Translations under genes and position numbers: made by a program
The notes under the pieces: model-generated
Seen by the model: only the letters and a program-made list of their open reading frames with translations
Told to the model about the DNA's origin: nothing
Database searches by the model: none
DNA from: Alphaproteobacteria bacterium
GTDB taxonomy: Bacteria > Pseudomonadota > Alphaproteobacteria > Thalassobaculales > Thalassobaculaceae
Reading direction: 5' to 3'
Assembly: GCA_024742275.1 (NCBI GenBank)
Contig: JANSYS010000011.1
Location: 62,001-126,000, forward strand
Length of the DNA stretch: 64,000 nucleotides
Part shown: piece by piece, positions 1-64,000 of the stretch
Layout: the number at the start of each line of letters is the position of its first letter
Position numbering within the stretch: the first letter of the stretch is position 1

Positions 1-404
1 ATCAGGCCGATGAACTGGAGGAATTCGTTGATCGTTCCCTGAGTCCGCAACAACATCACCCAGGCAAAGGCGCGCACGAGGACGCTGAGCCAGAAGGTCA
101 GCAGGATGCAGAACATCATCATCGTCATCTGCTGCCGCTCGACATGCGCCATGGCGAAGGCTACGACATAGCCGAGAACGACGGTAAGCGCGGTCGTGAG
201 CAGGCAGATCCGGGCCGTCGTCCACCAAATTTTGTGCAGGAAGTCGCTGGTGAACAACTCCTCGTAGTTGCCGAGACCGGGTACCGGCTCGGTAACGCTG
301 ATCCACAGGACCTGGATCAGCGGGAACACATAGAAAATAAGCATCAGCGCGACGGCCGGAAGTATCAGCATCCAGTATCGGAACTGCTGTGATGATCCGC
401 CCAA
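1..404 (-). CDS. ABC transporter permease, polyamine type (PotB-like), partial
   Basis: This is the N-terminal 134 or so residues of an inner-membrane permease; the rest lies left of the window. The minus strand reads open from a TTG codon at 404 with a GGAGG ribosome site eight bases upstream (413-417). The protein starts with a short polar stretch, then a long hydrophobic segment (FYVFPLIQVLWIS), a periplasmic part, and further membrane segments. The pattern PAVALMLIFYVFPL near the N-terminus is typical of the first permease of spermidine/putrescine importers. It follows the binding protein gene by 86 bases on the same strand, in the order ATPase, binding protein, permease. TTG is an unusual start, but no ATG with a better ribosome site is visible nearby. 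Confidence 0.85.
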   Translation of the reverse strand, partial: MGGSSQQFRYWMLILPAVALMLIFYVFPLIQVLWISVTEPVPGLGNYEELFTSDFLHKIWWTTARICLLTTALTVVLGYVVAFAMAHVERQQMTMMMFCILLTFWLSVLVRAFAWVMLLRTQGTINEFLQFIGL

Positions 405-490
405 GATTTTTTCCTCCGGCCGTCGTGCGTTGGTCGGGCCCGATGCGATCAGGCCGTTGGGATTAGGCCCCTATCATCACGCCCCTGCGG

Positions 491-1675
491 TCAGGCCTGA
501 GCCTCAAGCCACTTCTCGCGGGAATACTGGTCATTGGTCTTCCCGCTCGAATGCATCTCGCGGTACCAGTTCCCGTTGAACGGCACCTGCTGCGAGAGGT
601 TGCCCGGCTGGCCTGGGTCATAGGCCTTGAGGTCGTCAGGAACGAGGTCCGCGGCAGCCGGGTTGGCCGGGCCGTTGCCCATGATCTTGAAGAGCTCGAC
701 CTGCTGAGCGGGGTCCTGCGAGGACGCGATGAACTGCATCGCGGTGTCCTTGCCCGCCGGGTTGCCCTTCGGAACGTTCCACATGCCCGGTGCGACGCAG
801 CCGCCGGCCCAGGTCCATTCGACCGCACCGTTCATATCGCGGCGCAGCAGGTTGGCGCGGGTGTGCCAGATGTTGCCCATCACCACTTCGCCCTCACGGA
901 ACAGCTGCTGGCTCTGCGAGCCAGAGCCCCAGATGATGACGTCGTCCTTGATCTCCTTGAACTTGTCGACTGCGCTGTCGATGTCGATCGGATAGACGTC
1001 CTTGGGCGAACGGCCGAGCGCCTGCATGCAGGCTTCCATCATCCCGTTCGGCTGCTTGCGCATCGTCCGGAACCCGGGGAAGTCAGCGGTGTTCCAAAAA
1101 TCGGCCCAGCCGGTCGGAACCTTACCCACAGTTTCTTTGTTATAGGCCAGGATGAAGCTGAACATGTAGTTGACGACGCCGTGGTCAAAGGCGAATTCCG
1201 GCAGCACTTTGCTCTTGTCGACGATGGAGTAGTCGATCTCCTCGATCACCCCCGCATCAGCCAGAACAAGGGTTGTTCCCGCGCCGGTGTCGCAGACGTC
1301 CCAGGTCACAGCGTTGGCCTCGACCATGGCACGGATCTTCGAGCCGAGCGGGCCGGTTCCATCGATCACAACCTTGACACCGGTTGCTTTCTCGAACGGC
1401 TCGCCGAATGCCTTCTGATAGGCATCTACCGCCGGGCCGCCCCAGTTGACGATGACGATCTCGCCGGCCGCATTTGCTTGGCCGCCGCCCAGCGCGACCG
1501 CCGTCGGGACCGCGCCCAGGAAGGCGATCGCCTTCATAAAGGTACGCCTGTCGATTTCGCCCTTCGCCAGACGCTCGGAGGCGATCTCCACGCAGTCGCG
1601 CGCGAAGTCGCTGTCGCAATTGTCCTCGATCTCCGGATAGAGGTCCTTCTCGTACAGTGTCTTCGTCAGACTCAC
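491..1675 (-). CDS. ABC transporter substrate-binding protein, PotD-like, Tat-exported
   Basis: Periplasmic binding protein of 394 residues that would deliver a polyamine-like solute to the neighbouring permease. The GTG start at 1675 has GGAGG five bases upstream. About 42 acidic residues come first, then a twin-arginine motif (DRRTFMK, residues 42-48), a hydrophobic stretch and a cleavage site near ANA (67-69), so Tat export is likely. The mature part begins EIVIVNWGG, typical of extracellular solute-binding family 1/PotD proteins, and length fits the family. The long leader before the arginines is unusual. The substrate is not certain: polyamine-type systems also import other amines. Confidence 0.9.
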   Translation of the reverse strand: MSLTKTLYEKDLYPEIEDNCDSDFARDCVEIASERLAKGEIDRRTFMKAIAFLGAVPTAVALGGGQANAAGEIVIVNWGGPAVDAYQKAFGEPFEKATGVKVVIDGTGPLGSKIRAMVEANAVTWDVCDTGAGTTLVLADAGVIEEIDYSIVDKSKVLPEFAFDHGVVNYMFSFILAYNKETVGKVPTGWADFWNTADFPGFRTMRKQPNGMMEACMQALGRSPKDVYPIDIDSAVDKFKEIKDDVIIWGSGSQSQQLFREGEVVMGNIWHTRANLLRRDMNGAVEWTWAGGCVAPGMWNVPKGNPAGKDTAMQFIASSQDPAQQVELFKIMGNGPANPAAADLVPDDLKAYDPGQPGNLSQQVPFNGNWYREMHSSGKTNDQYSREKWLEAQA

Positions 1676-1729
1676 TTCAGCCTCCTCAAGTTGGCGGCCG
1701 GCCCCCTGCCGGCCTTGAAAACCGGTCTC

Positions 1730-2836
1730 TCAGCGGTCGCGGACGACCACCGATGCATCGGGCTCCCAGCCGAGCCATATCTCGTTACCGATCGACGGTT
1801 CGACGGCACAGGTCCAGGCCGGCGCCGTGGCGATCAACTCGCCCATGGCCTCGGTTCCGACCTGAAAATGGTAAGCGGAGCCGTAGTAGTTAAACGCCGT
1901 GATCCGCCCGGCGACCGCGTTGGTCGTAGACGGGCGCTGCGGCGTCAGGGTGATTTTCTCCGGACGCAAAGCGATCAGGATGTCGCCGGTAACCTTGGCG
2001 TGATCCGGTGCCCCTTTCTGCACCAGGGTCTGCCCGCCGCAGACATACGCGAAGGTATCCGCCTGTTTGGTCGCGAGCTTGCCTTGAAGAAAGTTCGACT
2101 TGCCGAGAAAGTCAGCGACGAATTTCGTCGCCGGTTTCTCATAGAGATCGCCGGGCACGCCCTCTTGCTCGATCTGACCGTCGCGCAGAATGACGATGTT
2201 GTCCGACATCGACAGCGCTTCTTCCTGGTCGTGGGTCACATAGATGAAGGTGGTTCCCAGGCGCTGGTGCAGGGATTTCAGCTCCCATTGGAGATCGGCG
2301 CGGAGCTTTTTGTCGAGGGCCGACAACGGCTCGTCGAGCAGCAACAGATCCGGTTCGAAAACGATCGCACGGGCCAGTGCAACACGCTGCTGCTGGCCGC
2401 CGGAGAGCTGCGAGGGAAAGCGCTCGGCGAGATGTCCCATCTGCACCAGTTCCAGCGCGTTCTTGATCTTCGTCGACGCGTCCGCCTTCGACACCCCACG
2501 CACTTTCAGCGGGAACCAGATGTTGTCGGCCACCGTCATATGCGGGAACAGCGCGTAACCCTGGAACACCATGCCGAAGTTGCGCTTGTCCGGCGGCAGT
2601 CGGGTTATGTCCTTGTCGTCTAGCAGGATGCTGCCGCCACTGGGTTCGACGAAACCTGCGATCGCCATAAGGATGGTTGTCTTGCCGGATCCGGAAGGCC
2701 CCAAGAGCGTCAGAAACGATCCGCGTGGGACGTCAAGATCGACGCCGTCGACGGCCGCCGTGGCGCCGTAATACTTTGAAAGATTCCGGAGTGACAGGGC
2801 GTGACCGCTCCGCGCTCCGGGCGTTCCTTCGGGCAT
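1730..2836 (-). CDS. ABC transporter ATP-binding protein, PotA-like
   Basis: Cytoplasmic ATPase of 368 residues driving the polyamine-type importer. Walker A GPSGSGKTT is at residues 46-54, the signature LSGGQQQR begins at 144, and Walker B LLLLDEP is at 164-170. The C-terminal third is the TOBE-type regulatory domain found in PotA/MalK-like ATPases. The start is ATG 2836 with an AAGGGA ribosome site about eight bases upstream. The binding protein gene follows 54 bases downstream, so the two are very probably co-transcribed. The upstream metallo-beta-lactamase-fold gene is on the same strand but separated by an AT-rich 79-base gap that could hold the operon promoter. Confidence 0.93.
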   Translation of the reverse strand: MPEGTPGARSGHALSLRNLSKYYGATAAVDGVDLDVPRGSFLTLLGPSGSGKTTILMAIAGFVEPSGGSILLDDKDITRLPPDKRNFGMVFQGYALFPHMTVADNIWFPLKVRGVSKADASTKIKNALELVQMGHLAERFPSQLSGGQQQRVALARAIVFEPDLLLLDEPLSALDKKLRADLQWELKSLHQRLGTTFIYVTHDQEEALSMSDNIVILRDGQIEQEGVPGDLYEKPATKFVADFLGKSNFLQGKLATKQADTFAYVCGGQTLVQKGAPDHAKVTGDILIALRPEKITLTPQRPSTTNAVAGRITAFNYYGSAYHFQVGTEAMGELIATAPAWTCAVEPSIGNEIWLGWEPDASVVVRDR

Positions 2837-2915
2837 ATGTGTATCCCTTGCTCACCGAATAGCGAGGCCCTCATGCTCCTACTTTGTGCAACGCTCGCGC
2901 AAGTCTATATTTTAA

Positions 2916-3731
2916 TCACTTACTGCTTAAATATTGATCAACCAAAAAGCGGTACTTCTCCAATCCAAAGCTTTCCCTATGTCCACCGTGAACTGTAGAC
3001 ACTTCTAGTTGTTTTAATCTGCGCATTGAAACAGCATAGGCGGCGGGATCGCTATCCGGCAGGGTGTCGATCAGCAGCCCGTCATAGATCGTATCGCCGC
3101 CGATCAGCATGCCCGTGTCCGCCTCCCAAAGGCAGATCGATCCAGGGCTGTGTCCCGGCGTATGCAGGACTTCGAAACATCTATCGCCCAGGTCTATCTT
3201 ATCGCCGTCGGCCACGAGCCGCGTCGGGTCGGCTGCCACGATCCGCCAGGACGCGGGATCGAAGGCCGGGCCCGGCAAAGCGGCGATCAGCGCACCCGAC
3301 ACGTCGAAGCCTGACTGCCGCAATCGGTCCTTCTTTTCGGCGCTATAGCCGTCGAAAGAGAGTTCCAGGTCGTCCGGCGGGTTGCGCATCACATCCGCCT
3401 CCGCCGCGTGCATCACCAGATCGCCCGCGAACTCATGGGCCGAGCCGATGTGGTCGACATGAGCATGGCTCAGAACATGAACCACCGGCTTGTCGAGAAA
3501 CGGATCGAGAAAGCGTCGGAGACTGCACACCCCCATGCCGGCATCGACAAGGAGGTCGCGGTCACGTCCCCGAACCAGGAACATGTTGGCCCGCAGAAGA
3601 CGCGAGACGTGAGGCTCCCAAATCCGGAGCACGCCGAGCGGAAGCCATTCGATGGCGAACCAGTTGTCGGCGGTGGGCAGGCGGCCGAATGCGGGTCCGG
3701 GTATCGAGCCGCTAGGAGTGCCGGGCTGCAT
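2916..3731 (-). CDS. MBL-fold metallo-hydrolase
   Basis: Protein of 271 residues with the metallo-beta-lactamase fold. The zinc motif HAHVDH is at residues 89-94. Further ligand candidates are the His in VLHTPGHSPGS, followed by LIGGDTIYDG which carries an Asp ligand, and a late His in HGGHRES. This arrangement suits a hydrolase of the glyoxalase II/lactonase kind, but the substrate cannot be told. No signal peptide is visible, so it is probably cytosolic. The ATG at 3731 has GGAGA five to six bases upstream. It is divergent from the amidohydrolase at 3863, with about 130 bases between the two starts. Confidence 0.88.
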   Translation of the reverse strand: MQPGTPSGSIPGPAFGRLPTADNWFAIEWLPLGVLRIWEPHVSRLLRANMFLVRGRDRDLLVDAGMGVCSLRRFLDPFLDKPVVHVLSHAHVDHIGSAHEFAGDLVMHAAEADVMRNPPDDLELSFDGYSAEKKDRLRQSGFDVSGALIAALPGPAFDPASWRIVAADPTRLVADGDKIDLGDRCFEVLHTPGHSPGSICLWEADTGMLIGGDTIYDGLLIDTLPDSDPAAYAVSMRRLKQLEVSTVHGGHRESFGLEKYRFLVDQYLSSK

Positions 3732-3862
3732 CGCAGTCTCCCTGATCAGGCGAAAAGCGGGGACCGCGAGGAAGGGTGCTTGTATGCCACGATGATCCTC
3801 GCGAGGATTGGACAGGCTACAGCATGCCCCGCCTCACCGCCCAAGCACAGCCGGAGACTTAC

Positions 3863-5491
3863 ATGACAAGCCTCGCTGCCGATCTGGTGATGATCTCCGG
3901 ACGTATCTCCACAATGGATGCCGCCAACACCGTCGTGGAGGCTTTGGCCGCACGGGACGGGAAGATCGTGGCGCTCGGCAGCGACCACGCGGTGCGGCCG
4001 CTGATCGGGTCGCGGACGACGGTGTTGGATCTGAACGGGCGCACGGCCATCCCCGGCATCGTCGACAGCCACAACCACCCCGACGCCTATGCCGCCCGCC
4101 TCGCCTCCTGGGAACTGCTCAGCCCGGATCGGATCCAAAGCCGCGACGCCTTGCTCGCCCGTATCGCCGATGTTGCCGACAGAAAGGGACCGGACGAGTG
4201 GATCGCCGGCTACCGGCTGAACGAGAACAAGTCCGGCGGCTACCCGACCCTCGAGGAGTTGGACGCCGCGTCGAAGGGCCGGCCCCTTTTCATCCTGCGC
4301 ACCGACGGACATATCGGACTGGCCAACAGCCGGGCCTTCGCCGAACTCGGAATCGACGAGACCACCCCGGATCCCGACTTTGGATCGTTCGACAAGCACC
4401 CCGAGACAGGCCGGCTGACCGGCGTGGTCCGCGAGACGGCGGCGCATCTGTTCCTCGATCGGGTTCATGACGGCGACACTCCGGAAAGTATCGCGGCCGG
4501 TCTGGAGAAGGTCTTCGACGAGTGGAGCGCATTCGGCATCACGTCCGTATACAACTCCCTTACCCCGTCGCGCGGCATCCAAGCATACCAGCTCATTAAG
4601 GCCCAGGGCCGACTCAACATGCGGGTCGGCATCATCGCCTCCGGGCGGGAAGCCGGCCTGGTCGAGTCCCTGGTCGCCGCCGGCATCCGATCCGGGTTCG
4701 GCGACGACTGGGTCCGGCTGATCGGCGTCGAATGGTGCCCCGACTGCTCCACCTCCGGGCGCACGGCGGCCTACTACGAACCCTATGTCGGCAAGAAGAT
4801 CGAGGGCGAGCCGGAGCCCAATACGGGTGTCCTGCTCTACGAACTGGAGGACCTGAAGCAACGGGCGCTGGCCGCCCACAAGGCCGGATTGCAGGTGATG
4901 ATCGAAGGCGTCGGCGACCGGGGCATCGACTTCGCGCTCGACGCCATCGAGTATTGCCTGGAACAGCATCCGGCCGACGACCATCGGATGCGGGTGGAGC
5001 ATTGCTGTTACGTGACGCCACCGCTTCAGGAACGCCTGAAGAGACTGGGGGTCATCGACAGTTCGGCAACCGGCTTCATGTACGATCTCGGGGATGCGTA
5101 TATAGCCAACCGGGGCCAGGAGGCCATGGGCCGAATGTGGCCGCACCGGGCGATGATCGACGCCGGCATCCCGGCGCCAGGCCATTCCGACGCCATGGTG
5201 TGTCAAGCCAACCCGTTCCTCGCACTCTGGTCGATGGTCAATCGGAAATCGGACACGGGCGGCGATCTCGACGCCAGCCAGGCGATCACCGCGACCGAGG
5301 CGCTGCGGGCCTATACCTGGCTCGGCGCCCACTCGGGACGCGAGGAAGGCATCAAGGGATCGCTGGAAATCGGAAAGCTGGCCGATATCGCCGTGCTCGA
5401 CCGCGACTATTTCTCGATCCCCACGGATGAGATCCGCGATGTCCAGGTCGACATGACCGTCATAGGCGGTAGAGTCGTGCATCAGCGATAG
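3863..5491 (+). CDS. Amidohydrolase family 3 protein, YtcJ-like
   Basis: Metal-dependent hydrolase of 542 residues. It opens with the usual beta-sandwich strand (LAADLVMISGRISTMD), has GIVDSHNHPD as first metal site and DGHIGLANS, and ends in the beta-sandwich return (GKLADIAVLDRDYF), as in YtcJ/amidohydrolase_3 proteins. The reading frame is open from 3776, but ATG 3863 is preferred: GGAG lies six bases before it and the protein then starts at the conserved strand. The substrate is unknown. It sits just upstream of the molybdenum hydroxylase operon (134-base gap, same strand), which makes joint breakdown of an N-heterocycle or amide a reasonable guess. Confidence 0.9.
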   Translation: MTSLAADLVMISGRISTMDAANTVVEALAARDGKIVALGSDHAVRPLIGSRTTVLDLNGRTAIPGIVDSHNHPDAYAARLASWELLSPDRIQSRDALLARIADVADRKGPDEWIAGYRLNENKSGGYPTLEELDAASKGRPLFILRTDGHIGLANSRAFAELGIDETTPDPDFGSFDKHPETGRLTGVVRETAAHLFLDRVHDGDTPESIAAGLEKVFDEWSAFGITSVYNSLTPSRGIQAYQLIKAQGRLNMRVGIIASGREAGLVESLVAAGIRSGFGDDWVRLIGVEWCPDCSTSGRTAAYYEPYVGKKIEGEPEPNTGVLLYELEDLKQRALAAHKAGLQVMIEGVGDRGIDFALDAIEYCLEQHPADDHRMRVEHCCYVTPPLQERLKRLGVIDSSATGFMYDLGDAYIANRGQEAMGRMWPHRAMIDAGIPAPGHSDAMVCQANPFLALWSMVNRKSDTGGDLDASQAITATEALRAYTWLGAHSGREEGIKGSLEIGKLADIAVLDRDYFSIPTDEIRDVQVDMTVIGGRVVHQR

Positions 5492-5558
5492 ACGAAGGCT
5501 GCAGACGCTTCTGGGGTATTCGTCCCGCCGGTGTCGTCGTAGCCTCGCGCGACGAAGT

Positions 5559-5572
5559 ATTTTGTATGCAAT
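5559..5572. promoter_or_regulatory. Candidate operator before the molybdenum hydroxylase genes
   Basis: The gap between the amidohydrolase and the FAD subunit gene contains an AT-rich 14-mer, ATTTTGTATGCAAT, with the imperfect palindrome TTGTATGCAA at its centre. GntR-type regulators often bind sites of the form TTGTATACAA. No regulator gene lies beside it, so this is only a candidate site 50-70 bases before the operon start. Confidence 0.25.
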
Positions 5573-5625
5573 CCCCCGTCAAAGAGGGGACCTCCGCTTC
5601 ATCGTGAGGCGGCAGGGGAAAGAGA

Positions 5626-6507
5626 ATGGGAAGGGCCATGTCCGACATCCGATATCTGGCACCGCAGACGCTTGACGATGCGGTCGCCCAATACGCCGCC
5701 GCCGCAGGCGCCGCGCGCATCCTGGCCGGGGGAACCGATCTCCTGGTGCAGATGCGTTCCGGGCTCAAGAAGCCGAGCACGATCGTCGACGTAAAGAAGA
5801 TCCCGGAGCTGACGGCGATCGAGGAGACCGCGGATGGCGGTTTCCGGGTCGGTGCCGCCGTCGCCGGGGCGGTACTCGAGGAGCATCCGACGTTCGGCAA
5901 GGTCTGGCCGGGCGTTCTCGAGGGGCTGAACCTCATCGGATCGACCCAGATCCAAGGCCGGGCCTCAATGGGAGGCAATCTCTGCAACGGCTCGCCGGCC
6001 GGCGACAGCGTACCCGCTCTGGTCGCCGCCGGCGCGGTGGCGACGATCGCGGGCCCCGACGGCACCCGCGAGCTGAAGGTCGAGGATGTTCCGGCGGGCC
6101 CCGGCAAGACCAACCTGAAGCCCGGTGAGATCCTCGTCAGCTTCACCTTTCCCGCCCGTCCAAAGGGCTCCAGCGACGCCTATCTGCGGATGATTCCGCG
6201 GACGGAAATGGACATCGCCGTTGTCGGCGTGGGCGTCAGCCTCACCCTGGAGAACGGCACCTGCACGGCCGCCCGCGTCGGTCTCGGCGCCGTTGCTCCG
6301 ACCGTGCTGCTGGTTCACGGCGCGGCGGAAGCGATCATCGGCACCAAGCTGGACGACGCGGCGATTGAAAAGGCCGCCGCCGCCTGTTCCGCCGCATGCA
6401 ATCCGATCGACGACAAGCGCGGAACCATCGCTTACCGAACGAAGGTGGCAGGCGTGCTGTTCAAGCGCACGCTCGCAATCGCCGCCGAACGCGCCGGGAG
6501 GGCCTGA
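5626..6507 (+). CDS. Molybdenum hydroxylase FAD-binding subunit (CoxM/XdhB type)
   Basis: Medium subunit of 293 residues of a xanthine dehydrogenase/CO dehydrogenase family enzyme. It carries FAD and passes electrons from the iron-sulfur subunit to the acceptor. The FAD-binding motif ARILAGGTDLLVQMRSG lies near residues 30-46 and the second motif TQIQGRASMGGNLCNGSPAGD near 110; the C-terminal CO dehydrogenase flavoprotein domain is complete. The start is ATG 5626, with AGGGGA upstream; ATG 5638 (MSDIRYL) is the alternative. The next gene begins six bases after its stop, so the three subunits form an operon in the order medium, small, large. Confidence 0.93.
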   Translation: MGRAMSDIRYLAPQTLDDAVAQYAAAAGAARILAGGTDLLVQMRSGLKKPSTIVDVKKIPELTAIEETADGGFRVGAAVAGAVLEEHPTFGKVWPGVLEGLNLIGSTQIQGRASMGGNLCNGSPAGDSVPALVAAGAVATIAGPDGTRELKVEDVPAGPGKTNLKPGEILVSFTFPARPKGSSDAYLRMIPRTEMDIAVVGVGVSLTLENGTCTAARVGLGAVAPTVLLVHGAAEAIIGTKLDDAAIEKAAAACSAACNPIDDKRGTIAYRTKVAGVLFKRTLAIAAERAGRA

Positions 6508-6512
6508 TACCA

Positions 6513-6995
6513 ATGGCGAAGATTCACGTTTCGACGACCATCAACGGCGAGCCGACCGAGTTTCTGTGCGACCCTGCGGACACCGTACTGGACACCTTGC
6601 GCGACACGCTCGGCCTCACCGGCTCGAAAGAGGGCTGCGGTTCCGGCGACTGCGGTGCCTGCAGCATCACGATCGACGGCCGCCTCGTCTGCTCCTGCCT
6701 CGTGTTGGCAGCCGAAGCCGACGGCCATGAGATCGAGACCATCGAAGGGATGGCGGGATCGGATCATCTGCATCCACTCCAACGCAAATTTCTGGAGACC
6801 GCCGCGCTGCAGTGCGGCATCTGCACGCCGGGCTTCCTGATGGCGGCGAAGTCGCTGCTCGAGAAGAACCCGGATCCGACGGAAACCGAGGTCCGCTACT
6901 GGCTGGCCGGCAACCTCTGCCGGTGTACCGGTTACGACAAGATTGTCCGCGCGGTCATGGAGACCGCCGCCGAGATGCGGGAGGGTGCACGATGA
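6513..6995 (+). CDS. Molybdenum hydroxylase 2Fe-2S subunit (CoxS/XdhC-domain type)
   Basis: Small iron-sulfur subunit of 160 residues. The plant-type ferredoxin cysteines are at 42, 47 and 50 (GCGSGDCGAC) with the fourth near 62. The C-terminal second cluster has QCGICTPGF and GNLCRCTGY, exactly as the family requires. The open frame starts earlier at 6396, but that part overlaps the FAD subunit. ATG 6513 with GGGAGG ten bases before it gives the standard MAKIHVSTTING N-terminus. Its stop overlaps the start of the large subunit gene (ATGA), so translation is coupled. Confidence 0.96.
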   Translation: MAKIHVSTTINGEPTEFLCDPADTVLDTLRDTLGLTGSKEGCGSGDCGACSITIDGRLVCSCLVLAAEADGHEIETIEGMAGSDHLHPLQRKFLETAALQCGICTPGFLMAAKSLLEKNPDPTETEVRYWLAGNLCRCTGYDKIVRAVMETAAEMREGAR

Positions 6996-9250
6996 ACGAT
7001 CAGAGCCATAAGTGGATCGGCAAACGTACGATCCGCCCCGACGGCGCCGACAAGGTCACCGGGCGGGCCGCCTACGCCGCCGACGCCACCATGCCCGGCA
7101 TGGTCTGGGGCAAAGTACTGCGCAGCCCGCACCCCCATGCGGTGATCAAGTCGATCGACACCTCCAAGGCGGAAGCTTTGCCTGGAGTGAAAGCGGTGGC
7201 GACGGCCGCCGATTTCGTAGACTTTCCGGTCGATACCCCGGTGCCTCTCGGCATTCAGGACATGCGCTGGATGAGCCGCAACATGCTGGCCAAGGAGAAG
7301 GTGCTCTTCCACGGCCATCCAATCGCCGCGGTCGCCGCGACCAGCGAGGAGATCGCCGCGGAAGCCTGCGCGCTGATCGAGGTGGACTACGACGTTCTGC
7401 CCTTCGCGATCGAGATCGACGACGCTCTCGCCAAGGACGCGCCGATCCTCCACGACTTCATCGAGTTCGAGGGTAGGAAATCGAACATCGCCGGCACCCT
7501 TGAGCACAAACTCGGCGACGTGGAGGCCGGCTTTGCGGAGGCCGACGTGATCGTCGAGCGAAGCTTCACCACCAAGCCGGTGCATCAGGGCTATATCGAG
7601 ACCCACGCCTGCGTGGTCAGCGTCGCACCCGACGACCGGACAACGATCTGGAGTTCAAGCCAGGGTCAATTCATGGTCCGGGCGATGACCGCCTACCTGA
7701 CCGGTATCCCGCAGTCCCACATCAAGGCGATTCCGGCCGAGATCGGCGGCGGTTTCGGCGGCAAGACCATCGTCTACCTGGAACCGGTGGCGACGATCCT
7801 GTCCAAGAAGTCCGGCCGTCCGGTGAAGATGGTCATGACCCGCGAGGAGGTAATGCGGGCCACCGGGCCGACGTCGGGCTCCAAGAGCACGGTGAAGATC
7901 GGGGCCAAGAAGGACGGCACCATCGTCGCCGGCCAGGGCACGTTCTACCTGCAGGCGGGCTGCCTTCCGGGCTCGCCGATCCGCGGCGCCGCCGGCTGCG
8001 CCTTCGCGCCCTACGATATCAAGAATGTGCATTCCTTCGGCTACGACGTGGTGTCGAACCGGTCGAAGGTCGCGGCATACCGCGCGCCCGGCGCCCCGAT
8101 CGGCGCCTTCGCCGTCGAATGCGTGCTGGATGAGGTGGCCGAGAAACTGGGCATGGACCCGCTGAAGCTGCGCCTGAAGAACGCAGCCAAGGAAGGCACC
8201 AAGGCCGCCCACGGTCCGACATTCCCACGGATCGGCTATGCCGAAACCGTCGAGGAGGCCTTGAACAGCACGCACTACAAGACGCCGCTGACCGGGAAGT
8301 ATCAGGGCCGAGGCGTCGCCTCGGGCTTCTGGTTCAACGCGGGGGGCGAGTCCAGCGCGCAGGTGAACATCACCGAGGACGGCAATGTGGTCGTGACCAC
8401 CGGGCACCCGGATATCGGCGGCTCGCGCGCGTCGATCGCCAACATCACCGCCGAACTGCTCGGGATCGACTACGATCAGGTGTCGGTGCAGATCGGCGAC
8501 ACCGCTACCATCGGCTACAGCAACCTCACGGGTGGCAGCCGCGTGCTCTTCGCCTCAGCCATGGTCGTCACGGAGTCGACGGAACAGGTGATTGAACAGT
8601 TGAAGGGCCGGGCAGCGAAGATCTGGGGCATCGATCCGTCCCAGGTGGTCTGGGAGAACGGCGAGGCGCGTCCGATGGGCGAGCACAGCGCCAACTTCCC
8701 CTCCATGAGCCTTGAGGAACTTGCCGCCAAGGCCAACGCCACCGGCGGCCCGATCGGCGCCGGCAGCCAGAGCAATACGGTAGGCGCCGAAGGCGGCTTT
8801 GCTACGCATGTCTGCGACGTCGAGGTGGATGTCGATCTCGGCATCGTCCGGGTGATCCGATACACCTGCTTCCAGGACGTCGGCCGAGCGATCCATCCGA
8901 GCTACGTCGAAGGGCAGCTTCAGGGCGGCATGGCCCAGGGTATCGGCTGGGCTCTGAACGAAGAGTACATCTACGACAAGAACGGACGGGTCGATAACCC
9001 GGGCTTCCTGGATTACCGCATGCCCGTCTGTTCGGATCTGCCGATGCTCGACTGCGGTATCATCGAGATCCCAAATCCGAAGCATCCCCAAGGTGTTCGC
9101 GGGGTCGGCGAGGTTCCGCTGGTGCCGGGTCCGGCGGCCGTGCGCAACGCCGTCTACGACGCCCTCGGCATCCGGATCGACGATCTGCCCCTGTCGCCGC
9201 CGTCCGTCCTCGCGGCAATCGACGCCAACAGCCGCCAAGCCGCCGAGTGA
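6992..9250 (+). CDS. Molybdopterin-binding subunit of xanthine/aldehyde dehydrogenase family
   Basis: Large catalytic subunit of 752 residues, binding the molybdenum-pterin cofactor and hydroxylating the substrate. The start ATG 6992 overlaps the previous stop; the frame is open from 6812, but that part lies inside the small subunit gene. Cofactor contacts GGGFGGK and the C-terminal catalytic glutamate in GVRGVGEVPL are present. The active-site loop reads AAYRAPGAP. Form I CO dehydrogenases carry AYxCSFR instead, so this enzyme is not a true CO dehydrogenase and more probably oxidises an aldehyde or N-heterocycle. No XdhC-like maturation gene is adjacent. Confidence 0.93.
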   Translation: MNDQSHKWIGKRTIRPDGADKVTGRAAYAADATMPGMVWGKVLRSPHPHAVIKSIDTSKAEALPGVKAVATAADFVDFPVDTPVPLGIQDMRWMSRNMLAKEKVLFHGHPIAAVAATSEEIAAEACALIEVDYDVLPFAIEIDDALAKDAPILHDFIEFEGRKSNIAGTLEHKLGDVEAGFAEADVIVERSFTTKPVHQGYIETHACVVSVAPDDRTTIWSSSQGQFMVRAMTAYLTGIPQSHIKAIPAEIGGGFGGKTIVYLEPVATILSKKSGRPVKMVMTREEVMRATGPTSGSKSTVKIGAKKDGTIVAGQGTFYLQAGCLPGSPIRGAAGCAFAPYDIKNVHSFGYDVVSNRSKVAAYRAPGAPIGAFAVECVLDEVAEKLGMDPLKLRLKNAAKEGTKAAHGPTFPRIGYAETVEEALNSTHYKTPLTGKYQGRGVASGFWFNAGGESSAQVNITEDGNVVVTTGHPDIGGSRASIANITAELLGIDYDQVSVQIGDTATIGYSNLTGGSRVLFASAMVVTESTEQVIEQLKGRAAKIWGIDPSQVVWENGEARPMGEHSANFPSMSLEELAAKANATGGPIGAGSQSNTVGAEGGFATHVCDVEVDVDLGIVRVIRYTCFQDVGRAIHPSYVEGQLQGGMAQGIGWALNEEYIYDKNGRVDNPGFLDYRMPVCSDLPMLDCGIIEIPNPKHPQGVRGVGEVPLVPGPAAVRNAVYDALGIRIDDLPLSPPSVLAAIDANSRQAAE

Positions 9251-9305
9251 GCCTGGCCTGACCCGTGGCGTGCCGGTACAGTCCGGCATGCCGCACCGCA
9301 AATAG

Positions 9306-9345
9306 AACCGGCCGCAGGTTCCCGATCGGGACGGCGGCCGGTTTT
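9306..9345 (+). terminator. Terminator after the molybdenum hydroxylase operon
   Basis: Arms AACCGGCCGC (9306-9315) and GCGGCCGGTT (9334-9343) pair perfectly over ten bases around an 18-base loop, which itself contains CCCGATCGGG. A short T run follows. It sits 55 bases after the stop of the large subunit gene. The weak T run lowers confidence. The remaining bases to 9522 show no gene. Confidence 0.65.
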
Positions 9346-9522
9346 GGTTGGACAGACTGCGGACACGACACCGAACCAAGCGCGCGGGATCGATCGGTTT
9401 CCGCACCACCAAGTTCATTCGGTTCTTTCCTGTGCCCCTTGATCGACCACCGCCTACCAACGGTAGTGGTCTGATTTTCCCTGTGTTAGAAAAACAAAGA
9501 AAAGCAAGGGTAGCCTGCCGTC

Positions 9523-10020
9523 ATGCATTCCGATGTCCCCAAGTCTTCGACCTTCGATGTACCGCCGTGGTTCTACGCGGATATGGAGATGGGGGTTCAG
9601 GATCAGGACCTGCGCGACGTTCTCGCCTATTGGGAGAATCTGAAAGAGGGCCAGGCGTTGCCGAACGCCTCTCTGGTCGACCCACTGGACCTCCGCAAAC
9701 ATCTCGGCAACCTGTTCATGGTCCGCGTGGGCCAGAACGGCGAGGAGTTCGTGTATTCGCTGATCGGAACCACGATCGCCGAGGTTTTGGATCGTGACTC
9801 CACAGGCCGTCGGGTAGAGGAGACGTTTCCGAAGGGACATCCCATAGCTGACATCTACCGCTTGATCTACAAACAGCGTCGGCCGGTACGCACCCATGGT
9901 CAGTTGAACTGGGTCAACAAGGACTAAAAGCGTTTCGAGTCGGTGATGCTGCCCTTGGTCGATGATAGCGACACAGTCGTTAAAATCCTGGGGGCGGCGC
10001 TCTACTTCCCCGGCCCGTGA
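9523..10020 (+). pseudogene. PAS_5-family sensory protein interrupted by an in-frame TAA
   Basis: From ATG 9523 the frame encodes 134 residues of a PAS-like domain (DUF/PAS_5 proteins are common in alphaproteobacteria and usually about 165 residues). It stops at TAA 9925-9927 right after LNWVNKD. The same frame continues without a gap as KRFESVMLPLVDDSDTVVKI and ends at TGA 10018. This is the normal C-terminal strand pair of the family, where an aromatic residue, usually Tyr, precedes the charged stretch. A single change of TAC or TAT to TAA explains it. Either the gene is recently inactivated, or the truncated form is made, or the base is a sequencing error. Confidence 0.75.
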
Positions 10021-10046
10021 CCCGCCGTTCGCCTTCCGACCCGCGC

Positions 10047-11390
10047 CTACTGCTTCATATGATCCGATAACTCGTCGAGCAGCCGCACCACCTCCTGCGA
10101 CGCGTCGGCGGCCTCTCGCACCAGAGCCGTAGCGCTGTGAAGATCACCAGCGGCGAACGCCTTGGCGGCGCCGATGCCGGCCCGGTGCACCTGCTGGTGC
10201 GGCTCAAGAAGCGCCGTCCAGGCGGGATGACCGACGAGGCGCGGATCCTTCTGAGCGTCGTACCACTTGCCGAGGCGGCAGCTATGGTGATCCGCCAACT
10301 CGTCGGCCCTTAGCATCTCGCGGCCGACGAGCATCTGCGACAATCGCCGCATCCAGATCATATGATCGGATTTCGCGGCGTGGAGGGTGCCGTTCGGCGT
10401 GCCGTCGTCGACGAAACCGTCGATCGCGGCGGCGATGGTCGGGCCGGTCTTCTCCAGAAGGGCGATCGTCGAATCAACCATGTAGACGTTGTTGGCGCTC
10501 ATGTCGGCAATCAGGGTCACACCTTCGGAAATCTCCGCGGTCGCCGATTGTTGCTCGCCGAGAATCTGGGTGACCTCGCCCATGCTGCGCGTCACCGACG
10601 AGATGCGGTCCGCCATGCTTTCCATCTCCTGCCCGACGACCTGGATGGTCCCCCGCCCCTCGTCGACCCGTTCCGCCCCGGACCGCATGATGCCGACAAT
10701 CTCCTCCATGTCGGATCGGATCGCGGAGATCCGATCGCGAATGTCGACGGTGGCGGTCGCCGTCTGGTTGGCCAGCGTCTTCACCTCACTGGCGACGACG
10801 GCGAATCCCTTTCCGGCCTCACCCGCCCGCGCCGCCTCGATCGTTGCGTTCAGGGCGAGCAGGTTGGTTTGCTTGGCGATCGTCTCGATGGTCGAGACGA
10901 TGTCGCCGATAGCGACCGACGCCTCCGCGAGGGAGTTCACCTTCTGGACGGCGGACTGAACGACCTGGAAAACGCCCTCCATCGCGTCCACCGCCTGATT
11001 GGCCGCCGTCCTGCCGTTGTCGGACACGGCCGCCGCCTCGGCCGCCTCCGCGGTGACGCCCTCCGTCGTATGGCTGATGGTCTGTACCGTGACAGTCAGT
11101 TCGTCGACGGCAGAGGCGATCGATTGCGCGCGATTGTCCACCTCCCGCAGCGACGTCATCATTTCCGCCGTCCTGCGCACGCCATCGCTGGCGGTCACGG
11201 ACATGTCGACCCACCGTTTGAGGCGGGACTCAGCATCCGCCCCGCCGCTCCTAAGACGCAGGAGTTTTCGACCGAGGTCGCCTCCCTCACGTGCGACCAG
11301 TTCCTCATTCCCGGCCAACATCGCATCGATAAGTTCCTCGGCCGACAAGGAGGCCGAGAGTTCCGCGTTGGCCGAGTGTGCGCTGCTCAT
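10047..11390 (-). CDS. Soluble methyl-accepting chemotaxis protein with C-terminal CZB domain
   Basis: Chemoreceptor of 447 residues with no membrane segment, so it should act in the cytoplasm. The coiled signalling domain has the conserved hairpin tip around [20 protein letters not shown], followed by [15 protein letters not shown]. The C-terminal 120 residues match the zinc-binding CZB domain: SDHMIWM, then [11 protein letters not shown], then PHQQVHRAG supply the His and Cys ligands. CZB receptors are known to sense zinc or hypochlorite-linked oxidation in some bacteria; the ligand here is not shown. It is a single gene, convergent with the broken PAS gene. No chemotaxis operon is in the window. 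Confidence 0.93.
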
Positions 11391-11547
11391 TCCCCGATCC
11401 CCCTGATATGCCCGTCACCAGGCAAAGATCGTAGATAATGACGCGTCGATGTTTACAATTTACTAACGGTTGCAATCCGTCACCCCACCGCCCGGCCGGT
11501 CTTCGACGACCGAGCAGTGGGAGAGGATCGGCCCCCGACCGATGCCT

Positions 11548-14500
11548 TCAGGCGCGCTTGTCGGCCGAAACCGGGCCATCCGAACTGGGCGTGGCAGGTG
11601 TTTTCGTTTGGCGCCGAGAGAAGAGCTGCATCACCACGACGAAGAACAGTGGCACGAAGAAGATCGCCAGGACCGTGGCGGAAATCATGCCCCCCATGAC
11701 GCTGGTGCCGATCGCCTGACGGCTCGCCGCTCCTGCCCCAGTGCTGATCGCAAGCGGCAGCACGCCGAGAGTGAAGGCCATGGACGTCATGATGATGGGC
11801 CGGAAACGCTGGCGGGCCGCCTCCACCGTCGCGTCAAGGAGGCTCATCCCGTCGTCGTAGAGCTCGCGGGCGAACTCCACGATCAGGATTGCATTCTTGG
11901 CCGAGAGTCCGACCGTCGTGAGCAGCCCGACCTGGAAGTACACGTCATTGGGAAGCACCCGCAGGTAGGCTGCCACCACGGCGCCGAACACGCCGAGCGG
12001 CACGACGAGCAACACCGACACCGGTATCGTCCAGCTCTCGTAGAGCGCCGCCAGACACAGAAAGATCACCAGGACCGACAGCGCGTAGAGCGCGGGAGCC
12101 TGGTCTCCGGACATCCGCTCCTCGTAGGACAGACCGGACCATTCGTAGCCGATGCCGTCGGGCAGGTTCTGGACCATGTCCTGCATCGCCTGCATCGCGA
12201 CACCGGAGCTCACCCCTGGCGCCCCCTGCCCCAGGATCTCGACGGAAGACGCGCCGTTGAACCGCTCGAGACGGGGGGAGCCGTAAGTCCAACGGGATTC
12301 CGCGAAGGCGGAGAATGGCACCATCTCGCCGTAGCTGTTGCGCACGTACCACCGGTCCAGATCGTCCGGCATCATGCGATACGGTGCGTCAGCCTGCAGG
12401 TAGACCTTCTTTACCCGGCCTTTCTCCATGAAGTCGTTCACGTAGGATGCGCCCCATGCGGTCGACAGCGTGTCGTTGATGTCCGCGATCGACAGTCCGA
12501 GGGCGCTCGCCTTCTCATGGTCAACCGTGACGCGGAACTGAGGGGTGTCGGAGAAGCCGTTCGGGCGGACCTGGAAGAGCCTCGGGTCTTGTGACGCCAT
12601 GCCGAGAAGCTGACCCCGGGCTTGCATTATCGTCTCGTGGCCGACCCCGGCGCGATCGACCAGTTGGAACTCGAAGCCGGTCGCATTACCGAGTTCCACG
12701 ATCGCCGGCGGCGTGAAGGCGAAGATCTGCGCCTCGCGCACCTGCGACAGGGCGCCGAAGGCCCGCCCGACGATCGCGAAGACAGGATCCGGACGCACGC
12801 TCCAGTCCTTGAGATTAATGAAGGCGATACCGGTGTTCTGTCCCCGTCCGCTGAAACTGAACCCGGCAACTGTGAACAGGCCGTTCACGTTGTCCTTCTC
12901 GGCTTCGAGAAAGTGCTTCTCCACCTTCTCCAGAACGCCCACGGTCCGCTCCTGGCTGGCGTTGTCCGGAAGCGAGACCTGGGCGAACATGATCCCCTGA
13001 TCCTCGTTCGGCAGGAACGAAGTGGGCAGGCGCAGGAACACCGCGGCAAGACCGCCGACGATCAACAGGTAGAGCAGCCCATAGCGCCACTTGCGGCCGA
13101 CCACATGGCCAACGCTGCCCTGATAGAAGCGGTTGGCCCTGGCGAAACCGCGATTGAACCAACCGAACGGCCCCCGGGTGCTGTCGTGATCGCCCTTCGG
13201 CTTCAGCATCGATGCGCAAAGAGCCGGCGTCAGCACGATGGCGATGATCACCGACAACACCATCGAGGAGACGATGGTGATCGAGAACTGCCGATAGATC
13301 GCGCCCGTCGAACCGCCGAAGAAGGCCATCGGGACGAACACCGCCGACAGCACCATGGCGATGCCGACCAACGCACCGGTGATCTGCGACATCGATTTCT
13401 TGGTCGCCTCACGCGCATCGAGGCCGTCCTCGTGCATCACACGCTCGACGTTCTCGACCACCACGATGGCGTCGTCCACCAGCAATCCGATGGCGAGGAC
13501 CATGCCGAACATCGTCAGCGTGTTGATGGAAAAGCCGAAGGCCGCAAGAACGCCGAATGTCCCCAGCAGAATAACCGGCACCGCGATCGTCGGAATGAGC
13601 GTGGCTCGGATGTTCTGCAGGAACAGGAACATCACCAGGAAAACGAGACCGATCGCCTCGAACAGGGTATGGACCACCTCGGTGATCGAAATCTTGACGA
13701 ACGGGGTTGTGTCGTAGGGATAGACCACGTCCAGGCCAGCCGGAAAGAACGGCCTCAATTCGGCGATCTTGGCGCGCACCGCCTCCGCCGTATCGAGAGC
13801 GTTGGCGCCGGACGCAAGATTGAGGCCGAGGCCGACGGCAGGTTGGCCGTTGTAGCGGGCAACGGTCTCGTAGGAAGCGGCGCCGATTTCGATACGGGCG
13901 ACGTCCTTCAACCGGACCTGCGACCCGTCGGTGTTCACCCGCACGAGGATGTTACCGAATTGCTCGGGCGTCTCCAGACGGGTCTGGGCGATCAGCGTGG
14001 CATTGATCTGCTGACCGGGTACGGCCGGCGCGCCGCCGATCTGGCCAGCGGATATCTCGGCGTTCTGGGCCCTGATGGCAGCGCTGATCTCGGAGATCGT
14101 GATGCCGAAACTCTGCAGCTTGGAGGGATCGAGCCAGATCCGCATCGCATGCTCGGAGCCGAACAGGGTCAAGGATCCGACGCCGTCGACGCGGCTGATC
14201 GGGTCCCGCACGTTGTCGGCGACATAGTTCGCGATGTCGCTCTGCGGCATGCCGGTATCGGACACGAAACCTAGAACCAGCAGAAAGCTGCCGCTGCTCT
14301 TGGCGACCTTGATGCCCTGCTGGACAACGGATTCCGGCAACAGCGGCGTGGCGAGTTGCAGCTTGTTCTGGGTCTGAACCTGCGCGATGTCGGGATCGGC
14401 CTCGGGATCGAAGGTCAGCGTGATCGTGGCGGCGCCGCTGCTGTCGCTGGTCGACTTGATGTAGCGGAGATGGTCGAGCCCGGTCATCTGCTGCTCGATC

Positions 14501-14691
14501 ACCTGGGTAACCGTATCCTCCAGCGTCTTCGCCGACGCGCCGGGATAGCTGGCGGTGATCTGCACCGTGGGCGCGGCCACGGGCGGATACTGCTCGATCG
14601 GAAGCTTCAGGATGGAGAGCCCACCCGCGAGCATGATGACAATGGCGATGACCCAGGCGAAGACCGGGCGGTCGATAAAGAAACTGGCCAT
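11548..14691 (-). CDS. RND efflux pump inner-membrane transporter (AcrB/MexB family)
   Basis: Proton-driven drug exporter of 1047 residues. The start is set at ATG 14691 ([17 protein letters not shown]), with GAGG eight bases before it; the frame is open 15 codons further but those overlap poorly with the family. Family marks: the proton-relay pair in [18 protein letters not shown], the relay lysine in [13 protein letters not shown], and two repeats of six membrane segments with large periplasmic loops. It follows the membrane fusion protein gene by ten bases. No outer-membrane channel gene is present, so an OprM/TolC protein must come from elsewhere. Confidence 0.96.
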
Positions 14692-14701
14692 GTGATCGTC
14701 C

Positions 14702-15892
14702 TCAGCCCGCCGCGCTCGACTGCCGCGCGCCATCATCGGACGCCGCTGGTTTCTGCACCTCTACCGGCGTAACGGTCGCTCCCGGCCGGACACGCTGCAG
14801 GCCATCGAAAACGACCCTCTGACCGGCGCTCAACCCTTTGTCGATCAACCAGTTCTCGCCGGACGCATCGACAATGTGGACCTGAGCCTGAGAGACCGAA
14901 TTGTCGTCGGCGATCACGTAGACGAAGGGATCGCCCGCCGCGTTGAAGCTGACCGCCGCCTGGGGAACCAGGAAGCCGCTCTCGACCACGCCCTGATTCA
15001 CGATGCCGTGCACGAACATGCCGGGCAGAAGCTCGCGTTCGGGGTTCGGAAACACCGCACGAAGCCTTACCGATCCGGTCGTTTCGTCGACCGTCACTTC
15101 GGAGAACTGCATGGTCCCGGGATGATCGTAAGCGAGATCAATCGCGTCCAGGATCAGCGTGACCGGCAGTTCCTCTTTGCTGCCGAGCACCCTCTCGCCG
15201 GTCCGGAACATCTGACGCAACCTCAGCAGCGAAGCGCTGGACTGGGTGAAGTCGACGTTGATCGGGTCCAACTGGGTGATCGTCGCGAGCGCGGCCGCCT
15301 GCCCGGCGGTCACCAACGCGCCTTCGGTGATCGACGACCGCCCGATCTGGCCACCGATCGGTGCCAGGACTTCCGTGTAGCCGAGATTGATTTTGGCGGC
15401 ATCGAGGGCAGCCTGGGCCGCTGCGACGCTGGCCTTGTTCTCCTGCTCCTCGGCGACGACGTCGTCATAGGCCTGGCGGCTGACAGCATTGGTCTTCACC
15501 AGGCTTTCATAGCGACGCAGCTTCGTCCGCGTGGAATTCAGGGTCGCCTGTGCCCGCTCCATATCCGCCTCTGCCATCTTGACGTCGGCCTCGTACACGG
15601 CGGCGTCGATCTGGTAGAGCGGCTGACCGGCCTCGACCGTGGACCCCTCTTCGAAAAGACGTTTGGTGACGATGCCGTCGACTTGCGGCCGGACCTCGGC
15701 CATGCGGAACGCGACCACCCGCCCCGGAAGACGCGCCGTCAGATCGACCGGCTCCGGAGAGACCACGGTGAAGCCGACCTGCGCCGGGGGACGCGGCGCG
15801 GGTGCGGAGGCCTGATTGCCCTCGTCGCAGGCTACAAGGGCGATGGTCGCCAGGGCGACGGCACACAAACGGGTCAGAAAAACCTTCGGCAC
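14702..15892 (-). CDS. RND efflux periplasmic adaptor (membrane fusion lipoprotein)
   Basis: Adaptor of 396 residues linking the RND pump to an outer-membrane channel. The frame is open from 16180, but the likely start is GTG 15892: it has GAGG upstream and gives a lipoprotein signal peptide ([20 protein letters not shown]) with a lipobox cysteine. Biotinyl-lipoyl halves flank a helical hairpin (residues about 95-170), followed by the beta-barrel and membrane-proximal domains, as in AcrA/MexA. An upstream start would extend over the operator region and into the divergent regulator gene, which argues against it. Confidence 0.92.
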
Positions 15893-15970
15893 GATCGGGG
15901 TCCTCGTCTTGAGATCGCATCGCGCGGACGGCAATTGCCCGATCCGCCGGGTTGCGGCTTGATCTAATTC

Positions 15971-15986
15971 TGTACTCGATAGTACA
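15971..15986. promoter_or_regulatory. Palindromic operator between efflux operon and tetR gene
   Basis: TGTACTCGATAGTACA has perfect six-base arms (TGTACT and AGTACA) around a four-base centre. It lies 78 bases before the adaptor gene start on one strand and 66 bases before the TetR gene on the other. This is the place and form expected for the site through which a TetR regulator represses both the pump and itself. Confidence 0.7.
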
Positions 15987-16052
15987 TTTTCTGAGGGGCG
16001 ACAAGAACGGTTTGCAGCCAGACTTCGATCTGCGGGGGAGATAGCCATTTCT

Positions 16053-16712
16053 ATGACATGCGAAAAAAGCTCCAGGAAGACGTCCACACGAGGCGAGGCG
16101 CGGCGACGCGCCTTGATCGAAGCCACCTGGAGTCTGGTTAAGGAGATTGGGATCGAGGCGACGACCCTGGACGAGATCATCGCGCGCGCCGGGGGATCGC
16201 GGGCGACGATCTATTCCGTTTTCGGCGACAAGGACGGACTGATCGAAGCTGCAGTGGGAGAAAACTGTTCGGCCTTCGCCGAGCACATGATGGGAATGCT
16301 CGAGGACAGAGAGGACCCCGCCGCCGCGCTTACGTCGCTCGCACACGACCTGGTTACCCATATCTGGACGCCGGAGGCGATGCGGATTTTCGGCAGTTTC
16401 CTGACCGAAGGATACCGCTTCCCGCAGGTGATGGAGGCGTTTCTGGAGAACGGTCCGCGCCGGTTGGAGAAGCGGTTGGCCGACTACCTCTCCGACATGC
16501 GCGACAACAATCGCGCGCAGATCGATGACCCGGTTTTCGCCGCCAAACTGTTCCTCGACACCTTGCACGGAGACTGGCTTATCGGATGCCTGGACGGATC
16601 GGAGACCGCCCGCGATCCGGCTGGCGAAGAAACGGCGCGGTGGATCGGCCAAGTGGTCGCCAGAACCCTGACCCGTCCGGCACCGAGCGCAACCGGAAGC
16701 GCCCAGCCGTAG
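16053..16712 (+). CDS. TetR/AcrR family transcriptional regulator
   Basis: Repressor-type protein of 219 residues, divergent from the RND pump genes, so probably their local regulator. The N-terminal helix-turn-helix is clear: TTLDEIIARAGGSRATIYSVFGDKDGLIEAA (residues about 36-66, given here in parts as TTLDEIIARAGGSRATIYSV and FGDKDGLI). The C-terminal ligand domain is variable, so the inducer cannot be told. ATG 16053 lies about 13 bases after a GGGGGAG ribosome-like site; an ATT codon at 16047 would be better spaced and is an alternative start. Confidence 0.92.
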   Translation: MTCEKSSRKTSTRGEARRRALIEATWSLVKEIGIEATTLDEIIARAGGSRATIYSVFGDKDGLIEAAVGENCSAFAEHMMGMLEDREDPAAALTSLAHDLVTHIWTPEAMRIFGSFLTEGYRFPQVMEAFLENGPRRLEKRLADYLSDMRDNNRAQIDDPVFAAKLFLDTLHGDWLIGCLDGSETARDPAGEETARWIGQVVARTLTRPAPSATGSAQP

Positions 16713-16853
16713 GCCCTATCAAGACGGAACCGGCAGCCGCCCTTCGCGCCTTCACCTTTGACTGATTGTCCAGAGACGGTCCTCGCATTGCCTTTCGGCA
16801 TTGAGATATAACGGGATCCGAGATTCCCGGACTCTGCAACTCTTTGGATAGCC

Positions 16854-19800
16854 ATGTCGATCAAGGCCGCGATCCACCACCTCACGCACTACCGGTACGA
16901 CCGTCCGGTAACCCTTGGACCGCAGATCATCCGCCTGCGACCGGCGCCCTACAGTCGGACGCGCGTGATCTCGCATTCGCTCAAAGTGTCGCCGAACACG
17001 CATTTCGTAAACCATCAGCAAGATCCATACGGCAATTGGCTGTCCCGCTTCGTCTTCCCCGAGCCCGTGCGCGAACTGAAGATCGAAGTCGATCTCGTCG
17101 CCGACATGACGGTCTACAACCCGTTCGACTTCTTCGTCGAGGAGTCGGCGGATACATGGCCGTTCTCCTATCCGGAGGAACTGCGCGACGACCTGTCGAT
17201 CTACATGCGGCCGGAGGGAACCGGTCCGCTGCTGCAGAACTTCCTGGCCACCATCGACCGCACCCCTAAAGGCACCGTCGATTTTGTCGTCGAGTTGAAC
17301 CGCCAGGTCTCGGAGATGGTCAAGTACCTGATCCGCATGGAGCCGGGGGTCCAGGCGCCCGAACAAACGCTTGAGCTGGCAAGCGGTTCTTGCCGGGATT
17401 CTAGCTGGCTCCTGGTTCAGATCCTGCGCCATCTCGGTTTCGCCGCCCGCTTCGTGTCCGGTTATCTGATTCAACTCAAGCCGGATCTGGTCGCCCTGGA
17501 TGGTCCGGCCGGAACGGATCACGATTTCACGGACCTGCACGCCTGGGCCGAGGTCTATCTTCCGGGCGCGGGCTGGATCGGCTTGGACCCGACATCCGGT
17601 CTGCTGACGGGCGAAAGCCACATCCCTTTGGCCGCCTGTCCACACTACCGGAACGCCGCGCCGATTTCCGGTTGGGCCAGCGTCGCAGATGTCGATTTCG
17701 CCTTCGACATGACCGTCAAACGCGTCGCCGAGCACCCCCGCATCACCAAGCCGTTCTCGGATGACGCCTGGGACGCGCTGCATGCCCTTGGCGAAAAGGT
17801 GGATCGGGAACTCGACGCCGGCGATGTTCGCCTGACGATGGGAGGCGAGCCGACCTTCGTGTCCATCGACGACTTCGAGTCGGAGGAATGGAACACCGCC
17901 GCTGTCGGTCCGATGAAGCGCGGGCTCGCCGATGTGCTGATCCGCCGCCTGCGGGACCGCTTCGCCCCCAATGGTTTCCTCCACTATGGGCAGGGCAAGT
18001 GGTATCCTGGCGAAACGCTGCCCCGTTGGACGTTTTCGCTGTACTGGCGCCGCGACGGCAAGCCGCTATGGCAAGACGCCGACATGATCGCCGGCGAAAC
18101 GGAAACCCTACATGCCGGCCCCAAGGAGGCCGAGGCGCTTCTGCAGGCGATCGCGGAGAACCTGGAGGTCGAACGGGACTACGTTGTTCCGGCCTTCGAG
18201 GATCCCGCCGAATGGGTCCTCAAAGAAGCGAACCTGCCCGAGAACGTTACCCCCGAGAACTCCAAGCTGCGCGATCCCGAGGAACGCCACCGGATCGCCC
18301 GGGTGTTCAGCCGCGGACTGACGGAGGCTGCCGGGTATGTCCTGCCGGTACAGCGCTGGCAGTCGCGCGCCAGCGACGCCCGCCGCTGGCGGTCGGAGCT
18401 TTGGAAGCCGCGGCGCGGCCATGTCTTTCTTGTCCCCGGCGACAGCCCGGTCGGCTACCGCCTGCCCCTCGGCTCCCTGCCCTATGTTCCGCCGTCCCAA
18501 TACCCTTACGTGAACATCGCTGACCCCTGGGAGGAGAAAGGGCCGCTGCCCGAGTTCGGCGCGCCGCCGGAAGCAGGCGCCGGGGAAGCGGGCGCCGGGG
18601 AAGCGGGCGCCGGGGAAGCGGGCGCCGGGGAAGCAGGCGCAGACGCGGCGGCGCCGGAACAGCTTCGGGCCCGTTTCACTCCCGGAGGACATGTTCAGCC
18701 CGTCATCGAACAGCATGTCGGCGAGGTCGGAGGCGCGGTGCGCACGGCCATCGCCGTCGAGCCGCGCGACGGCCGGCTCTGCGTCTTCATGCCGCCGGTC
18801 GAAAGGGCGGACGATTATCTGGAATTGCTGGACGCTGTGGAGCGCGCGGCGACCCAGGTCGGCACCAAGGTCCATATCGAAGGGTATGCGCCACCGACCG
18901 ATCCGCGCCTGAACGTGATCCGCGTCGCCCCGGACCCGGGCGTGATCGAGGTCAACATCCATCCCGCTGCGAGCTGGAAAGAGTGCGTGGCGATCACAGA
19001 AGGGGTCTACGAGGAGGCGCGGCAATCGCGTCTCGGCGCCGACAAGTTCATGATCGACGGCAAGCATACCGGCACGGGCGGCGGCAACCATGTCGTCGTC
19101 GGCGGCGCCAATCCGGCGGATAGTCCTTTCCTGCGGCGGCCGGATCTGCTGCGGTCGATCATCCTGCACTGGCAGCGCCATCCGAGCCTCTCATACCTTT
19201 TCTCCGGACTCTTCATCGGACCGACCAGCCAGGCGCCGCGGATCGACGACGCGCGGCACGACACGCTGTACGAACTTGAAATCGCCCTTGGCCAGATTCC
19301 GCACCCCGACAGCGGCGAAGCACCGGCGCCGTGGCTGGTCGACCGGCTCCTGCGCAACATGCTGACGGACGTCACCGGCAACACCCATCGCTCGGAAATC
19401 TGCATCGACAAGATGTATTCGCCGGACGGACCCACCGGCCGACTGGGCCTCGTCGAGTTCCGTGGCTTCGAGATGCCGCCGGACCCGCGCATGAGCCTGG
19501 CCCAGCAGCTTCTTCTCCGGGCGCTGATCGCCCGGTTCTGGAAGTCTCCGGTGGCCGGGAACTTCACCCGCTGGGGGACCACCCTTCTCGACCGTTTCAT
19601 GCTCCCGCATTTCGTCTGGAGCGACTTTATGGACGTGCTCCAGGACCTGCGGCTGAACGGTTTCGAGTTCCGGTCGGAATGGTACGAAGCGCAGGCCGAG
19701 TTCCGGTTTCCGTTCTGCGGCGAGGTCGAGTACGAAGGCGTCCATCTCGAGTTGCGCCAGGCATTGGAACCCTGGCACGTCCTCGGCGAGACCGGTGCCA

Positions 19801-20255
19801 TCGGCGGCACAGCGCGCTATACGGACAGTTCCACGGAACGCCTGCAGGTGAAACTCACCGCGCTCGACCCGGACCGCTACATCGTGACCTGCAACCAGCG
19901 GCGGCTGCCCCTGCACGGCACAGAGACCAGTGGCGTTTCCGTCGGCGGCGTCCGTTTCAAGGCCTGGAAACCGGCCATGGCCATGCATCCGGTGATTCCG
20001 GTACATGCCCCACTGACCTTCGACATATTCGACACCTGGTCGGGACGGGCACTCGGTGGCTGCGTCTATCACGTCGCCCATCCGGGCGGCCGCAACTACG
20101 AAACCTTTCCGGTCAATGCCAACGAGGCGGAGGCCCGTCGTCTGGCCCGCTTCGAGTTCCATGGCCACACGCCGGGCGCCTATGAGCCGGCACCCGAGAC
20201 CGCGCATCCCGAATTCCCAATGACACTTGATCTGAGGCGGGCGGCCGGAACCTGA
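16854..20255 (+). CDS. Transglutaminase-like protein fused to DUF2126 (COG4196)
   Basis: Large two-domain protein of 1133 residues. The first 290 residues are a transglutaminase-like domain: the catalytic Cys is in GSCRDSS (near 180), the His in [10 protein letters not shown] and the Asp in GLDPTSG. The rest is the DUF2126 region, linked by earlier comparative work to COOH-NH2 ligase chemistry, though no activity is shown. A low-complexity EAGAG repeat (18570-18644) lies inside the DUF2126 part. The ATP-grasp/alpha-E gene begins two bases after its stop, giving the known but uncharacterised transglutaminase/ATP-grasp/alpha-E cluster. The start ATG 16854 has only a weak ribosome site. Confidence 0.92.
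18570..18644 (+). repeat. Five tandem 15-base units encoding EAGAG
   Basis: The unit GAAGCGGGCGCCGGG repeats in frame five times; the first unit uses GCA for Ala and the last ends in GCAGAC (EAGAD). It lies in a linker of the DUF2126 protein. Near-identical copies suggest recent slippage, so copy number may vary between strains. Confidence 0.9.
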
Positions 20256-20257
20256 CG

Positions 20258-22660
20258 ATGAGCGAGCCACATCAGGCCGACGATCGCCCCGCATGGGGCA
20301 ACCTTCTGGAAGCCTACCGCCGGCTGCCGGGCGTGGCCGACGAACTGTATGACAGCGAAGGGCGGGTCAGGCCGGTCTGGCAACCGTTCCTGCGCGACCT
20401 CGCCGCGCTAGACGCGGATGAATTGGATCACGCGCTCGCCCGCGGAAGCCAGTACCTGCGCGATGCCGGTGTCTTCTTCCGCCAGTATGCGGCCGGAGAC
20501 TCGACAGAACGGGACTGGCCGCTGAGCCACCTTCCCATGCTAATCGAGGCCGGGGAGTGGCAGAATATCGCCACCGCACTGATGCAGCGCGCCGACGTCC
20601 TGGAAGCGGCGATGGCCGACTTCTATGGACCGAACCAACTGGTCGCGGACGGCGTGCTGCCGGCCCGCCTGCTCGCCTCCAACCCCGAATGGCTGCGGCC
20701 GATGGTCGGGGTGCAGCCGCGCCATGGCCACTACCTGCATTTCCTCGCCTTCGACATCGGCCGTGGGCCGGATGGAAAATGGTGGGTTCTGGGCGACCGC
20801 ACCCAAGCCCCCTCCGGCGCCGGCTTCGCGCTGGAAACCAGGATGGCGACCTCGCGCAGCTTCTCGTCGATGACCAGCAATGCCAACGTCATGCGGCTCG
20901 CGGGATTCTTCCGGCGGTTCAGGGATACGCTTTTGAGCATGCGCGACGGCGAGACCAGCCGCGTGGCGATCCTGACTCCGGGGCCCCTGAACGATACCTA
21001 TTTCGAGCACTCCTATATCGCCCGTTATCTCGGACTGATGCTGGTCCAGGGTGCCGATCTGGCGGTGCGCGAGAACCGACTGATGGTGCGCACGGTCAGC
21101 GGTCTGCAGCCCGTGTCCGTCGTCTGGCGCCGGCTCGACGCCGAATGGACGGACCCACTGGAGCTGAACGAGGGCTCGCAGCTCGGCACGCCAGGGATGG
21201 TCGGCGCCCTGCGCAACGGCTCCTTCACGATGGTCAACGCCCTCGGATCCGGCGTCCTGGAAGCCCGCGCGCTGATGGCCTTTATGCCCCGGATGAGCGA
21301 GGTGCTGATGGGCCAGCCGCTGGCGATGCCCAACATCGCCACGTGGTGGTGCGGCGGTACCGCCGAACGGGACTTCGTAAAGGCCAATCTCGAGCGGATG
21401 ACCATCGACAACGCCATGTCGACACGCCTGCCTTTCGACCACGGCCCGAATGTCGTCATCGGCGGTCGAAAGCTCGACGGATCTCCGGTTGATCCGGACT
21501 GGATCGACAGGAACGGGCCGCTGCTCGCGGGCCAGGAGGTGGTCTCCCTCTCCACCGCACCCGCTCTGGTTGACGGGAAGTTGGAAGCCAGGCCAATGAG
21601 CCTTCGGGTCTTCGTCGCTCGGTCAGGCGGCGGATGGGTCGTCATGCCGGGCGGCTTTGCCCGCATCGGAAATTCAGCGGAAAGCGCCGACATCTCCATG
21701 CAGCGCGGCGGCGCCGTTTCCGACGTGTGGGTCGTGTCGGACAAGACCGGTCCTGTGGACACCTTGCTGGAGACCGGCGGCGGCAGCGCCAAGCGGACTC
21801 ATGACATGAGCCTTCCGAGCACGGCCGCCGACAACCTGTTCTGGCTCGGCCGCTATGTGGAACGGACCGACTTCAAGATTCGACTGCTGCGGGCGCTGCA
21901 TGCGCGGCTGGCCGAAACCGGCGGCGGCGACTATCCGCTGGCGGTGACGCTCTCCGACTACCTCGCGTCCCTCGGCATGGAGACGGACGATCCGATCTTC
22001 GACGGCATCCTGGAGGACATGCGCTGCGCGCTGCGGAGCGCCGGACAGGTGCGCGACCGGTTCTCGACGGACGCCTGGAACGCCCTCGTCGACCTTACCA
22101 GGACGACGGAAATGTTCGCCGAGCGCGTGCTGCCGGGCGACGACGCGTCGCGGGCGTTCAGCGTTCTCCTGCGCAAGACCTCGGGTTTCGCGGGACTGGT
22201 TCACGAGAACATGTACCGTTCGACCGGATGGCGGTTCCTCGGCATCGGCCGGGCCGTAGAGAGAACCTGGGGGATGATGAACTTCCTGCGGGTGTTTACC
22301 GACGTGGAGGCGCCGGACGGCAGCCTGGACCTGGCCATCGAGGTCGGCGACTCGGTGATGACCCACCGTCGGCGCTACGCCGCGGGCACCAGTCGCGACA
22401 CCGCCGTCGATCTGTTGCTGCTGGATGACATGAACCCGCGGTCGGTCCTGAACCAGCTCATAGCGATCGACGATCATGCCTCGTTTCTCCCGGTCTCCGT
22501 CGAGGAGGTCCGGATGACACCTTTTCAGCGTCGGGTGCTGGAGATGAAGACGGTTCTGGCCGCCGCGGCACCCCGGGAAATCACGCCCGAACGGCTGGAT
22601 GATCTGTCGGAGGACGCGGCGTCCCTCACCGGCCTGCTGGCCGACACCTATCTGCAATAG
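20258..22660 (+). CDS. Circularly permuted ATP-grasp protein fused to alpha-E domain (DUF404/407 + DUF403)
   Basis: Protein of 800 residues. The first 480 residues match the circularly permuted ATP-grasp families DUF404/DUF407, predicted to make peptide or amide bonds using ATP. The last 300 residues, beginning near PSTAADNLFWLGRYVERTDF, are the helical alpha-E (DUF403) domain, including the HENMYRSTGWRFLGIGRAVE stretch. In many bacteria the two parts are separate genes; here they are fused. The gene starts two bases after the DUF2126 gene and ends 12 bases before the second transglutaminase gene. Comparative work predicts a peptide-modification system, but the product is unknown. Confidence 0.92.
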   Translation: MSEPHQADDRPAWGNLLEAYRRLPGVADELYDSEGRVRPVWQPFLRDLAALDADELDHALARGSQYLRDAGVFFRQYAAGDSTERDWPLSHLPMLIEAGEWQNIATALMQRADVLEAAMADFYGPNQLVADGVLPARLLASNPEWLRPMVGVQPRHGHYLHFLAFDIGRGPDGKWWVLGDRTQAPSGAGFALETRMATSRSFSSMTSNANVMRLAGFFRRFRDTLLSMRDGETSRVAILTPGPLNDTYFEHSYIARYLGLMLVQGADLAVRENRLMVRTVSGLQPVSVVWRRLDAEWTDPLELNEGSQLGTPGMVGALRNGSFTMVNALGSGVLEARALMAFMPRMSEVLMGQPLAMPNIATWWCGGTAERDFVKANLERMTIDNAMSTRLPFDHGPNVVIGGRKLDGSPVDPDWIDRNGPLLAGQEVVSLSTAPALVDGKLEARPMSLRVFVARSGGGWVVMPGGFARIGNSAESADISMQRGGAVSDVWVVSDKTGPVDTLLETGGGSAKRTHDMSLPSTAADNLFWLGRYVERTDFKIRLLRALHARLAETGGGDYPLAVTLSDYLASLGMETDDPIFDGILEDMRCALRSAGQVRDRFSTDAWNALVDLTRTTEMFAERVLPGDDASRAFSVLLRKTSGFAGLVHENMYRSTGWRFLGIGRAVERTWGMMNFLRVFTDVEAPDGSLDLAIEVGDSVMTHRRRYAAGTSRDTAVDLLLLDDMNPRSVLNQLIAIDDHASFLPVSVEEVRMTPFQRRVLEMKTVLAAAAPREITPERLDDLSEDAASLTGLLADTYLQ

Positions 22661-22672
22661 AAGCGAACGCCG

Positions 22673-23554
22673 ATGCTCTACGACATCACCTTGCGGATCG
22701 AGTATGCCTATGACGGCATGGCTGCGGCAGGACGGCATCTGCTACGCCTGACACCGGCAACGATCCCGGGACAGCAGCGGGTGATCGCCGCCAACCTGGA
22801 CGTCGCCCCGGCCCCGTTCGAGCGGAATTTCTCCCATGATTTCTTCGGGAACCGATGCGTCGGCGTTTCCTACGACGAGGCCGTCGAGGAGACCGCCTTC
22901 CTGATGCAGGCTCGGGTTGATCGCGCCCCGCTGGACCCCGTCTTCGACGTGTCGCCAAGCCTGGACAGGCTGACCGAGGAGCTTGAGACGATCCTGTCGG
23001 TGGCCGCCGACTCCCCGCAGCATTTCCGCGGCCGGTCGCCCCGAATCCCGCCGTCGTCCGAGGTTGCGGCCTGGGCGCGAACGCAGACTTCCGCAAGCCC
23101 GAGCGCGTTGGACGCGGTCCGTACGATCTGCACCGCCCTGCATGCAGAAATGGCGTTCGATCCGGAAGCCACCGCCGTCGACACGCCGCTGGAGGAGGCT
23201 TTCCGCGCTCGCCACGGGGTCTGCCAGGACTTCACCCACATCGCCATCTGCGCGCTGCGCAGCGTCGGTGTGCCCGCCGGCTATGTCAGCGGCTTCCTGC
23301 GCACCATTCCGCCAAAAGGGTCCGCGCGCCTGGAAGGAGCGGACGCCATGCACGCCTGGGTGCGCGCCTGGTGCGGAATGGAGATAGGGTGGGTCGAGTT
23401 CGACCCGACCAACAACATGATGGCCGGCGAGGATCACGTCACCGTCGCCGTGGGCCGCGACTACTTCGACGTCGCGCCGGTAAAGGGCGCGCTGCGCACG
23501 GCCGGATCCCAGGAGACCTCGCAATCCGTCGACATGGTCGCGGTCTCAGGCTGA
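22673..23554 (+). CDS. Transglutaminase family protein (bacterial transglutaminase-like N domain)
   Basis: Protein of 293 residues, third member of the ATP-grasp/alpha-E cluster. The N-terminal beta domain is followed by the transglutaminase core with HGVCQDFTH (Cys), DAMHAWVRAWC (His) and WVEFDPTNN (Asp), so the catalytic triad is intact. It could act as a peptidase or as a transferase on the product of the ATP-grasp enzyme. No signal peptide is visible. The ATG is at 22673, 12 bases after the previous stop, so co-translation is likely. Confidence 0.93.
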   Translation: MLYDITLRIEYAYDGMAAAGRHLLRLTPATIPGQQRVIAANLDVAPAPFERNFSHDFFGNRCVGVSYDEAVEETAFLMQARVDRAPLDPVFDVSPSLDRLTEELETILSVAADSPQHFRGRSPRIPPSSEVAAWARTQTSASPSALDAVRTICTALHAEMAFDPEATAVDTPLEEAFRARHGVCQDFTHIAICALRSVGVPAGYVSGFLRTIPPKGSARLEGADAMHAWVRAWCGMEIGWVEFDPTNNMMAGEDHVTVAVGRDYFDVAPVKGALRTAGSQETSQSVDMVAVSG

Positions 23555-23576
23555 TCGTCGCTCGGTGGAGGCGAAC

Positions 23577-24197
23577 GTGAGAAAGCTCTACGGCCGACCG
23601 TTCAGCGTCTATGTCCGCACGGTCAGGCTCTGCCTTGAGGAGAAGGGCCTGGACTACGAACTCGTCCCGGTCGATCCATTCGAACCAGCGAGCCTGCCCG
23701 TCTGGTATCGCGACCTGCATCCGTTCGGGAAAATGCCGGCGTTCGAAGACGACGACCTGCGTCTCTACGAGAGCGACGCGATCTTGCGTTACCTTGAGGC
23801 CCGGTACCCCAAACCGAGCCTGCTTCCGGCCGAGCCCGCCGCCTTGGCCCGCGCCGTCCAGGCCATGCGCGTTATGGACAACTATGCCTACCCGGCCATG
23901 GTGTGGAGCATCTTCGTGTGCGAGGTTCACGACGTTCAGGAAGGCTCGATGCCGAGGGACCTTGCCTTGTCCCAGTCGCAAGCAATCCTCGCGGAACTCG
24001 ACAGATGGCTCGCCGACGGGCCGTGGCTCGCGGGCGACGCCCTGACGCTTGCGGACACCCATTTCCTGTCGGCGATCGACCTGTTCGCCATGACCGATAT
24101 CGGTTGCGAGATGATCGACGCTCACCCTGCCGTCCGTGCCTGGTGGCAGCGTCTGCGCACCCGACCGTCGGCTGTGGCCACGGCATTCCCAGCCTGA
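23577..24197 (+). CDS. Glutathione S-transferase family protein
   Basis: GST-fold protein of 206 residues: a thioredoxin-like N-terminal domain (KLYGRPFSVYVRTVRLCLEE, then FGKMPAFEDDDLRLYESDAI) and a helical C-terminal domain with a WLADGPWLAGDALTLADTHF core. The GTG start at 23577 has GGTGGAGG five bases upstream; the GTG at 23565 lies inside that ribosome site and is less likely. It follows the transglutaminase gene by 22 bases and precedes a second GST gene by ten, so it may belong to the same transcript. The substrate is unknown. Confidence 0.9.
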   Translation: MRKLYGRPFSVYVRTVRLCLEEKGLDYELVPVDPFEPASLPVWYRDLHPFGKMPAFEDDDLRLYESDAILRYLEARYPKPSLLPAEPAALARAVQAMRVMDNYAYPAMVWSIFVCEVHDVQEGSMPRDLALSQSQAILAELDRWLADGPWLAGDALTLADTHFLSAIDLFAMTDIGCEMIDAHPAVRAWWQRLRTRPSAVATAFPA

Positions 24198-24207
24198 GAG
24201 ATCGGCG

Positions 24208-24903
24208 ATGCTCTATACCCTGTTCTTCAATCCGGACAGCGCCAACCTCGTGATCCGTTTCGCGCTCGAGGAACTCGGCCTCGCTTATGAGGATCGGCTC
24301 GTCGCGGGGCGGCGGACAGGCCGGGACGCCGCCTTTCACCAGATGAATCCCACCGGTCTTCTGCCTGTGCTGATCGATCGCGGCACCGGTCAGCCCATCG
24401 CGGAGACGGCGGCGATCCTGCTCTATCTGACCGACCGGCATGGGGCGCTCGGAACCGGCATCGAAGATCCTGCGGGGCGCGGCAACTATCTCCGGCGGCT
24501 CTTTCATCTCTCCAATACCGTCCACGCCCATCTCAGACTGGGTTTCTACTCGGACCGCGTCTCCGACAGTCCGACGACCTCGGAAAGCGTCACCAAATGG
24601 AGCGCACAGGAGACCCTGGCCGGAGTGGCGATCTATGAAGACCTTCTCGCGGACGGGCGCCCGTGGATCCTCGGCGGCGCCGTCAGCGTGTGCGACTATT
24701 ATCTCGGCGCCTGCATTCGTTGGGCTCAACTCTATGCGCCGAACAGACCCGTTCTCGACCGCGCCGATCTCGACCGGTTTCCGCGCGTCGTGGCCATGCT
24801 GGACCGATTGCAGGAACGGCCGGCCGCCCTGCGGGCCGCGGCGAAGGAGGGGCTGACCGGTCCCCTCTTCCTGTCCCCCACCGCGATGAAGACGCCGGCC
24901 TGA
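24208..24903 (+). CDS. Glutathione S-transferase family protein
   Basis: Second GST-fold protein, 231 residues. The N-terminal thioredoxin-like domain begins MLYTLFFNPDSANLVIRFAL and has NPTGLLPVLIDRG, with cis-Pro, then IAETAAILLYL; the helical domain follows. The open frame begins at 24136, but ATG 24208 gives the normal N-terminus and sits ten bases after the previous GST gene. The two GST proteins are not close copies of each other. Its stop is 15 bases from the stop of the convergent deaminase-like gene. Confidence 0.9.
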   Translation: MLYTLFFNPDSANLVIRFALEELGLAYEDRLVAGRRTGRDAAFHQMNPTGLLPVLIDRGTGQPIAETAAILLYLTDRHGALGTGIEDPAGRGNYLRRLFHLSNTVHAHLRLGFYSDRVSDSPTTSESVTKWSAQETLAGVAIYEDLLADGRPWILGGAVSVCDYYLGACIRWAQLYAPNRPVLDRADLDRFPRVVAMLDRLQERPAALRAAAKEGLTGPLFLSPTAMKTPA

Positions 24904-24918
24904 CCGGCGAGACGGGCG

Positions 24919-26211
24919 TCAGCGGATGGCGCTGCCGGTACCATGCCGCCGCCGGACACTGGACGGACGCCCAGGGATCGACAGCCGCGCGTCGTTCCGC
25001 GCCCGGCGGGAGATCACCCTGCCTTTTGCGATCACACAGAGCCGGTCCGGGCGCAATCGGACCGCCTCGATCTTGTCGCCTGCATCCAGCACGACCAAGG
25101 AGGCCACCGAGCCGACCTCCAACCCGTAGCCGTCAAGATGCATGATCTTCGCGCTCTCTGCTGTAACCATGTCGAAACAGCGGGCCATCTCTTCCGGCGC
25201 GCTCATCTGCGCCACATGCAGGCCCATGAACGCCACGTCCAGCATGTCGCCGGTGCCGAGCGAGTACCACGGGTCGCGCACGCAGTCCTGGCCCCAGCCA
25301 ACGGTGATGCCGAGCGCCTGCATCTCCTTCACCCGCGTCAGGCCGCGGCGTTTCGGAAACGTGTCGTGGCGCCCCTGGAGCATGATGTTGATCAGCGGGT
25401 TCGGGATGGCTGCAATCTCGGCCTCGGCGATCAGCGGAAGAAGCTTGGAGACGTAGTAGTTGTCCATCGAATGCATCGAGGTCAGGTGCGAGCCCGCCAC
25501 CCGGCCTTGCAGGCCGAGGCGCTGCGTCTCGTAGGCCAGAGTCTCGATGTGCCGAGATAGCGGATCGTCCGTCTCGTCGCAGTGCATGTCGACCAGAAGG
25601 CCACGCTCGGCCGCGATCTCGCAGAGCGCCGTCACCGAGGCCGCGCCGTCGGCCATGGATCGCTCGAAATGCGGAATGCCGCCGACAACGTCTACACCCA
25701 TGTCCAGGGCGCGGACCGTGTTGGAATACGCCGTCGGGTCGCGGTACAGCCCGTCCTGGGGAAACGCGACCAGTTGGAGATCGATATAGCCCTTCACCGA
25801 CTCGCGGACATCGAGCAGCGCCTCTACTCCGAGGAGCCGATCGTCGCAGGTGTCGACATGGCTTCGGATCGCGAGCAATCCGAGACTCGCCGCCCAGTCG
25901 CAATAGGCGAGCGCGCGTTCCTTGATCTCGTCGACAGTCACGATCTGTTTCAGTTCGCCCCAGAGCGCGATGCCTTCGAGAAGGGTGCCTGACGCGTTGA
26001 TCCTCGGCAGACCGTAGCTAAGCGTGGCGTCCATGTGGAAATGCGGGTCGACGAAGGGCGGAGAGACCAAGTCGCCCGATGCGTCGATCAGCTCGCCGAC
26101 CTGGACCCCATCATCCAGGCGCTCGACCGCGGCGATCCGGCCGTCCCGGATACCGATATCGGTTACCGAACCGTCCGGCAGGGTGCCGCCCTTCACGACG
26201 ATGTCGAACAT
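24919..26211 (-). CDS. Cytosine deaminase-like amidohydrolase
   Basis: Metal-dependent hydrolase of 430 residues. Ligands appear in order: DPHFHMD (first two His), HCDETDD with the preceding LLVDM, the His in AGSHLTSMHSMD, and the Asp in GWGQDCVRDPW. This is the pattern of the CodA cytosine deaminase branch. It is last in the importer operon, starting two bases from the end of the second permease gene, which supports a nucleobase or related ring as substrate. The last 25 residues are basic and variable. Cytosine itself is not proven; isoguanine, creatinine-like or other deaminations are possible. Confidence 0.85.
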   Translation of the reverse strand: MFDIVVKGGTLPDGSVTDIGIRDGRIAAVERLDDGVQVGELIDASGDLVSPPFVDPHFHMDATLSYGLPRINASGTLLEGIALWGELKQIVTVDEIKERALAYCDWAASLGLLAIRSHVDTCDDRLLGVEALLDVRESVKGYIDLQLVAFPQDGLYRDPTAYSNTVRALDMGVDVVGGIPHFERSMADGAASVTALCEIAAERGLLVDMHCDETDDPLSRHIETLAYETQRLGLQGRVAGSHLTSMHSMDNYYVSKLLPLIAEAEIAAIPNPLINIMLQGRHDTFPKRRGLTRVKEMQALGITVGWGQDCVRDPWYSLGTGDMLDVAFMGLHVAQMSAPEEMARCFDMVTAESAKIMHLDGYGLEVGSVASLVVLDAGDKIEAVRLRPDRLCVIAKGRVISRRARNDARLSIPGRPSSVRRRHGTGSAIR

Positions 26212-26212
26212 A

Positions 26213-27157
26213 TCAGCGCTCCCCCCTGTTGAACGGGACCATCAGGGCCGCCGGCACCTCGGCCCGGCGCGACATGACCACCAGCGCCAGGATCGAGAGC
26301 AGATACGGCATCATCAGGAAGATCTGATACGGGATATCGGCCCCGAGCGACGTCTGTTGCAACCGGATCTGCAGAGCGTCGAAGGCCGCGAACAGCAACG
26401 CGCCAAGCACAGCCTTACCCGGTTTCCAGGCGCCGAACACGACCAGCGCGATGCAGATCCACCCTCGGCCGTTCACCATCTCGAAGAAGAACGAGTTGAA
26501 GGCCGACATGGTCAGAAACGCGCCGCCGACCGCCATAAGGCCGGAGCCAACGATCACCGCGCCCATGCGCAGGCCGGTGACCGACAGACCCTGGGCCTCC
26601 ACCGAGTGCGGGTTTTCTCCGACCGCGCGCAACGCCAGGCCGAGCGGCGTGCGGTAGAGCACGAAGGCGACGACAGCAGCGGCGACGAATGCGAGGTAGG
26701 TCAGCGGGGTCTGGGCGAAAAGCGCCGGGCCGACGATCGGTATGTCGGACACTATCGGGATCGGCAACTCCTTGAACGCCTCGATCCGCGGCGGGTTGGT
26801 CACCTCCGGCAGGGATACCCGGTAGGCGAAGTAGGTCGAGGCGGTCGCCAGCAGCGTGATCCCGAGGCCGACCACATGCTGGCTGAGACCGAACGGCACG
26901 GACAGGATCGCATGCAGGAGACCGAACAGCATCCCAGCGCCCATGGCGACGGCCACCCCGGTCCAAAGATCGGCCCCGGAATAGACCGCCATCCAACCGG
27001 CGAAGGCGCCGACCACCATGATTCCTTCGATGCCGAGGTTCAGCACGCCCGCCCGCTCGCAAATCAGTTCGCCGAGCGTGGCGAAGATCAACGGACTCGC
27101 GATCCGAACCGCGGCCGCCCAAAAGCTGGCCGAGAGGAGGATGTCCAGGATCTCCAC
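26213..27157 (-). CDS. Nucleoside/purine ABC transporter permease (YufQ type)
   Basis: Inner-membrane permease of 314 residues with about nine hydrophobic segments. The motif LGELICERAGVLNLGIEGIM near residue 30 is the hallmark of the permease pairs that work with BMP-type binding proteins, and GLALRAVGENPHSVEAQGLS is the cytoplasmic coupling loop. It starts three bases after the first permease gene and ends at the start of the deaminase-like gene. Known relatives import nucleosides or purines. Confidence 0.93.
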   Translation of the reverse strand: MEILDILLSASFWAAAVRIASPLIFATLGELICERAGVLNLGIEGIMVVGAFAGWMAVYSGADLWTGVAVAMGAGMLFGLLHAILSVPFGLSQHVVGLGITLLATASTYFAYRVSLPEVTNPPRIEAFKELPIPIVSDIPIVGPALFAQTPLTYLAFVAAAVVAFVLYRTPLGLALRAVGENPHSVEAQGLSVTGLRMGAVIVGSGLMAVGGAFLTMSAFNSFFFEMVNGRGWICIALVVFGAWKPGKAVLGALLFAAFDALQIRLQQTSLGADIPYQIFLMMPYLLSILALVVMSRRAEVPAALMVPFNRGER

Positions 27158-27160
27158 CGC

Positions 27161-28210
27161 CTACCCCCTTACAACCCGAAAGCGCGTCAGCATGATCGCC
27201 AGCACCATCAGCAGCAGCGCCGAAGCGAGCAGGATATCGGCGATATAGGTCGGCACGGCGGCGGCGCGACTCATGCTGTCGGCGCCCACGAATATCCCGG
27301 CGACGAAAAGGGCCGACACGACGACTCCCAGCGGATTCAGCAGCGCGAGCATCGCGACGATGATGCCGGTGTACCCGAAGCCCGGGCTCAGATCCAAGGT
27401 CAGGCTCCCCTTGAGCCCAGCCACTTCCGAAAAGCCGGCGAGCCCGGCCAGACCGCCGGAAATGAGCGCGGTCTTGATCACGACGCCCGTCACCGGAATG
27501 CCGGCGAACGACGCGGCACGACGGTTCAGGCCGACCGCGCGGATCTCGTATCCGAGGGTGGTCCGCGTCTGCATCACCCAGACCAGCAGGGCGCAGATGA
27601 GGGCCAGACCGAAGCCCCAGTGGAGCCTTAATCCATCGACGATGCGCGGCAGACGGGCCTCGGCGAGCAGCCGCTCGGATTTCGGCCAGCCCATTCCCAT
27701 CGGATCCTTCATCGGCCCTTCGAGCAACAGAGAGACGAACAGGATCATCACGAAGTTGAGCAGAAGCGTCGTGACCACCTCGTCGACACCGAGACGGGTC
27801 TTTAGCCAGGCCGGACCGAGCAGCAGCATCGCCCCGCCGACGATGGCCGTCCCCATCAGGATCGGGATCAGCAGCGCAGAAGGAAGCGGCAGCAGCCCAG
27901 TCCCGAGCACCACGACCAGCAGCGCCCCCATGTAGAGCTGCGCCTCGGCGCCGATGTTCCAGAGCTTTGCCCGGAAGGCGACCGCGACGGCAAGACCTGT
28001 GAAGATCAACGGCGTAGCCCGGTTCAGCGTCTCAAGGAGCGCGAATTTCGAACCGACCGCCCCCTTCACGATCAGCCCGAGTACGGCGAACGGATTAGAA
28101 CCGGCGACGAGGGACAACGCCATGGCGATCAGCACGGTTCCCCCCAGTGCCACCGCAGGCAGTCCTAGGGTGCGCGCCCAACCCGCATCGGCGACCGGTT
28201 CAAGCCGCAT
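27161..28210 (-). CDS. Nucleoside/purine ABC transporter permease (YufP type)
   Basis: Partner permease of 349 residues with many hydrophobic segments and the coupling loop GYEIRAVGLNRRAASFAGIP. The frame opens at 28252, but ATG 28210 is favoured because GGAGG lies six bases before it, giving MRLEPVADAG. This start overlaps the end of the ATPase gene by 11 bases, so translation is coupled. Confidence 0.92.
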   Translation of the reverse strand: MRLEPVADAGWARTLGLPAVALGGTVLIAMALSLVAGSNPFAVLGLIVKGAVGSKFALLETLNRATPLIFTGLAVAVAFRAKLWNIGAEAQLYMGALLVVVLGTGLLPLPSALLIPILMGTAIVGGAMLLLGPAWLKTRLGVDEVVTTLLLNFVMILFVSLLLEGPMKDPMGMGWPKSERLLAEARLPRIVDGLRLHWGFGLALICALLVWVMQTRTTLGYEIRAVGLNRRAASFAGIPVTGVVIKTALISGGLAGLAGFSEVAGLKGSLTLDLSPGFGYTGIIVAMLALLNPLGVVVSALFVAGIFVGADSMSRAAAVPTYIADILLASALLLMVLAIMLTRFRVVRG

Positions 28211-29744
28211 GACCGCCCTCCTCGAAGCCCTGTCCCGCCATCCAAACGCCAAGCTCCGCCGGGCTCTTTGAACCGCGGGCGAATGCCGGTGACAGGCGTC
28301 CTTCGGAGATGACGTGGATCACGTCCGCCAGGGTGAGGATCTCGTCCAGATCCTCCGAGATCAGCAATACCGCCGCCCCGGCCTCCCGCGCCTCGATCAG
28401 GCGGTTCTGGACATAGGTCACGGCCCCGATGTCGAGCCCGCGCACGGGCTGAACAGCCAGGATGATCGCCGGTTCGGCCTCAAGCACACGACCCAGGATA
28501 AGTTTCTGCATGTTGCCGCCGGAGAGCAGGCGAATGCGGGCATCCGGCCCCGGACAACGCACGTCGTAGCGCTCGATGATGGACCGCGTGTGCCGGTCGA
28601 CGGCCTGCCAGTCGAACCATCCGCGTCTCGAAAACGGCGCTTTCTCGTACGCTTCCAGAACGGCGTTCTCCGCCAGGGAAAAATCCGCCACCGTGCCGGT
28701 CCGATGTCGATCCTCGGGAATTCGCCCGATACCGGCCTCCAGCGCCGCCTTCGGCGTCCAGCCCTTCGCTTCCCGTCCGCCGATCTCCATCGCGCCAGCC
28801 GCCGGCACGATCTCCCCGGCGATCAGATCGGCCAGCGCCGTCTGACCGTTGCCCGAAACACCCGCGAGACCGGTGATTTGCCCAGCGCGCAGATCGAGCG
28901 ACAGCGACCGAAGCCCGACCGCATTGCCGACGGGAACGGTCGACACGTCGCGCAAACGCAACAGCACCCGGCCAGGCGCCGCGCCACCGACCTCCGGCGC
29001 ACGGATCTCGGACCCCACCATCATGTGGGCCAGCTGGTGCCGGTCGGTCTCAGCCGTCGCCACCTCGCCCACCAACCGGCCATGGCGGAGCACAAGGACT
29101 CGAGAGGAGATGGCAAGAACCTCGTGCATCTTATGGGAGATGAAGATGATCGACAGCCCGCGGGCCACTGCCTTGCGCAGGGTCGCGAACAGGTCGTCGG
29201 TCTCCTGAGGCGTCAGAACGGCAGTCGGTTCATCCAAGATCAGAACGCGTGCGTCTCGATACAGCGCCTTCAGGATCTCCACCCGCTGGCGCTCGCCGAC
29301 GCTGAGTGTCCCCGCCTTGGCGTCCGAATGGACGGCGAGGCCGAAATCCCGGCTGAGCTGCTCGATCCGGGCACGTGCAGCCGCGCGGCCGCTGCCCAGG
29401 CGCCAGAGCGGCTCAGTTCCGAGGATGATGTTTTCAAGAACCGAGAGGTTATCGGCCAGGGTGAAGTGCTGGTGAACCATCCCGACACCCGCCTCCAGCG
29501 CCGCCCTCGGATTGCCCGGCGGCAGGATATGGCCGAACGCCTCGATCTCTCCCGCGTCGGCCATGTAGTGACCGAACAGGATGTTCATCAGCGTCGTCTT
29601 GCCGGCACCGTTCTCTCCGAGAAGCGCGATCACCTCGCCCTCCCGCAGGTCGAAGGTGATCGCGTCGTTCGCGGTCAGCGGGCCGAACCGCTTGGTAATG
29701 TTGCGGAGGCGCAGGACTGCCCGCGCCTCCCCGCCGGACGGCAT
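28200..29744 (-). CDS. Nucleoside/purine ABC transporter ATPase, duplicated domains (YufO type)
   Basis: ATPase of 514 residues with two ABC domains in tandem, as in sugar and nucleoside importers. The first has a full Walker A (LLGENGAGKTTLM), signature LSVGERQR and Walker B LILDEPTA. The second domain has a changed Walker A (GVSGNGQTALAD) and signature LSGGNMQK, with ILAVQPVRGLD in place of Walker B, so it is probably the degenerate half usual in this family. The open frame runs up to 30164, but that part overlaps the binding protein gene. ATG 29744 shares one base with that gene's stop (TGATG). Confidence 0.94.
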   Translation of the reverse strand: MPSGGEARAVLRLRNITKRFGPLTANDAITFDLREGEVIALLGENGAGKTTLMNILFGHYMADAGEIEAFGHILPPGNPRAALEAGVGMVHQHFTLADNLSVLENIILGTEPLWRLGSGRAAARARIEQLSRDFGLAVHSDAKAGTLSVGERQRVEILKALYRDARVLILDEPTAVLTPQETDDLFATLRKAVARGLSIIFISHKMHEVLAISSRVLVLRHGRLVGEVATAETDRHQLAHMMVGSEIRAPEVGGAAPGRVLLRLRDVSTVPVGNAVGLRSLSLDLRAGQITGLAGVSGNGQTALADLIAGEIVPAAGAMEIGGREAKGWTPKAALEAGIGRIPEDRHRTGTVADFSLAENAVLEAYEKAPFSRRGWFDWQAVDRHTRSIIERYDVRCPGPDARIRLLSGGNMQKLILGRVLEAEPAIILAVQPVRGLDIGAVTYVQNRLIEAREAGAAVLLISEDLDEILTLADVIHVISEGRLSPAFARGSKSPAELGVWMAGQGFEEGGHAA

Positions 29745-30775
29745 CAGCTCGACTTCGGTTCTTCGTCGTTGATCTCGACGACATACGTGCCGGCCTTGAT
29801 CGCCGCCTCGCGCTCCTGAACCAGGGCCATCGCCTTCTCGGGAACCTTGCCTTCGAAGGTTCCAAGCGGGGCGAGAGAGCAGCCGCCGGCCTTCATGAAC
29901 GAGTAGACCCCATAGTTGTCCGCCTTGAACGTACCGGCCTTCACGTTGGCCAGTGCAGCGTTGAAGGTCGGCTCGAAGTGCCACAGGGCGGACGCCACCA
30001 CGGTATCGGGGTACTCCGGCTGGGTGTCGATCACGTTGCCGATGGCGAGGATGCCCTTCTCCTGGGCGGCGTCCGACACGCCGAAGCGCTCCGCATAGAG
30101 CAGGTCCGCGCCGTTCTCGATCATCGCATAGGCGGTTTCCTTCGCCTTCGGCGGATCGAACCAAGACCCGATGAAGCTCACCTGGAAGGCGATGTCCGGG
30201 TTCATCTCCCGTGCGCCCGCCATGAAGGCGTGCATCAGCCGGTTCACTTCCGGGATCGGGAACCCGCCCACCATGCCGATATTCGCGCTCTTGGTCATCG
30301 CACCGGCAATGATGCCCGACAGATAGGAGGCGTCCTGGATGTAGTTGTCGAAAACCGCGAGGTTCGGATGGGCCGGATCGTCCAGGAAGCTGGAGCCCAT
30401 CAGGAATGCCACGTCCGGATATTCAAGCGTGACCTCGCGCGCTTCCTGCTCGACGCCGAATATCTCGCCGACGATCAGCTTCACACCCTGCTCCGCATAC
30501 TCCCGCATGACCCTGGGATAATCGGTGTTGGCGGTATTCTCGGAGAAGGTATAGGTGACCTCGCCCGCAGCCTGCGCCGCCTCGGCCGCCTTGTGGATTC
30601 GGCTGACCCACTGCTGCTCGACCGGCACCGTGTAGATGCCGGCCGTCTTTATCGGCTCAGCCGCGAGCAGGCTCGTCGGCCGGACCATAAGTCCCGCGGC
30701 CATTGCCGCACCGGACGCACCCAGCACGCGACGACGGGTCCAGCCCGCGCCACCAATCGGGAAACTCTTCTTCAT
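29744..30775 (-). CDS. BMP family ABC transporter substrate-binding protein
   Basis: Binding protein of 343 residues of the BMP/Med/PnrA-like family, which binds purine nucleosides or related compounds in the periplasm. A Tat-type signal (TRRRVLGASGAAMAAGLMV) follows MKKSFPIGGAGW, with cleavage likely near LLAAEP. The start is ATG 30775 with GGGGTGG upstream; the frame is open to 30982 but with no family-like sequence there. It is first in the operon binding protein, ATPase, permease, permease, deaminase. The long divergent gap to the FadR-type regulator is the likely promoter region. Confidence 0.92.
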   Translation of the reverse strand: MKKSFPIGGAGWTRRRVLGASGAAMAAGLMVRPTSLLAAEPIKTAGIYTVPVEQQWVSRIHKAAEAAQAAGEVTYTFSENTANTDYPRVMREYAEQGVKLIVGEIFGVEQEAREVTLEYPDVAFLMGSSFLDDPAHPNLAVFDNYIQDASYLSGIIAGAMTKSANIGMVGGFPIPEVNRLMHAFMAGAREMNPDIAFQVSFIGSWFDPPKAKETAYAMIENGADLLYAERFGVSDAAQEKGILAIGNVIDTQPEYPDTVVASALWHFEPTFNAALANVKAGTFKADNYGVYSFMKAGGCSLAPLGTFEGKVPEKAMALVQEREAAIKAGTYVVEINDEEPKSS

Positions 30776-31247
30776 TTCGCCACCCCTGTCCTTGTCGCTT
30801 GGATTCGTTCGCGAGCATCGTTTGTGCACCGTCGAAATGGCATGCTGCCGCACTCCCCGAAGACGCGCAATAAGGACGGGATATCCAAGGATTCTCATTC
30901 GGAGAACAGAGGAAGAACCGCTTGCTGCAACGCAACAAGCCGAGCGATGGCAACTGGCGCCCGCGGCATCGACCGACGGCAATCGGCCCGACTCGGTGTG
31001 CCGATGGAGCCGGTTCGTTTCTCCGAGCAGGGGACTGCAAGCGCTCCAATCGTCGCGCGCCGTTCACGATCCAGCCCAAGGAGGGGGCGGACGACCCGCT
31101 CGTGGCGTCGAATTCCCGCCGGCTCCGCGGTCGACCGCTACTCTTCGCCCGCATCAGGTTTAAATTAATGTGATGAAAAATCTGAAAAGTCGTACATCAT
31201 AGACTGAATGATCCTATCCTAGTCGCTGCAGGGGCCCAATATCGGCG
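30776..31247. other. Divergent intergenic region of 472 bases
   Basis: No convincing gene lies here; the short frames have shadow-type composition. The left part is GC-rich and the last 100 bases before the FadR-type gene are AT-rich (around 31158-31200), suiting a promoter. It must hold the promoters of the purine-type importer (leftward) and of the regulator and lactonase genes (rightward). Confidence 0.6.
30920..30940. promoter_or_regulatory. Imperfect 21-base palindrome in the divergent region
   Basis: Arms GCTTGCTGC and GCAACAAGC pair in eight of nine positions around a three-base centre AAC. It lies about 145 bases upstream of the BMP binding protein gene. This form and place suit an operator for a dimeric regulator, but which one cannot be told. 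Confidence 0.35.
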
Positions 31248-31943
31248 ATGACAAGCAGCAAGAGCCTGACTCAACAGACTACCGATGCCCTGCGTGCCAA
31301 GATCGCCGACGGGCCGATGAAACCGGGCGACCGGCTTCCGACCGAAAAGGAACTGGAGGCGGAGTTCGGCGTCAGCCGCACGGTGATCCGCGAAGCCGTC
31401 GCCGTTCTCAAGGCGGACGGCTTGGTCGAGCCGCGCCGCGGTGCCGGCGTCTTCGTGCTCGATCCGTCGCAGTCCAGGCAACGGGGGTTCCCAACGTTCC
31501 TGCCGGGACAAGTGTATCAGGCGCTCGACCTGCTGGAATTGCGGATGGCGGTCGAGGTCGAAGCGGCGGGACTCGCGGCGACGCGTAGAACGCTCGCACA
31601 AGACGCGCGCATACGGGAAGCGATGGCCGATTTCGGCCGAGCTTTGGAGACCGGGGCAAAGACGAGCGAACTCGACATCGCCTTCCATACCGCGATCGCC
31701 CAGGGAACGAACAATCCGCTGTTCGCGGTTTTCCTGGAGTCGCTCGGCGGTCGCGCCATCCCTAGAAACTCGCTGTCCCAGGATCAGCGGAAACGTCTGA
31801 TCAACGACGACTATCTGCAGCGGGTGCATCAGGAACATCAGGCGATCGCGGACGCGGTCGGCGCCGGCGATGCCGAACAGGCACGCGCGGCCATGCGCGC
31901 GCATCTCAGCGGCAGCATCGCGCGATACAGCAGCTCACTCTGA
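31248..31943 (+). CDS. FadR-type GntR family regulator (FCD domain)
   Basis: Regulator of 231 residues. The N-terminal winged helix has the GntR pattern (GDRLPTEKELEAEFGVSRTV, then IREAVAVL). The C-terminal helical FCD domain has the metal-site residues of this group: Asp/His in ELDIAFHTAIA and a late HQEHQAIADAV His. FadR-type regulators of this branch commonly control sugar-acid catabolism and bind pathway intermediates. It precedes the lactonase gene by 14 bases, so a role in the hexuronate genes is more likely than in the importer to its left. Confidence 0.92.
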   Translation: MTSSKSLTQQTTDALRAKIADGPMKPGDRLPTEKELEAEFGVSRTVIREAVAVLKADGLVEPRRGAGVFVLDPSQSRQRGFPTFLPGQVYQALDLLELRMAVEVEAAGLAATRRTLAQDARIREAMADFGRALETGAKTSELDIAFHTAIAQGTNNPLFAVFLESLGGRAIPRNSLSQDQRKRLINDDYLQRVHQEHQAIADAVGAGDAEQARAAMRAHLSGSIARYSSSL

Positions 31944-31957
31944 CGAGAGGATTCAGA

Positions 31958-32863
31958 ATGCCGTCCAAGGTGGACTGCGTGCTCGGCGCGGCGGCGACCC
32001 TCGGCGAGGGGATCGTCTGGGACACGGCGACGGCCAGTCTCTGGTGGGTCGATATCGCCGCCCCCGCCCTGCATCGTTTTGACCCGGAGAGCGGTCGCGA
32101 CGAGACTTGGCCCATGCCCTCAGCCATCGGCTGCGTCGCGCCCCGCCGCGCGGGCGGCGCCATGATTTGCCTAGAGGAAGGTTGGAGCACCTTCGATCCT
32201 GCGTCGGGTCGTATCGAGGTTCTGAACGCGCAGGCACCGCGCGGCACTGGCATGCGCTTCAACGACGGCGCCGTCGATCCCCACGGCCGATTTTGGGCCG
32301 GCACGATGCCTAAAGCAGGGCCAGCGAATGCGTCCGAGGGTGAGCCCGCAATCGGCGATCTGTTCCGTCTCGATCCTGACGGCGGCTCGTCCCTCATTCT
32401 CGACGGTCTCTACATCCAGAACGGCCTCGCGTTCTCGCCGGACGGTTCGGTCATGTACTTGTCGGACAGCCACCCGACCGTCCGGACAATCTGGGCTTTC
32501 GACTACGCCTTGGAGACGGGGACGCCCAGCAACCGACGCGTCTTCTTCGATACCCGCCAAGTAGACGGGCGTCCTGATGGAGCGGCGATCGATGCCGACG
32601 GATGCTACTGGATGGCCGGTGTAGACGGTTGGCAGGTGATCCGGATCACGCCGGCCGGGACGGTCGACCGGATTGTGCCGGTCCCCGTCCAGAAACCGAC
32701 CTGCCTCGCCTTCGGCGGGCCGCGGCTCGATACGCTCTACCTTACGAGCATGGGACCCGGCTTGATCGCCCAGGGGACAGAAGACCGCCAACCCGATGCC
32801 GGCGGCCTCTTCGCCCTGAACCCGGGCGTTCCGGGCTACGCGCCGCCCCCCTGCGCGGCGTGA
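31958..32863 (+). CDS. SMP-30/gluconolactonase family lactonase
   Basis: Six-bladed beta-propeller protein of 301 residues that opens sugar-acid lactones. Family residues are visible: the metal-binding Glu in LGEGIVWD, the Asn/Asp sites in RFNDGAVDPHGRFWAGTM, and NGLAFSPDGSVMYLSDS. In hexuronate oxidation it would open the glucaro- or galactarolactone made by the uronate dehydrogenase encoded at 37075-37908. It lies directly after the FadR-type regulator and its stop abuts the stop of the convergent TRAP permease gene within the palindrome TGATCA. Confidence 0.9.
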   Translation: MPSKVDCVLGAAATLGEGIVWDTATASLWWVDIAAPALHRFDPESGRDETWPMPSAIGCVAPRRAGGAMICLEEGWSTFDPASGRIEVLNAQAPRGTGMRFNDGAVDPHGRFWAGTMPKAGPANASEGEPAIGDLFRLDPDGGSSLILDGLYIQNGLAFSPDGSVMYLSDSHPTVRTIWAFDYALETGTPSNRRVFFDTRQVDGRPDGAAIDADGCYWMAGVDGWQVIRITPAGTVDRIVPVPVQKPTCLAFGGPRLDTLYLTSMGPGLIAQGTEDRQPDAGGLFALNPGVPGYAPPPCAA

Positions 32864-34147
32864 TCAACCCGACAGCAAAGCCGGCAGGGTCAGCGAGATC
32901 CCTGGGATGAAGGTCGTCAGCACCAGCGCTACCAGGATCGCCGCGTAGAAGGGCCAGATCGTCCGGACAGCCCGCTCGATCGGCACCTTGCCGACCGCGC
33001 AGCCCAGGAACAGGCAGGACCCGACCGGGGGCGTGCAGAGGCCGAGTCCCAGATTCATCATGAGAATCATGCCGAACTGAACCGGATCCATGCCGAACGA
33101 AACGACCACCGGCAGGAAGATCGGGGTGCAGATAAGGATCAGCGCCGCCATGTCCATGATCATCCCCAATACCAGGAGCATGAGGTTGATCATCAGCAGG
33201 ATCATGATCGGGTTCTCGGACACCCCGGTCATGAAGTCGATCATCCGGTTCGGCACCTGATAGAAGGTCAGCATGTAGGCGAAAGCGGTGGCCGAGGCGA
33301 CCAGGATCAGCACCATCGAGGTGGTCCGGACCGAATTGATCACCGCCGTGCGGAACGCCCGCCAGCTCATCGACCGGTACACGAGTAGCGTGACGACGAA
33401 GGCGTACAGCGTCCCGAAGGCGCCGGACTCGGTGACGGTGAAGATCCCCGAGAGCACGCCACCGACGATGATCACGGCGGTGAACAGACCGGGCAGCGCC
33501 ACCACGAACGACATCAGCAACGCGCTGTATCCCGGAAACGCCTCCGCATTGTAGCCGCGCTTCACCGCGATCAGATAGGCGGCGACCGCAAGACAGGCGC
33601 ACATCAGGACGCCGGGGACCACGCCGGCGAGGAACAGCTGGGAGATCGAGATGCCGCCGCCTGCAGCGATCGCATACAGGATCATGTTGTGGCTCGGCGG
33701 CACCAGAATGCCGGCGATCGACGACGTCACGGTGACGTTGACCGCGTAGTCGTCGTCGTAGCCCTTCTCCTTCATCACCGGGATCAGGATCGAGCCGAGC
33801 GCGGAGATGTCGGCGACCGCGGACCCGGAAATGCCGCCGAAAAGCATGGAGGACAGCACGTTCACCACGCCCAGTCCCCCGCGCACCGCGCCGACGGCCG
33901 CCGAGGCGAACCGAACCAGACGGATCGCAATCCCGCCGTGGAACATCAGCTCGCCCGCGAAGATGAAGAACGGGATCGCCATCAGCGAGAACACGTTGAT
34001 ACCGGAGATGATCCGTTGGAAGGCAATCACCAGCGGCAAGCCCTCGTAGAAGAAGGCGGCAACAGCGGCGACGCCCAGCGCGAAGGCCACGGGTACGCCG
34101 ATGACCACGCAGAGCGCGAAGACGCTCAGGAGAATAAGCAGACCCAT
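32864..34147 (-). CDS. TRAP transporter large permease (DctM type)
   Basis: Inner-membrane protein of 427 residues with about twelve hydrophobic segments, the main transport subunit of a TRAP sodium-driven importer. The starting stretch MGLLILLSVFALCVVIGVPV and the re-entrant motifs FGGISGSAVADISALGSI and DMAALILICTPIFLPV are typical of DctM. It follows the small permease gene by 12 bases. Its setting among uronate genes suggests hexuronate import. Confidence 0.95.
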   Translation of the reverse strand: MGLLILLSVFALCVVIGVPVAFALGVAAVAAFFYEGLPLVIAFQRIISGINVFSLMAIPFFIFAGELMFHGGIAIRLVRFASAAVGAVRGGLGVVNVLSSMLFGGISGSAVADISALGSILIPVMKEKGYDDDYAVNVTVTSSIAGILVPPSHNMILYAIAAGGGISISQLFLAGVVPGVLMCACLAVAAYLIAVKRGYNAEAFPGYSALLMSFVVALPGLFTAVIIVGGVLSGIFTVTESGAFGTLYAFVVTLLVYRSMSWRAFRTAVINSVRTTSMVLILVASATAFAYMLTFYQVPNRMIDFMTGVSENPIMILLMINLMLLVLGMIMDMAALILICTPIFLPVVVSFGMDPVQFGMILMMNLGLGLCTPPVGSCLFLGCAVGKVPIERAVRTIWPFYAAILVALVLTTFIPGISLTLPALLSG

Positions 34148-34159
34148 GGTCGGTTCCCT

Positions 34160-34774
34160 CTATCGGTCAGACGGAGCGACGTCCGCCGGATCCGGATCGG
34201 GCGGAGGTGTCTCGAGGATCCGGTCGTCGTGGCTCTCTCCGGTGAAGAACCGAATCAGATGTCCGATCGAATAGGCGAGCGTGAAGGCGCCGCAGAGCGT
34301 CAGCGGTATCGCTCGAAGCCCCTCCGGCAGGTGGATCAGCGGAATCTGCGTGCTCCATTTGAACAGGACGAGTTCGTAGCTGTTCACCATCATCACCGCG
34401 CCGAACACGGCCATGATCGCGTAGGAAGCCAGTTCCATGACAAGCCTGACCGGCCTGGGCGCGATATCGCGAAAGAACGAAACGCCGAGGTGGGAGCGCT
34501 CATGCACCCCGGTCGAAGCGCCGAGAAACCCGATCAACGCGACCAGCAGCAGCGATATCTGTTCGACCCACGTCGGTGTGGCGTTCAGGACGTACCGCCC
34601 GAACACGAGCCAACCGAAGATCACCGTCAGCACCACCATGGCCGCGCCGGAAATCGCCAGGCTGACGCCGCAGAGCGTGTCCAACATCCGATAGAACGGA
34701 GAAAGAAACGGTCGGAACCGGTCGGCCCAATTCTTGCTGTCATTGGCGGTCGATGAAGGCATGGCGACATCCAT
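34160..34774 (-). CDS. TRAP transporter small permease (DctQ type)
   Basis: Four-segment membrane protein of about 204 residues that partners the large TRAP permease; WVEQISLLLVALIGFLGAST and HLGVSFF are the usual DctQ signs. The start is uncertain: ATG 34774 (MDVAMPSS) and ATG 34762 both lack a strong ribosome site, and the frame is open to a TTG at 34813, which falls next to the hairpin downstream of the binding protein gene. ATG 34774 is chosen as the first clear ATG. Confidence 0.88.
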   Translation of the reverse strand: MDVAMPSSTANDSKNWADRFRPFLSPFYRMLDTLCGVSLAISGAAMVVLTVIFGWLVFGRYVLNATPTWVEQISLLLVALIGFLGASTGVHERSHLGVSFFRDIAPRPVRLVMELASYAIMAVFGAVMMVNSYELVLFKWSTQIPLIHLPEGLRAIPLTLCGAFTLAYSIGHLIRFFTGESHDDRILETPPPDPDPADVAPSDR

Positions 34775-34811
34775 TCCCGGAAACGCGCGGCCCGAATGTT
34801 CAGGACCGGCC

Positions 34812-34856
34812 AAAAAAAGGGCCCCCGGAGGGCATGGGACGATCCGCTCCGGTGGC
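34812..34856 (-). terminator. Hairpin plus T-run between TRAP binding-protein and permease genes
   Basis: Read on the minus strand, GCCACCGGAG pairs with CTCCGGGGGC in nine of ten positions around a 16-base loop. After two Cs, a run of seven Ts follows. It begins 16 bases after the stop of the DctP gene and lies before DctQ. It probably lowers permease expression relative to the binding protein, a common arrangement in binding-protein-dependent operons. Confidence 0.75.
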
Positions 34857-34871
34857 CTCGCAGGGGGACGG

Positions 34872-35858
34872 TTACTGGGTCGCCTGGATGGCTTCCACCA
34901 ACGGCTTCAGATCGGCGTTAGTCTCGAGGAACCGGGCATAGACCGGCTTCATCGCGTCCTGGAAGGCCTGCTTGTCGGCGATGTCGTTGAACTTCACGCC
35001 GGCCTTCATGACCTTCTCGCGGCTGGCTTCGGCCCGCTTGGCCCAGAGTTCGCGCTGCAGAACGGCGGACTCCCGTGCCGCTTCACGCACGGCCGTCTTG
35101 TCCGCGTCCGACAGGCCGTTATAGACGTCGGCGTTGATGCAGACGCATTCCGGAATGATCAGGTGCTGGGAGAGCGAGTAGTAACCCGCCACCTCGAAAT
35201 GTCCCGTCGACTCGTAGGACGGCCAGTTGTTCTCCGCACCATCGACCACGCCGGTCTTGAGCGACTGGTAAACCTCCGAGAAAGCCATGGGCGACGGGTT
35301 GCCGCCGAGCGCGGAGATCATGCCCGAGTACAGATCGTTGTTCATGACCCGAACCTTCATGCCGGCCACGTCAGCCGGCGTGGTGATCGGCTTCTTCGCA
35401 TTGTAGAAGGAGCGCGCGCCGGAATCATACCAGGCGAGCGCGACGATCCCCTTCTTCTCCATGCCGGCGCTGATCTGATCGCCGGGGGCCCCGTCCATGG
35501 CCCGGTGCATGTGTTCCATGTCCTTGAAGATGAAGGGCAGCGAAACGACGTTGGCTTCCGGCGCCACAGGCCCGATCGGCCCGAGATTGAAATTCCCGAT
35601 GGCGATCGCGCCGATCCGAAGCTGTTCGATGGCGTCCGGCTGGCTGCCCAGGGTGCCGCCGTGGAACATCTTCAACGTGATCCGGCCGTCCGTCTTCTCG
35701 TCGAGGAGTTCGGCAAACCGGTCCATGGCAACCGTGTTCGGGTAGTCCGCAACGTGGATGTTCCAGCCCTTCCACTCGGCCGCCTGTACGGCTCCGGCCA
35801 ATCCGGCGACCATCGCGACGGCCGCCGCGGTGGCACTAATCCTGTTGATAAGTCTCAT
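34872..35858 (-). CDS. TRAP transporter solute-binding protein (DctP type)
   Basis: Periplasmic binding protein of 328 residues. The signal peptide MRLINRISATAAAVAMVAGL ends near VQAAEW. Conserved DctP features include FAELLDEKTDGRITLKMFHG, the substrate-binding Arg in GMKVRVMNND, and the NNWPSYESTGHFEVAGYYSL helix stretch. The start is ATG 35858. It is followed by a hairpin and the two permease genes. The flanking uronate dehydrogenase and keto-deoxyglucarate dehydratase genes point to galacturonate or glucuronate as the ligand; this is inference from context. Confidence 0.93.
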   Translation of the reverse strand: MRLINRISATAAAVAMVAGLAGAVQAAEWKGWNIHVADYPNTVAMDRFAELLDEKTDGRITLKMFHGGTLGSQPDAIEQLRIGAIAIGNFNLGPIGPVAPEANVVSLPFIFKDMEHMHRAMDGAPGDQISAGMEKKGIVALAWYDSGARSFYNAKKPITTPADVAGMKVRVMNNDLYSGMISALGGNPSPMAFSEVYQSLKTGVVDGAENNWPSYESTGHFEVAGYYSLSQHLIIPECVCINADVYNGLSDADKTAVREAARESAVLQRELWAKRAEASREKVMKAGVKFNDIADKQAFQDAMKPVYARFLETNADLKPLVEAIQATQ

Positions 35859-36014
35859 GTCTTCCTCCCTGTAGCGCCCGATTGCCCCGGGCTTGTTGAG
35901 TCGCGCATCGGCAGGCTGCCGCGGCGATCCACCGCCGGCGGCTCCCGATATTCCGGGGATCGTCGCGAGCGGAATGCCATTTTAAAGAGAAGTATGCTCC
36001 CTTTCCGGAATTGG

Positions 36015-36034
36015 TCAATCTATCTGTACATTGA
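36015..36034. promoter_or_regulatory. Candidate operator upstream of the TRAP genes
   Basis: TCAAT (36015-36019) and ATTGA (36030-36034) form an inverted repeat with a ten-base spacer, in an AT-rich stretch within the 184-base gap before the DctP gene. The nine bases ACATTGATC (36028-36036) recur exactly at 37939-37947, upstream of the uronate dehydrogenase gene. A shared regulator of both transcripts, such as the FadR-type protein, is a reasonable guess only. Confidence 0.35.
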
Positions 36035-36042
36035 TCGTATTT

Positions 36043-36972
36043 TTATGCGGCGGAGCCCATCGGCTCGATCGCGCGGATCACCGATGCAAGATCGGCGATG
36101 TCTTTCTCCGTCGCGTTGACCAACGGCGGACGGACCGGCCCCGGATCGCGCCCGACCGCCTTCAGCCCGCCCTTGATCAGCGATACCGGATATCCAGCAA
36201 CCCGGTCGCGGATATCCGCGAAGGGATAGAAGAATCCGTGAAGGATCCGATCCATGGTGCTCCGATCCCCCGCCCGAAGCGCGTTGTAGAACGTCAGCGC
36301 GAGCTCCGGCACGAAGTTGAAGACCGCAGACGAGTAGGTCGAGAAACCGGCGGCGTCGTATGCCGAGGCGAACAGCTCGTGCGTCGGCATACCGCCGATA
36401 TAGACCAGGCGGTCGCCGAGGGTGGCACGGATCCGGGTGACGAGATCGATCTCCCCGACGCCGTCCTTGAAGCCGATCAGATTGGGACAGGCGTCCGCCA
36501 AACGCTGAACCGTCTCCGCCGTCAGAACCGACGTCGCCCGGTTGTAGACGATGACACCGATGGCGACCGAGTCGCAGACCGCCTTCACATGGGCGTACTG
36601 ACCTTCCTGGGTTCCCCCCATCAGATAGGTCGGCAGCAGGAGCACGCCGTCGGCGCCGGCCGCCTCGGCAGCCCTGGCTTCGGCGATCGCGCGGCGCGTG
36701 TTCACCCCGCAGCCGGCAACCACCGGGCATCGACCTTCTGCCGCCTCCACGGCGGTTCGGATGATGGTCGGGAATTCGTCCTGACCCAGAGAGAAATACT
36801 CCCCAGTGCCGCCAGCGGCTAACAGGGTCGCCGCGTCGAAGGAGGACAGCCAAGCCACATGATCACGATACGGCGCCTCGGCGAATTGAAGATTTCGATC
36901 GAAGTGCGTGACTGGAAAAGACAGGAGCCCGGTTCCCATCTTCAATTTCAGTTCCTGGGGCGACATCGGCAT
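36043..36972 (-). CDS. kdgD: 5-dehydro-4-deoxyglucarate dehydratase (DapA/KdgD family)
   Basis: Enzyme of 309 residues that decarboxylates and dehydrates 5-keto-4-deoxyglucarate to 2-oxoglutarate semialdehyde. The class I aldolase-type barrel shows the Schiff-base Lys in LIGFKDGVG and the Tyr in VIVYNRATS; the N-terminal [13 protein letters not shown] is characteristic of KdgD rather than of dihydrodipicolinate synthase. ATG 36972 has GGAAGA eight bases upstream and is preferred to the longer frame from 37011. It lies between the uronate dehydrogenase and the TRAP genes on the same strand. It performs the step after aldarate dehydration. Confidence 0.9.
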
Positions 36973-37074
36973 GGCGGGTTCTTCCGGTAGAGATGGGAGA
37001 GCAAATTGCACACGGGTCTTTTGATCAGAGACCTGTTTGGCGTGATGAACTCGGCGACAGTGCGGGCGGCGCGC

Positions 37075-37908
37075 TCAGTCCTGCCCAGCGGGCGCCGCAG
37101 GCACGACCCGCGACGGGTCGCCTTCGTATCCCTCGCTGGCGAAGGGGCCGCCCTGGACGCCGAGCGCGACGGTATTCCCCGGCTCGGGAACGGTGGACGC
37201 ATCGATTTCGGCGATCCACTGGTCGGAGGAATGCCGAGGCGCGTAGCCCAGACGCTTGGCGGTCGCGTTGTCCCACCAGGTCCGAGAATTGTCTGAGATG
37301 CCGAAAACGATCTCGTGATGCAGAGTCGGCGCATCCAATCCGAGACGGCAGAGTTGGGTAAGGTCCTCGATATGGATCCAGGAGCCCAGGGTGCGCGGTG
37401 TCTCCGGTTTCTGGAAACACCAGCCGATGCGGATCGACAGAACGCCGATACCGTAGTTGTCGGCGAAGTACTGCGAGAGCGCTTCCCCGAAGACCTTGCT
37501 CAGCCCGTAGCGGCAATCCGGGCGCGGCCGGACGGTGTCGTCGAGAGTTTGGCCTCGCGGGTAGAAACCGACGGCATGATTCGAACTGGCAAACACGATC
37601 CGTTTGACACTGGCCTCGTACGCCGCTTCGAACAGCCGGTAGGAGCCGTCGATATTGACCCGCAGGATGTCTTCCCACGGGTTTTCGACCGACAGCCCCC
37701 CAAGATGGATGATCCCGTCTACACCCTCGACGATGCGTTTGCGGTCGGTCGGGTCGCAGATGTCGCCGATCACGACCTCCTCGCCCGGGCCCGCCGCCCC
37801 AAGGTCGACGATGTCGGAGACTCTGAGTACGGGGTAGGCGCCAGCCAGTTGCTGGCGCATCCGCTTTCCGATCCCACCACCGGCGCCGGTCAGTAGCACA
37901 CGCTTCAT
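37075..37908 (-). CDS. udh: Uronate dehydrogenase (NAD-dependent epimerase/dehydratase family)
   Basis: Rossmann-fold oxidoreductase of 277 residues, oxidising galacturonate or glucuronate to the aldarolactone with NAD. The nucleotide motif TGAGGGIGKRM is at residues 7-17; IIHLGGLSVENPWEDIL, the SSNHAVGFYPRG loop and the catalytic YGLSK are present, and this set is characteristic of bacterial uronate dehydrogenases. The family length is about 265-275 residues, so it is complete. It is first of the leftward group udh, kdgD, dctP, dctQ, dctM. A C-terminal tail (PSRVVPAAPAGQD) is slightly longer than usual. Confidence 0.9.
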   Translation of the reverse strand: MKRVLLTGAGGGIGKRMRQQLAGAYPVLRVSDIVDLGAAGPGEEVVIGDICDPTDRKRIVEGVDGIIHLGGLSVENPWEDILRVNIDGSYRLFEAAYEASVKRIVFASSNHAVGFYPRGQTLDDTVRPRPDCRYGLSKVFGEALSQYFADNYGIGVLSIRIGWCFQKPETPRTLGSWIHIEDLTQLCRLGLDAPTLHHEIVFGISDNSRTWWDNATAKRLGYAPRHSSDQWIAEIDASTVPEPGNTVALGVQGGPFASEGYEGDPSRVVPAAPAGQD

Positions 37909-38142
37909 GGGTCACCCATATCGATATGACTAATGCTCACATTGATCTACATTCATATTACTTTATCGTCCAGAAAGATTCGACCGAGCTCCTGTCACTG
38001 GCCGATCGGCCGCCGTGCCAATTCGCCGTCTTCGCGCGATAGGCGAGACGGCTCACTTGTGGACAAATGCGACCAGGCGGGCGGAGCCGCGGAGAACCAT
38101 CCAGTCATCCGGGATCCGACCAGAGCCGGGCACTCATATGCC

Positions 38143-38346
38143 TCAGCCGCAGCAACCGTCGCCCGACTGGACCAGTGGGCACGGGACGGTCGCATAGGAG
38201 CAATAGACGCAACAGTCTCCCGGAAGCGGCTTGAGGACGGCGCCGCAGCCTTTGCAGTCGTAGAACCACTGACAGGCATCGGTCGGCATGGTTTCGGTCT
38301 CCACATGACCGCATTGCGGGCACGTGATCGTCGACCGGCGGATCAC
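38143..38346 (-). CDS. GDCCVxC-family small zinc-ribbon protein
   Basis: Small protein of 67 residues rich in cysteine: TCPQCG near the start, DACQWFYDCKGCG in the middle, then GDCCVYCSYATVPCP and a GDGCCG end. This is the pattern of a recognised family of GDCCVxC-domain (seleno)proteins; here all positions are Cys and no selenocysteine codon is needed. Metal binding or a redox role is likely but unproven. The frame is open to 38586 with no family-like sequence. GTG 38346 is the best start, although the AGGGAA before it is too close, so the start is uncertain. It stands 212 bases downstream of the dioxygenase gene. Confidence 0.75.
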   Translation of the reverse strand: MIRRSTITCPQCGHVETETMPTDACQWFYDCKGCGAVLKPLPGDCCVYCSYATVPCPLVQSGDGCCG

Positions 38347-38557
38347 TTCCCTATGGTGCGCTCCCAAAACCCCTCCCCCGTGAGACGGAGAAAATCCGAC
38401 AATGCCCGTGGCGGCTCGCCGTCGAGACGTCCAATCGTCGTCAACCATCCGGCCGCGACGACCGAGCCTCCCCGGACAGGTGTGGAACAGCATACCGCGG
38501 ACGGCGGGCGTCCACACCGAGCGGACGCGGGAAACAGGGTGGCTCATGGCGGAGCCG

Positions 38558-39391
38558 TCAGAAGTTGCGGCGCTTCTCCGCTCCAAAGTACAGGACGTCG
38601 GACCACAGGGCGTTTACCTTTTCGCGCATGGCCACGTCTTCAGCGGCCATATCGGTCTTGGGCCGGCCGATATGGCGCAGGTACCGGTTCGGATCCGTAC
38701 CGCGCGCGAGTTGCACAAAGGTCTCGCCGCGTGTCTGCCTCACGGTCGGTTTCAGATAGCTCTGCACCGCGAAGCCGATCCGCCGATCGTCGCTGCGATT
38801 GGGCGAGGACGCATGGAGCACCGCCAGATTGTGGAACGACATCTGGCCAGGGCGGAGCGGAGTACTGACAGCGGCCGCTTCGTCAACGTCGTATACCGAC
38901 TGCCCCCGCGTCAGGATGTTCGTTTCCAGATAGGTGTCCTCGTGATCCCGCATGCCAGCAGCGTGACTCCCGGGAGACATGCGCATGCAGCCGCTTTCCT
39001 CCGTTGCCGGCGACAGGGCCAGCCATATGGTGGTGGCGTCGGCATAGGGCTCCAACCCCATGTACTTGGCATCCTGATGCCAACTGACGAAGCCCGGGTC
39101 GCCTGGTTCCTTGATGAACAGGACGGTCCCGCAGACGAGGATGTCCGGGCCGAGCAGGTCTTCGACCGCATCGAGAATTCTGGGATGGTGCGTCAGCTCA
39201 TCCAGAACCTTCAGGTTCAGATGGGCGTTGTTGCGGTTTGCCCCCTGCATGGCGTCCGGCCAAGCAGCCTCCACAGCCTCAAGTCGGGCGCGGTATTCGG
39301 CGGCTTCTCTCTCGGACATGACCGTTACCGGCGACAGGAATCCGTCACGGCGATAGGCGCCGATCTGGTCTGAGGAGAGAAGTCTTGGCAT
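38558..39391 (-). CDS. Phytanoyl-CoA dioxygenase (PhyH) family protein
   Basis: Fe(II)/2-oxoglutarate oxygenase of 277 residues. The metal-binding HxD is in SWHQDAKYMG, the distal His in AVLHASSPNRS, and the 2-oxoglutarate Arg in DDRRIGFAVQ. ATG 39391 has GGAGG four bases upstream; the longer frame to 39475 lacks family sequence. Substrates in this family range from acyl-CoA to ectoine and phosphonates, so none is assigned. It is divergent from hisS. Confidence 0.9.
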   Translation of the reverse strand: MPRLLSSDQIGAYRRDGFLSPVTVMSEREAAEYRARLEAVEAAWPDAMQGANRNNAHLNLKVLDELTHHPRILDAVEDLLGPDILVCGTVLFIKEPGDPGFVSWHQDAKYMGLEPYADATTIWLALSPATEESGCMRMSPGSHAAGMRDHEDTYLETNILTRGQSVYDVDEAAAVSTPLRPGQMSFHNLAVLHASSPNRSDDRRIGFAVQSYLKPTVRQTRGETFVQLARGTDPNRYLRHIGRPKTDMAAEDVAMREKVNALWSDVLYFGAEKRRNF

Positions 39392-39692
39392 GCAGCCTCC
39401 AGCCAGTTCGCGCCGGCATGCCTGCTCCAGACTGCCAACAAGAGGAAGGATCGTCGCGTCAGGTTCCCCAATCAAGAGGCAGCCGCCCAGGGAGTCGTCG
39501 GCCAGTCGTCCGATCCGGCAGGATGGACCGCTCTCCCGCTCGGTTCCCAGCGCTTTGCGGATGCCGCTCGGAGCCGCTCCGATAGCCCTGGGCCTCCACT
39601 CTCCTATTGCCCCGCCCCGTTCAACCTTCTAGTTCAGGAGCCTTCGTGCAATCGAGCGCCGGCACGCATGCCGGCAAGGGAAGCGGCAGACC
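39392..39692. other. Intergenic region between dioxygenase and hisS genes
   Basis: About 300 bases with no supported gene. It must contain the divergent promoters of the dioxygenase and hisS genes. A short GCCGGCACGCATGCCGGC palindrome (39658-39675) lies just before hisS and could be a structure in its leader. Confidence 0.5.
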
Positions 39693-41045
39693 ATGATTCG
39701 TCCCCGTTCCATCAGCGGCCTGCGGGAGTTCCTGCCCGCCGAACAGATCGCCTTCAATCGCTGTGTCGAGATCGTCCGCAAGCATTTCGAATTGGCGGGC
39801 GCCGTGCCTTTGAGCACACCCGCTTTCGAATTGCGCGAGGTGCTTCTCGCCAAGGAAGGCGGCGACAGCGTCGACAGGCAGGTCTACGGCGTGCATCGGC
39901 TGGCTGACGGTGGAGAGGATACCGACTACGCGCTCCGCTTCGACCTCACGGTGCCGATGGCGCGCTTCGTCGCCCAACATGCGGGCGAACTGACGTTTCC
40001 GTTCCGCCGCTACCAAATTCAACCGGTGTGGCGCGGCGAGCGGGCCCAGGCCGGCCGCTACCGCGAGTTCATCCAGTGCGACATCGACGTGGTCGGCGAC
40101 CAGACGCTCAGTCTGATCAATGACGCGGAGATTCCGGCGATCATCGACGGGATCTTCAAGGAGATGAACATCGGGCCGTTCCAGATCCGGATGAGCAACC
40201 GAAAGCTCCTGGAAGGCTTTCTTTCGGGCTCGGGTATCCCGTCGGACGCCATCGCCGATGCCATGCGCGTGATCGACAAGATCGATAAGGTCGGACCGGA
40301 CGAGATCCGCAAGGAATTGGCCGAGACCTTCAGCCCGGGAGCCGAGCAGCTCGACCGGATCATGGTCTACGTCTCCCTCCGGGGACCGGCGGAGGAGGTC
40401 ATAGAGAAGCTTCTTACCCTTGCTCCGGCGGACAGCCTGAACGAAACCTATGCGGCGGGCGTTGAGGAACTCACAACCGTAGCCCGCGCGGTCGCCAGCC
40501 TCGGACTGACGTCCGAAACCTTCGTGCTCGATCTCAGCGTTGCCAGGGGGCTCAGCTATTATACCGGGACGGTCTACGAGACGACGCTCGTCGACCATCC
40601 GGGGATCGGGAGCATCTGCTCCGGCGGACGCTATGAGAACCTGGCCGGTCTCTACACCAGCCGCAAGCTGCCGGGCGTTGGCATCTCAATCGGGTTGACG
40701 CGCCTGGTCACGCGCCTGATGGAGGCCGGTCTGCTGGCGGTGGAGCAGGCGACGACGGCACCGGTTCTGGTCACCGTACTCGATCCGGGCAGCCTGGACC
40801 GCTATCTCAACGTCGCCGGACTGCTCAGAAAAGCGGGCATCGGCGCCGAAGTGGCGACTGAGCAGCGTAAGATCGGTCAGCAATTCAAATACGCCGACCG
40901 CAAGGGCTTCATCCTCGCCCTGGTGGCAGGCGGGGACGAGTTCGCGGCCGGCACCTGGCAGGTGAAGACGCTTGCAACAGGCGAACAGGTGGTGATCGAG
41001 GAGGTCAAACTGGTGGAGACGATCCGACGTATGCTGGCGGGCTGA
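39693..41045 (+). CDS. hisS: Histidyl-tRNA synthetase, eukaryote/archaeon-like type
   Basis: Class II synthetase of 450 residues that charges tRNA-His. Motif 2 reads FRRYQIQPVWRGERAQAGRY followed by REFIQCDIDVVG; the histidine-specific loop is RGLSYYTGTVYE and motif 3 is GVGISIGLTRL. The typical bacterial LRPEGTA block is replaced by LRFDLTVPMARFVA, as in eukaryotic and archaeal enzymes. A laterally acquired HisRS, co-evolved with altered tRNA-His, has been described for many alphaproteobacteria, and this gene fits it. A GGGAAGCG ribosome site precedes ATG 39693. Whether a second hisS exists elsewhere cannot be seen here. Confidence 0.94.
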   Translation: MIRPRSISGLREFLPAEQIAFNRCVEIVRKHFELAGAVPLSTPAFELREVLLAKEGGDSVDRQVYGVHRLADGGEDTDYALRFDLTVPMARFVAQHAGELTFPFRRYQIQPVWRGERAQAGRYREFIQCDIDVVGDQTLSLINDAEIPAIIDGIFKEMNIGPFQIRMSNRKLLEGFLSGSGIPSDAIADAMRVIDKIDKVGPDEIRKELAETFSPGAEQLDRIMVYVSLRGPAEEVIEKLLTLAPADSLNETYAAGVEELTTVARAVASLGLTSETFVLDLSVARGLSYYTGTVYETTLVDHPGIGSICSGGRYENLAGLYTSRKLPGVGISIGLTRLVTRLMEAGLLAVEQATTAPVLVTVLDPGSLDRYLNVAGLLRKAGIGAEVATEQRKIGQQFKYADRKGFILALVAGGDEFAAGTWQVKTLATGEQVVIEEVKLVETIRRMLAG

Positions 41046-41072
41046 TCCGCTGCTAGGCGCAGTTTTTCGGCC

Positions 41073-41597
41073 TCAGCCGTCTTTCGGACCGACCCAGTCC
41101 CTATGCACCTTCAGACGGTTCGTAAACGGTGCGGGCTGGCTGTTCGGGATCGGATCTATACGGATCCGCGACAGACGCTTGCTGGCGAAGTACCAGATCC
41201 CCTCGATCCGCCGGTATGCATCCTCGTAGTGGCCGAAACCCGTGAATCCTCTGTGTCCAGGCGCCTCGACGGGCTCCCGACCGTCCAGAAACTGGACCAC
41301 GTCGATCATCGCCCAAACAGCGCGCGCCCGGTCGGGACCGTCGAACGCGATTTCCGCCATGTGACAGTGATGGACGGTCAACGCCTCCTGAAGGCGGGCG
41401 CTGGCGCCGGCGATGAACGCGTCGGCCGTCGATCCGGTCGGTGCCGACCCGAACCCCTCGAACGTCGCCTCGTCCAGGAACAGTCCGCGCAGAGGCTTCC
41501 ACTGCTTGGTGTCTAGGAGGCGACAGTACTGAGCTTTCAAGGTCTTGATCTTCTCCCGATCGACCAGCCGCTCGGCGGTGATTTCCTCCTGGGACAT
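41073..41597 (-). CDS. SnoaL-like/NTF2-fold protein
   Basis: Protein of 174 residues with the cone-shaped NTF2-like fold: the helix REKIKTLKAQYCRLLDTKQW, then LRGLFLDEATFEG, and the strands VHHCHMAEIAF, RAVWAMIDVVQF and a late YRRIEGIWYFASKRLSRIRI segment. Members act as small isomerases, dehydratases or ring-hydroxylation partners; none is assigned here. ATG 41597 is followed by a run typical of the family. It stands alone, convergent with hisS. Confidence 0.85.
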   Translation of the reverse strand: MSQEEITAERLVDREKIKTLKAQYCRLLDTKQWKPLRGLFLDEATFEGFGSAPTGSTADAFIAGASARLQEALTVHHCHMAEIAFDGPDRARAVWAMIDVVQFLDGREPVEAPGHRGFTGFGHYEDAYRRIEGIWYFASKRLSRIRIDPIPNSQPAPFTNRLKVHRDWVGPKDG

Positions 41598-41789
41598 GTC
41601 TGCCTCCTCTTTTCATTCTTGCCGGCTTCCTAACCGTTCCGCACTGCCACACTCGGGCAACCGAACGCAAACGGTCCGCCCCGAGAACCTGAGTCTTCGG
41701 GCGGAAGGACCAGCCTCGGCACCGTTAAGGAATTCCTAATCCAATTTCTTCAAACTCAATTTTGTTAAAAAGTCGAGGGAAGTGACAGC

Positions 41790-44700
41790 ATGCCCCTCTC
41801 ATGGCAGAGCGTGAAGCCCAGCCATCAGATTCTGGTCGGTGCATCGATCGGCGTTTTGGCGCTCGTGGGTACGTTTACCTATGACAATTGGACTCAGTAC
41901 CGGGTCGAGATCGCTGATGCAGAGGAAAGCGCTCGGCGGGCGGCCCAGCTCATGGTCCGACATACGGAACTGGCGTTCGACGGTATCGACTCCGCCTTGC
42001 AAGAGGTCGCTCGGGTGCGCCTGGAGACCGGGAACCAGAACGGCAGCGCTCAGCTAAATCATCGGCTCCTGGAAGCGGTTCACGGCGGGAACCCCGTTCT
42101 AAAAACGATCGGCTTGGTGAACGAGAAAGGCATCAGGACGGTGACGTCGATGTCGCCAAACCCGCCCCCCCTGGACTTGTCGAAAAGCGAGGCGTTCCTG
42201 GCGCGACGCGACCAAGAACCCGGCGGGCCGTCCACGTTCGTTTCGGCGCCGCGGCCCTCCAGGTTTTTCGGCGTCCCAGTCATGTATGTGACCCGTCGAA
42301 TAGCGACACCCGACGAACGTTTTCTGGGTCTCGCTTACGGCGTCCTCGACCCGATGTATTTCTCCAAGGTCTTCGAAACGTTGGATCTCGGCGAAGCCGC
42401 GACCATCGTTCTATCGAAAAGCGACGGAACGGTTCTGGCAACCCAACCTGCCGCCGCCTCGATCTCCGGTCTTCTTGCGGCAGGTCTGGCCTTTTCCGTC
42501 GAATCAATCGGACAAGACAGTTCCGGATCGCTCCGCATTGAGAAGGAAACGGAGTCTCAGAGTAAAGTCGTTGGGTTCGCCGTCACCCAGGATCGCCGCT
42601 TCATCGTTTCGGTCTCGATCCCGTTGGAAACCGCTCTCGCCGCATTCCATGAGGAGTTGTTCAGCAACGCATGGCGTCTGCTGCTCGCCATATGCCTGAT
42701 TGCCGCAGTCACCGCAGCCCTTGTCGCGCAAATCCGCCGCCGGGAGGGGCTCAGCAACCAACTGCGTGAGAGCGAGCGCCGGTTTCGGGACTTTGCGAAG
42801 GCTTCCGGCGACTGGTTCTGGGAGACCGACCCGGACCATCGCATGTCATGGCTGTCCAAGAGTGTCGCGACTGCTTTGGGTACGCCGGCAGATTGGCATA
42901 TCGGCAAGCGTCGACGGGACATGTACGCGACTCATCTCATGTCCGATGCCGATAGTATTGACGAACATGAGGCACGGCTCGATCGGCACGAAACCTTCAA
43001 CGACTTCGAATACCCCCGCCAAACGCCGGGCGGCGTGCGATGGATTCGGACCAGCGGGGTTCCGCGGTTTGACGAGAAAGGACGGTTCCTTGGGTACCGC
43101 GGCAGCGCCCGCGACATTACAGATTTCATCGACGCCAAGGCTCGCCTGAAGGACGCCGCCGACGCGCTTCCGGGTGGTTTTCTTCTGTTCGACAGCGAGG
43201 ACAAGCTCGTCTTCAAGAATGCCCCGACCCAGCAGCCGACGGGCTTGGCCTCGTTCGAAAACATCGGCGACACGTTCGAGGATATCGCTCGCCGTGCCGC
43301 CGAGCAGGGCTTGATTGAGGAAGCGCGGGAGAATCCTGAAGAGTGGGTCCGATGGCGGCTGGAGCGGCATCGGAGTGCCGACCGCCCCTCGCTTTTCCAC
43401 GTCAACGGACGGGCCATCGAGATCATCGAGCGGCCAACATCCGATGGGGGCCGCGTGCTGCTACGCTTCGACGTGACCGATCGGGAGTTGGCCATTGAGG
43501 AATTGCGCCATGCGCGGGACGCGGCGGACGCGGCCAATCAGGCGAAGTCCGATTTTCTCGCAAGCATGAGCCACGAGTTGCGCACGCCTCTCAACGCGAT
43601 TATCGGGTTCGGGGAGATCCTCGAAGGTGCGTCGGAGCGCCGCCTCCAGAAGGAACAGATCAGTGAGTACAGCAGTTACGTCGTCTCCAGCGGTCGGCTT
43701 CTGCTAAGCCTCGTCAGCGAGGTCCTCGATCTCGCCAGCATCGAATCTGGACACATGAAGGTGGACCCGCAGAGCGTGGATGTACGCTCGATCGTCGAAC
43801 AGGCCATCGAAAACGTGCGCCCACTAGCGGCCCAAAAGGCAATCGATCTGCGGGTCGAGATCCCAGAAACGGTCGGCACCGTTCTGGCCGACAGCCAACG
43901 CGCCACCCAAGTGCTTCTCAATCTCTTGTCGAACGCGATCAAGTACAACAGCCAGAAAGGCTATGTCCGCGTGGAAGCCCTTGAGGAGAACGAAATGGTT
44001 ACGATCATGGTGACCGACAGCGGTCCGGGCATCAGTGCGAACAAGGTCTCGCGCCTGTTCTCCCCGTTCGATCGGCTCGGCGCCGAGTTCGGCAATATTG
44101 AGGGCACCGGGATCGGCCTCGCCCTGTGCAAGCGCCTTACCGCTGCGATGTCGGGTCAGATTGGCTACCACCCGGCCGAGCCGACAGGCAGCACTTTCTG
44201 GTTCACCCTGCCCGCCAGCCAGGCTCCGATCGTATCGCAGCCGGAAGCACAGGGGTCGGCAACCGCGATGGACCCCCTCAAGGGCATCACGGTCCTTTGT
44301 ATCGAGGACAGCCCGATCAGTCTGCGGATCGTGGAGCATGTGGTCAAAGACGTTCCCGACCTGACCTTCCTTGAGGCGACGACGGGGACCGAGGGCTTGA
44401 ACCGGGCTCAGGCCAGGCAGCCCGATACCATACTGCTCGACCTCAACCTGCCGGACATGTCCGGTCTCGATGTCCTCGCCGGCCTGCGCGCGAACCCCGA
44501 GACCGCCACGATCCCTGTCATCGCGCTGACCGCGTCGGCGATGCCGGAAGAGGTTGAGCGCGGCACGCAAAAAGGGTTCTTCCGCTACCTGGCGAAGCCG
44601 TTGGATTTCTCGGCCTTGCTTGAGGCTCTCCGGGATGCGGTCGCGATCGGGGACGACCTCGGCGAAATGCGCGTTCCAGCGACGCCGGCGACAGGCTCGA

Positions 44701-45143
44701 ATCCGGTGCAGCGGACGGCCGCGGTAGAGATCGCTCCTTCGGAATCCCGCGACACCGCAGGCAAACCTCTCCTCGATACGGATCGTCTCGACGCCATCCG
44801 GGCGCTGACGACATCCGCCTTGTGCGGCACTCTGTTGGAACAGCTCTGCAAAGACATCGAACGGCAGGCGGAAGCCTATCCGGAAATCACCACGGCGGAT
44901 TGCCTTCTGGAAACGGAGAGGACGATGCATGCCTTGACAGGGCAGTGCCTCAACGTCGGCGCCATCGCCTTGGGAGAGCTATCCTTGCGGCTCAGCCAGG
45001 CAGCTATGGTGGGAGACCGGGCAACTCTGGAGGCTGCACAATCAGAATTCGTCGCCGTCTGCGGCGAAACGGTCGAACGCGTCCAGCAGGAACTGGACTT
45101 GCGGTCGACGACGAAAACCAGCCCGGCCTTCCACGCCGCCTAA
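41790..45143 (+). CDS. Hybrid sensor histidine kinase with PAS, receiver and Hpt domains
   Basis: Multi-domain signalling protein of 1117 residues. A membrane segment near residues 12-30 and another near 290-310 enclose a periplasmic sensor domain of dCache-like size. Two PAS-type domains follow (from about 330 and 455). The HisKA motif SMSHELRTPLNAIIGF has its phospho-acceptor His at 595; the ATPase domain shows LLSNAIKYN, DSGPGI and GTGIGLAL. A receiver domain has its Asp at 884 (ILLDLNLPDMSG) and Lys in YLAKPLDF. The C-terminal Hpt domain carries His 1047 in MHALTGQ. All relay residues are intact. No output regulator is nearby. Confidence 0.93.
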   Translation: MPLSWQSVKPSHQILVGASIGVLALVGTFTYDNWTQYRVEIADAEESARRAAQLMVRHTELAFDGIDSALQEVARVRLETGNQNGSAQLNHRLLEAVHGGNPVLKTIGLVNEKGIRTVTSMSPNPPPLDLSKSEAFLARRDQEPGGPSTFVSAPRPSRFFGVPVMYVTRRIATPDERFLGLAYGVLDPMYFSKVFETLDLGEAATIVLSKSDGTVLATQPAAASISGLLAAGLAFSVESIGQDSSGSLRIEKETESQSKVVGFAVTQDRRFIVSVSIPLETALAAFHEELFSNAWRLLLAICLIAAVTAALVAQIRRREGLSNQLRESERRFRDFAKASGDWFWETDPDHRMSWLSKSVATALGTPADWHIGKRRRDMYATHLMSDADSIDEHEARLDRHETFNDFEYPRQTPGGVRWIRTSGVPRFDEKGRFLGYRGSARDITDFIDAKARLKDAADALPGGFLLFDSEDKLVFKNAPTQQPTGLASFENIGDTFEDIARRAAEQGLIEEARENPEEWVRWRLERHRSADRPSLFHVNGRAIEIIERPTSDGGRVLLRFDVTDRELAIEELRHARDAADAANQAKSDFLASMSHELRTPLNAIIGFGEILEGASERRLQKEQISEYSSYVVSSGRLLLSLVSEVLDLASIESGHMKVDPQSVDVRSIVEQAIENVRPLAAQKAIDLRVEIPETVGTVLADSQRATQVLLNLLSNAIKYNSQKGYVRVEALEENEMVTIMVTDSGPGISANKVSRLFSPFDRLGAEFGNIEGTGIGLALCKRLTAAMSGQIGYHPAEPTGSTFWFTLPASQAPIVSQPEAQGSATAMDPLKGITVLCIEDSPISLRIVEHVVKDVPDLTFLEATTGTEGLNRAQARQPDTILLDLNLPDMSGLDVLAGLRANPETATIPVIALTASAMPEEVERGTQKGFFRYLAKPLDFSALLEALRDAVAIGDDLGEMRVPATPATGSNPVQRTAAVEIAPSESRDTAGKPLLDTDRLDAIRALTTSALCGTLLEQLCKDIERQAEAYPEITTADCLLETERTMHALTGQCLNVGAIALGELSLRLSQAAMVGDRATLEAAQSEFVAVCGETVERVQQELDLRSTTKTSPAFHAA

Positions 45144-45163
45144 TCGCGGTTTACCGGACAACC

Positions 45164-45187
45164 GGGACCCGCCTTTCGGCGGATCCC
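45164..45187. terminator. Possible hairpin between convergent kinase and dehydratase genes
   Basis: GGGACCCGCC and GGCGGATCCC pair in nine of ten positions around a TTTC loop, 20 bases after the kinase stop. There is no T run, so it may be only a transcript end structure. Confidence 0.4.
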
Positions 45188-45233
45188 GCGTCATTTCCAC
45201 AGACTGTTGCGGCCGATCTCCGACCCGCCCCCG

Positions 45234-47102
45234 TCAGAATGCTTTGTCGGTCTGCGGCCGGTACTTGTTCCTCGGCGAGAACCCCGAACGGTCGGCCTCG
45301 CGCTGGTCGCGTACCCAGACCTCGCGGTTCGGGTGCAGTCCGCCGCCCCGCGTGGCCGGAACCGCGGTATGCCGGGCGCGATGCAGCAACCGGGTATCGG
45401 CGATGCCGCAATTCGGATGCACGCCGCCGTTGTCGGCGACTTCCTTCTCCCACTTCGCTTGGCGGGCCGCCCGCGTGGCGGGGTCGTTCAGGGCGGTGCA
45501 GGTCAACTCGTTGGTGTTGAGGTCGGCGACGATCTCGTCACCGTTCTCGATCAGGGCAATCGGCCCGCCGAGCGCCGCCTCCGGACCGACATGGCCGATC
45601 ACCAGGCCGACCGACCCACCGGAGAACCGGGCGTCGGTCATGAGCCCGACAGCGATGCCCCGCTCCCGGCACAGCGTCGTGATGCGCGAGGTCGGATCCA
45701 GCATCTCGGGCATGCCCGGCGCCCCGCTGGGGCCTTCGTAGCGCACGATGATCATATCGTTGTTCTCGAAGGTGTCCGGCGTCTCGTCGAGCGCCTTCAG
45801 GAGACCCGCCTCACCCTCGAAAACGCGGGCCTTGCCGACGAAGCGGTTGTTTTCGAGCCCAACCTCGACACCGGCCAGCTTGAGAATGGCGGAGAAGTCC
45901 GGCGACAGGTTGCCGCCGAGCACCCGCAGGCCGCCGGTCGGCTTGTACGGCGTCTCGACCGGATAGATCACCGTGCCGTCGACGGGCTTCGTGCCCAGTC
46001 GCGCGACCTGCTCGGCCAGGGTCTCGCCTGTGCAGGTGAGGACGTCGCCGTTCAGCAGCCCGGCCTCCAGCAGTTCGCGCACGATCACCTGCACGCCGCC
46101 CACACCGTCGATGTCCACCATGGAGTACTTGCCGTAGGGCCGCGCGTCGGTCAGCACCGGCACCACGTGCTGGGACAGGTGGTTGAACTCCTCCGGCGTG
46201 ATGACCTCCTTCCAGAAGTCGGCGTAGCCAGCCGCCCGCGCGATCTCCGGCGCATGCAGGGTGACGTTGGTCGAGCCGCCGATCGCCATGGCGACGATCA
46301 TCGCGTTGCGCAGGCTGTCCCGCACCACGATGTCGCGCGGCTTCAGGTCCTTCTCGATCATGTTCGCCAGATGCTGCACCAGCACCGGCGGGAACTCGGT
46401 CAGGCGGCGCGGATCGTCGGACGGCGGCGCCACCATCTCCAGCGGCTGCAGGCCGACCACGCCGATGAAGGTCTGCATGGTGTTGTAGGTGAACATGCCG
46501 CCGCAGCTGCCGAAGCCCGGGCAGGCGTGGCAGGAGATGTGGTGGCGGAACTCAGGGTCCGGATTGCCGGCGACCTGATAGGCGCTGACGATGTCGAGCG
46601 CCTCGCCGGTGTTCGGGTCGTGGCCCGGCCGGATCGGCCCGTCCGACATGATGATGGCCGGCTGGTTGTGCTCGAGCAGGGCGGCGAGCGTGCCGACCGG
46701 CGGCTTGTCGCAGGCGACGACGGCGATGGTCCCGGCGAGGCCCGTCGCCTCCAGATGCTCGCACAGCGCGTCGTGGGTGACCTCGCGGCCGATCAGCGAG
46801 TACCGCATCTCCCGGGTGCCGTTGCGGATGCCGTCGGAGGTGGCGATCGTGTATTCCGGCTGCACCAGGCGCAGGCGCAGCTTGTCGCCCTCGGCGCCGA
46901 TCCGGCTCTTCAGGGCCTCGTGGATCGCCTCGACCTTCGCCTGAACGCCCAGATAGCACTGGCTGTCGCCCTTGGTGCCGACGACGCCGACGGACGGCTC
47001 ATGGATCAGCTCCGGGTCGGTGCCGAGTTCGCGGGCGAGGCCGATGGTCTGGGCCGAGCGGCCAGGATGGCGGTCGATCAGTACGGTTCTTGTGTTTCTC
47101 AC
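45234..47102 (-). CDS. IlvD/Edd family dehydratase
   Basis: Iron-sulfur dehydratase of 622 residues. Cluster cysteines appear as KGDSQCYLG, VVACDKPPVG and HACPGFGSCGGM, with the MFTYNTMQ stretch and MAIGGSTNVTLH characteristic of this superfamily. The sugar-acid branch (xylonate, arabonate, gluconate dehydratases) and the branched-chain amino acid enzyme share these motifs. The divergent sequence here, lacking some IlvD blocks, suggests a sugar-acid or unknown hydroxy-acid substrate. The start is ATG 47102. It stands alone; the hexuronate genes are 7 kb away. Confidence 0.85.
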   Translation of the reverse strand: MRNTRTVLIDRHPGRSAQTIGLARELGTDPELIHEPSVGVVGTKGDSQCYLGVQAKVEAIHEALKSRIGAEGDKLRLRLVQPEYTIATSDGIRNGTREMRYSLIGREVTHDALCEHLEATGLAGTIAVVACDKPPVGTLAALLEHNQPAIIMSDGPIRPGHDPNTGEALDIVSAYQVAGNPDPEFRHHISCHACPGFGSCGGMFTYNTMQTFIGVVGLQPLEMVAPPSDDPRRLTEFPPVLVQHLANMIEKDLKPRDIVVRDSLRNAMIVAMAIGGSTNVTLHAPEIARAAGYADFWKEVITPEEFNHLSQHVVPVLTDARPYGKYSMVDIDGVGGVQVIVRELLEAGLLNGDVLTCTGETLAEQVARLGTKPVDGTVIYPVETPYKPTGGLRVLGGNLSPDFSAILKLAGVEVGLENNRFVGKARVFEGEAGLLKALDETPDTFENNDMIIVRYEGPSGAPGMPEMLDPTSRITTLCRERGIAVGLMTDARFSGGSVGLVIGHVGPEAALGGPIALIENGDEIVADLNTNELTCTALNDPATRAARQAKWEKEVADNGGVHPNCGIADTRLLHRARHTAVPATRGGGLHPNREVWVRDQREADRSGFSPRNKYRPQTDKAF

Positions 47103-47375
47103 AGGCGTTTCCCCTAGTCGGCAGCGCGAGACGGTCGGTGTGCGTTGGCGTCGGCCTCGCGGCCGAGTTGTCCGATCCGGCTCGGATGGTAGTGCATGGC
47201 GCGGTTGTCGGCCAAGGAGTGGAACCCCTGGAAAGCGATGTCAATATCGGGCAGCAGCGAACCGCCTTTGCGCGCTTCCCGGCCCTCGGTTCGATATGCC
47301 GCAGATGAGGAGTTGTGCGGCCGCGCGGTCGGCGGGACAGTACGTCGGTACCGCAATCACCGGCGACCCTCGCCC

Positions 47376-48026
47376 ATGTTCGACCTCACCCTGACCTTCG
47401 ACAACGGCCCGGACCCGCAGGTCACCCCTCGGGTGCTCGACATCCTGCGGGAGCGGCGGCTGAAGGTGACCTTCTTCGTCGTCGGCGGCAAGCTCGACCA
47501 CCCGGACGGGCCCGCCCTGGTCCGCGCCGCCCTGGCCGACGGTCACCGGATCGGCAACCACACCCTCACCCACACCGTCCCGCTCGGCGAAAATCCCGCG
47601 CCGGACGCCGCCGAGGCCGAGATCGCCGCCACCGACCGGCTGCTGCGCGCGATCGGCGTCGAGACCCGCCTGTTCCGGCCGTTCGGCGGCGGCGGCAACC
47701 TGGACACCCGCCTGCTCAAGCCCAGCGTGGTCGACCACCTGGTGGCGGAGGGCTATTCCTGCGTCCTGTGGAACGCCATTCCGCGCGACTGGGCCGATCC
47801 GGAGGGCTGGGTCGAGACCGCGCTGGAGCAGTGCGCGGCGCAGCCCTGGACCCTGATCGTCCTGCACGACCTGCCGACCGGCGCGATGGACCGGCTGGAG
47901 ACGTTCCTCGACCGCGCGGCGGCGCTCGGCGCCCGGTTCCGCCAGGACTTCCCCGAGGCCTGCGTGCCGATCCGCGCCGGCCGCATCGCCGCACCGCTGA
48001 CCGGCTACGTGTCGGCCCTGCCCTGA
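47376..48026 (+). CDS. Polysaccharide deacetylase (NodB) family protein with altered motif 1
   Basis: NodB-fold protein of 216 residues. Motif 1 reads TFDNGPDP, where the second, metal-binding Asp of the usual TFDDGP is Asn (residue 10). The His-ligand motif HTLTH is at residues 62-66 and motif 3 is FRPFGGGGN. No signal peptide is visible, so it may act inside the cell, unusual for this family. The frame is open from 47196, but ATG 47376 gives the normal N-terminus. The end of the gene runs into a 15-base tandem repeat that includes the stop codon. Confidence 0.87.
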   Translation: MFDLTLTFDNGPDPQVTPRVLDILRERRLKVTFFVVGGKLDHPDGPALVRAALADGHRIGNHTLTHTVPLGENPAPDAAEAEIAATDRLLRAIGVETRLFRPFGGGGNLDTRLLKPSVVDHLVAEGYSCVLWNAIPRDWADPEGWVETALEQCAAQPWTLIVLHDLPTGAMDRLETFLDRAAALGARFRQDFPEACVPIRAGRIAAPLTGYVSALP

Positions 48027-48076
48027 GGCCACCTGCCCTGAGAACGCCTGCCCTGAGGTAACCTGCCCTGGGAACG
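48017..48076 (+). repeat. Four tandem 15-base repeats spanning the deacetylase stop codon
   Basis: The unit CCTGCCCTGAG plus four variable bases occurs four times at 48017, 48032, 48047 and 48062; the fourth has CTGGG instead of CTGAG, and a degenerate fifth begins at 48077. The stop TGA (48024-48026) is inside the first unit, so the copies lie in the gap before the GST gene. Confidence 0.9.
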
Positions 48077-48110
48077 CCTGCACCTAGCGCCGCATCCGAG
48101 GAGACCGGTC

Positions 48111-48797
48111 GTGAAGCTCTATATCGGCGGAAAATGGTCGAGCACCTGGACGATGCGCGGCTGGCTCGCCTGCAAACTGTCCGGCCTCGACTTCGACACC
48201 GAGACCATCTTCCTGTCGCGCGAGGACAGCCGGGAGAAGCTGGAGGCGGTCTCGCCGACCGGCCGCATTCCCGTCCTCCTGCATGACGGGCAGCGCATCA
48301 CCGACACCTGGGCGATCGCGGAGTACCTGTGGGAGCTCGCCCCGGACAGCGATCTCTGGCCTAGGGACCGGCGCGCCCGCACCGCCGCCCGGATGATCGC
48401 CGGCGAGATGCACGGCCACTTCTTCGAGCTGCGCTACTCGCTGCAGATGAACCTGGTGAAACGCTGGCCGATCGCCAACGGCATCCCGTCCAACGTGAAG
48501 CTCCTGGACAAGCCAGGGGTGCGCGATCAGGTCGCGCGGGTGCAGAAGATCTGGCGGACGACCCGGGCGGACTGGGGGGCCGGCGGGCCGTACCTGTTCG
48601 GCGAGCGGTTCTGCTTCGCCGACGCCATGTACGCCCCCATGGCCAGCCGGTTCCGCACCTACAGCGTCGAGACCGACCCGGTCTCCGCCGCCTATATCGA
48701 GGCGTGCCTCGACCATCCCTACGTTCTGGAGTGGATTCGCGGGGCTGAGGAGCAGGCGCGGGAATTGGGATGGGACGCCGTCGCGGCGTGGCCGTGA
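48111..48797 (+). CDS. Glutathione S-transferase family protein
   Basis: GST-fold protein of 228 residues: MKLYIGGKWSSTWTMRGWLA start (GTG codon at 48111), VSPTGRIPVLLHDG with the cis-Pro, TWAIAEYLWEL, and a helical domain ending in CFADAMYAPMASRF. The N-terminal Ser/Thr cluster could supply the catalytic residue. It follows the deacetylase gene after the tandem repeat and has GAGGAGA upstream. The substrate is unknown. Confidence 0.88.
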   Translation: MKLYIGGKWSSTWTMRGWLACKLSGLDFDTETIFLSREDSREKLEAVSPTGRIPVLLHDGQRITDTWAIAEYLWELAPDSDLWPRDRRARTAARMIAGEMHGHFFELRYSLQMNLVKRWPIANGIPSNVKLLDKPGVRDQVARVQKIWRTTRADWGAGGPYLFGERFCFADAMYAPMASRFRTYSVETDPVSAAYIEACLDHPYVLEWIRGAEEQARELGWDAVAAWP

Positions 48798-48972
48798 TCG
48801 GTCGATTTCCGATTCTTTGAAGGATCGATGTGAACTCGAAGCAGAAATGCCGAACGTCGCCGGCGGTTTGAGCCACGCCAAAGTCGCCGAGCCGCCCTTT
48901 AACCGATTGCCGAAGGACCTATATCTGGGCAGCCATGTCGTAACAGCGGCATTACAACTGGGAGGCCAAATA

Positions 48973-49971
48973 ATGAACATGTTGAAGACGCTCGCATTGG
49001 GCGTCGCCCTAACCATGTCCGCAGGGTTGGTTCACGCTGAGGAAAAGGACTATGTCCTCAACACCGCCTCGACCGGCGGTACCTATCATCCGGTGGGCAC
49101 GGCGATTTCCACGCTGACCAAGGTCAAGCTCCTGCCGAAGGAAAAGTTTTCGCTGACCGCCGTCAATTCCGCCGGCTCCGGCGCGAACGTGCAGGCGCTC
49201 GGCTCCGGTACGGCGGATTTCGCCATTCTGCAGGGGCTCTTTGGCGCCTATGCGAAGACCGGAACCGGCCCGGTTTCCGAGCCGCAGTCGAACCTGCGCT
49301 CGGTGTCCATGCTGTGGCAGAACGTGGAGCACTTCGTCATTCCGACCGAATTGGTCAAGACCGGCACCATGGAAGACCTGGTCGCGCTCAAGGGCCAGGC
49401 GGCCGGGATGGGGCGGCAGAGCTCGGGAACGATCGGCTCGAACCGCGTTCTGCTCGCGGGCCTTGGGCTGAACATGGACGAGGACTTCGAGCTGATGTAC
49501 GGCGGCTACGGGCCGACGGCGTCGGCGTTGGCCAACGGCCAGATCGTCGCGGCCGGGCTGCCCGCCGGCCCGCCGGTCGGTGCCGTCACCCAGTTGCTGG
49601 CCGCCAACAGCGGTAAGTTCACGATCCTGAACGTCACGGCGGACGAACTGGCGAAGATGGATGACGGCCGCAACCTCTGGGTTCCCTACACCGTTCCAGC
49701 CGGGACCTATCCGGGGCAGACTTCGGATATCCAGACCATCGGTCAGCCGAACTTCCTGGCGGTCAACGACACGGTCGACGAGAACCACGTCTACATGCTG
49801 ACCAAGACGATGTACGAGAACCTGGCGTTCCTCCAGGCCATTCACCCGGCCACGAACGCGATGTCTCTGGAGAAAGCCCTCGCCGGCCTGCCGGTTCCGC
49901 TGCATCCGGGCGCACAGCGGTACTACGAGGAGATGGGCCTCGCCATTCCAGACCATCTTAAGGCTCAATAA
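48973..49971 (+). CDS. TAXI-family TRAP transporter solute-binding protein
   Basis: Periplasmic binding protein of 332 residues. The signal peptide MNMLKTLALGVALTMSAGLV ends at HAEE. The mature start NTASTGGTYHPVGTAISTL is the classic TAXI motif, and SAGSGANVQALGSGTADFAI follows. ATG 48973 with GGAGG seven bases upstream is preferred; the open frame from 48817 is not family-like. It is followed by the fused TRAP permease gene. TAXI proteins bind glutamate or dicarboxylate-like solutes; none is assigned here. Confidence 0.93.
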   Translation: MNMLKTLALGVALTMSAGLVHAEEKDYVLNTASTGGTYHPVGTAISTLTKVKLLPKEKFSLTAVNSAGSGANVQALGSGTADFAILQGLFGAYAKTGTGPVSEPQSNLRSVSMLWQNVEHFVIPTELVKTGTMEDLVALKGQAAGMGRQSSGTIGSNRVLLAGLGLNMDEDFELMYGGYGPTASALANGQIVAAGLPAGPPVGAVTQLLAANSGKFTILNVTADELAKMDDGRNLWVPYTVPAGTYPGQTSDIQTIGQPNFLAVNDTVDENHVYMLTKTMYENLAFLQAIHPATNAMSLEKALAGLPVPLHPGAQRYYEEMGLAIPDHLKAQ

Positions 49972-49992
49972 TCCGACAAAGATCGGGTAGGC

Positions 49993-50018
49993 AGGGGCGC
50001 GTCCACGGACGCGCTCCT
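49993..50018 (+). terminator. Hairpin between TAXI binding-protein and fused permease genes
   Basis: AGGGGCGCGTC and GACGCGCTCCT pair with one mismatch around the loop CACG, 22 bases after the binding protein stop; GTCCTTTCG follows. With little T run it may be a partial terminator or an RNA-stabilising structure that favours the binding protein. Confidence 0.5.
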
Positions 50019-50053
50019 GTCCTTTCGTCGCAGAAATACGGGGGGACAGCGTC

Positions 50054-52240
50054 GTGAGCGAACGCGAAGATGCCGGTGCGCTCAACCGCGCCGACTTGCT
50101 CGATCTATCGGCACCGAACAGGACCGCCGCGTCGCAGTTCGCCGTCATTTTCGCGGCGGCTTTCGGTATCTGGCACATTGCCACGAACGTCTATCTGAAC
50201 GAACCGGGGCTATGGCAGAACGCCATCCATTTCGGTGGGTTCGCGTTTCTTGCCGCCATAACCCTATCCCCCTTCGGCCGGCGGTCGAACACATGGCTGG
50301 CCTGGTCGGTGGACCTCGCCTACGCGACGTTGATCGCCGCCTCGGCGATGTGGATCGCCGGAAACGAAAACAGCATCTACGAACGATCCCTGGCGGTGAC
50401 GGGCCAGGGGTGGCAGTTGAGTTGGATCGACTGGGCCGCGGGCGGGATCGTGATCTTCGCCTGCATCGACCTGTCCCGCCGGGTTTCCGGTTGGGTGATT
50501 CCGATCCTCGTGATCCTCTCGCTTTGCTACATCCTTTTCCTCGGCACCTACATGCCCGGCGTGTTTCGGGCGGCCAGTCTGCCCCTCGACGACGTCCTAT
50601 TCCGAAGCCTGTTCAACGACGAGGGCATGTTCGGAATCCTGGCGGGAATCTCCTCCACGAACATCGCCCTATTCATGATCTTCGGCGGTTTTCTCGTGGT
50701 TTCCGGCGCCAGCCACTTCGTCATCGAGGTCTCGAAGATCATCGCCGGTCGCGTGAAGGGTGGCGCCGCCTTCGTCGCGGTGATCTCCTCGGCGCTGACC
50801 GGCACGATCTCCGGATCGGCGGTCGCGAACACCGCCTCGACGGGGGTGATCACCATTCCACTCATGAAGGCGAACGGGTTCCGCGCAAAGTTTGCAGGCG
50901 GAGTCGAGGCGGCGGCCTCGACCGGCGGGCAGATCATGCCGCCGATCATGGGCGCCGGCGCCTTCGTGATGGCGAGCTACACCGGAATTCCGTACGGCAC
51001 CATCGTCGCCGTCTCGGTGGTTCCGGCGATCCTGTACTTTCTCTCCATCGCCTTCATCGTGCGGATCGAAGCGGTGAAGCAGAACGCCGGGGCCGAAATC
51101 GACATGACGGTCGACAGCGGCAAGCTGGTCTCGGGTGGGCTCGTTTTCATCATTCCGCTGACGACGATGGTCTGGCTGCTGCTGACCGGCGTGACGCCGG
51201 CCTACGCCGCATGCTGGGCGATCGCCGCTCTGATCGGTACGTCGTGGTTCACAAGCGTCGTGGCGCGGTTCGTGCCCAGCGACCGGTTCGAGCCCGTCGT
51301 CATGGGACCGAAGAAGATCGTTGAGGCGTTGGTCTCCGGCGTGAACGCGTCGGTTCTGACCGCGATCCTGTTGGTCACCATCGGCCTCATGAACAACGCC
51401 ATCGTCACCAGCGGCGTCGGCAACGGCTTCTCGCTGATGATCGTGCAATGGTCCCAGGGGTCGCTGGTGATCGCGCTGGCCCTGATCGCCATCGCCTCCC
51501 TGGTGCTCGGCATGGGACTGCCGGTCACCGCGGCCTACATCATCATCGCGATCCTGACCGCCCCGGCGCTGGCCGGGATCATGGCCGATACCATCGTCGT
51601 CGAACAGCTTGTCCAGGGCATCACCGATCCAGCGAAATCGGCGCTGTTCTTCCTGGTCGACCATCCGAACGTGGCGAAGATAGCGCAGGGAATGACGAAA
51701 CCGGAGGCCTGGGACCTGGTCGCGTCCATCCCGTTCGAGGTCGCGGTCACCATCCGTCCGGCCCTGGTCGACCCGACCCAGACCATGAGCTTCCTGCTGA
51801 TCGCGCATCTCATCATCTACTGGCTGAGCCAGGATTCGAACGTCACGCCGCCGGTCTGTCTCGCCGCCTTCACCGCGGCGGGCATCGCCGGGTCGCGGCC
51901 GATGGCCACCGGTTTCGAGAGTTGGAAGATCGCCAAGGGCCTCTACATCATGCCGCTGCTCTTCGCCTATACGCCGCTGATCTCCGGTGATTTCGGCGAG
52001 GTGATGCATATCGCCGTGTTCTCGCTCTTCGGCATCTACGCCACGAACGCGGTGATCCAGTGGTACAGCGAGGGGCCGGTCGGCATTCTGGAGATCTGCG
52101 CACTGGTCGGCGGCGCCACGCTAGCGTTCTGGCCCTTGATGCTGCCGGCCAACCTCGCCGGCGCAGCCCTGATCGTTCTCGTTGTCGTTTGGACCCGCAT
52201 TAAGCTCGCAAAACAGACGGCGCAATCCGAGGGTCCCTGA
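50054..52240 (+). CDS. TRAP transporter fused permease (DctQ-DctM)
   Basis: Membrane protein of 728 residues combining the small and large TRAP permeases, as is usual with TAXI binding proteins. The N-terminal third has four hydrophobic segments; the rest has the DctM-like motifs SSALTGTISGSAVANTASTG and VLGMGLPVTAAYIIIAILTA. The start is GTG 50054 with GGGGGA upstream. It lies 82 bases after the binding protein gene and is convergent with the Mrr gene. Confidence 0.94.
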   Translation: MSEREDAGALNRADLLDLSAPNRTAASQFAVIFAAAFGIWHIATNVYLNEPGLWQNAIHFGGFAFLAAITLSPFGRRSNTWLAWSVDLAYATLIAASAMWIAGNENSIYERSLAVTGQGWQLSWIDWAAGGIVIFACIDLSRRVSGWVIPILVILSLCYILFLGTYMPGVFRAASLPLDDVLFRSLFNDEGMFGILAGISSTNIALFMIFGGFLVVSGASHFVIEVSKIIAGRVKGGAAFVAVISSALTGTISGSAVANTASTGVITIPLMKANGFRAKFAGGVEAAASTGGQIMPPIMGAGAFVMASYTGIPYGTIVAVSVVPAILYFLSIAFIVRIEAVKQNAGAEIDMTVDSGKLVSGGLVFIIPLTTMVWLLLTGVTPAYAACWAIAALIGTSWFTSVVARFVPSDRFEPVVMGPKKIVEALVSGVNASVLTAILLVTIGLMNNAIVTSGVGNGFSLMIVQWSQGSLVIALALIAIASLVLGMGLPVTAAYIIIAILTAPALAGIMADTIVVEQLVQGITDPAKSALFFLVDHPNVAKIAQGMTKPEAWDLVASIPFEVAVTIRPALVDPTQTMSFLLIAHLIIYWLSQDSNVTPPVCLAAFTAAGIAGSRPMATGFESWKIAKGLYIMPLLFAYTPLISGDFGEVMHIAVFSLFGIYATNAVIQWYSEGPVGILEICALVGGATLAFWPLMLPANLAGAALIVLVVVWTRIKLAKQTAQSEGP

Positions 52241-52327
52241 CGCCAACAACGCTGCGGATCCGGTTGCCTTCCGACCGCCGGAAAAAAACGCGACTTTTTT
52301 GTGCGCCTTTTACGCGCTTGGAGGTGC

Positions 52328-53248
52328 TCAAAAAGCCTCGAACCAATCGGTTTCGACGGTCACCCTCTCGACCGTTTCCGTTCTGACGCCCAGGTCGTAC
52401 TGCTTCAACAACTCGCACAGGCTTTGCCCGTCGATCAGATCGATGGCGATGGCTCCGTCCCGTGTCGCTTCTTCCGAGGCTTGGCTTGTGAACGTGCCGG
52501 TGGTGATGAACAGACCCTTGTCGGCCCGTCCCTGCACGGCGCCCCGGAAATCACGGATCTCCTTCGATCCGACGCTGCCCTTCCATCGCTTGCACTGGAA
52601 GTAGATCTGGAACGACACGAGGTTCACCCGAAGCACCCCCACGCCGTCGATCCCGCCGTCGCCACTCTTGCCGCGCACTTCCACCTTCACGAATCCGGCT
52701 TCGCGCAGGAGCCGTTGAGACAATCGCTCGAAGTCTCCGGGATCGATGCCCTGAAGCACGGAGAGAAGGCGGGATTTCCAGTCCGTGTCCGGTGTTTCCT
52801 CTTCGATATCGACGTCGGCCGAGTCGTCCGGCGAGTCCGTTTCGTTGGCCCGCTTCCGATTGCGCTTCTGACGCGCGCGTTCGCGTTCCTCGTCACTGAC
52901 CTGCCGGTGGATCGCCTGCATCTCGGCCAACGTGCTGAGCTGTTCCCCCTCTTCGGTAAGCGCCCAAACGCCCCTGGATGAGTTCCGCAGCGCTCCGCCG
53001 CGCTTGAGGTAGGTACGAGCCCAAGCCAGGTAGTACTTCACGCGGGATCGAGGATCGTCGTTGGCCATTGTATAGGACTGCTCCGCCTCGCTGAGCCCTT
53101 CGATCTCGATGATTTTCTCGTCCAATTCGTGGATGGAGGCCGATCCGCCCATGCCGATCAGCGCCTCGATCGTGGCGAGCATCATCCCCGGCAGGTCCGG
53201 GAGGCCTTCCTTTCCCACAACAAATCGGCGCTTCGCCGTCCCGCTCAT
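52328..53248 (-). CDS. Mrr-type restriction endonuclease
   Basis: Protein of 306 residues. The N-terminal half is a winged-helix Mrr_N-like domain (SRVKYYLAWARTYLKRGGAL, GVWALTEEG). A charged linker follows, then the Mrr catalytic domain: GKSGDGGIDGVG supplies the Asp and FQCKRWKG the QxK pair of the PD-(D/E)xK nuclease fold; GLFITTGTFTSQA is also conserved. Its ATG overlaps the stop of the large methylase-nuclease gene by four bases (ATGA), so they are translated together. Mrr proteins often cut modified DNA, but some act as partners of methylases. Confidence 0.9.
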   Translation of the reverse strand: MSGTAKRRFVVGKEGLPDLPGMMLATIEALIGMGGSASIHELDEKIIEIEGLSEAEQSYTMANDDPRSRVKYYLAWARTYLKRGGALRNSSRGVWALTEEGEQLSTLAEMQAIHRQVSDEERERARQKRNRKRANETDSPDDSADVDIEEETPDTDWKSRLLSVLQGIDPGDFERLSQRLLREAGFVKVEVRGKSGDGGIDGVGVLRVNLVSFQIYFQCKRWKGSVGSKEIRDFRGAVQGRADKGLFITTGTFTSQASEEATRDGAIAIDLIDGQSLCELLKQYDLGVRTETVERVTVETDWFEAF

Positions 53249-56200
53249 TCTTGGGTCTCCTTCGCGCAGGCTCTTTCCAGGAGCTGGATCTCTTCCTCCG
53301 ACAGATCGAACAGTCCGTAGACAATTCGGTCGATCTCGGCTTCCGCTTGGCGGATTTCAGCGCTCAACCGCGAAATCTCGGCGCGATCTCGCTGGATCCA
53401 GTCCTCCCAAGCGGATCGCTCGGAAAGCGGTATGTCGGCTTTGAAGGCCTTCTTCACTTCCGTCCGGAAAGACGCGAAGTCCGGCAGCCTCCACCATTCC
53501 CTAAGTTTCGTCGTGAGCTTTGGCTCGCGGTCTGACGGGCAGAGATCCGGTAGACGACGAACAAGCGCTCTCTGAAGATCAAGGCGATACCGGGCTGCCT
53601 CTATTGCTGCCACGCTCGCCTTGGATAGGTCCGATCGTTTGCTTTCAGACAATTTAGGTACAGGCATCGTCTCGACGTACTGGACGCGAAGCTCATGATA
53701 CCCACCACGAACCGGCGGGCTCATTGATGAAAGCAGAAACCAAAAAACCCTGCTGTTCAAAAGCGCGAGTAGAGAAGTGTCGCTCGACGGCACCATGTAG
53801 GACTTGTCATTCGAAAAGGCTCCAGTGGTATCGAAAGAGAAATTCCTATCCGAGTTAAAGTGTGGATAGCTGATCTTTTCTGATCCGAAATGCTGCGCAT
53901 AAGCTTCCTGAGCCTGTTGCAGTTCGAACCATTCCTGTTTGGTTGCCCGTTTTTCCAGGCGATCCTTGAACGGCAACAACCAATCGCGAATAGCCGGATA
54001 GTCGTCGATCCGCACACGGTTTTTCGGGATGTAGATCAGCCACAAACCCCGCGGTTCGGAACGCCAACGCTTTAGGTCCTTGCCTTCGAGGAAGGGCTTC
54101 AGCAAGTCGGCGGATTTCGGATCGGCTGCGCACAGGCGATCCTTGGTCTCCGTGTCGATCACGAAAGCTTCGTTGAGGCCTGTAACCACCCCTCGTAGCG
54201 GAGCGCCGTAAACCTCCTTCAGAATCCTTCCCCCACGTCGGATCTTTTCCCGCAGTTCCCGAAGGGCGGGGGATTCCAATTCCCAGGAACCGTCTCCGAG
54301 AGCCGATTGCGGATACGACGCGCGGACCGTCTCCCAGGTCGCCAGGAAGTTGGCCTCGGGGAGCGTCTCCACCTTCCAGAAGTTCAAGTGATGGTCCTTC
54401 TTCGCCTGCCCCCGACAGAGAACGAGGATCGCCGGATATGTCGTGACGCCTTCGAAAACCTGCAGGTCCCCGAAGTCGACCACCCCCTCGATCGTCGCTT
54501 CCCGCAGAAGGTATCTGCGGAGCGGCCTGCCCGACCCCGTCTTGAAGAAGGTATTCGAGGAGATGTATCCGAGGCGTCCCCCCGGCTTCAGGAGCCTCAA
54601 CCCCCGTTCGTAGAAATAGCAATAAAGATCCGCACGGTCGGACACGACCTCGTAGCGTTTTTCCAGATAGGGCTTCAGTGCCTTCAGAAACTCCATTCGA
54701 ACATACGGCGGATTGCCGAGAACCACGTCGAAACCACCCTCGGCGAACACTTCGGGAAACGCCGTTTCCCAAGTGAATGCGTGGTCGAGATACGCGAAAT
54801 TGCTATCTTCTATCAGACTGTCGCCAACCCGGATGTTTCCCGCCAGGCTATCGAGCACCTTTCCCCGACGCGCCGTCTTGATCCATAGCGACAGCTTGGT
54901 GATCTCAACGCTCTCTTCATTGACGTCGACACCGAACAGGTTGTTCGACAGGATCTCGCTGTCGGTCACGTAATCGAGTAGGTCGCCATAGTGTCGAGTC
55001 TGCGGCGAGAGCTGTTTGATCTTATCGTTCACGCGCGTCAGTTCGGCCTTCATGAAGTCGAACGCAACCACCAGAAAGACTCCAGACCCACATGCGGGAT
55101 CGACAATCCGCAGACGATGTAACCTTTCGCGGTAGGCTTCCCATGCGTCGAGTTCCGACGAGCCTCGACGCCATGGGATCGCTTCATAGTCGCTGAGATC
55201 CGCGCCTTTCTTGGCGTACCCGCTCACGACCTCCGCAAAGATCTCGCGCAGGTGCCTGCCCAGGGTTTCCGCAACGATGAAACGAGCGATGTAGTCGGGC
55301 GTATAGACCACGCCGTCACGTTTTCGACGGCCGCTGGTACCGCTAACTGGTTCCGGTTCCTCGTCCTCGCCTCTGGCCGCAGCCTGAAGCCGCTCGACGT
55401 CCGCAATGGACTGCTCGAAGATATGCCCAAGGACCGTAACCGAGATTTCGGATGCGAAGTCATACTCGCCAAGGGTCTTGAATCCCTCGCAGACGGCATC
55501 GGGCAGACCCAGTCGATCGATCCGATCATCCGCTCGAAAAAGCCCCCCGTTGTACCGTGGGATCTTTAGGTCATCGCTACCTTGGTCGATGGCCCGAAAC
55601 AGGCCCTTGAAGTTTTCCCATATTGGTTTGGGGTTGTACGCATCGCGCGCTTTGAACGCATCGCCGAGCGTGTTCATGGGAAGCAGACCGGTGTCTTCCG
55701 CGAACGCGACGAAGAGCACCCGGTCGAGGATCTTCTGGGCGAGCGCAATCTCATCCAGCGGTTCGATGCCGATGTCCGCGTCTTGGACCGCCTGCAACAG
55801 CCTCAACCTTAGGGATTTGTAGTCGCGATACAGGCTATCGGTGATGTCCTTGTCTTCGCGCCGACTCTCCTTCAGCAGATCAAGGGTTCGCCCCGAGAGC
55901 AGGCTTTCGGCGGATAGCAGCAGTCTAAAACGCGCATACTCCGCTTGGTTGGTTAGCTGATCCAACCGAAAGGCTTCGTAGGCAGCGGTGCCCTCGCCGA
56001 ACCCGTAGAGCCGCAGTTCAATGTAGTTTGATACCAGAACCCATTTAACGCCTGGCGCATTCGTGGCGTACTCCCACGCCTGTTGCACCGGCGATTTGTT
56101 GCGACCCGGCATGATCGCATCGAGATCGCGGGTATCCGCACCCTTGAGTTCGAACGGAGCTATGATTTCAGGCTTCTCGCCGCCGAAACGACCGAGTGCG

Positions 56201-56493
56201 AGATCCACGCTCCCCCGCAAAATCGTCTGCTCTGTTGCGACCGTATACTCGGCGCCCGAGGCTGGCCCCGAGTACCCTAGAACACCTTCGACGATCTTGG
56301 CGGTGAATTGGCCGTGGAGAGCGACCTCTTTCAGCTCTCTGATCCGGCCTGAATTGACGAGGTCCGCCCATTCGGTGACCACGCCCAGGTGCTCCGGGGC
56401 AATCGCTACTTCGTTGATATGCCGTTGAATGGTTTTTCGGTTGAAGAGGCTCAACGAATTGCTCGCCCGAGAAGCGTTGTACCGACAGAGCAA
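53245..56493 (-). CDS. Type IIG-like restriction-modification enzyme (nuclease, N6-adenine methylase, TaqI-like specificity domain)
   Basis: Single-chain enzyme of up to 1082 residues. An N-terminal PD-(D/E)xK nuclease is suggested by SVDLALGRF (Asp 97) and FELKGAD (Glu 115, Lys 117). The methylase core has VDPACGSGVFLVVAFDF for cofactor binding and NPPYVRM near residue 592 for adenine methylation, with a GVVYTPDYIARFIV entry motif. The C-terminal 400 residues form the target-recognition part. No ATG start is visible; TTG 56493 opens the frame, and TTG 56454 (MSLFNRKTIQ) is a good alternative. It precedes the Mrr gene with a four-base overlap. Confidence 0.88.
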   Translation of the reverse strand: MLCRYNASRASNSLSLFNRKTIQRHINEVAIAPEHLGVVTEWADLVNSGRIRELKEVALHGQFTAKIVEGVLGYSGPASGAEYTVATEQTILRGSVDLALGRFGGEKPEIIAPFELKGADTRDLDAIMPGRNKSPVQQAWEYATNAPGVKWVLVSNYIELRLYGFGEGTAAYEAFRLDQLTNQAEYARFRLLLSAESLLSGRTLDLLKESRREDKDITDSLYRDYKSLRLRLLQAVQDADIGIEPLDEIALAQKILDRVLFVAFAEDTGLLPMNTLGDAFKARDAYNPKPIWENFKGLFRAIDQGSDDLKIPRYNGGLFRADDRIDRLGLPDAVCEGFKTLGEYDFASEISVTVLGHIFEQSIADVERLQAAARGEDEEPEPVSGTSGRRKRDGVVYTPDYIARFIVAETLGRHLREIFAEVVSGYAKKGADLSDYEAIPWRRGSSELDAWEAYRERLHRLRIVDPACGSGVFLVVAFDFMKAELTRVNDKIKQLSPQTRHYGDLLDYVTDSEILSNNLFGVDVNEESVEITKLSLWIKTARRGKVLDSLAGNIRVGDSLIEDSNFAYLDHAFTWETAFPEVFAEGGFDVVLGNPPYVRMEFLKALKPYLEKRYEVVSDRADLYCYFYERGLRLLKPGGRLGYISSNTFFKTGSGRPLRRYLLREATIEGVVDFGDLQVFEGVTTYPAILVLCRGQAKKDHHLNFWKVETLPEANFLATWETVRASYPQSALGDGSWELESPALRELREKIRRGGRILKEVYGAPLRGVVTGLNEAFVIDTETKDRLCAADPKSADLLKPFLEGKDLKRWRSEPRGLWLIYIPKNRVRIDDYPAIRDWLLPFKDRLEKRATKQEWFELQQAQEAYAQHFGSEKISYPHFNSDRNFSFDTTGAFSNDKSYMVPSSDTSLLALLNSRVFWFLLSSMSPPVRGGYHELRVQYVETMPVPKLSESKRSDLSKASVAAIEAARYRLDLQRALVRRLPDLCPSDREPKLTTKLREWWRLPDFASFRTEVKKAFKADIPLSERSAWEDWIQRDRAEISRLSAEIRQAEAEIDRIVYGLFDLSEEEIQLLERACAKETQE

Positions 56494-56672
56494 CGACTAT
56501 GCCCCAAATTCATCGGAGCAGTATGACTGATCAAGCACGCATTTCTAGAGTATCTATCGGTGAAAACTAACGAAAGCTGACCCCTCGATACCCTACAGTC
56601 CACGGCGCCATGAGGGCAGTGGGGTTCGAGGCCGCAGGTCTGGGGCAATACTATAAGAGAGATCGGGAAAGC

Positions 56673-56735
56673 TGGCGGAGGGGATGGGATTCGAACCCAC
56701 GTTAGGGGTTTCCCCCTAAAACGGTTTAGCAAACC
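56673..56735 (-). tRNA. tRNA-Ser(GCT) 3' fragment, probable attachment site
   Basis: On the minus strand, GGTTTGCTAAACC forms an anticodon hairpin with anticodon GCT, followed by a long serine-type variable arm (TTAGGGG, loop GAAA, CCCCTAA), a T arm with GGTTCGAATCC, and the acceptor end CCCCTCCGCCA. The expected 5' acceptor GGAGGGG and the D arm are absent; the sequence upstream is unrelated. A 3' part without its 5' half is the scar left at the far end of elements that integrate into a tRNA gene. Its orientation places element DNA to the right and chromosome to the left. Confidence 0.8.
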
Positions 56736-56922
56736 CTCGCCGTACTCGACGAATATCGCAAAAAAAACGAATAACACGAGGGAAATTGCGGCGTTCAGAC
56801 AAGCGCAGGACGCGCAAACAGCGCGAACATATGCAGATCGCGTTGGCACAAACGGGGGCACAGTAACGTCGACGACGACAACAGCAACTCGGCGCCGGTC
56901 GACGAGAGTGCGGATTCCGACG

Positions 56923-57029
56923 CAAGCCGGCCGGGTATTGCGAGATGAAGTCGGCCGGTGTTCCGATTTGAAGCCGGCCACCATTCCGACATGAAGCCGG
57001 CCACCGTTCCGAGATTTATCCGGCCACCT
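56923..57029 (+). repeat. Imperfect 23-base tandem repeats at the IS21 end
   Basis: Copies begin near 56923, 56947, 56970, 56993 and 57016. The middle ones read GAAGCCGGCCACC plus ATTCCGACAT or close variants; the outer ones are more divergent. The regular 23-base spacing supports transposase-binding repeats. Confidence 0.8.
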
Positions 57030-57412
57030 GGCTGACGGTCCCGGCGCGCCTTCCGGGTCAGCACCTCGGGCATCACGCTTGCCTCGTCTTGTGACGAGGA
57101 GGGAGCGGGATGCCGGCGAAGAGAGAGCTGACCATGCGACAGATACGACAGATGCTGCGGCTGACGCGCGACGGTGTGAGCGCCCGTGAGATCGGGCGCA
57201 CACTCGGAGCGGCGCGCAGCACGATCCAAGACAACCTGAACCGGGCAAAGGCGGCGGGTCTGAGCTGGCCTTTGCCGGGTGATCTGAGCGACGACATGCT
57301 GGAGCAGCGGCTGTTCGCGCGTGCCGGTGCGCGTCACGGGTTCCGTCGTCGGTCCGAGCCGGACTGGGCGTCGCTGACCTGCGAGCTGAAGCGCCCCGGC
57401 GTCAACCTGACG
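56923..57412 (+). mobile_element. IS21-family remnant (left end and 5' part of istA)
   Basis: The left part holds several 23-base repeats with core AAGCCGGCCACCNTTCCGA, as found at the ends of IS21-family elements where the transposase binds. The right part encodes the N-terminal 100 residues of IstA. The rest of istA and all of istB are missing; the sequence joins IS481 DNA near 57412. Confidence 0.75.
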
Positions 57413-57472
57413 GTGCTCTCCTTCGTTGACACCCTGCCGATCGCCAGGGAGAAATTGCTGCCGGCTGCGTGA
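57110..57472 (+). pseudogene. Chimeric frame: IstA N-terminus joined to IS481 transposase C-terminus
   Basis: The frame of 120 codons starts MPAKRELTMRQIRQMLRLTR, has the IS21 helix-turn-helix (GVSAREIGRTLGAARSTIQD) and PDWASLTCELKRPGVNLT. Then it switches to SFVDTLPIAREKLLPAA, the end of an IS481-type transposase. The IS21 catalytic domain is absent, so no transposition activity is expected. The accidental in-frame fusion could still be translated as a small DNA-binding protein. Confidence 0.75.
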
Positions 57473-57548
57473 CCGCTGACACAATCGACCCGTCGGACAA
57501 CCCCGCCCACCGATAGGTCGACTGTCAGATCAAGTCCCTACTTTTACA
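57413..57548 (+). mobile_element. IS481-family right-end fragment
   Basis: It contains the last 20 codons of the transposase and the terminal sequence GACTGTCAGATCAAGTCCCT followed by ACTTTTACA. The outer 74 bases are repeated at 59721-59792 with a few changes. The element end abuts IS256 DNA at 57546-57548, which indicates insertion into that older element. Confidence 0.75.
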
Positions 57549-57723
57549 CGATAGCCGTTCCGCTGCACCTCCCGCAGCGGCGAGCGTGCGCCTTCGCCGC
57601 GCCCGTGCGCGCCTCCACCTCCATCTCCATGATACGATCGGCCTCAAAGGCCAGCATGTCGCGCACGAAGTCGCTGTCGGCCTGCTTCTCAATCAGCTCG
57701 ATCAGCGCCATTCTCTCGTCGGT
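57544..57723 (-). pseudogene. IS256-family transposase N-terminal remnant
   Basis: From ATG 57723 the minus strand reads MTDERMALIELIEKQADSDF and continues EVEARTGAAK, the start of IS256/Mutator-type transposases. After that the frame is lost: shifting by one base restores ARSPLREVQRNGYR, the next conserved block, so one base is missing in a short C run on the plus strand near 57591. The gene then ends abruptly where the IS481 right end begins. The catalytic part is missing. Confidence 0.8.
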
Positions 57724-57932
57724 CATCGTCGTCTCCATTGTCCGTTCCAGGTGTTGCAACCCGAACCTTCTCCGAAGATCGGCGATGACCGACAGCGTCG
57801 AACTCGGCCGCGAGCTGCGCTAAGCCGGGGGCTCCGCGCGCGGCCTCCTACACCACCACTCGGGACACTGCCTGCATTTTTGCTCCGGTGTTGACAGGAG
57901 GACGGACAGAGCAACAAAAAGGCCTGACCACC

Positions 57933-58610
57933 TCATTGACGCGACCTCCGCCATCCGGCCTTTCGGGCCTCATCCTCGGAACAGAACCATCGCTCGCCCC
58001 TGGATTCGTCAATTCGGGTTGGCCCATAATCTCGCCCGGCCGGCATATGATAGATCCTGTCGCCGCTCCGGCTGATGTTCCCTTTGATCTGGCAGGCATC
58101 GCCAGCTGGACCTGATGTCGATTCCGCCGTAAGTCTTTCTCCGCGGCGCCATCTCGAGGGCTCGATGAAACGGCCCGCCCAAATCCCAGCTTTCGCCACC
58201 TGGGCAGTTCCTTCGTCGTCGATATAATCACGCGAGTATCGGCGGTAGGCGATGGCCCAGCCCTGGCGGACCATCCAGGCATTAAGCTCTATGTTCCCGA
58301 GGCGGCACACGGCGACGATCCTTTTGTAGCGATCTATATCGAGTTGCTCGCATCGGACCGTTGCCTGCCCGATCTTGTCGGAAAGCGCCAGAGCGGCCTG
58401 CTGGCCGCAGCGGTATTGTTTCCCTTCCTTCTCGCAGAACTGCCCGCTCTCTGGGGCGTCGATCCCGTGGAGCCGGATGCGCCGTCCTTGAATATCGAGC
58501 GTATCGCCATCGATAACACTGGCGACGCCGACGACCGGCGACTGCGCGGCAGCGGTCCCGACGGCCGAACTTGCCACCAGCAGCACAAATATGAGGCGCG
58601 GTAGCGTCAT
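57933..58610 (-). CDS. Secreted thermonuclease-like (SNase) protein
   Basis: Protein of 225 residues. The signal peptide MTLPRLIFVLLVASSAVGTA is followed by a staphylococcal-nuclease-type OB fold: ASVIDGDTLDIQGRRIRLHG, GIDAPE, then EQLDIDRYKRIVAVCRLG and NAWMVRQGWAIAY, with the catalytic Asp/Arg/Glu positions visible. The C-terminal tail (CQIKGNIS, YHMPAGRDYGPTRID, RWFCSEDEARKAGWRRS) is common in nucleases carried by mobile elements. Its ATG overlaps the preceding gene's stop. It probably cuts nucleic acids in the periplasm or outside. Confidence 0.9.
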   Translation of the reverse strand: MTLPRLIFVLLVASSAVGTAAAQSPVVGVASVIDGDTLDIQGRRIRLHGIDAPESGQFCEKEGKQYRCGQQAALALSDKIGQATVRCEQLDIDRYKRIVAVCRLGNIELNAWMVRQGWAIAYRRYSRDYIDDEGTAQVAKAGIWAGRFIEPSRWRRGERLTAESTSGPAGDACQIKGNISRSGDRIYHMPAGRDYGPTRIDESRGERWFCSEDEARKAGWRRSRQ

Positions 58611-59047
58611 CGGCCGATCCGTCGCGGTTCGTCGACTTCTTCGGCCTCGCCGGTCTCGCCGTGCACTTCCTCCCGAATGACTTTTTCCGTGATTTCGGAA
58701 AGATAGGAGGTCAACGCGTCGCTCAGCGCTTCAAACTCGGGCCAGAGGACCTGCTCGACGAAGCTCTTTGGCGCCTTGATGATGATGGTTTGGCGGTGCA
58801 TCCGGCGATAACGGAAGGGGCGAATCCCGTAGCGGCGGCACAACGCGACAAACAGCTGTTGGGACCATACGTCCGAGATCGAGAATTTTACCTCGATCTC
58901 CTTCTCCTTGCCGGCGGCCTGGCTCAGGCGATCGCGGATGCGTTCCGCCGCAGCGCCAGCGGCGACACGCTCGCCCTCAGTCGCGGCGCCCGAGAAAAGG
59001 GCCTCGATCTTGCGCAGCTTCTCCCGGAGCAATTGCTCAGGCGTCAT
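58607..59047 (-). CDS. Conserved protein with N-terminal DUF2786-like helix
   Basis: Protein of 146 residues from ATG 59047 (MTPEQLLREKLRKIEALFSG), with GGGAA six bases upstream; the frame is open to 59113. The N-terminal REKLRKIEALFSGAATEGER resembles the DUF2786/DUF7168 start found in phage and plasmid proteins. The middle EIEVKFSISDVWSQQLFVAL, CRRYGIRPFRY and TIIIKAPKSFVEQVLWPEFE fit the same group. The function is unknown. It overlaps the nuclease gene start by four bases and follows the small membrane protein gene. Confidence 0.75.
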   Translation of the reverse strand: MTPEQLLREKLRKIEALFSGAATEGERVAAGAAAERIRDRLSQAAGKEKEIEVKFSISDVWSQQLFVALCRRYGIRPFRYRRMHRQTIIIKAPKSFVEQVLWPEFEALSDALTSYLSEITEKVIREEVHGETGEAEEVDEPRRIGR

Positions 59048-59078
59048 TCTTGGTTCCCATTGAGCTAGCGCCCATTCG

Positions 59079-59282
59079 TTAAAACGTCGCCCACCGATAG
59101 ATGCCGAGCACATTTATTGCAGTGAACGCGACCTGCAGCACGACCAGACTTGGCTCGCGGTGGATCCAGCCGACCGCGCTCCACAGGAGTGAGGATATCA
59201 GAAATAGACCGAATCCCACGGCTACAGCGCCGATATTGAGCGCGATCAGAACTGCGCCGGCGACACCGGTCGCCGTGCCCAC
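59079..59282 (-). CDS. Small two-helix membrane protein, possibly 5'-truncated
   Basis: Protein of 67 residues with two or three hydrophobic segments (GAVLIALNIGAVAVGFGLFL, LVVLQVAFTAINVLGIYRW). The ending NxxGIYRW is typical of small membrane proteins common in alphaproteobacterial mobile DNA. The only start is GTG 59282. The frame upstream (SAIPAEWVG) stays open for ten more codons and then meets a stop close to the left end of the IS481 copy, so the true start may have been removed by that insertion. Confidence 0.65.
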   Translation of the reverse strand: MGTATGVAGAVLIALNIGAVAVGFGLFLISSLLWSAVGWIHREPSLVVLQVAFTAINVLGIYRWATF

Positions 59283-59289
59283 CCACTCC

Positions 59290-59792
59290 GCTGGAATTGC
59301 AGAGGTCTCGACCTAATCTGACGCATTTAATGGACTAGTGGGGATTGGGCCTTCTGGCCGGGGGATCGCCCCGGCCAGAAGGCGACAGAGGAGCCCACAA
59401 TGACACGAGAGTAGAGGATCATCCGCAACAAGGTCGGCGTTCTCGATCTGGCCAAGCAGCTCGTCAACGTTAGCCAAGCGGGCAAGATCGAGCAGGCGGT
59501 GCTGGACTTGGCACTGAAGAAACCGACCTGGGGCCAGAAGCGGGTGTCGAACGAGCTGCGCGAGCGCCGCCTGTCGATCTCGGCGTTCGGGGCACGCAGG
59601 GTGTGGCAGAGCCTCGACCTGCAGAACATGAAGAAGCAGCTGAAGGCCCTGGAAGCCCAGGTCGCCCTGGACGGCGTAATCCTTACCGAAGACCAGCTGG
59701 CGGCGCTCGAGAAGGCCAAGGCTGACACAATCGACCCGTCGGACAGCCCGCCCGCCAATAGGCCGACTGTCAGATCAAGTCCCTACTTTTAA
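59290..59792 (+). mobile_element. Internally deleted IS481-family copy (non-autonomous)
   Basis: The left end (ATCTGAC near 59316) and the right end (GTCAGATCAAGTCCCTACTT near 59769) are both present, but only about 500 bases remain of an element normally near 1.1-1.3 kb. The transposase begins at ATG 59400 as MTRE, hits TAG (normally a Gln codon), then reads RIIRNKVGVLDLAKQLVNVS. An in-frame gap of about 35 residues follows before GQKRVSNELRERRLSISA. After LAALEKAKAD it jumps to the terminal DNA, losing the whole catalytic domain. Confidence 0.78.
59349..59383 (+). repeat. Perfect 15-base inverted repeat before the IS481 transposase start
   Basis: GCCTTCTGGCCGGGG (59349-59363) and CCCCGGCCAGAAGGC (59369-59383) flank the loop GATCG, 16 bases before the ATG at 59400. 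Such leader hairpins can block read-through expression of transposases by hiding the ribosome site or stopping outside transcripts. Confidence 0.85.
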
Positions 59793-60111
59793 ACCTAACG
59801 ACCTCAACTGACCCAGTTATCCTGACGGCAGTCAGCCAGCCGGCGACTTCTGCAACGCAATGACACACCCTCCAACGCCCACGAAAGGCATTGGTGATCT
59901 GTGGCGGCGTTTTGTCAAAAAGGGATAAAATGAATCAACTTCGCAATCACCCCGTCCCTTCTTGACGGGCCGTCCAGGTAGGGGGCGATGAGCGGCCACG
60001 AGCGCCGTCTTCAGCCCCGCGTCAATCAGATGATTTTCTATCACAAACCGGCCGATAAAGACCTGCCCCGGAGACTCACTCTCCGGGGCAGGTTTGTTTT
60101 TAGCTGACCGT
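59793..60111. other. Intergenic region with orphan terminator
   Basis: There is no convincing gene in these 319 bases; the short frames lack family sequence and ribosome sites, apart from a 39-codon frame starting near 59988 whose end coincides with the hairpin. The only strong feature is the terminator at 60061-60101. Confidence 0.5.
60061..60101 (+). terminator. Strong rightward terminator with no evident upstream gene
   Basis: ACCTGCCCCGGAGA and TCTCCGGGGCAGGT pair perfectly over 14 bases around CTCAC, then TTGTTTTT follows. It is a near-ideal intrinsic terminator for a plus-strand transcript. No plus-strand gene ends just before it, so it may end a small RNA or transcripts coming from the IS481 copy. 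Confidence 0.85.
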
Positions 60112-60807
60112 CTAGACTGAAGCCCAGTGGAACTCCTCCGACACAAGCCGTACGCTGAAGATCAGCAACCGAACCCCACTCGCGACCAGGTAGCGCTCCA
60201 TCATTCGGGCGAGCTCATTCACATCATCTCGGCGATTGGCGAAGGGCCCAATTTCGCCTGGGCGGCGTGTGGCCTCGAGCGCGTGTTCAATGGTCGCCTG
60301 CTGACTGTCCGTCAGAGTTTCCTTGGGTTTTTTGCTCCGATAGTGGGCGCTGACCGTGACACGTCCATCTTCGATCTGAAGATGGAACACCCCGACCGAA
60401 TCCCTCGGCAGGCCTCTCGCCTCTCGTGTCGGTATCGGCTGCGAAATAAGCGACGCAAGCATTGAGATAACGGTGGACGGCACCGGCTGTACAGCGGAAG
60501 GCTGTGATGGGGGGGTAAGGTCCAGGCATTCCAACAGCAGCGGCCGCAGCGCGGTTTGGAGATTGTCGATCCAGGTTACACAATCGGGGTGGCCGGCCTG
60601 GGAGGCACCGGCCGCCTCGCCGTCGATCAGCAGTGGCCGTTTGGCGCTGTAACTTACAGATTTGGGTCGGGATACTCCTTTCAGAGCACGGCTGAGCGGC
60701 ACCAACGGCTGTTGTGGCAGCGAGGGAAACAGGTCCCAGGCCAGGTCCAGATATCCCCCGTCGCTTTCGGTGAGTCCGTAGTCCGTGATGTCGTAATCAT
60801 AGTTCAT
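60112..60807 (-). CDS. Hypothetical protein downstream of the recombinases
   Basis: Protein of 231 residues; ATG 60807 has GGAG six bases upstream. The acidic N-terminus (MNYDYDITDYGLTESDGGYL), a proline-rich middle and the predicted helix KETLTDSQQATIEHALEATR are visible; no family is recognised. It is the third leftward gene after the two recombinases, 79 bases from the second one, so it may be an accessory or direction factor of the same module. It has no membrane segment or signal peptide. Confidence 0.65.
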   Translation of the reverse strand: MNYDYDITDYGLTESDGGYLDLAWDLFPSLPQQPLVPLSRALKGVSRPKSVSYSAKRPLLIDGEAAGASQAGHPDCVTWIDNLQTALRPLLLECLDLTPPSQPSAVQPVPSTVISMLASLISQPIPTREARGLPRDSVGVFHLQIEDGRVTVSAHYRSKKPKETLTDSQQATIEHALEATRRPGEIGPFANRRDDVNELARMMERYLVASGVRLLIFSVRLVSEEFHWASV

Positions 60808-60886
60808 GACAGTCTCCTCATGTGAAGAGACGCAACAGGATGCGTGCGCCTCGTCAGAGGCGGCGCACGTATCCTGTGTGGATCGC

Positions 60887-61915
60887 CTACCCGGCTTCCA
60901 GTCGGGCGGTTTCGATCAGGGCTCCAACCCGGCGTGACGCTGTGAGCCCCGCTGCTGTTTCGGTGTAGGCGCGCATGGAATTCGGGTCCCGATGGTTTAG
61001 GATCCGGGAGGCCAGGCCCGCCTGGTTGGTGATTTCCTCGACAACGAAGGTTGCGGCAGCATCCCGGAGCCGGTGCGGCGTGACAGCTATCCCGAACGCC
61101 GGCTGAGTGAGCTTGCGCATTGCCGCTTGGATTGCGCCAAACCCCATCGGCCGGCCTCCCTTTGCCACCCACAGAAGATCATGATCGCCGGCGACGATAG
61201 GTCGGATATCGGTGATCCACCGCGCCAGCGCAGGCCTGAGGAATCCGGGTACGAGCCGGGTCGACGGCTCCGCCGTCTTTTGAAATTCGGTCGGGATTTT
61301 CACAGCACTGCTGTCATCAGCAATCCAACTCAGGCGGATCGCTTCAAGCGCCCGGAGACGTTCCGGGCAAACACTGGCAAACGCCAGAAACAGGCCGTCC
61401 CGGTAGGACTGGATTTCCGCCCAGCGACCGCTCTCGGGCGCTGAGGCCCGCATCGTCGAGAACGCCAGCTCGAGCAAAGGCTCGACCGAAACGTACCGAT
61501 CGGCTTTGCGTTTGCGGGTCCGTTTGGCGGCCGCGCCAACCCGTTTGGCAGTTGCCAGCAGCCAATCGAATTCGCCGGTGCTCACGTCTCGGAGAATTGT
61601 CGTGACTTTCCAGAGCGACCACACATATCCGGAGATCGTGATGACTGAGCAGCCGAGGTTTTCGGTCGATTGAATGAACCGCTGGAGCCCGTCCGGGGAC
61701 AGGTCCTCAGCCACACCGCTGTCTCGGCAGACGTCCAGGTAGCGAGTATATACACCGCCATTTTGGTATTGAGTTACTGGAGCCCAACAAGGTTCGACCC
61801 CGAGGAGAACCTCGGGGTCGAAGGCTTTGATCCAAGCCGCCTGGTCCTTCTCAGACCAACCAGCACAGCGCTGCCGGACCAGCTCTGAGCTGGTCCGGCG
61901 GATGATCGACACCAT
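60887..61915 (-). CDS. Tyrosine recombinase/integrase
   Basis: Site-specific recombinase of 342 residues. The catalytic-domain signs are the first Arg in ERLRALEAIRLSW, HRLRDAAAT (HxxR), the His in ILNHRDPNSM and the nucleophile Tyr in RAYTETA. The N-terminal 150 residues are the arm-type/core-binding helical part. ATG 61915 has GGAG upstream. It starts nine bases after the larger recombinase gene, so both are made together. The 5' side beyond 64000 may hold more of the module. Confidence 0.9.
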   Translation of the reverse strand: MVSIIRRTSSELVRQRCAGWSEKDQAAWIKAFDPEVLLGVEPCWAPVTQYQNGGVYTRYLDVCRDSGVAEDLSPDGLQRFIQSTENLGCSVITISGYVWSLWKVTTILRDVSTGEFDWLLATAKRVGAAAKRTRKRKADRYVSVEPLLELAFSTMRASAPESGRWAEIQSYRDGLFLAFASVCPERLRALEAIRLSWIADDSSAVKIPTEFQKTAEPSTRLVPGFLRPALARWITDIRPIVAGDHDLLWVAKGGRPMGFGAIQAAMRKLTQPAFGIAVTPHRLRDAAATFVVEEITNQAGLASRILNHRDPNSMRAYTETAAGLTASRRVGALIETARLEAG

Positions 61916-61924
61916 TGCTGGCTC

Positions 61925-63949
61925 CTATTCGTCATCGGATGTTGGTGAGGCGAAGACCGATCTGATTTTGGACGCTAAGGCTTGGTGATAGAGCCTCTGG
62001 CTGATCACATCGTTGATCTTTGCGTAATAAGACAACGTTGTTGTGATCGACGCATGGCTGAGAATCTGGCTCACCAGCGGGATTGCCGACGGATCCTGAT
62101 CGAGCACGATCTTGGCGGCAATATGCCGGAAAACATGGCAGTCGAGCCGGATTCCGCCTCGCTTCCAGGCTCGGCCTGAGATGTTTTTGAGCACGAGTGT
62201 CCCGGATCGCGGGCTCTGGCCCTTCGCAGGGAACAGGTAAGGATTGTCGGGATCAGATCCGACCGCTGCCATCAACTGGGGGCGAATTTTGTCGACATAG
62301 ACCCGGATCCGCCGTGACACGCCCACAGGCAATTCTGCCGCAATGTCGCGAGCACCGGTTTTGGTTTCAGAGCGAGAGATCCGGATTCGGATCGGCTGCC
62401 GGGGATCGGTCGGGATGCTCATTGAAGGATCAGGCCCACCGATACGAAGCCCCTCGACAAGATTGGCCCGCCTTATCGGGCAGACTTGCAGGATCGCAAT
62501 GGCAATCGCCGTCAGGCCGTCGACCCGTTCGGCCGCGGTTAAAGCCTTGCTGCGTCGCAGCTTGCTTTCCAAGGGTTTGAAGAGTGTTTCCGGCAACTGC
62601 AGGAACGCGCGAAGCTTGGTATGGCCGGCTTCGCCAGAGAACTGCTCCAACATTTCTGCATGCAGGGGACCCATTTTTTCTGACGCGTACACTGGCCTAT
62701 AACCACCTCCTCGCGGATCCCGCTTCATTTTGATGATCGTCGGGTCTAGTTGGTTGCGCAGCTTCAGCAATGCGTCGATATCACGGTCCGTCCGGCCAGC
62801 GATCCGGCTCAGCGTGATGAGGCTGGTGAGGACCGATTTGAGTGTGGCGTTTTTGGGTTGGTATTCCTTGCCTTGGGCCGCAGACCGCGCCTTTTGTGCG
62901 GCCCGCTTGGTGGCGATGACTTTGCCGATCGCCTCGTGCGACAGGCAGTCGAAAAGCGTTGTTGGCGTTCGACCGTCCTCGATTTCTGCCCAGGCAAGCG
63001 AGGTAAAGAGACCCTTGAAATTCCGCATTGTGTTCGCCGCGTAGCCCGAGACCGAGATTCCCGCGCCGGCGAAGAGGGAGGCATAGGGGTCGTTTGACGA
63101 AACGACCAAGGACGCGAGGCTGTTTCCGCCGAGCGTCCGGTTCCCGTATTCGGCCTCGAAGTCGGCCCAGATCTTCTGAACCTCGTCGGGCAGATCGGTG
63201 AAACGCCGAACTATCGGACCGCGCATCTTTGCAAGGTCGGCTGGCGCAGTGAGTCGTTTAAGGTGATGCGGAGGTAAGCGTGTGGCGACTGCATTCCACG
63301 CATAGACGGTGGCTCCGACGCTTGCTCTCGGGTTCTCAAGGCCCCTGACGGCAGACGCATCGACCAGCATGTCGACGACTGACTGCCCGACCTCGGACGG
63401 GCTCAAACCGTCCCGGGATGCCAGGCGAACCAGTGGGTAAATCTTCGCCAGTTGGCCACCCAGACCGATTGCTCTCGCATCTTGGAATACAGCGGCCCAC
63501 TCTGCTGGAAGCTCCGAAGCCCTGAGCGTCTGGCGGCGCGCCGGATCGAGAAGGCTGGCGAGAAAGAGAATCCGGGAGCGCCGTGAGGCGTACGATCCCA
63601 CCGACATACCGAAGTCGCAGTGCGTGAGACCGTCGAGCAGTTTCTTGATCGCGCGACGGCTGGCTGGGAAGGCGGTCAGCGCATCCGGATTCTTGTGTAT
63701 CCGCCGCGCCAGAGCTCGTGCATCGCCGATCGCGCGGCGTTTGGATCTCTTTGCCAGACCGGTCGATATAGCAAGCTCAAGAACCTCGGCTGCATCGGCG
63801 AGGGTCGGAGAACCCGTACTCACGCGTTCGGCCACGCCAGCCGGTACAGCCGGAAGTGCGAGCGCCCAGCGAAGGCCCTGGCGGGTCTCGCAGACTCTAT
63901 CGTCGGCACCATGGCAGATCGCCGCCTCAACCGAGCGAAACGAAGCCAT
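61925..63949 (-). CDS. Large tyrosine recombinase/integrase, possibly extending past the window
   Basis: Recombinase of at least 674 residues, nearly twice the usual size. The C-terminal catalytic domain has the Arg in CPIRRANLVEGL, HVFRHIAAK (HxxR), the His in LSHASITTTL and Tyr in SYYAKI. The first 400 residues are helical with no assigned domain. ATG 63949 lacks a good ribosome site, and the frame stays open with protein-like sequence (YARAALANARKINPES) to the window edge, so the true start may lie outside. It precedes the second recombinase by nine bases. Confidence 0.88.
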   Translation of the reverse strand: MASFRSVEAAICHGADDRVCETRQGLRWALALPAVPAGVAERVSTGSPTLADAAEVLELAISTGLAKRSKRRAIGDARALARRIHKNPDALTAFPASRRAIKKLLDGLTHCDFGMSVGSYASRRSRILFLASLLDPARRQTLRASELPAEWAAVFQDARAIGLGGQLAKIYPLVRLASRDGLSPSEVGQSVVDMLVDASAVRGLENPRASVGATVYAWNAVATRLPPHHLKRLTAPADLAKMRGPIVRRFTDLPDEVQKIWADFEAEYGNRTLGGNSLASLVVSSNDPYASLFAGAGISVSGYAANTMRNFKGLFTSLAWAEIEDGRTPTTLFDCLSHEAIGKVIATKRAAQKARSAAQGKEYQPKNATLKSVLTSLITLSRIAGRTDRDIDALLKLRNQLDPTIIKMKRDPRGGGYRPVYASEKMGPLHAEMLEQFSGEAGHTKLRAFLQLPETLFKPLESKLRRSKALTAAERVDGLTAIAIAILQVCPIRRANLVEGLRIGGPDPSMSIPTDPRQPIRIRISRSETKTGARDIAAELPVGVSRRIRVYVDKIRPQLMAAVGSDPDNPYLFPAKGQSPRSGTLVLKNISGRAWKRGGIRLDCHVFRHIAAKIVLDQDPSAIPLVSQILSHASITTTLSYYAKINDVISQRLYHQALASKIRSVFASPTSDDE

Positions 63950-64000
63950 AGACTCTGGATTAATCTTGCGGGCGTTCGCCAGCGCGGCACGGGCATAATG

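What the first reader, a model, noticed from the sequence alone, without database searches (positions are those of the whole stretch)
60112..64000. Tandem recombinase module: oversized and normal tyrosine recombinase plus accessory gene
Two complete catalytic domains (674+ and 342 residues) nine bases apart and a third co-directional gene recall multi-recombinase mobile units such as Tn554 (TnpA/B/C) or recombinase-in-trio elements. Order and sizes differ from both, and the larger protein has a 400-residue unassigned N-terminal part. The frame remains open at the window edge, so a third recombinase could follow. This may be a new type of mobile unit.
Basis: partly seen in the sequence, partly recalled or inferred. 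Interest (0 to 1): 0.6.

Follow-up and report, generated by a model that had tools for sequence, protein, structure and literature searches.

The report
Paired tyrosine recombinases with dyad site
The window ends in a real four-gene DNA-recombination cassette (a small DNA-binding protein, a long and an ordinary tyrosine recombinase, and an unknown protein) bordered by a conserved inverted-repeat site; it belongs to a family of paired recombinases in Alphaproteobacteria that differs from the known multi-recombinase elements compared here, but whether it moves DNA or resolves joined circles is not shown.

Summary
Observation confirmed. The long frame runs past the window edge to 745 codons, but no third recombinase follows: upstream lies a 70-aa HTH_17 (excisionase-like) gene overlapping it. 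Operon: HTH, YR-L (745), YR-S (342), 231-aa protein; then a hairpin; then an inverted repeat, GTCAAAAAGGG-N31-CCCTTCTTGAC (59914-59966). YR-L, YR-S, third gene and repeat recur in three further modules in two genomes (YR-L 33-77% identical; one module split between contigs, one cut in YR-L). Homology between the two closest stops at the repeat.

YR-L and YR-S form sister clades apart from the Tn554-type, SE and RIT recombinases tested; long before short reverses the order in the fetched Tn554-type and SE loci. Catalytic residues are kept. Relatives with mostly shorter YR-L occur in other Alphaproteobacteria and on plasmids; in 14 of 25 such records a large serine recombinase gene follows, and 9 of 23 carry a repeat of the same spacing before YR-L.

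Best reading: a heteromeric tyrosine-recombinase module acting on its own dyad, for excision/integration or multimer resolution. New variant of a known kind. No empty site, second end or activity was shown.

The parts
59914..59966 (.). 53-bp dyad: arms GTCAAAAAGGG (59914-59924) and CCCTTCTTGAC (59956-59966), 31 bp apart; putative recombination site and left border of the module
   Evidence: same geometry 145/143/98/94 nt after the third gene's stop in window, C122, C23 and C60; homology to G010:C122 ends here
60059..60095 (.). strong terminator-like hairpin between operon and dyad
   Evidence: -31.2 kcal/mol, z -5.5, minus strand; one search lists it on the + strand (16 pairs; the scan as a whole found 5 sites, as many as in shuffles), so it may serve either direction; a similar hairpin is seen in C122
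60112..60807 (-). 231-aa accessory protein, function unknown; homologues follow YR-S in all 4 modules of this clade
   Evidence: no Pfam, NCBIfam or PADLOC match; PHROGs only E 0.33
60887..61915 (-). YR-S, ordinary tyrosine recombinase, 342 aa, catalytic set complete
61925..64000 (-). YR-L, long tyrosine recombinase; continues beyond the window to 64162 equivalent (745 aa, GTG start overlapping the stop of a 70-aa HTH_17 gene at 64159-64371 equivalent)

Best explanation
A self-contained site-specific recombination cassette of about 4.5 kb (59914 to 64371 equivalent). Shown by sequence: operon HTH_17, YR-L, YR-S, accessory protein, ending near a conserved 53-bp dyad. Inferred: YR-L and YR-S, which come from one duplication and have stayed together, work as a heteromeric pair; they bind the two arms of the dyad, whose centres lie 42 bp (about four helical turns) apart, and exchange strands between them, probably beside the outer arm, where 8 bp are not conserved; the HTH_17 protein sets direction as a recombination directionality factor, and the 231-aa protein is an architectural helper. 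The reaction most likely excises and integrates the element that carries the module.
For: YR-L, YR-S, third gene and dyad occur together in 4 modules in 2 genomes, the window's included; one is split between contigs C81 and C60, one (C122) is cut in YR-L. Start/stop overlap of HTH and YR-L in window, C23 and C81. Catalytic residues kept. YR-L and YR-S are sister clades, 98/97 and 92/76, with the reference recombinases outside (97/95). Of 385 genomes of the class, the YR-S profile finds 11, all among the 12 found with YR-L. A dyad of 53 bp outer-to-outer stands upstream of YR-L in 9 of 23 other loci, against at most 4 at any spacing in 100 shuffles. Window/C122 identity is 3-8 of 20 in each of eight 20-bp bins outside the dyad and 12-19 in the nine bins from the dyad inwards, with 0 of 8 next to the outer arm. 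HTH_17 at 46.3 bits.
Against: Only one dyad per module was found in either genome, so a second end is missing. No empty site was found with two flank searches. Plasmid relatives, one beside ParA and replication genes, fit multimer resolution as well. In the sister branch the dyad lies between HTH and YR-L, where it could be an operator; and 14 of 23 loci there did not pass the dyad test at 53 bp. The loose dyad pattern is not specific by itself: its reversed control gave more hits (13 against 10). AlphaFold2 models are too poor to use (mean pLDDT 43.7 and 47.2). No activity data.
Confidence: 0.5

Rival explanations
1. Multimer or cointegrate resolution system: the pair acts like XerC/XerD or TnpI/TnpS systems (recalled), resolving dimers of a circular replicon or island at its single dyad; the module came to its present contigs with plasmid or island DNA.
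For: One dyad per module; pair with an annotated HTH gene on 7 fetched alphaproteobacterial plasmid loci without a serine recombinase (two of them, L068 and L069, with the same YR-L accession), one next to ParA and replication genes; dyad also in some of these (L121; weaker L068, L119).
Against: Arms 31 bp apart, not the short core spacing of dif-like sites (recalled); four copies in unlike contexts; homology ends at the dyad as at an integration border.
Confidence: 0.3
2. The dyad is a regulatory operator for the HTH_17 protein or for the recombinases, and the true recombination sites lie elsewhere.
For: In the sister branch it lies before YR-L, in eight of the nine loci that pass 35-104 bp before its start codon, mostly with the HTH gene upstream.
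Against: In the window clade it lies beyond the operon and its hairpin; homology between window and C122 ends at it.
Confidence: 0.12
3. A member of the Tn554-related, SE, GInt or RIT elements.
For: Long plus ordinary co-directional recombinases and a further small gene, as in Tn554 (PMC3414803, PMC10214605).
Against: Order reversed against 4 of 4 fetched Tn554-type pairs and one SE-type locus; proteins outside those clades; third gene unlike TnpC or Srap; HTH gene upstream, no third recombinase. GInt proteins were not compared.
Confidence: 0.05

Closest known systems
Tn554-related elements (TnpA/TnpB/TnpC; long plus short pairs of PMC3414803)
   Same: Long recombinase (611-828 aa) beside one of about 350 aa, co-directional, often with a third small gene
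   Different: Short before long in the 4 fetched examples (pNL1, three in pBD2); recombinases and third protein not related beyond what I take for the generic catalytic domain. An HTH leader under 90 aa was not looked for there
SE, strand-biased circularizing integrative elements (IntA, Tfp, IntB, Srap)
   Same: One ordinary and one large recombinase plus an auxiliary protein; inverted-repeat ends
   Different: No Tfp here; order differs; no clear sequence relation; [quoted passage not shown]
GInt (GinA-D)
   Same: Several recombinase genes in one operon with a small protein
   Different: Three recombinase-type genes against two here; the authors of PMC10214605 found no ginC-ginD block in Alphaproteobacteria, whereas PMC5385486 mentions Alphaproteobacteria; sequences not compared here
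RIT elements (RitA/B/C)
   Same: Adjacent recombinase genes, inverted repeats
   Different: Three recombinases of 311-410 aa in the fetched one against a 745/342 pair; outside this clade in the tree
XerCD/dif and transposon resolvases of the tyrosine type (recalled)
   Same: Two related recombinases acting on one dyad site
   Different: Long N-terminal part, own HTH gene, arms 31 bp apart

Membership tests
Tn554-related elements | Co-directional long plus short tyrosine recombinases, both with catalytic residues | tested here: met
Tn554-related elements | Gene order short, long, TnpC | tested here: not met
   Order here long, short; 4 of 4 fetched Tn554-type pairs are short first
Tn554-related elements | TnpC homologue as third gene | tested here: not met
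   Profile of the four third proteins against TnpC of pNL1 and pBD2: E 0.69 and 0.87 in a set of 18 proteins
Tn554-related elements | Recombinases group with TnpA/TnpB | tested here: not met
   Tree of 52 catalytic domains: YR-L plus YR-S set apart at 97/95; long branches among references, bootstrap not quite settled
SE | intA-tfp-intB-srap operon | tested here: not met
   Compared with the four-gene locus fetched from pAQU1, which I read as its SE; third protein against Srap E 0.69, recombinase profiles against Tfp E 0.1 at best
SE | Strand-biased circularization with 6-bp footprint, no empty site | not testable with these tools
   Needs experiments
GInt | Three integrase-type genes plus GinD in one operon | tested here: not met
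   Two recombinases, HTH upstream, 231-aa protein without recombinase match; GinA-D sequences not compared
RIT | Three adjacent recombinases of similar size | tested here: not met
Paired YR-L/YR-S family (grouping proposed here) | YR-L and YR-S of the two sister clades, long first | tested here: met
Paired YR-L/YR-S family (grouping proposed here) | HTH_17 gene directly upstream | tested here: met
   Window; by profile, adjacent upstream in 16 of 30 records
Paired YR-L/YR-S family (grouping proposed here) | Dyad of about 51-55 bp near the operon | tested here: met
   Window clade 4 of 4 modules, C60's weaker; others 9 of 23 at 53 bp; five new loci: 2 yes, 2 no, 1 not to be judged
XerCD/dif-like multimer resolution | Resolution of dimers at a single site | not testable with these tools
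   Single dyad per module fits

The most novel reading that the evidence does not exclude
An undescribed class of mobile or maintenance modules in Alphaproteobacteria: an HTH factor and two duplicated tyrosine recombinases, long first, that act together on a dyad with arms four helical turns apart. One branch (the window's) pairs them with a new accessory protein; another has placed them in one operon with a large serine recombinase aimed at a tRNA-Met gene, a hybrid tyrosine/serine system in which two unrelated recombination chemistries are co-expressed.
Probability: 0.4. Interest if true: 0.75.

Novelty: new variant of a known kind. Interest (0 to 1): 0.5.

Why it matters
If right, two catalytic tyrosine recombinases with separate roles act on one simple, fully written-out site, which gives a small test system for the question why Tn554-like elements need a long and a short recombinase. 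The operonic joining of tyrosine and serine recombinases in the sister branch would be unusual and directly testable. It would also let annotators tell these modules from Tn554, SE, GInt and RIT elements.

Tried and rejected
Rejected: a third recombinase upstream (HTH gene instead); Tn554, SE and RIT membership; viral origin (no relatives confirmed in viral contigs); a known defence gene among the seven proteins scanned (no PADLOC match at E 0.1).

Led nowhere: structure prediction of YR-L and of the 231-aa protein, each with a two-row alignment (pLDDT 47.2 and 43.7), so no fold search was made; solved-structure profile search of the third protein (best E 0.48); for YR-L mostly Xer catalytic domains; C23's third protein gave one Pfam match under its cut-off (T4 RegB, 17.6 bits against 27), which I do not rely on; the 231-aa protein in plasmids (no match); Rfam on four loci (0); tRNA genes in window and L019 (0); flank searches for an empty site (own contig plus short or diverged partial hits in G000, G030, G038, G039; only itself); a repeat of the tRNA end elsewhere in L097 and L102 (the twelve longest exact matches listed were all the tRNA itself; the 40-nt scan with up to 6 mismatches found no second copy there).

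Results that weaken my reading: the dyad pattern with up to 3 mismatches gave 10 hits (6 places) in 4 of 36 genomes, of which two places, in G034 and G037 with 3 mismatches, have no module found beside them, while the reversed control pattern gave 13 hits in 9 genomes; the places with 2 or fewer mismatches on one strand are the four beside modules. In C60 another pair of arms, 53 bp overall, scores as well as the dyad (the dyad's two mismatches counted by hand). In one search the loci are not independent (L045/L047 and L048/L050 are close) and one of the nine 53-bp hits (L122) does not resemble the others. In one search a further bin, 180-199 bases inward, falls to 5 of 20, which I take for a gap since blastn runs on. 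A first tree dropped 5 of 52 rows, all references (three TnpB-type, SE IntA and IntB), for short domain hits; one search repeats it with all 52, the ends of those five set by hand.
Full report
Observation. The three minus-strand genes are as described. The window is bases 62001-126000 of a 128,598-base contig. Right of the window the long frame continues to a GTG, 745 aa, which overlaps the stop of a 70-aa gene whose product matches Pfam HTH_17 at 46.3 bits. Start and stop of the same two genes also overlap in G010:C23 and G000:C81. No third recombinase follows; further right lie + strand genes including another, ordinary integrase cut by the contig end.

Same-clade copies. A YR-L profile matched 6 of 36 genomes of the family at E 1e-10; matches along the whole profile were three places, and one long fragment, in the own genome and in G010. 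One contig of G010 (C23) has the same length, 114,072, as the only distinct locus found in genome contigs, of a MAG titled 'Alphaproteobacteria bacterium isolate bin.41', and I take them to be the same (there 113 stretches matched a pattern and 2 encoded a relative). Modules: G000:C17 (window); G010:C122 (YR-L 77%, YR-S 77%, third protein 73% identical, YR-L cut); G010:C23 (33, 39 and 19%); and G000:C81 plus C60, whose contig ends hold HTH and YR-L (35%), and YR-S (41%) and third gene (19%), and look like two halves of one module. The third gene was found at these four places in 2 of 36 genomes (the order-level sample held the same number of genomes as the family). A further relative, G050:C9 (739 and 345 aa), has neither an adjacent HTH gene nor the third gene by profile.

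The dyad. Behind the third gene and a strong hairpin stands GTCAAAAAGGG-N31-CCCTTCTTGAC at 59914-59966. The same arrangement, 11-bp arms 31 bp apart, starts 145, 143, 98 and 94 nt after the third gene's stop in window, C122, C23 and C60. Taking the best 53-bp dyad in each 300-base flank, 2, 0 and 1 of 1000 shuffles did as well for window, C122 and C23, but 28 of 1000 for C60, where another pair of arms ties. Aligned in register, window and C122 agree in 3-8 of 20 bases in each of eight bins outside the dyad and in 12-19 of 20 over the next 180 bases (then 5 of 20, probably a gap); the outer arm is identical, the next 8 bp agree in 0 of 8, and the remaining 23 spacer bases in 16. blastn likewise begins inside the dyad. 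This is what a recombination border looks like, but I found no second dyad (the loose pattern itself is no more frequent than its reversed control, 10 hits against 13) and no empty site.

Wider family. In 385 genomes of the class, a profile of three YR-L matched 12 (E 1e-10; the two best candidates per genome scored) and a profile of four YR-S matched 11 (E 1e-15; five best), all of them among the 12; the twelfth, G074, has a run of N in its YR-S region (L101). A broader YR-L profile matched 7 of 398 genomes drawn from the phylum, all of the same class; I could not see how many genomes of other classes the draw held. Sixteen of 72,556 plasmid records match at E 1e-5, ten of them Roseomonas, none over 80% of the query. 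The catalytic domains form two sister clades, YR-L 98/97 and YR-S 92/76, with 13 Tn554-type, SE and RIT recombinases outside (97/95, all 52 rows). The members were chosen by profiles of the two families, so the clades are partly expected.

Three flavours. (1) Window clade: HTH, YR-L of about 740 aa, YR-S, third protein, dyad behind. (2) In 14 of 25 other records a large serine recombinase gene lies behind YR-S: 8 of 8 loci from the family-level searches (L043, L045-L051), 5 of 9 from the class-level search (L096-L104; one cut by its contig, one with a run of N), 1 of 8 plasmid loci. In L097, L099 and L102 its start overlaps the stop of YR-S; in L046 a 257-aa ORF intervenes; L043, L047 and L049 hold shortened ORFs, L048 is cut by the end of the stretch and L070 has broken frames. 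Two such proteins were checked in Pfam: Resolvase, Recombinase and Zn_ribbon_recom. Of the 10 loci in which the gene reaches a natural 3' end, 8 hold there, antisense, the 40-nt 3' half of a tRNA-Met gene within 6 mismatches (L045, L046, L050, L051, L070, L097, L098, L102; not L099, L100), and ARAGORN calls the whole tRNA-Met (cat) in L070, L097 and L102. That it is the initiator tRNA is my recalled reading. (3) Plasmid loci: annotated HTH gene and pair without serine recombinase in 7 of 8 (L068, L069, L118-L122). In flavours 2 and 3 a dyad of the same geometry often stands before YR-L: with 10-bp arms and at most one mismatch, 9 of 23 loci at 53 bp, against a maximum at any spacing of 3 or fewer in 99 and of 4 in 1 of 100 mononucleotide shuffles. 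Of five further loci, L170 (53 bp, 2 mismatches) and L171 (56 bp, 0 mismatches) have one, L172 and L177 do not, and L173 could not be judged. Arm sequences differ between branches; the spacing is what is shared.

Mechanism. Shown: gene content, order, catalytic residues, dyad, homology border. Established knowledge (recalled): tyrosine recombinases act as tetramers on paired dyads, at times as two related proteins (XerC/XerD), and small HTH_17/MerR-like proteins serve as excisionases. Inferred: the heteromeric pair uses the dyad; the HTH protein sets direction; the 231-aa protein is a helper. Excision/integration and multimer resolution remain open; I lean to the first because homology ends at the dyad and the module stands in unlike contexts.

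Comparison with what is known. PMC3414803 (passages and section 10 seen) describes long (611-828 aa) plus short (about 350 aa) pairs related to Tn554, mostly in Actinobacteria and in Novosphingobium, with an N-terminal extension of over 400 aa without recognizable domain. I fetched a pNL1 pair and three pBD2 pairs, an SE-type four-gene locus from pAQU1 and one RIT from pHG1; the names I give these loci rest on the papers' lists and on gene order and size. In the four Tn554-type pairs and the SE-type locus the shorter recombinase comes first. Profiles of the window clade give weak similarity to them (best E 2e-5 among 18 proteins); profiles of the wider family reach E 2.6e-11 and 7.8e-11 (a pBD2 TnpA), which I take for the shared catalytic domain; the third protein shows no match to TnpC or Srap. 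GInt: of PMC5385486 I saw the abstract, the first of six parts and section 11; of PMC10214605 the abstract, passages and the first part of Background; GinA-D sequences were not compared. PMC8138268 and PMC11476347: passages only.

Print check. Eight full-text searches listed no paper whose title or abstract start describes the HTH, long, short order, or two tyrosine recombinases with a serine recombinase in one operon; one listing was cut (15 of 34 papers), and most subscription papers and bioRxiv preprints are not held, so this is weak evidence of novelty.

Verdict. A real and ordered system, a new variant of multi-recombinase modules, with one striking neighbour (the tyrosine/serine operon). 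Interest 0.5.

Noticed in passing
L045 5075-6748, L050 4311-5978, L097 3604-5250, L099 3959-5656, L100 8617-10233, L102 7984-9634 and others: Large serine recombinase genes behind the tyrosine-recombinase pair, three of them (L097, L099, L102) with overlapping start and stop codons.
   Followed up: partly
L097 3571-3647, L102 9591-9667, L070 9207-9283: The serine recombinase genes end antisense inside a tRNA-Met 3' half, which suggests that the element integrates there.
   Followed up: partly
L044 1036-1824, L041 9246-10079, L042 2912-3739: Proteins of 262-277 aa near three of the modules, in differing positions and orientation; the first two share about 80% DNA identity, the third only a similar C-terminal end by eye. 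L041's and L042's were scanned in Pfam and PADLOC without a match over a cut-off.
   Followed up: partly
G000:C81 start and G000:C60 start (L042, L077): Two contig ends that look like the halves of one module, split within about the first 50 codons of YR-S.
   Followed up: partly
L019 8717-10598: Right of the module: a 278-aa unknown gene (no Pfam match), an excisionase-like gene (by eye) and a separate ordinary integrase cut by the contig end; the module may be nested in another island.
   Followed up: no
window 57500-59800: Transposase-like fragments (by eye) and short repeats left of the dyad; a 74-bp piece of window 59721-59794 recurs at 57475-57549 at 92%.
   Followed up: no
L068, L069, L118-L122: Roseomonas and Pukyongiella plasmids carry the HTH plus pair, in L122 next to ParA and a replication initiator gene.
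   Followed up: partly
G000:C60 3119-5173 (L077): A 684-aa integrase of another type beyond the dyad of the C60 half-module, with an HTH-like gene before it by eye.
   Followed up: no
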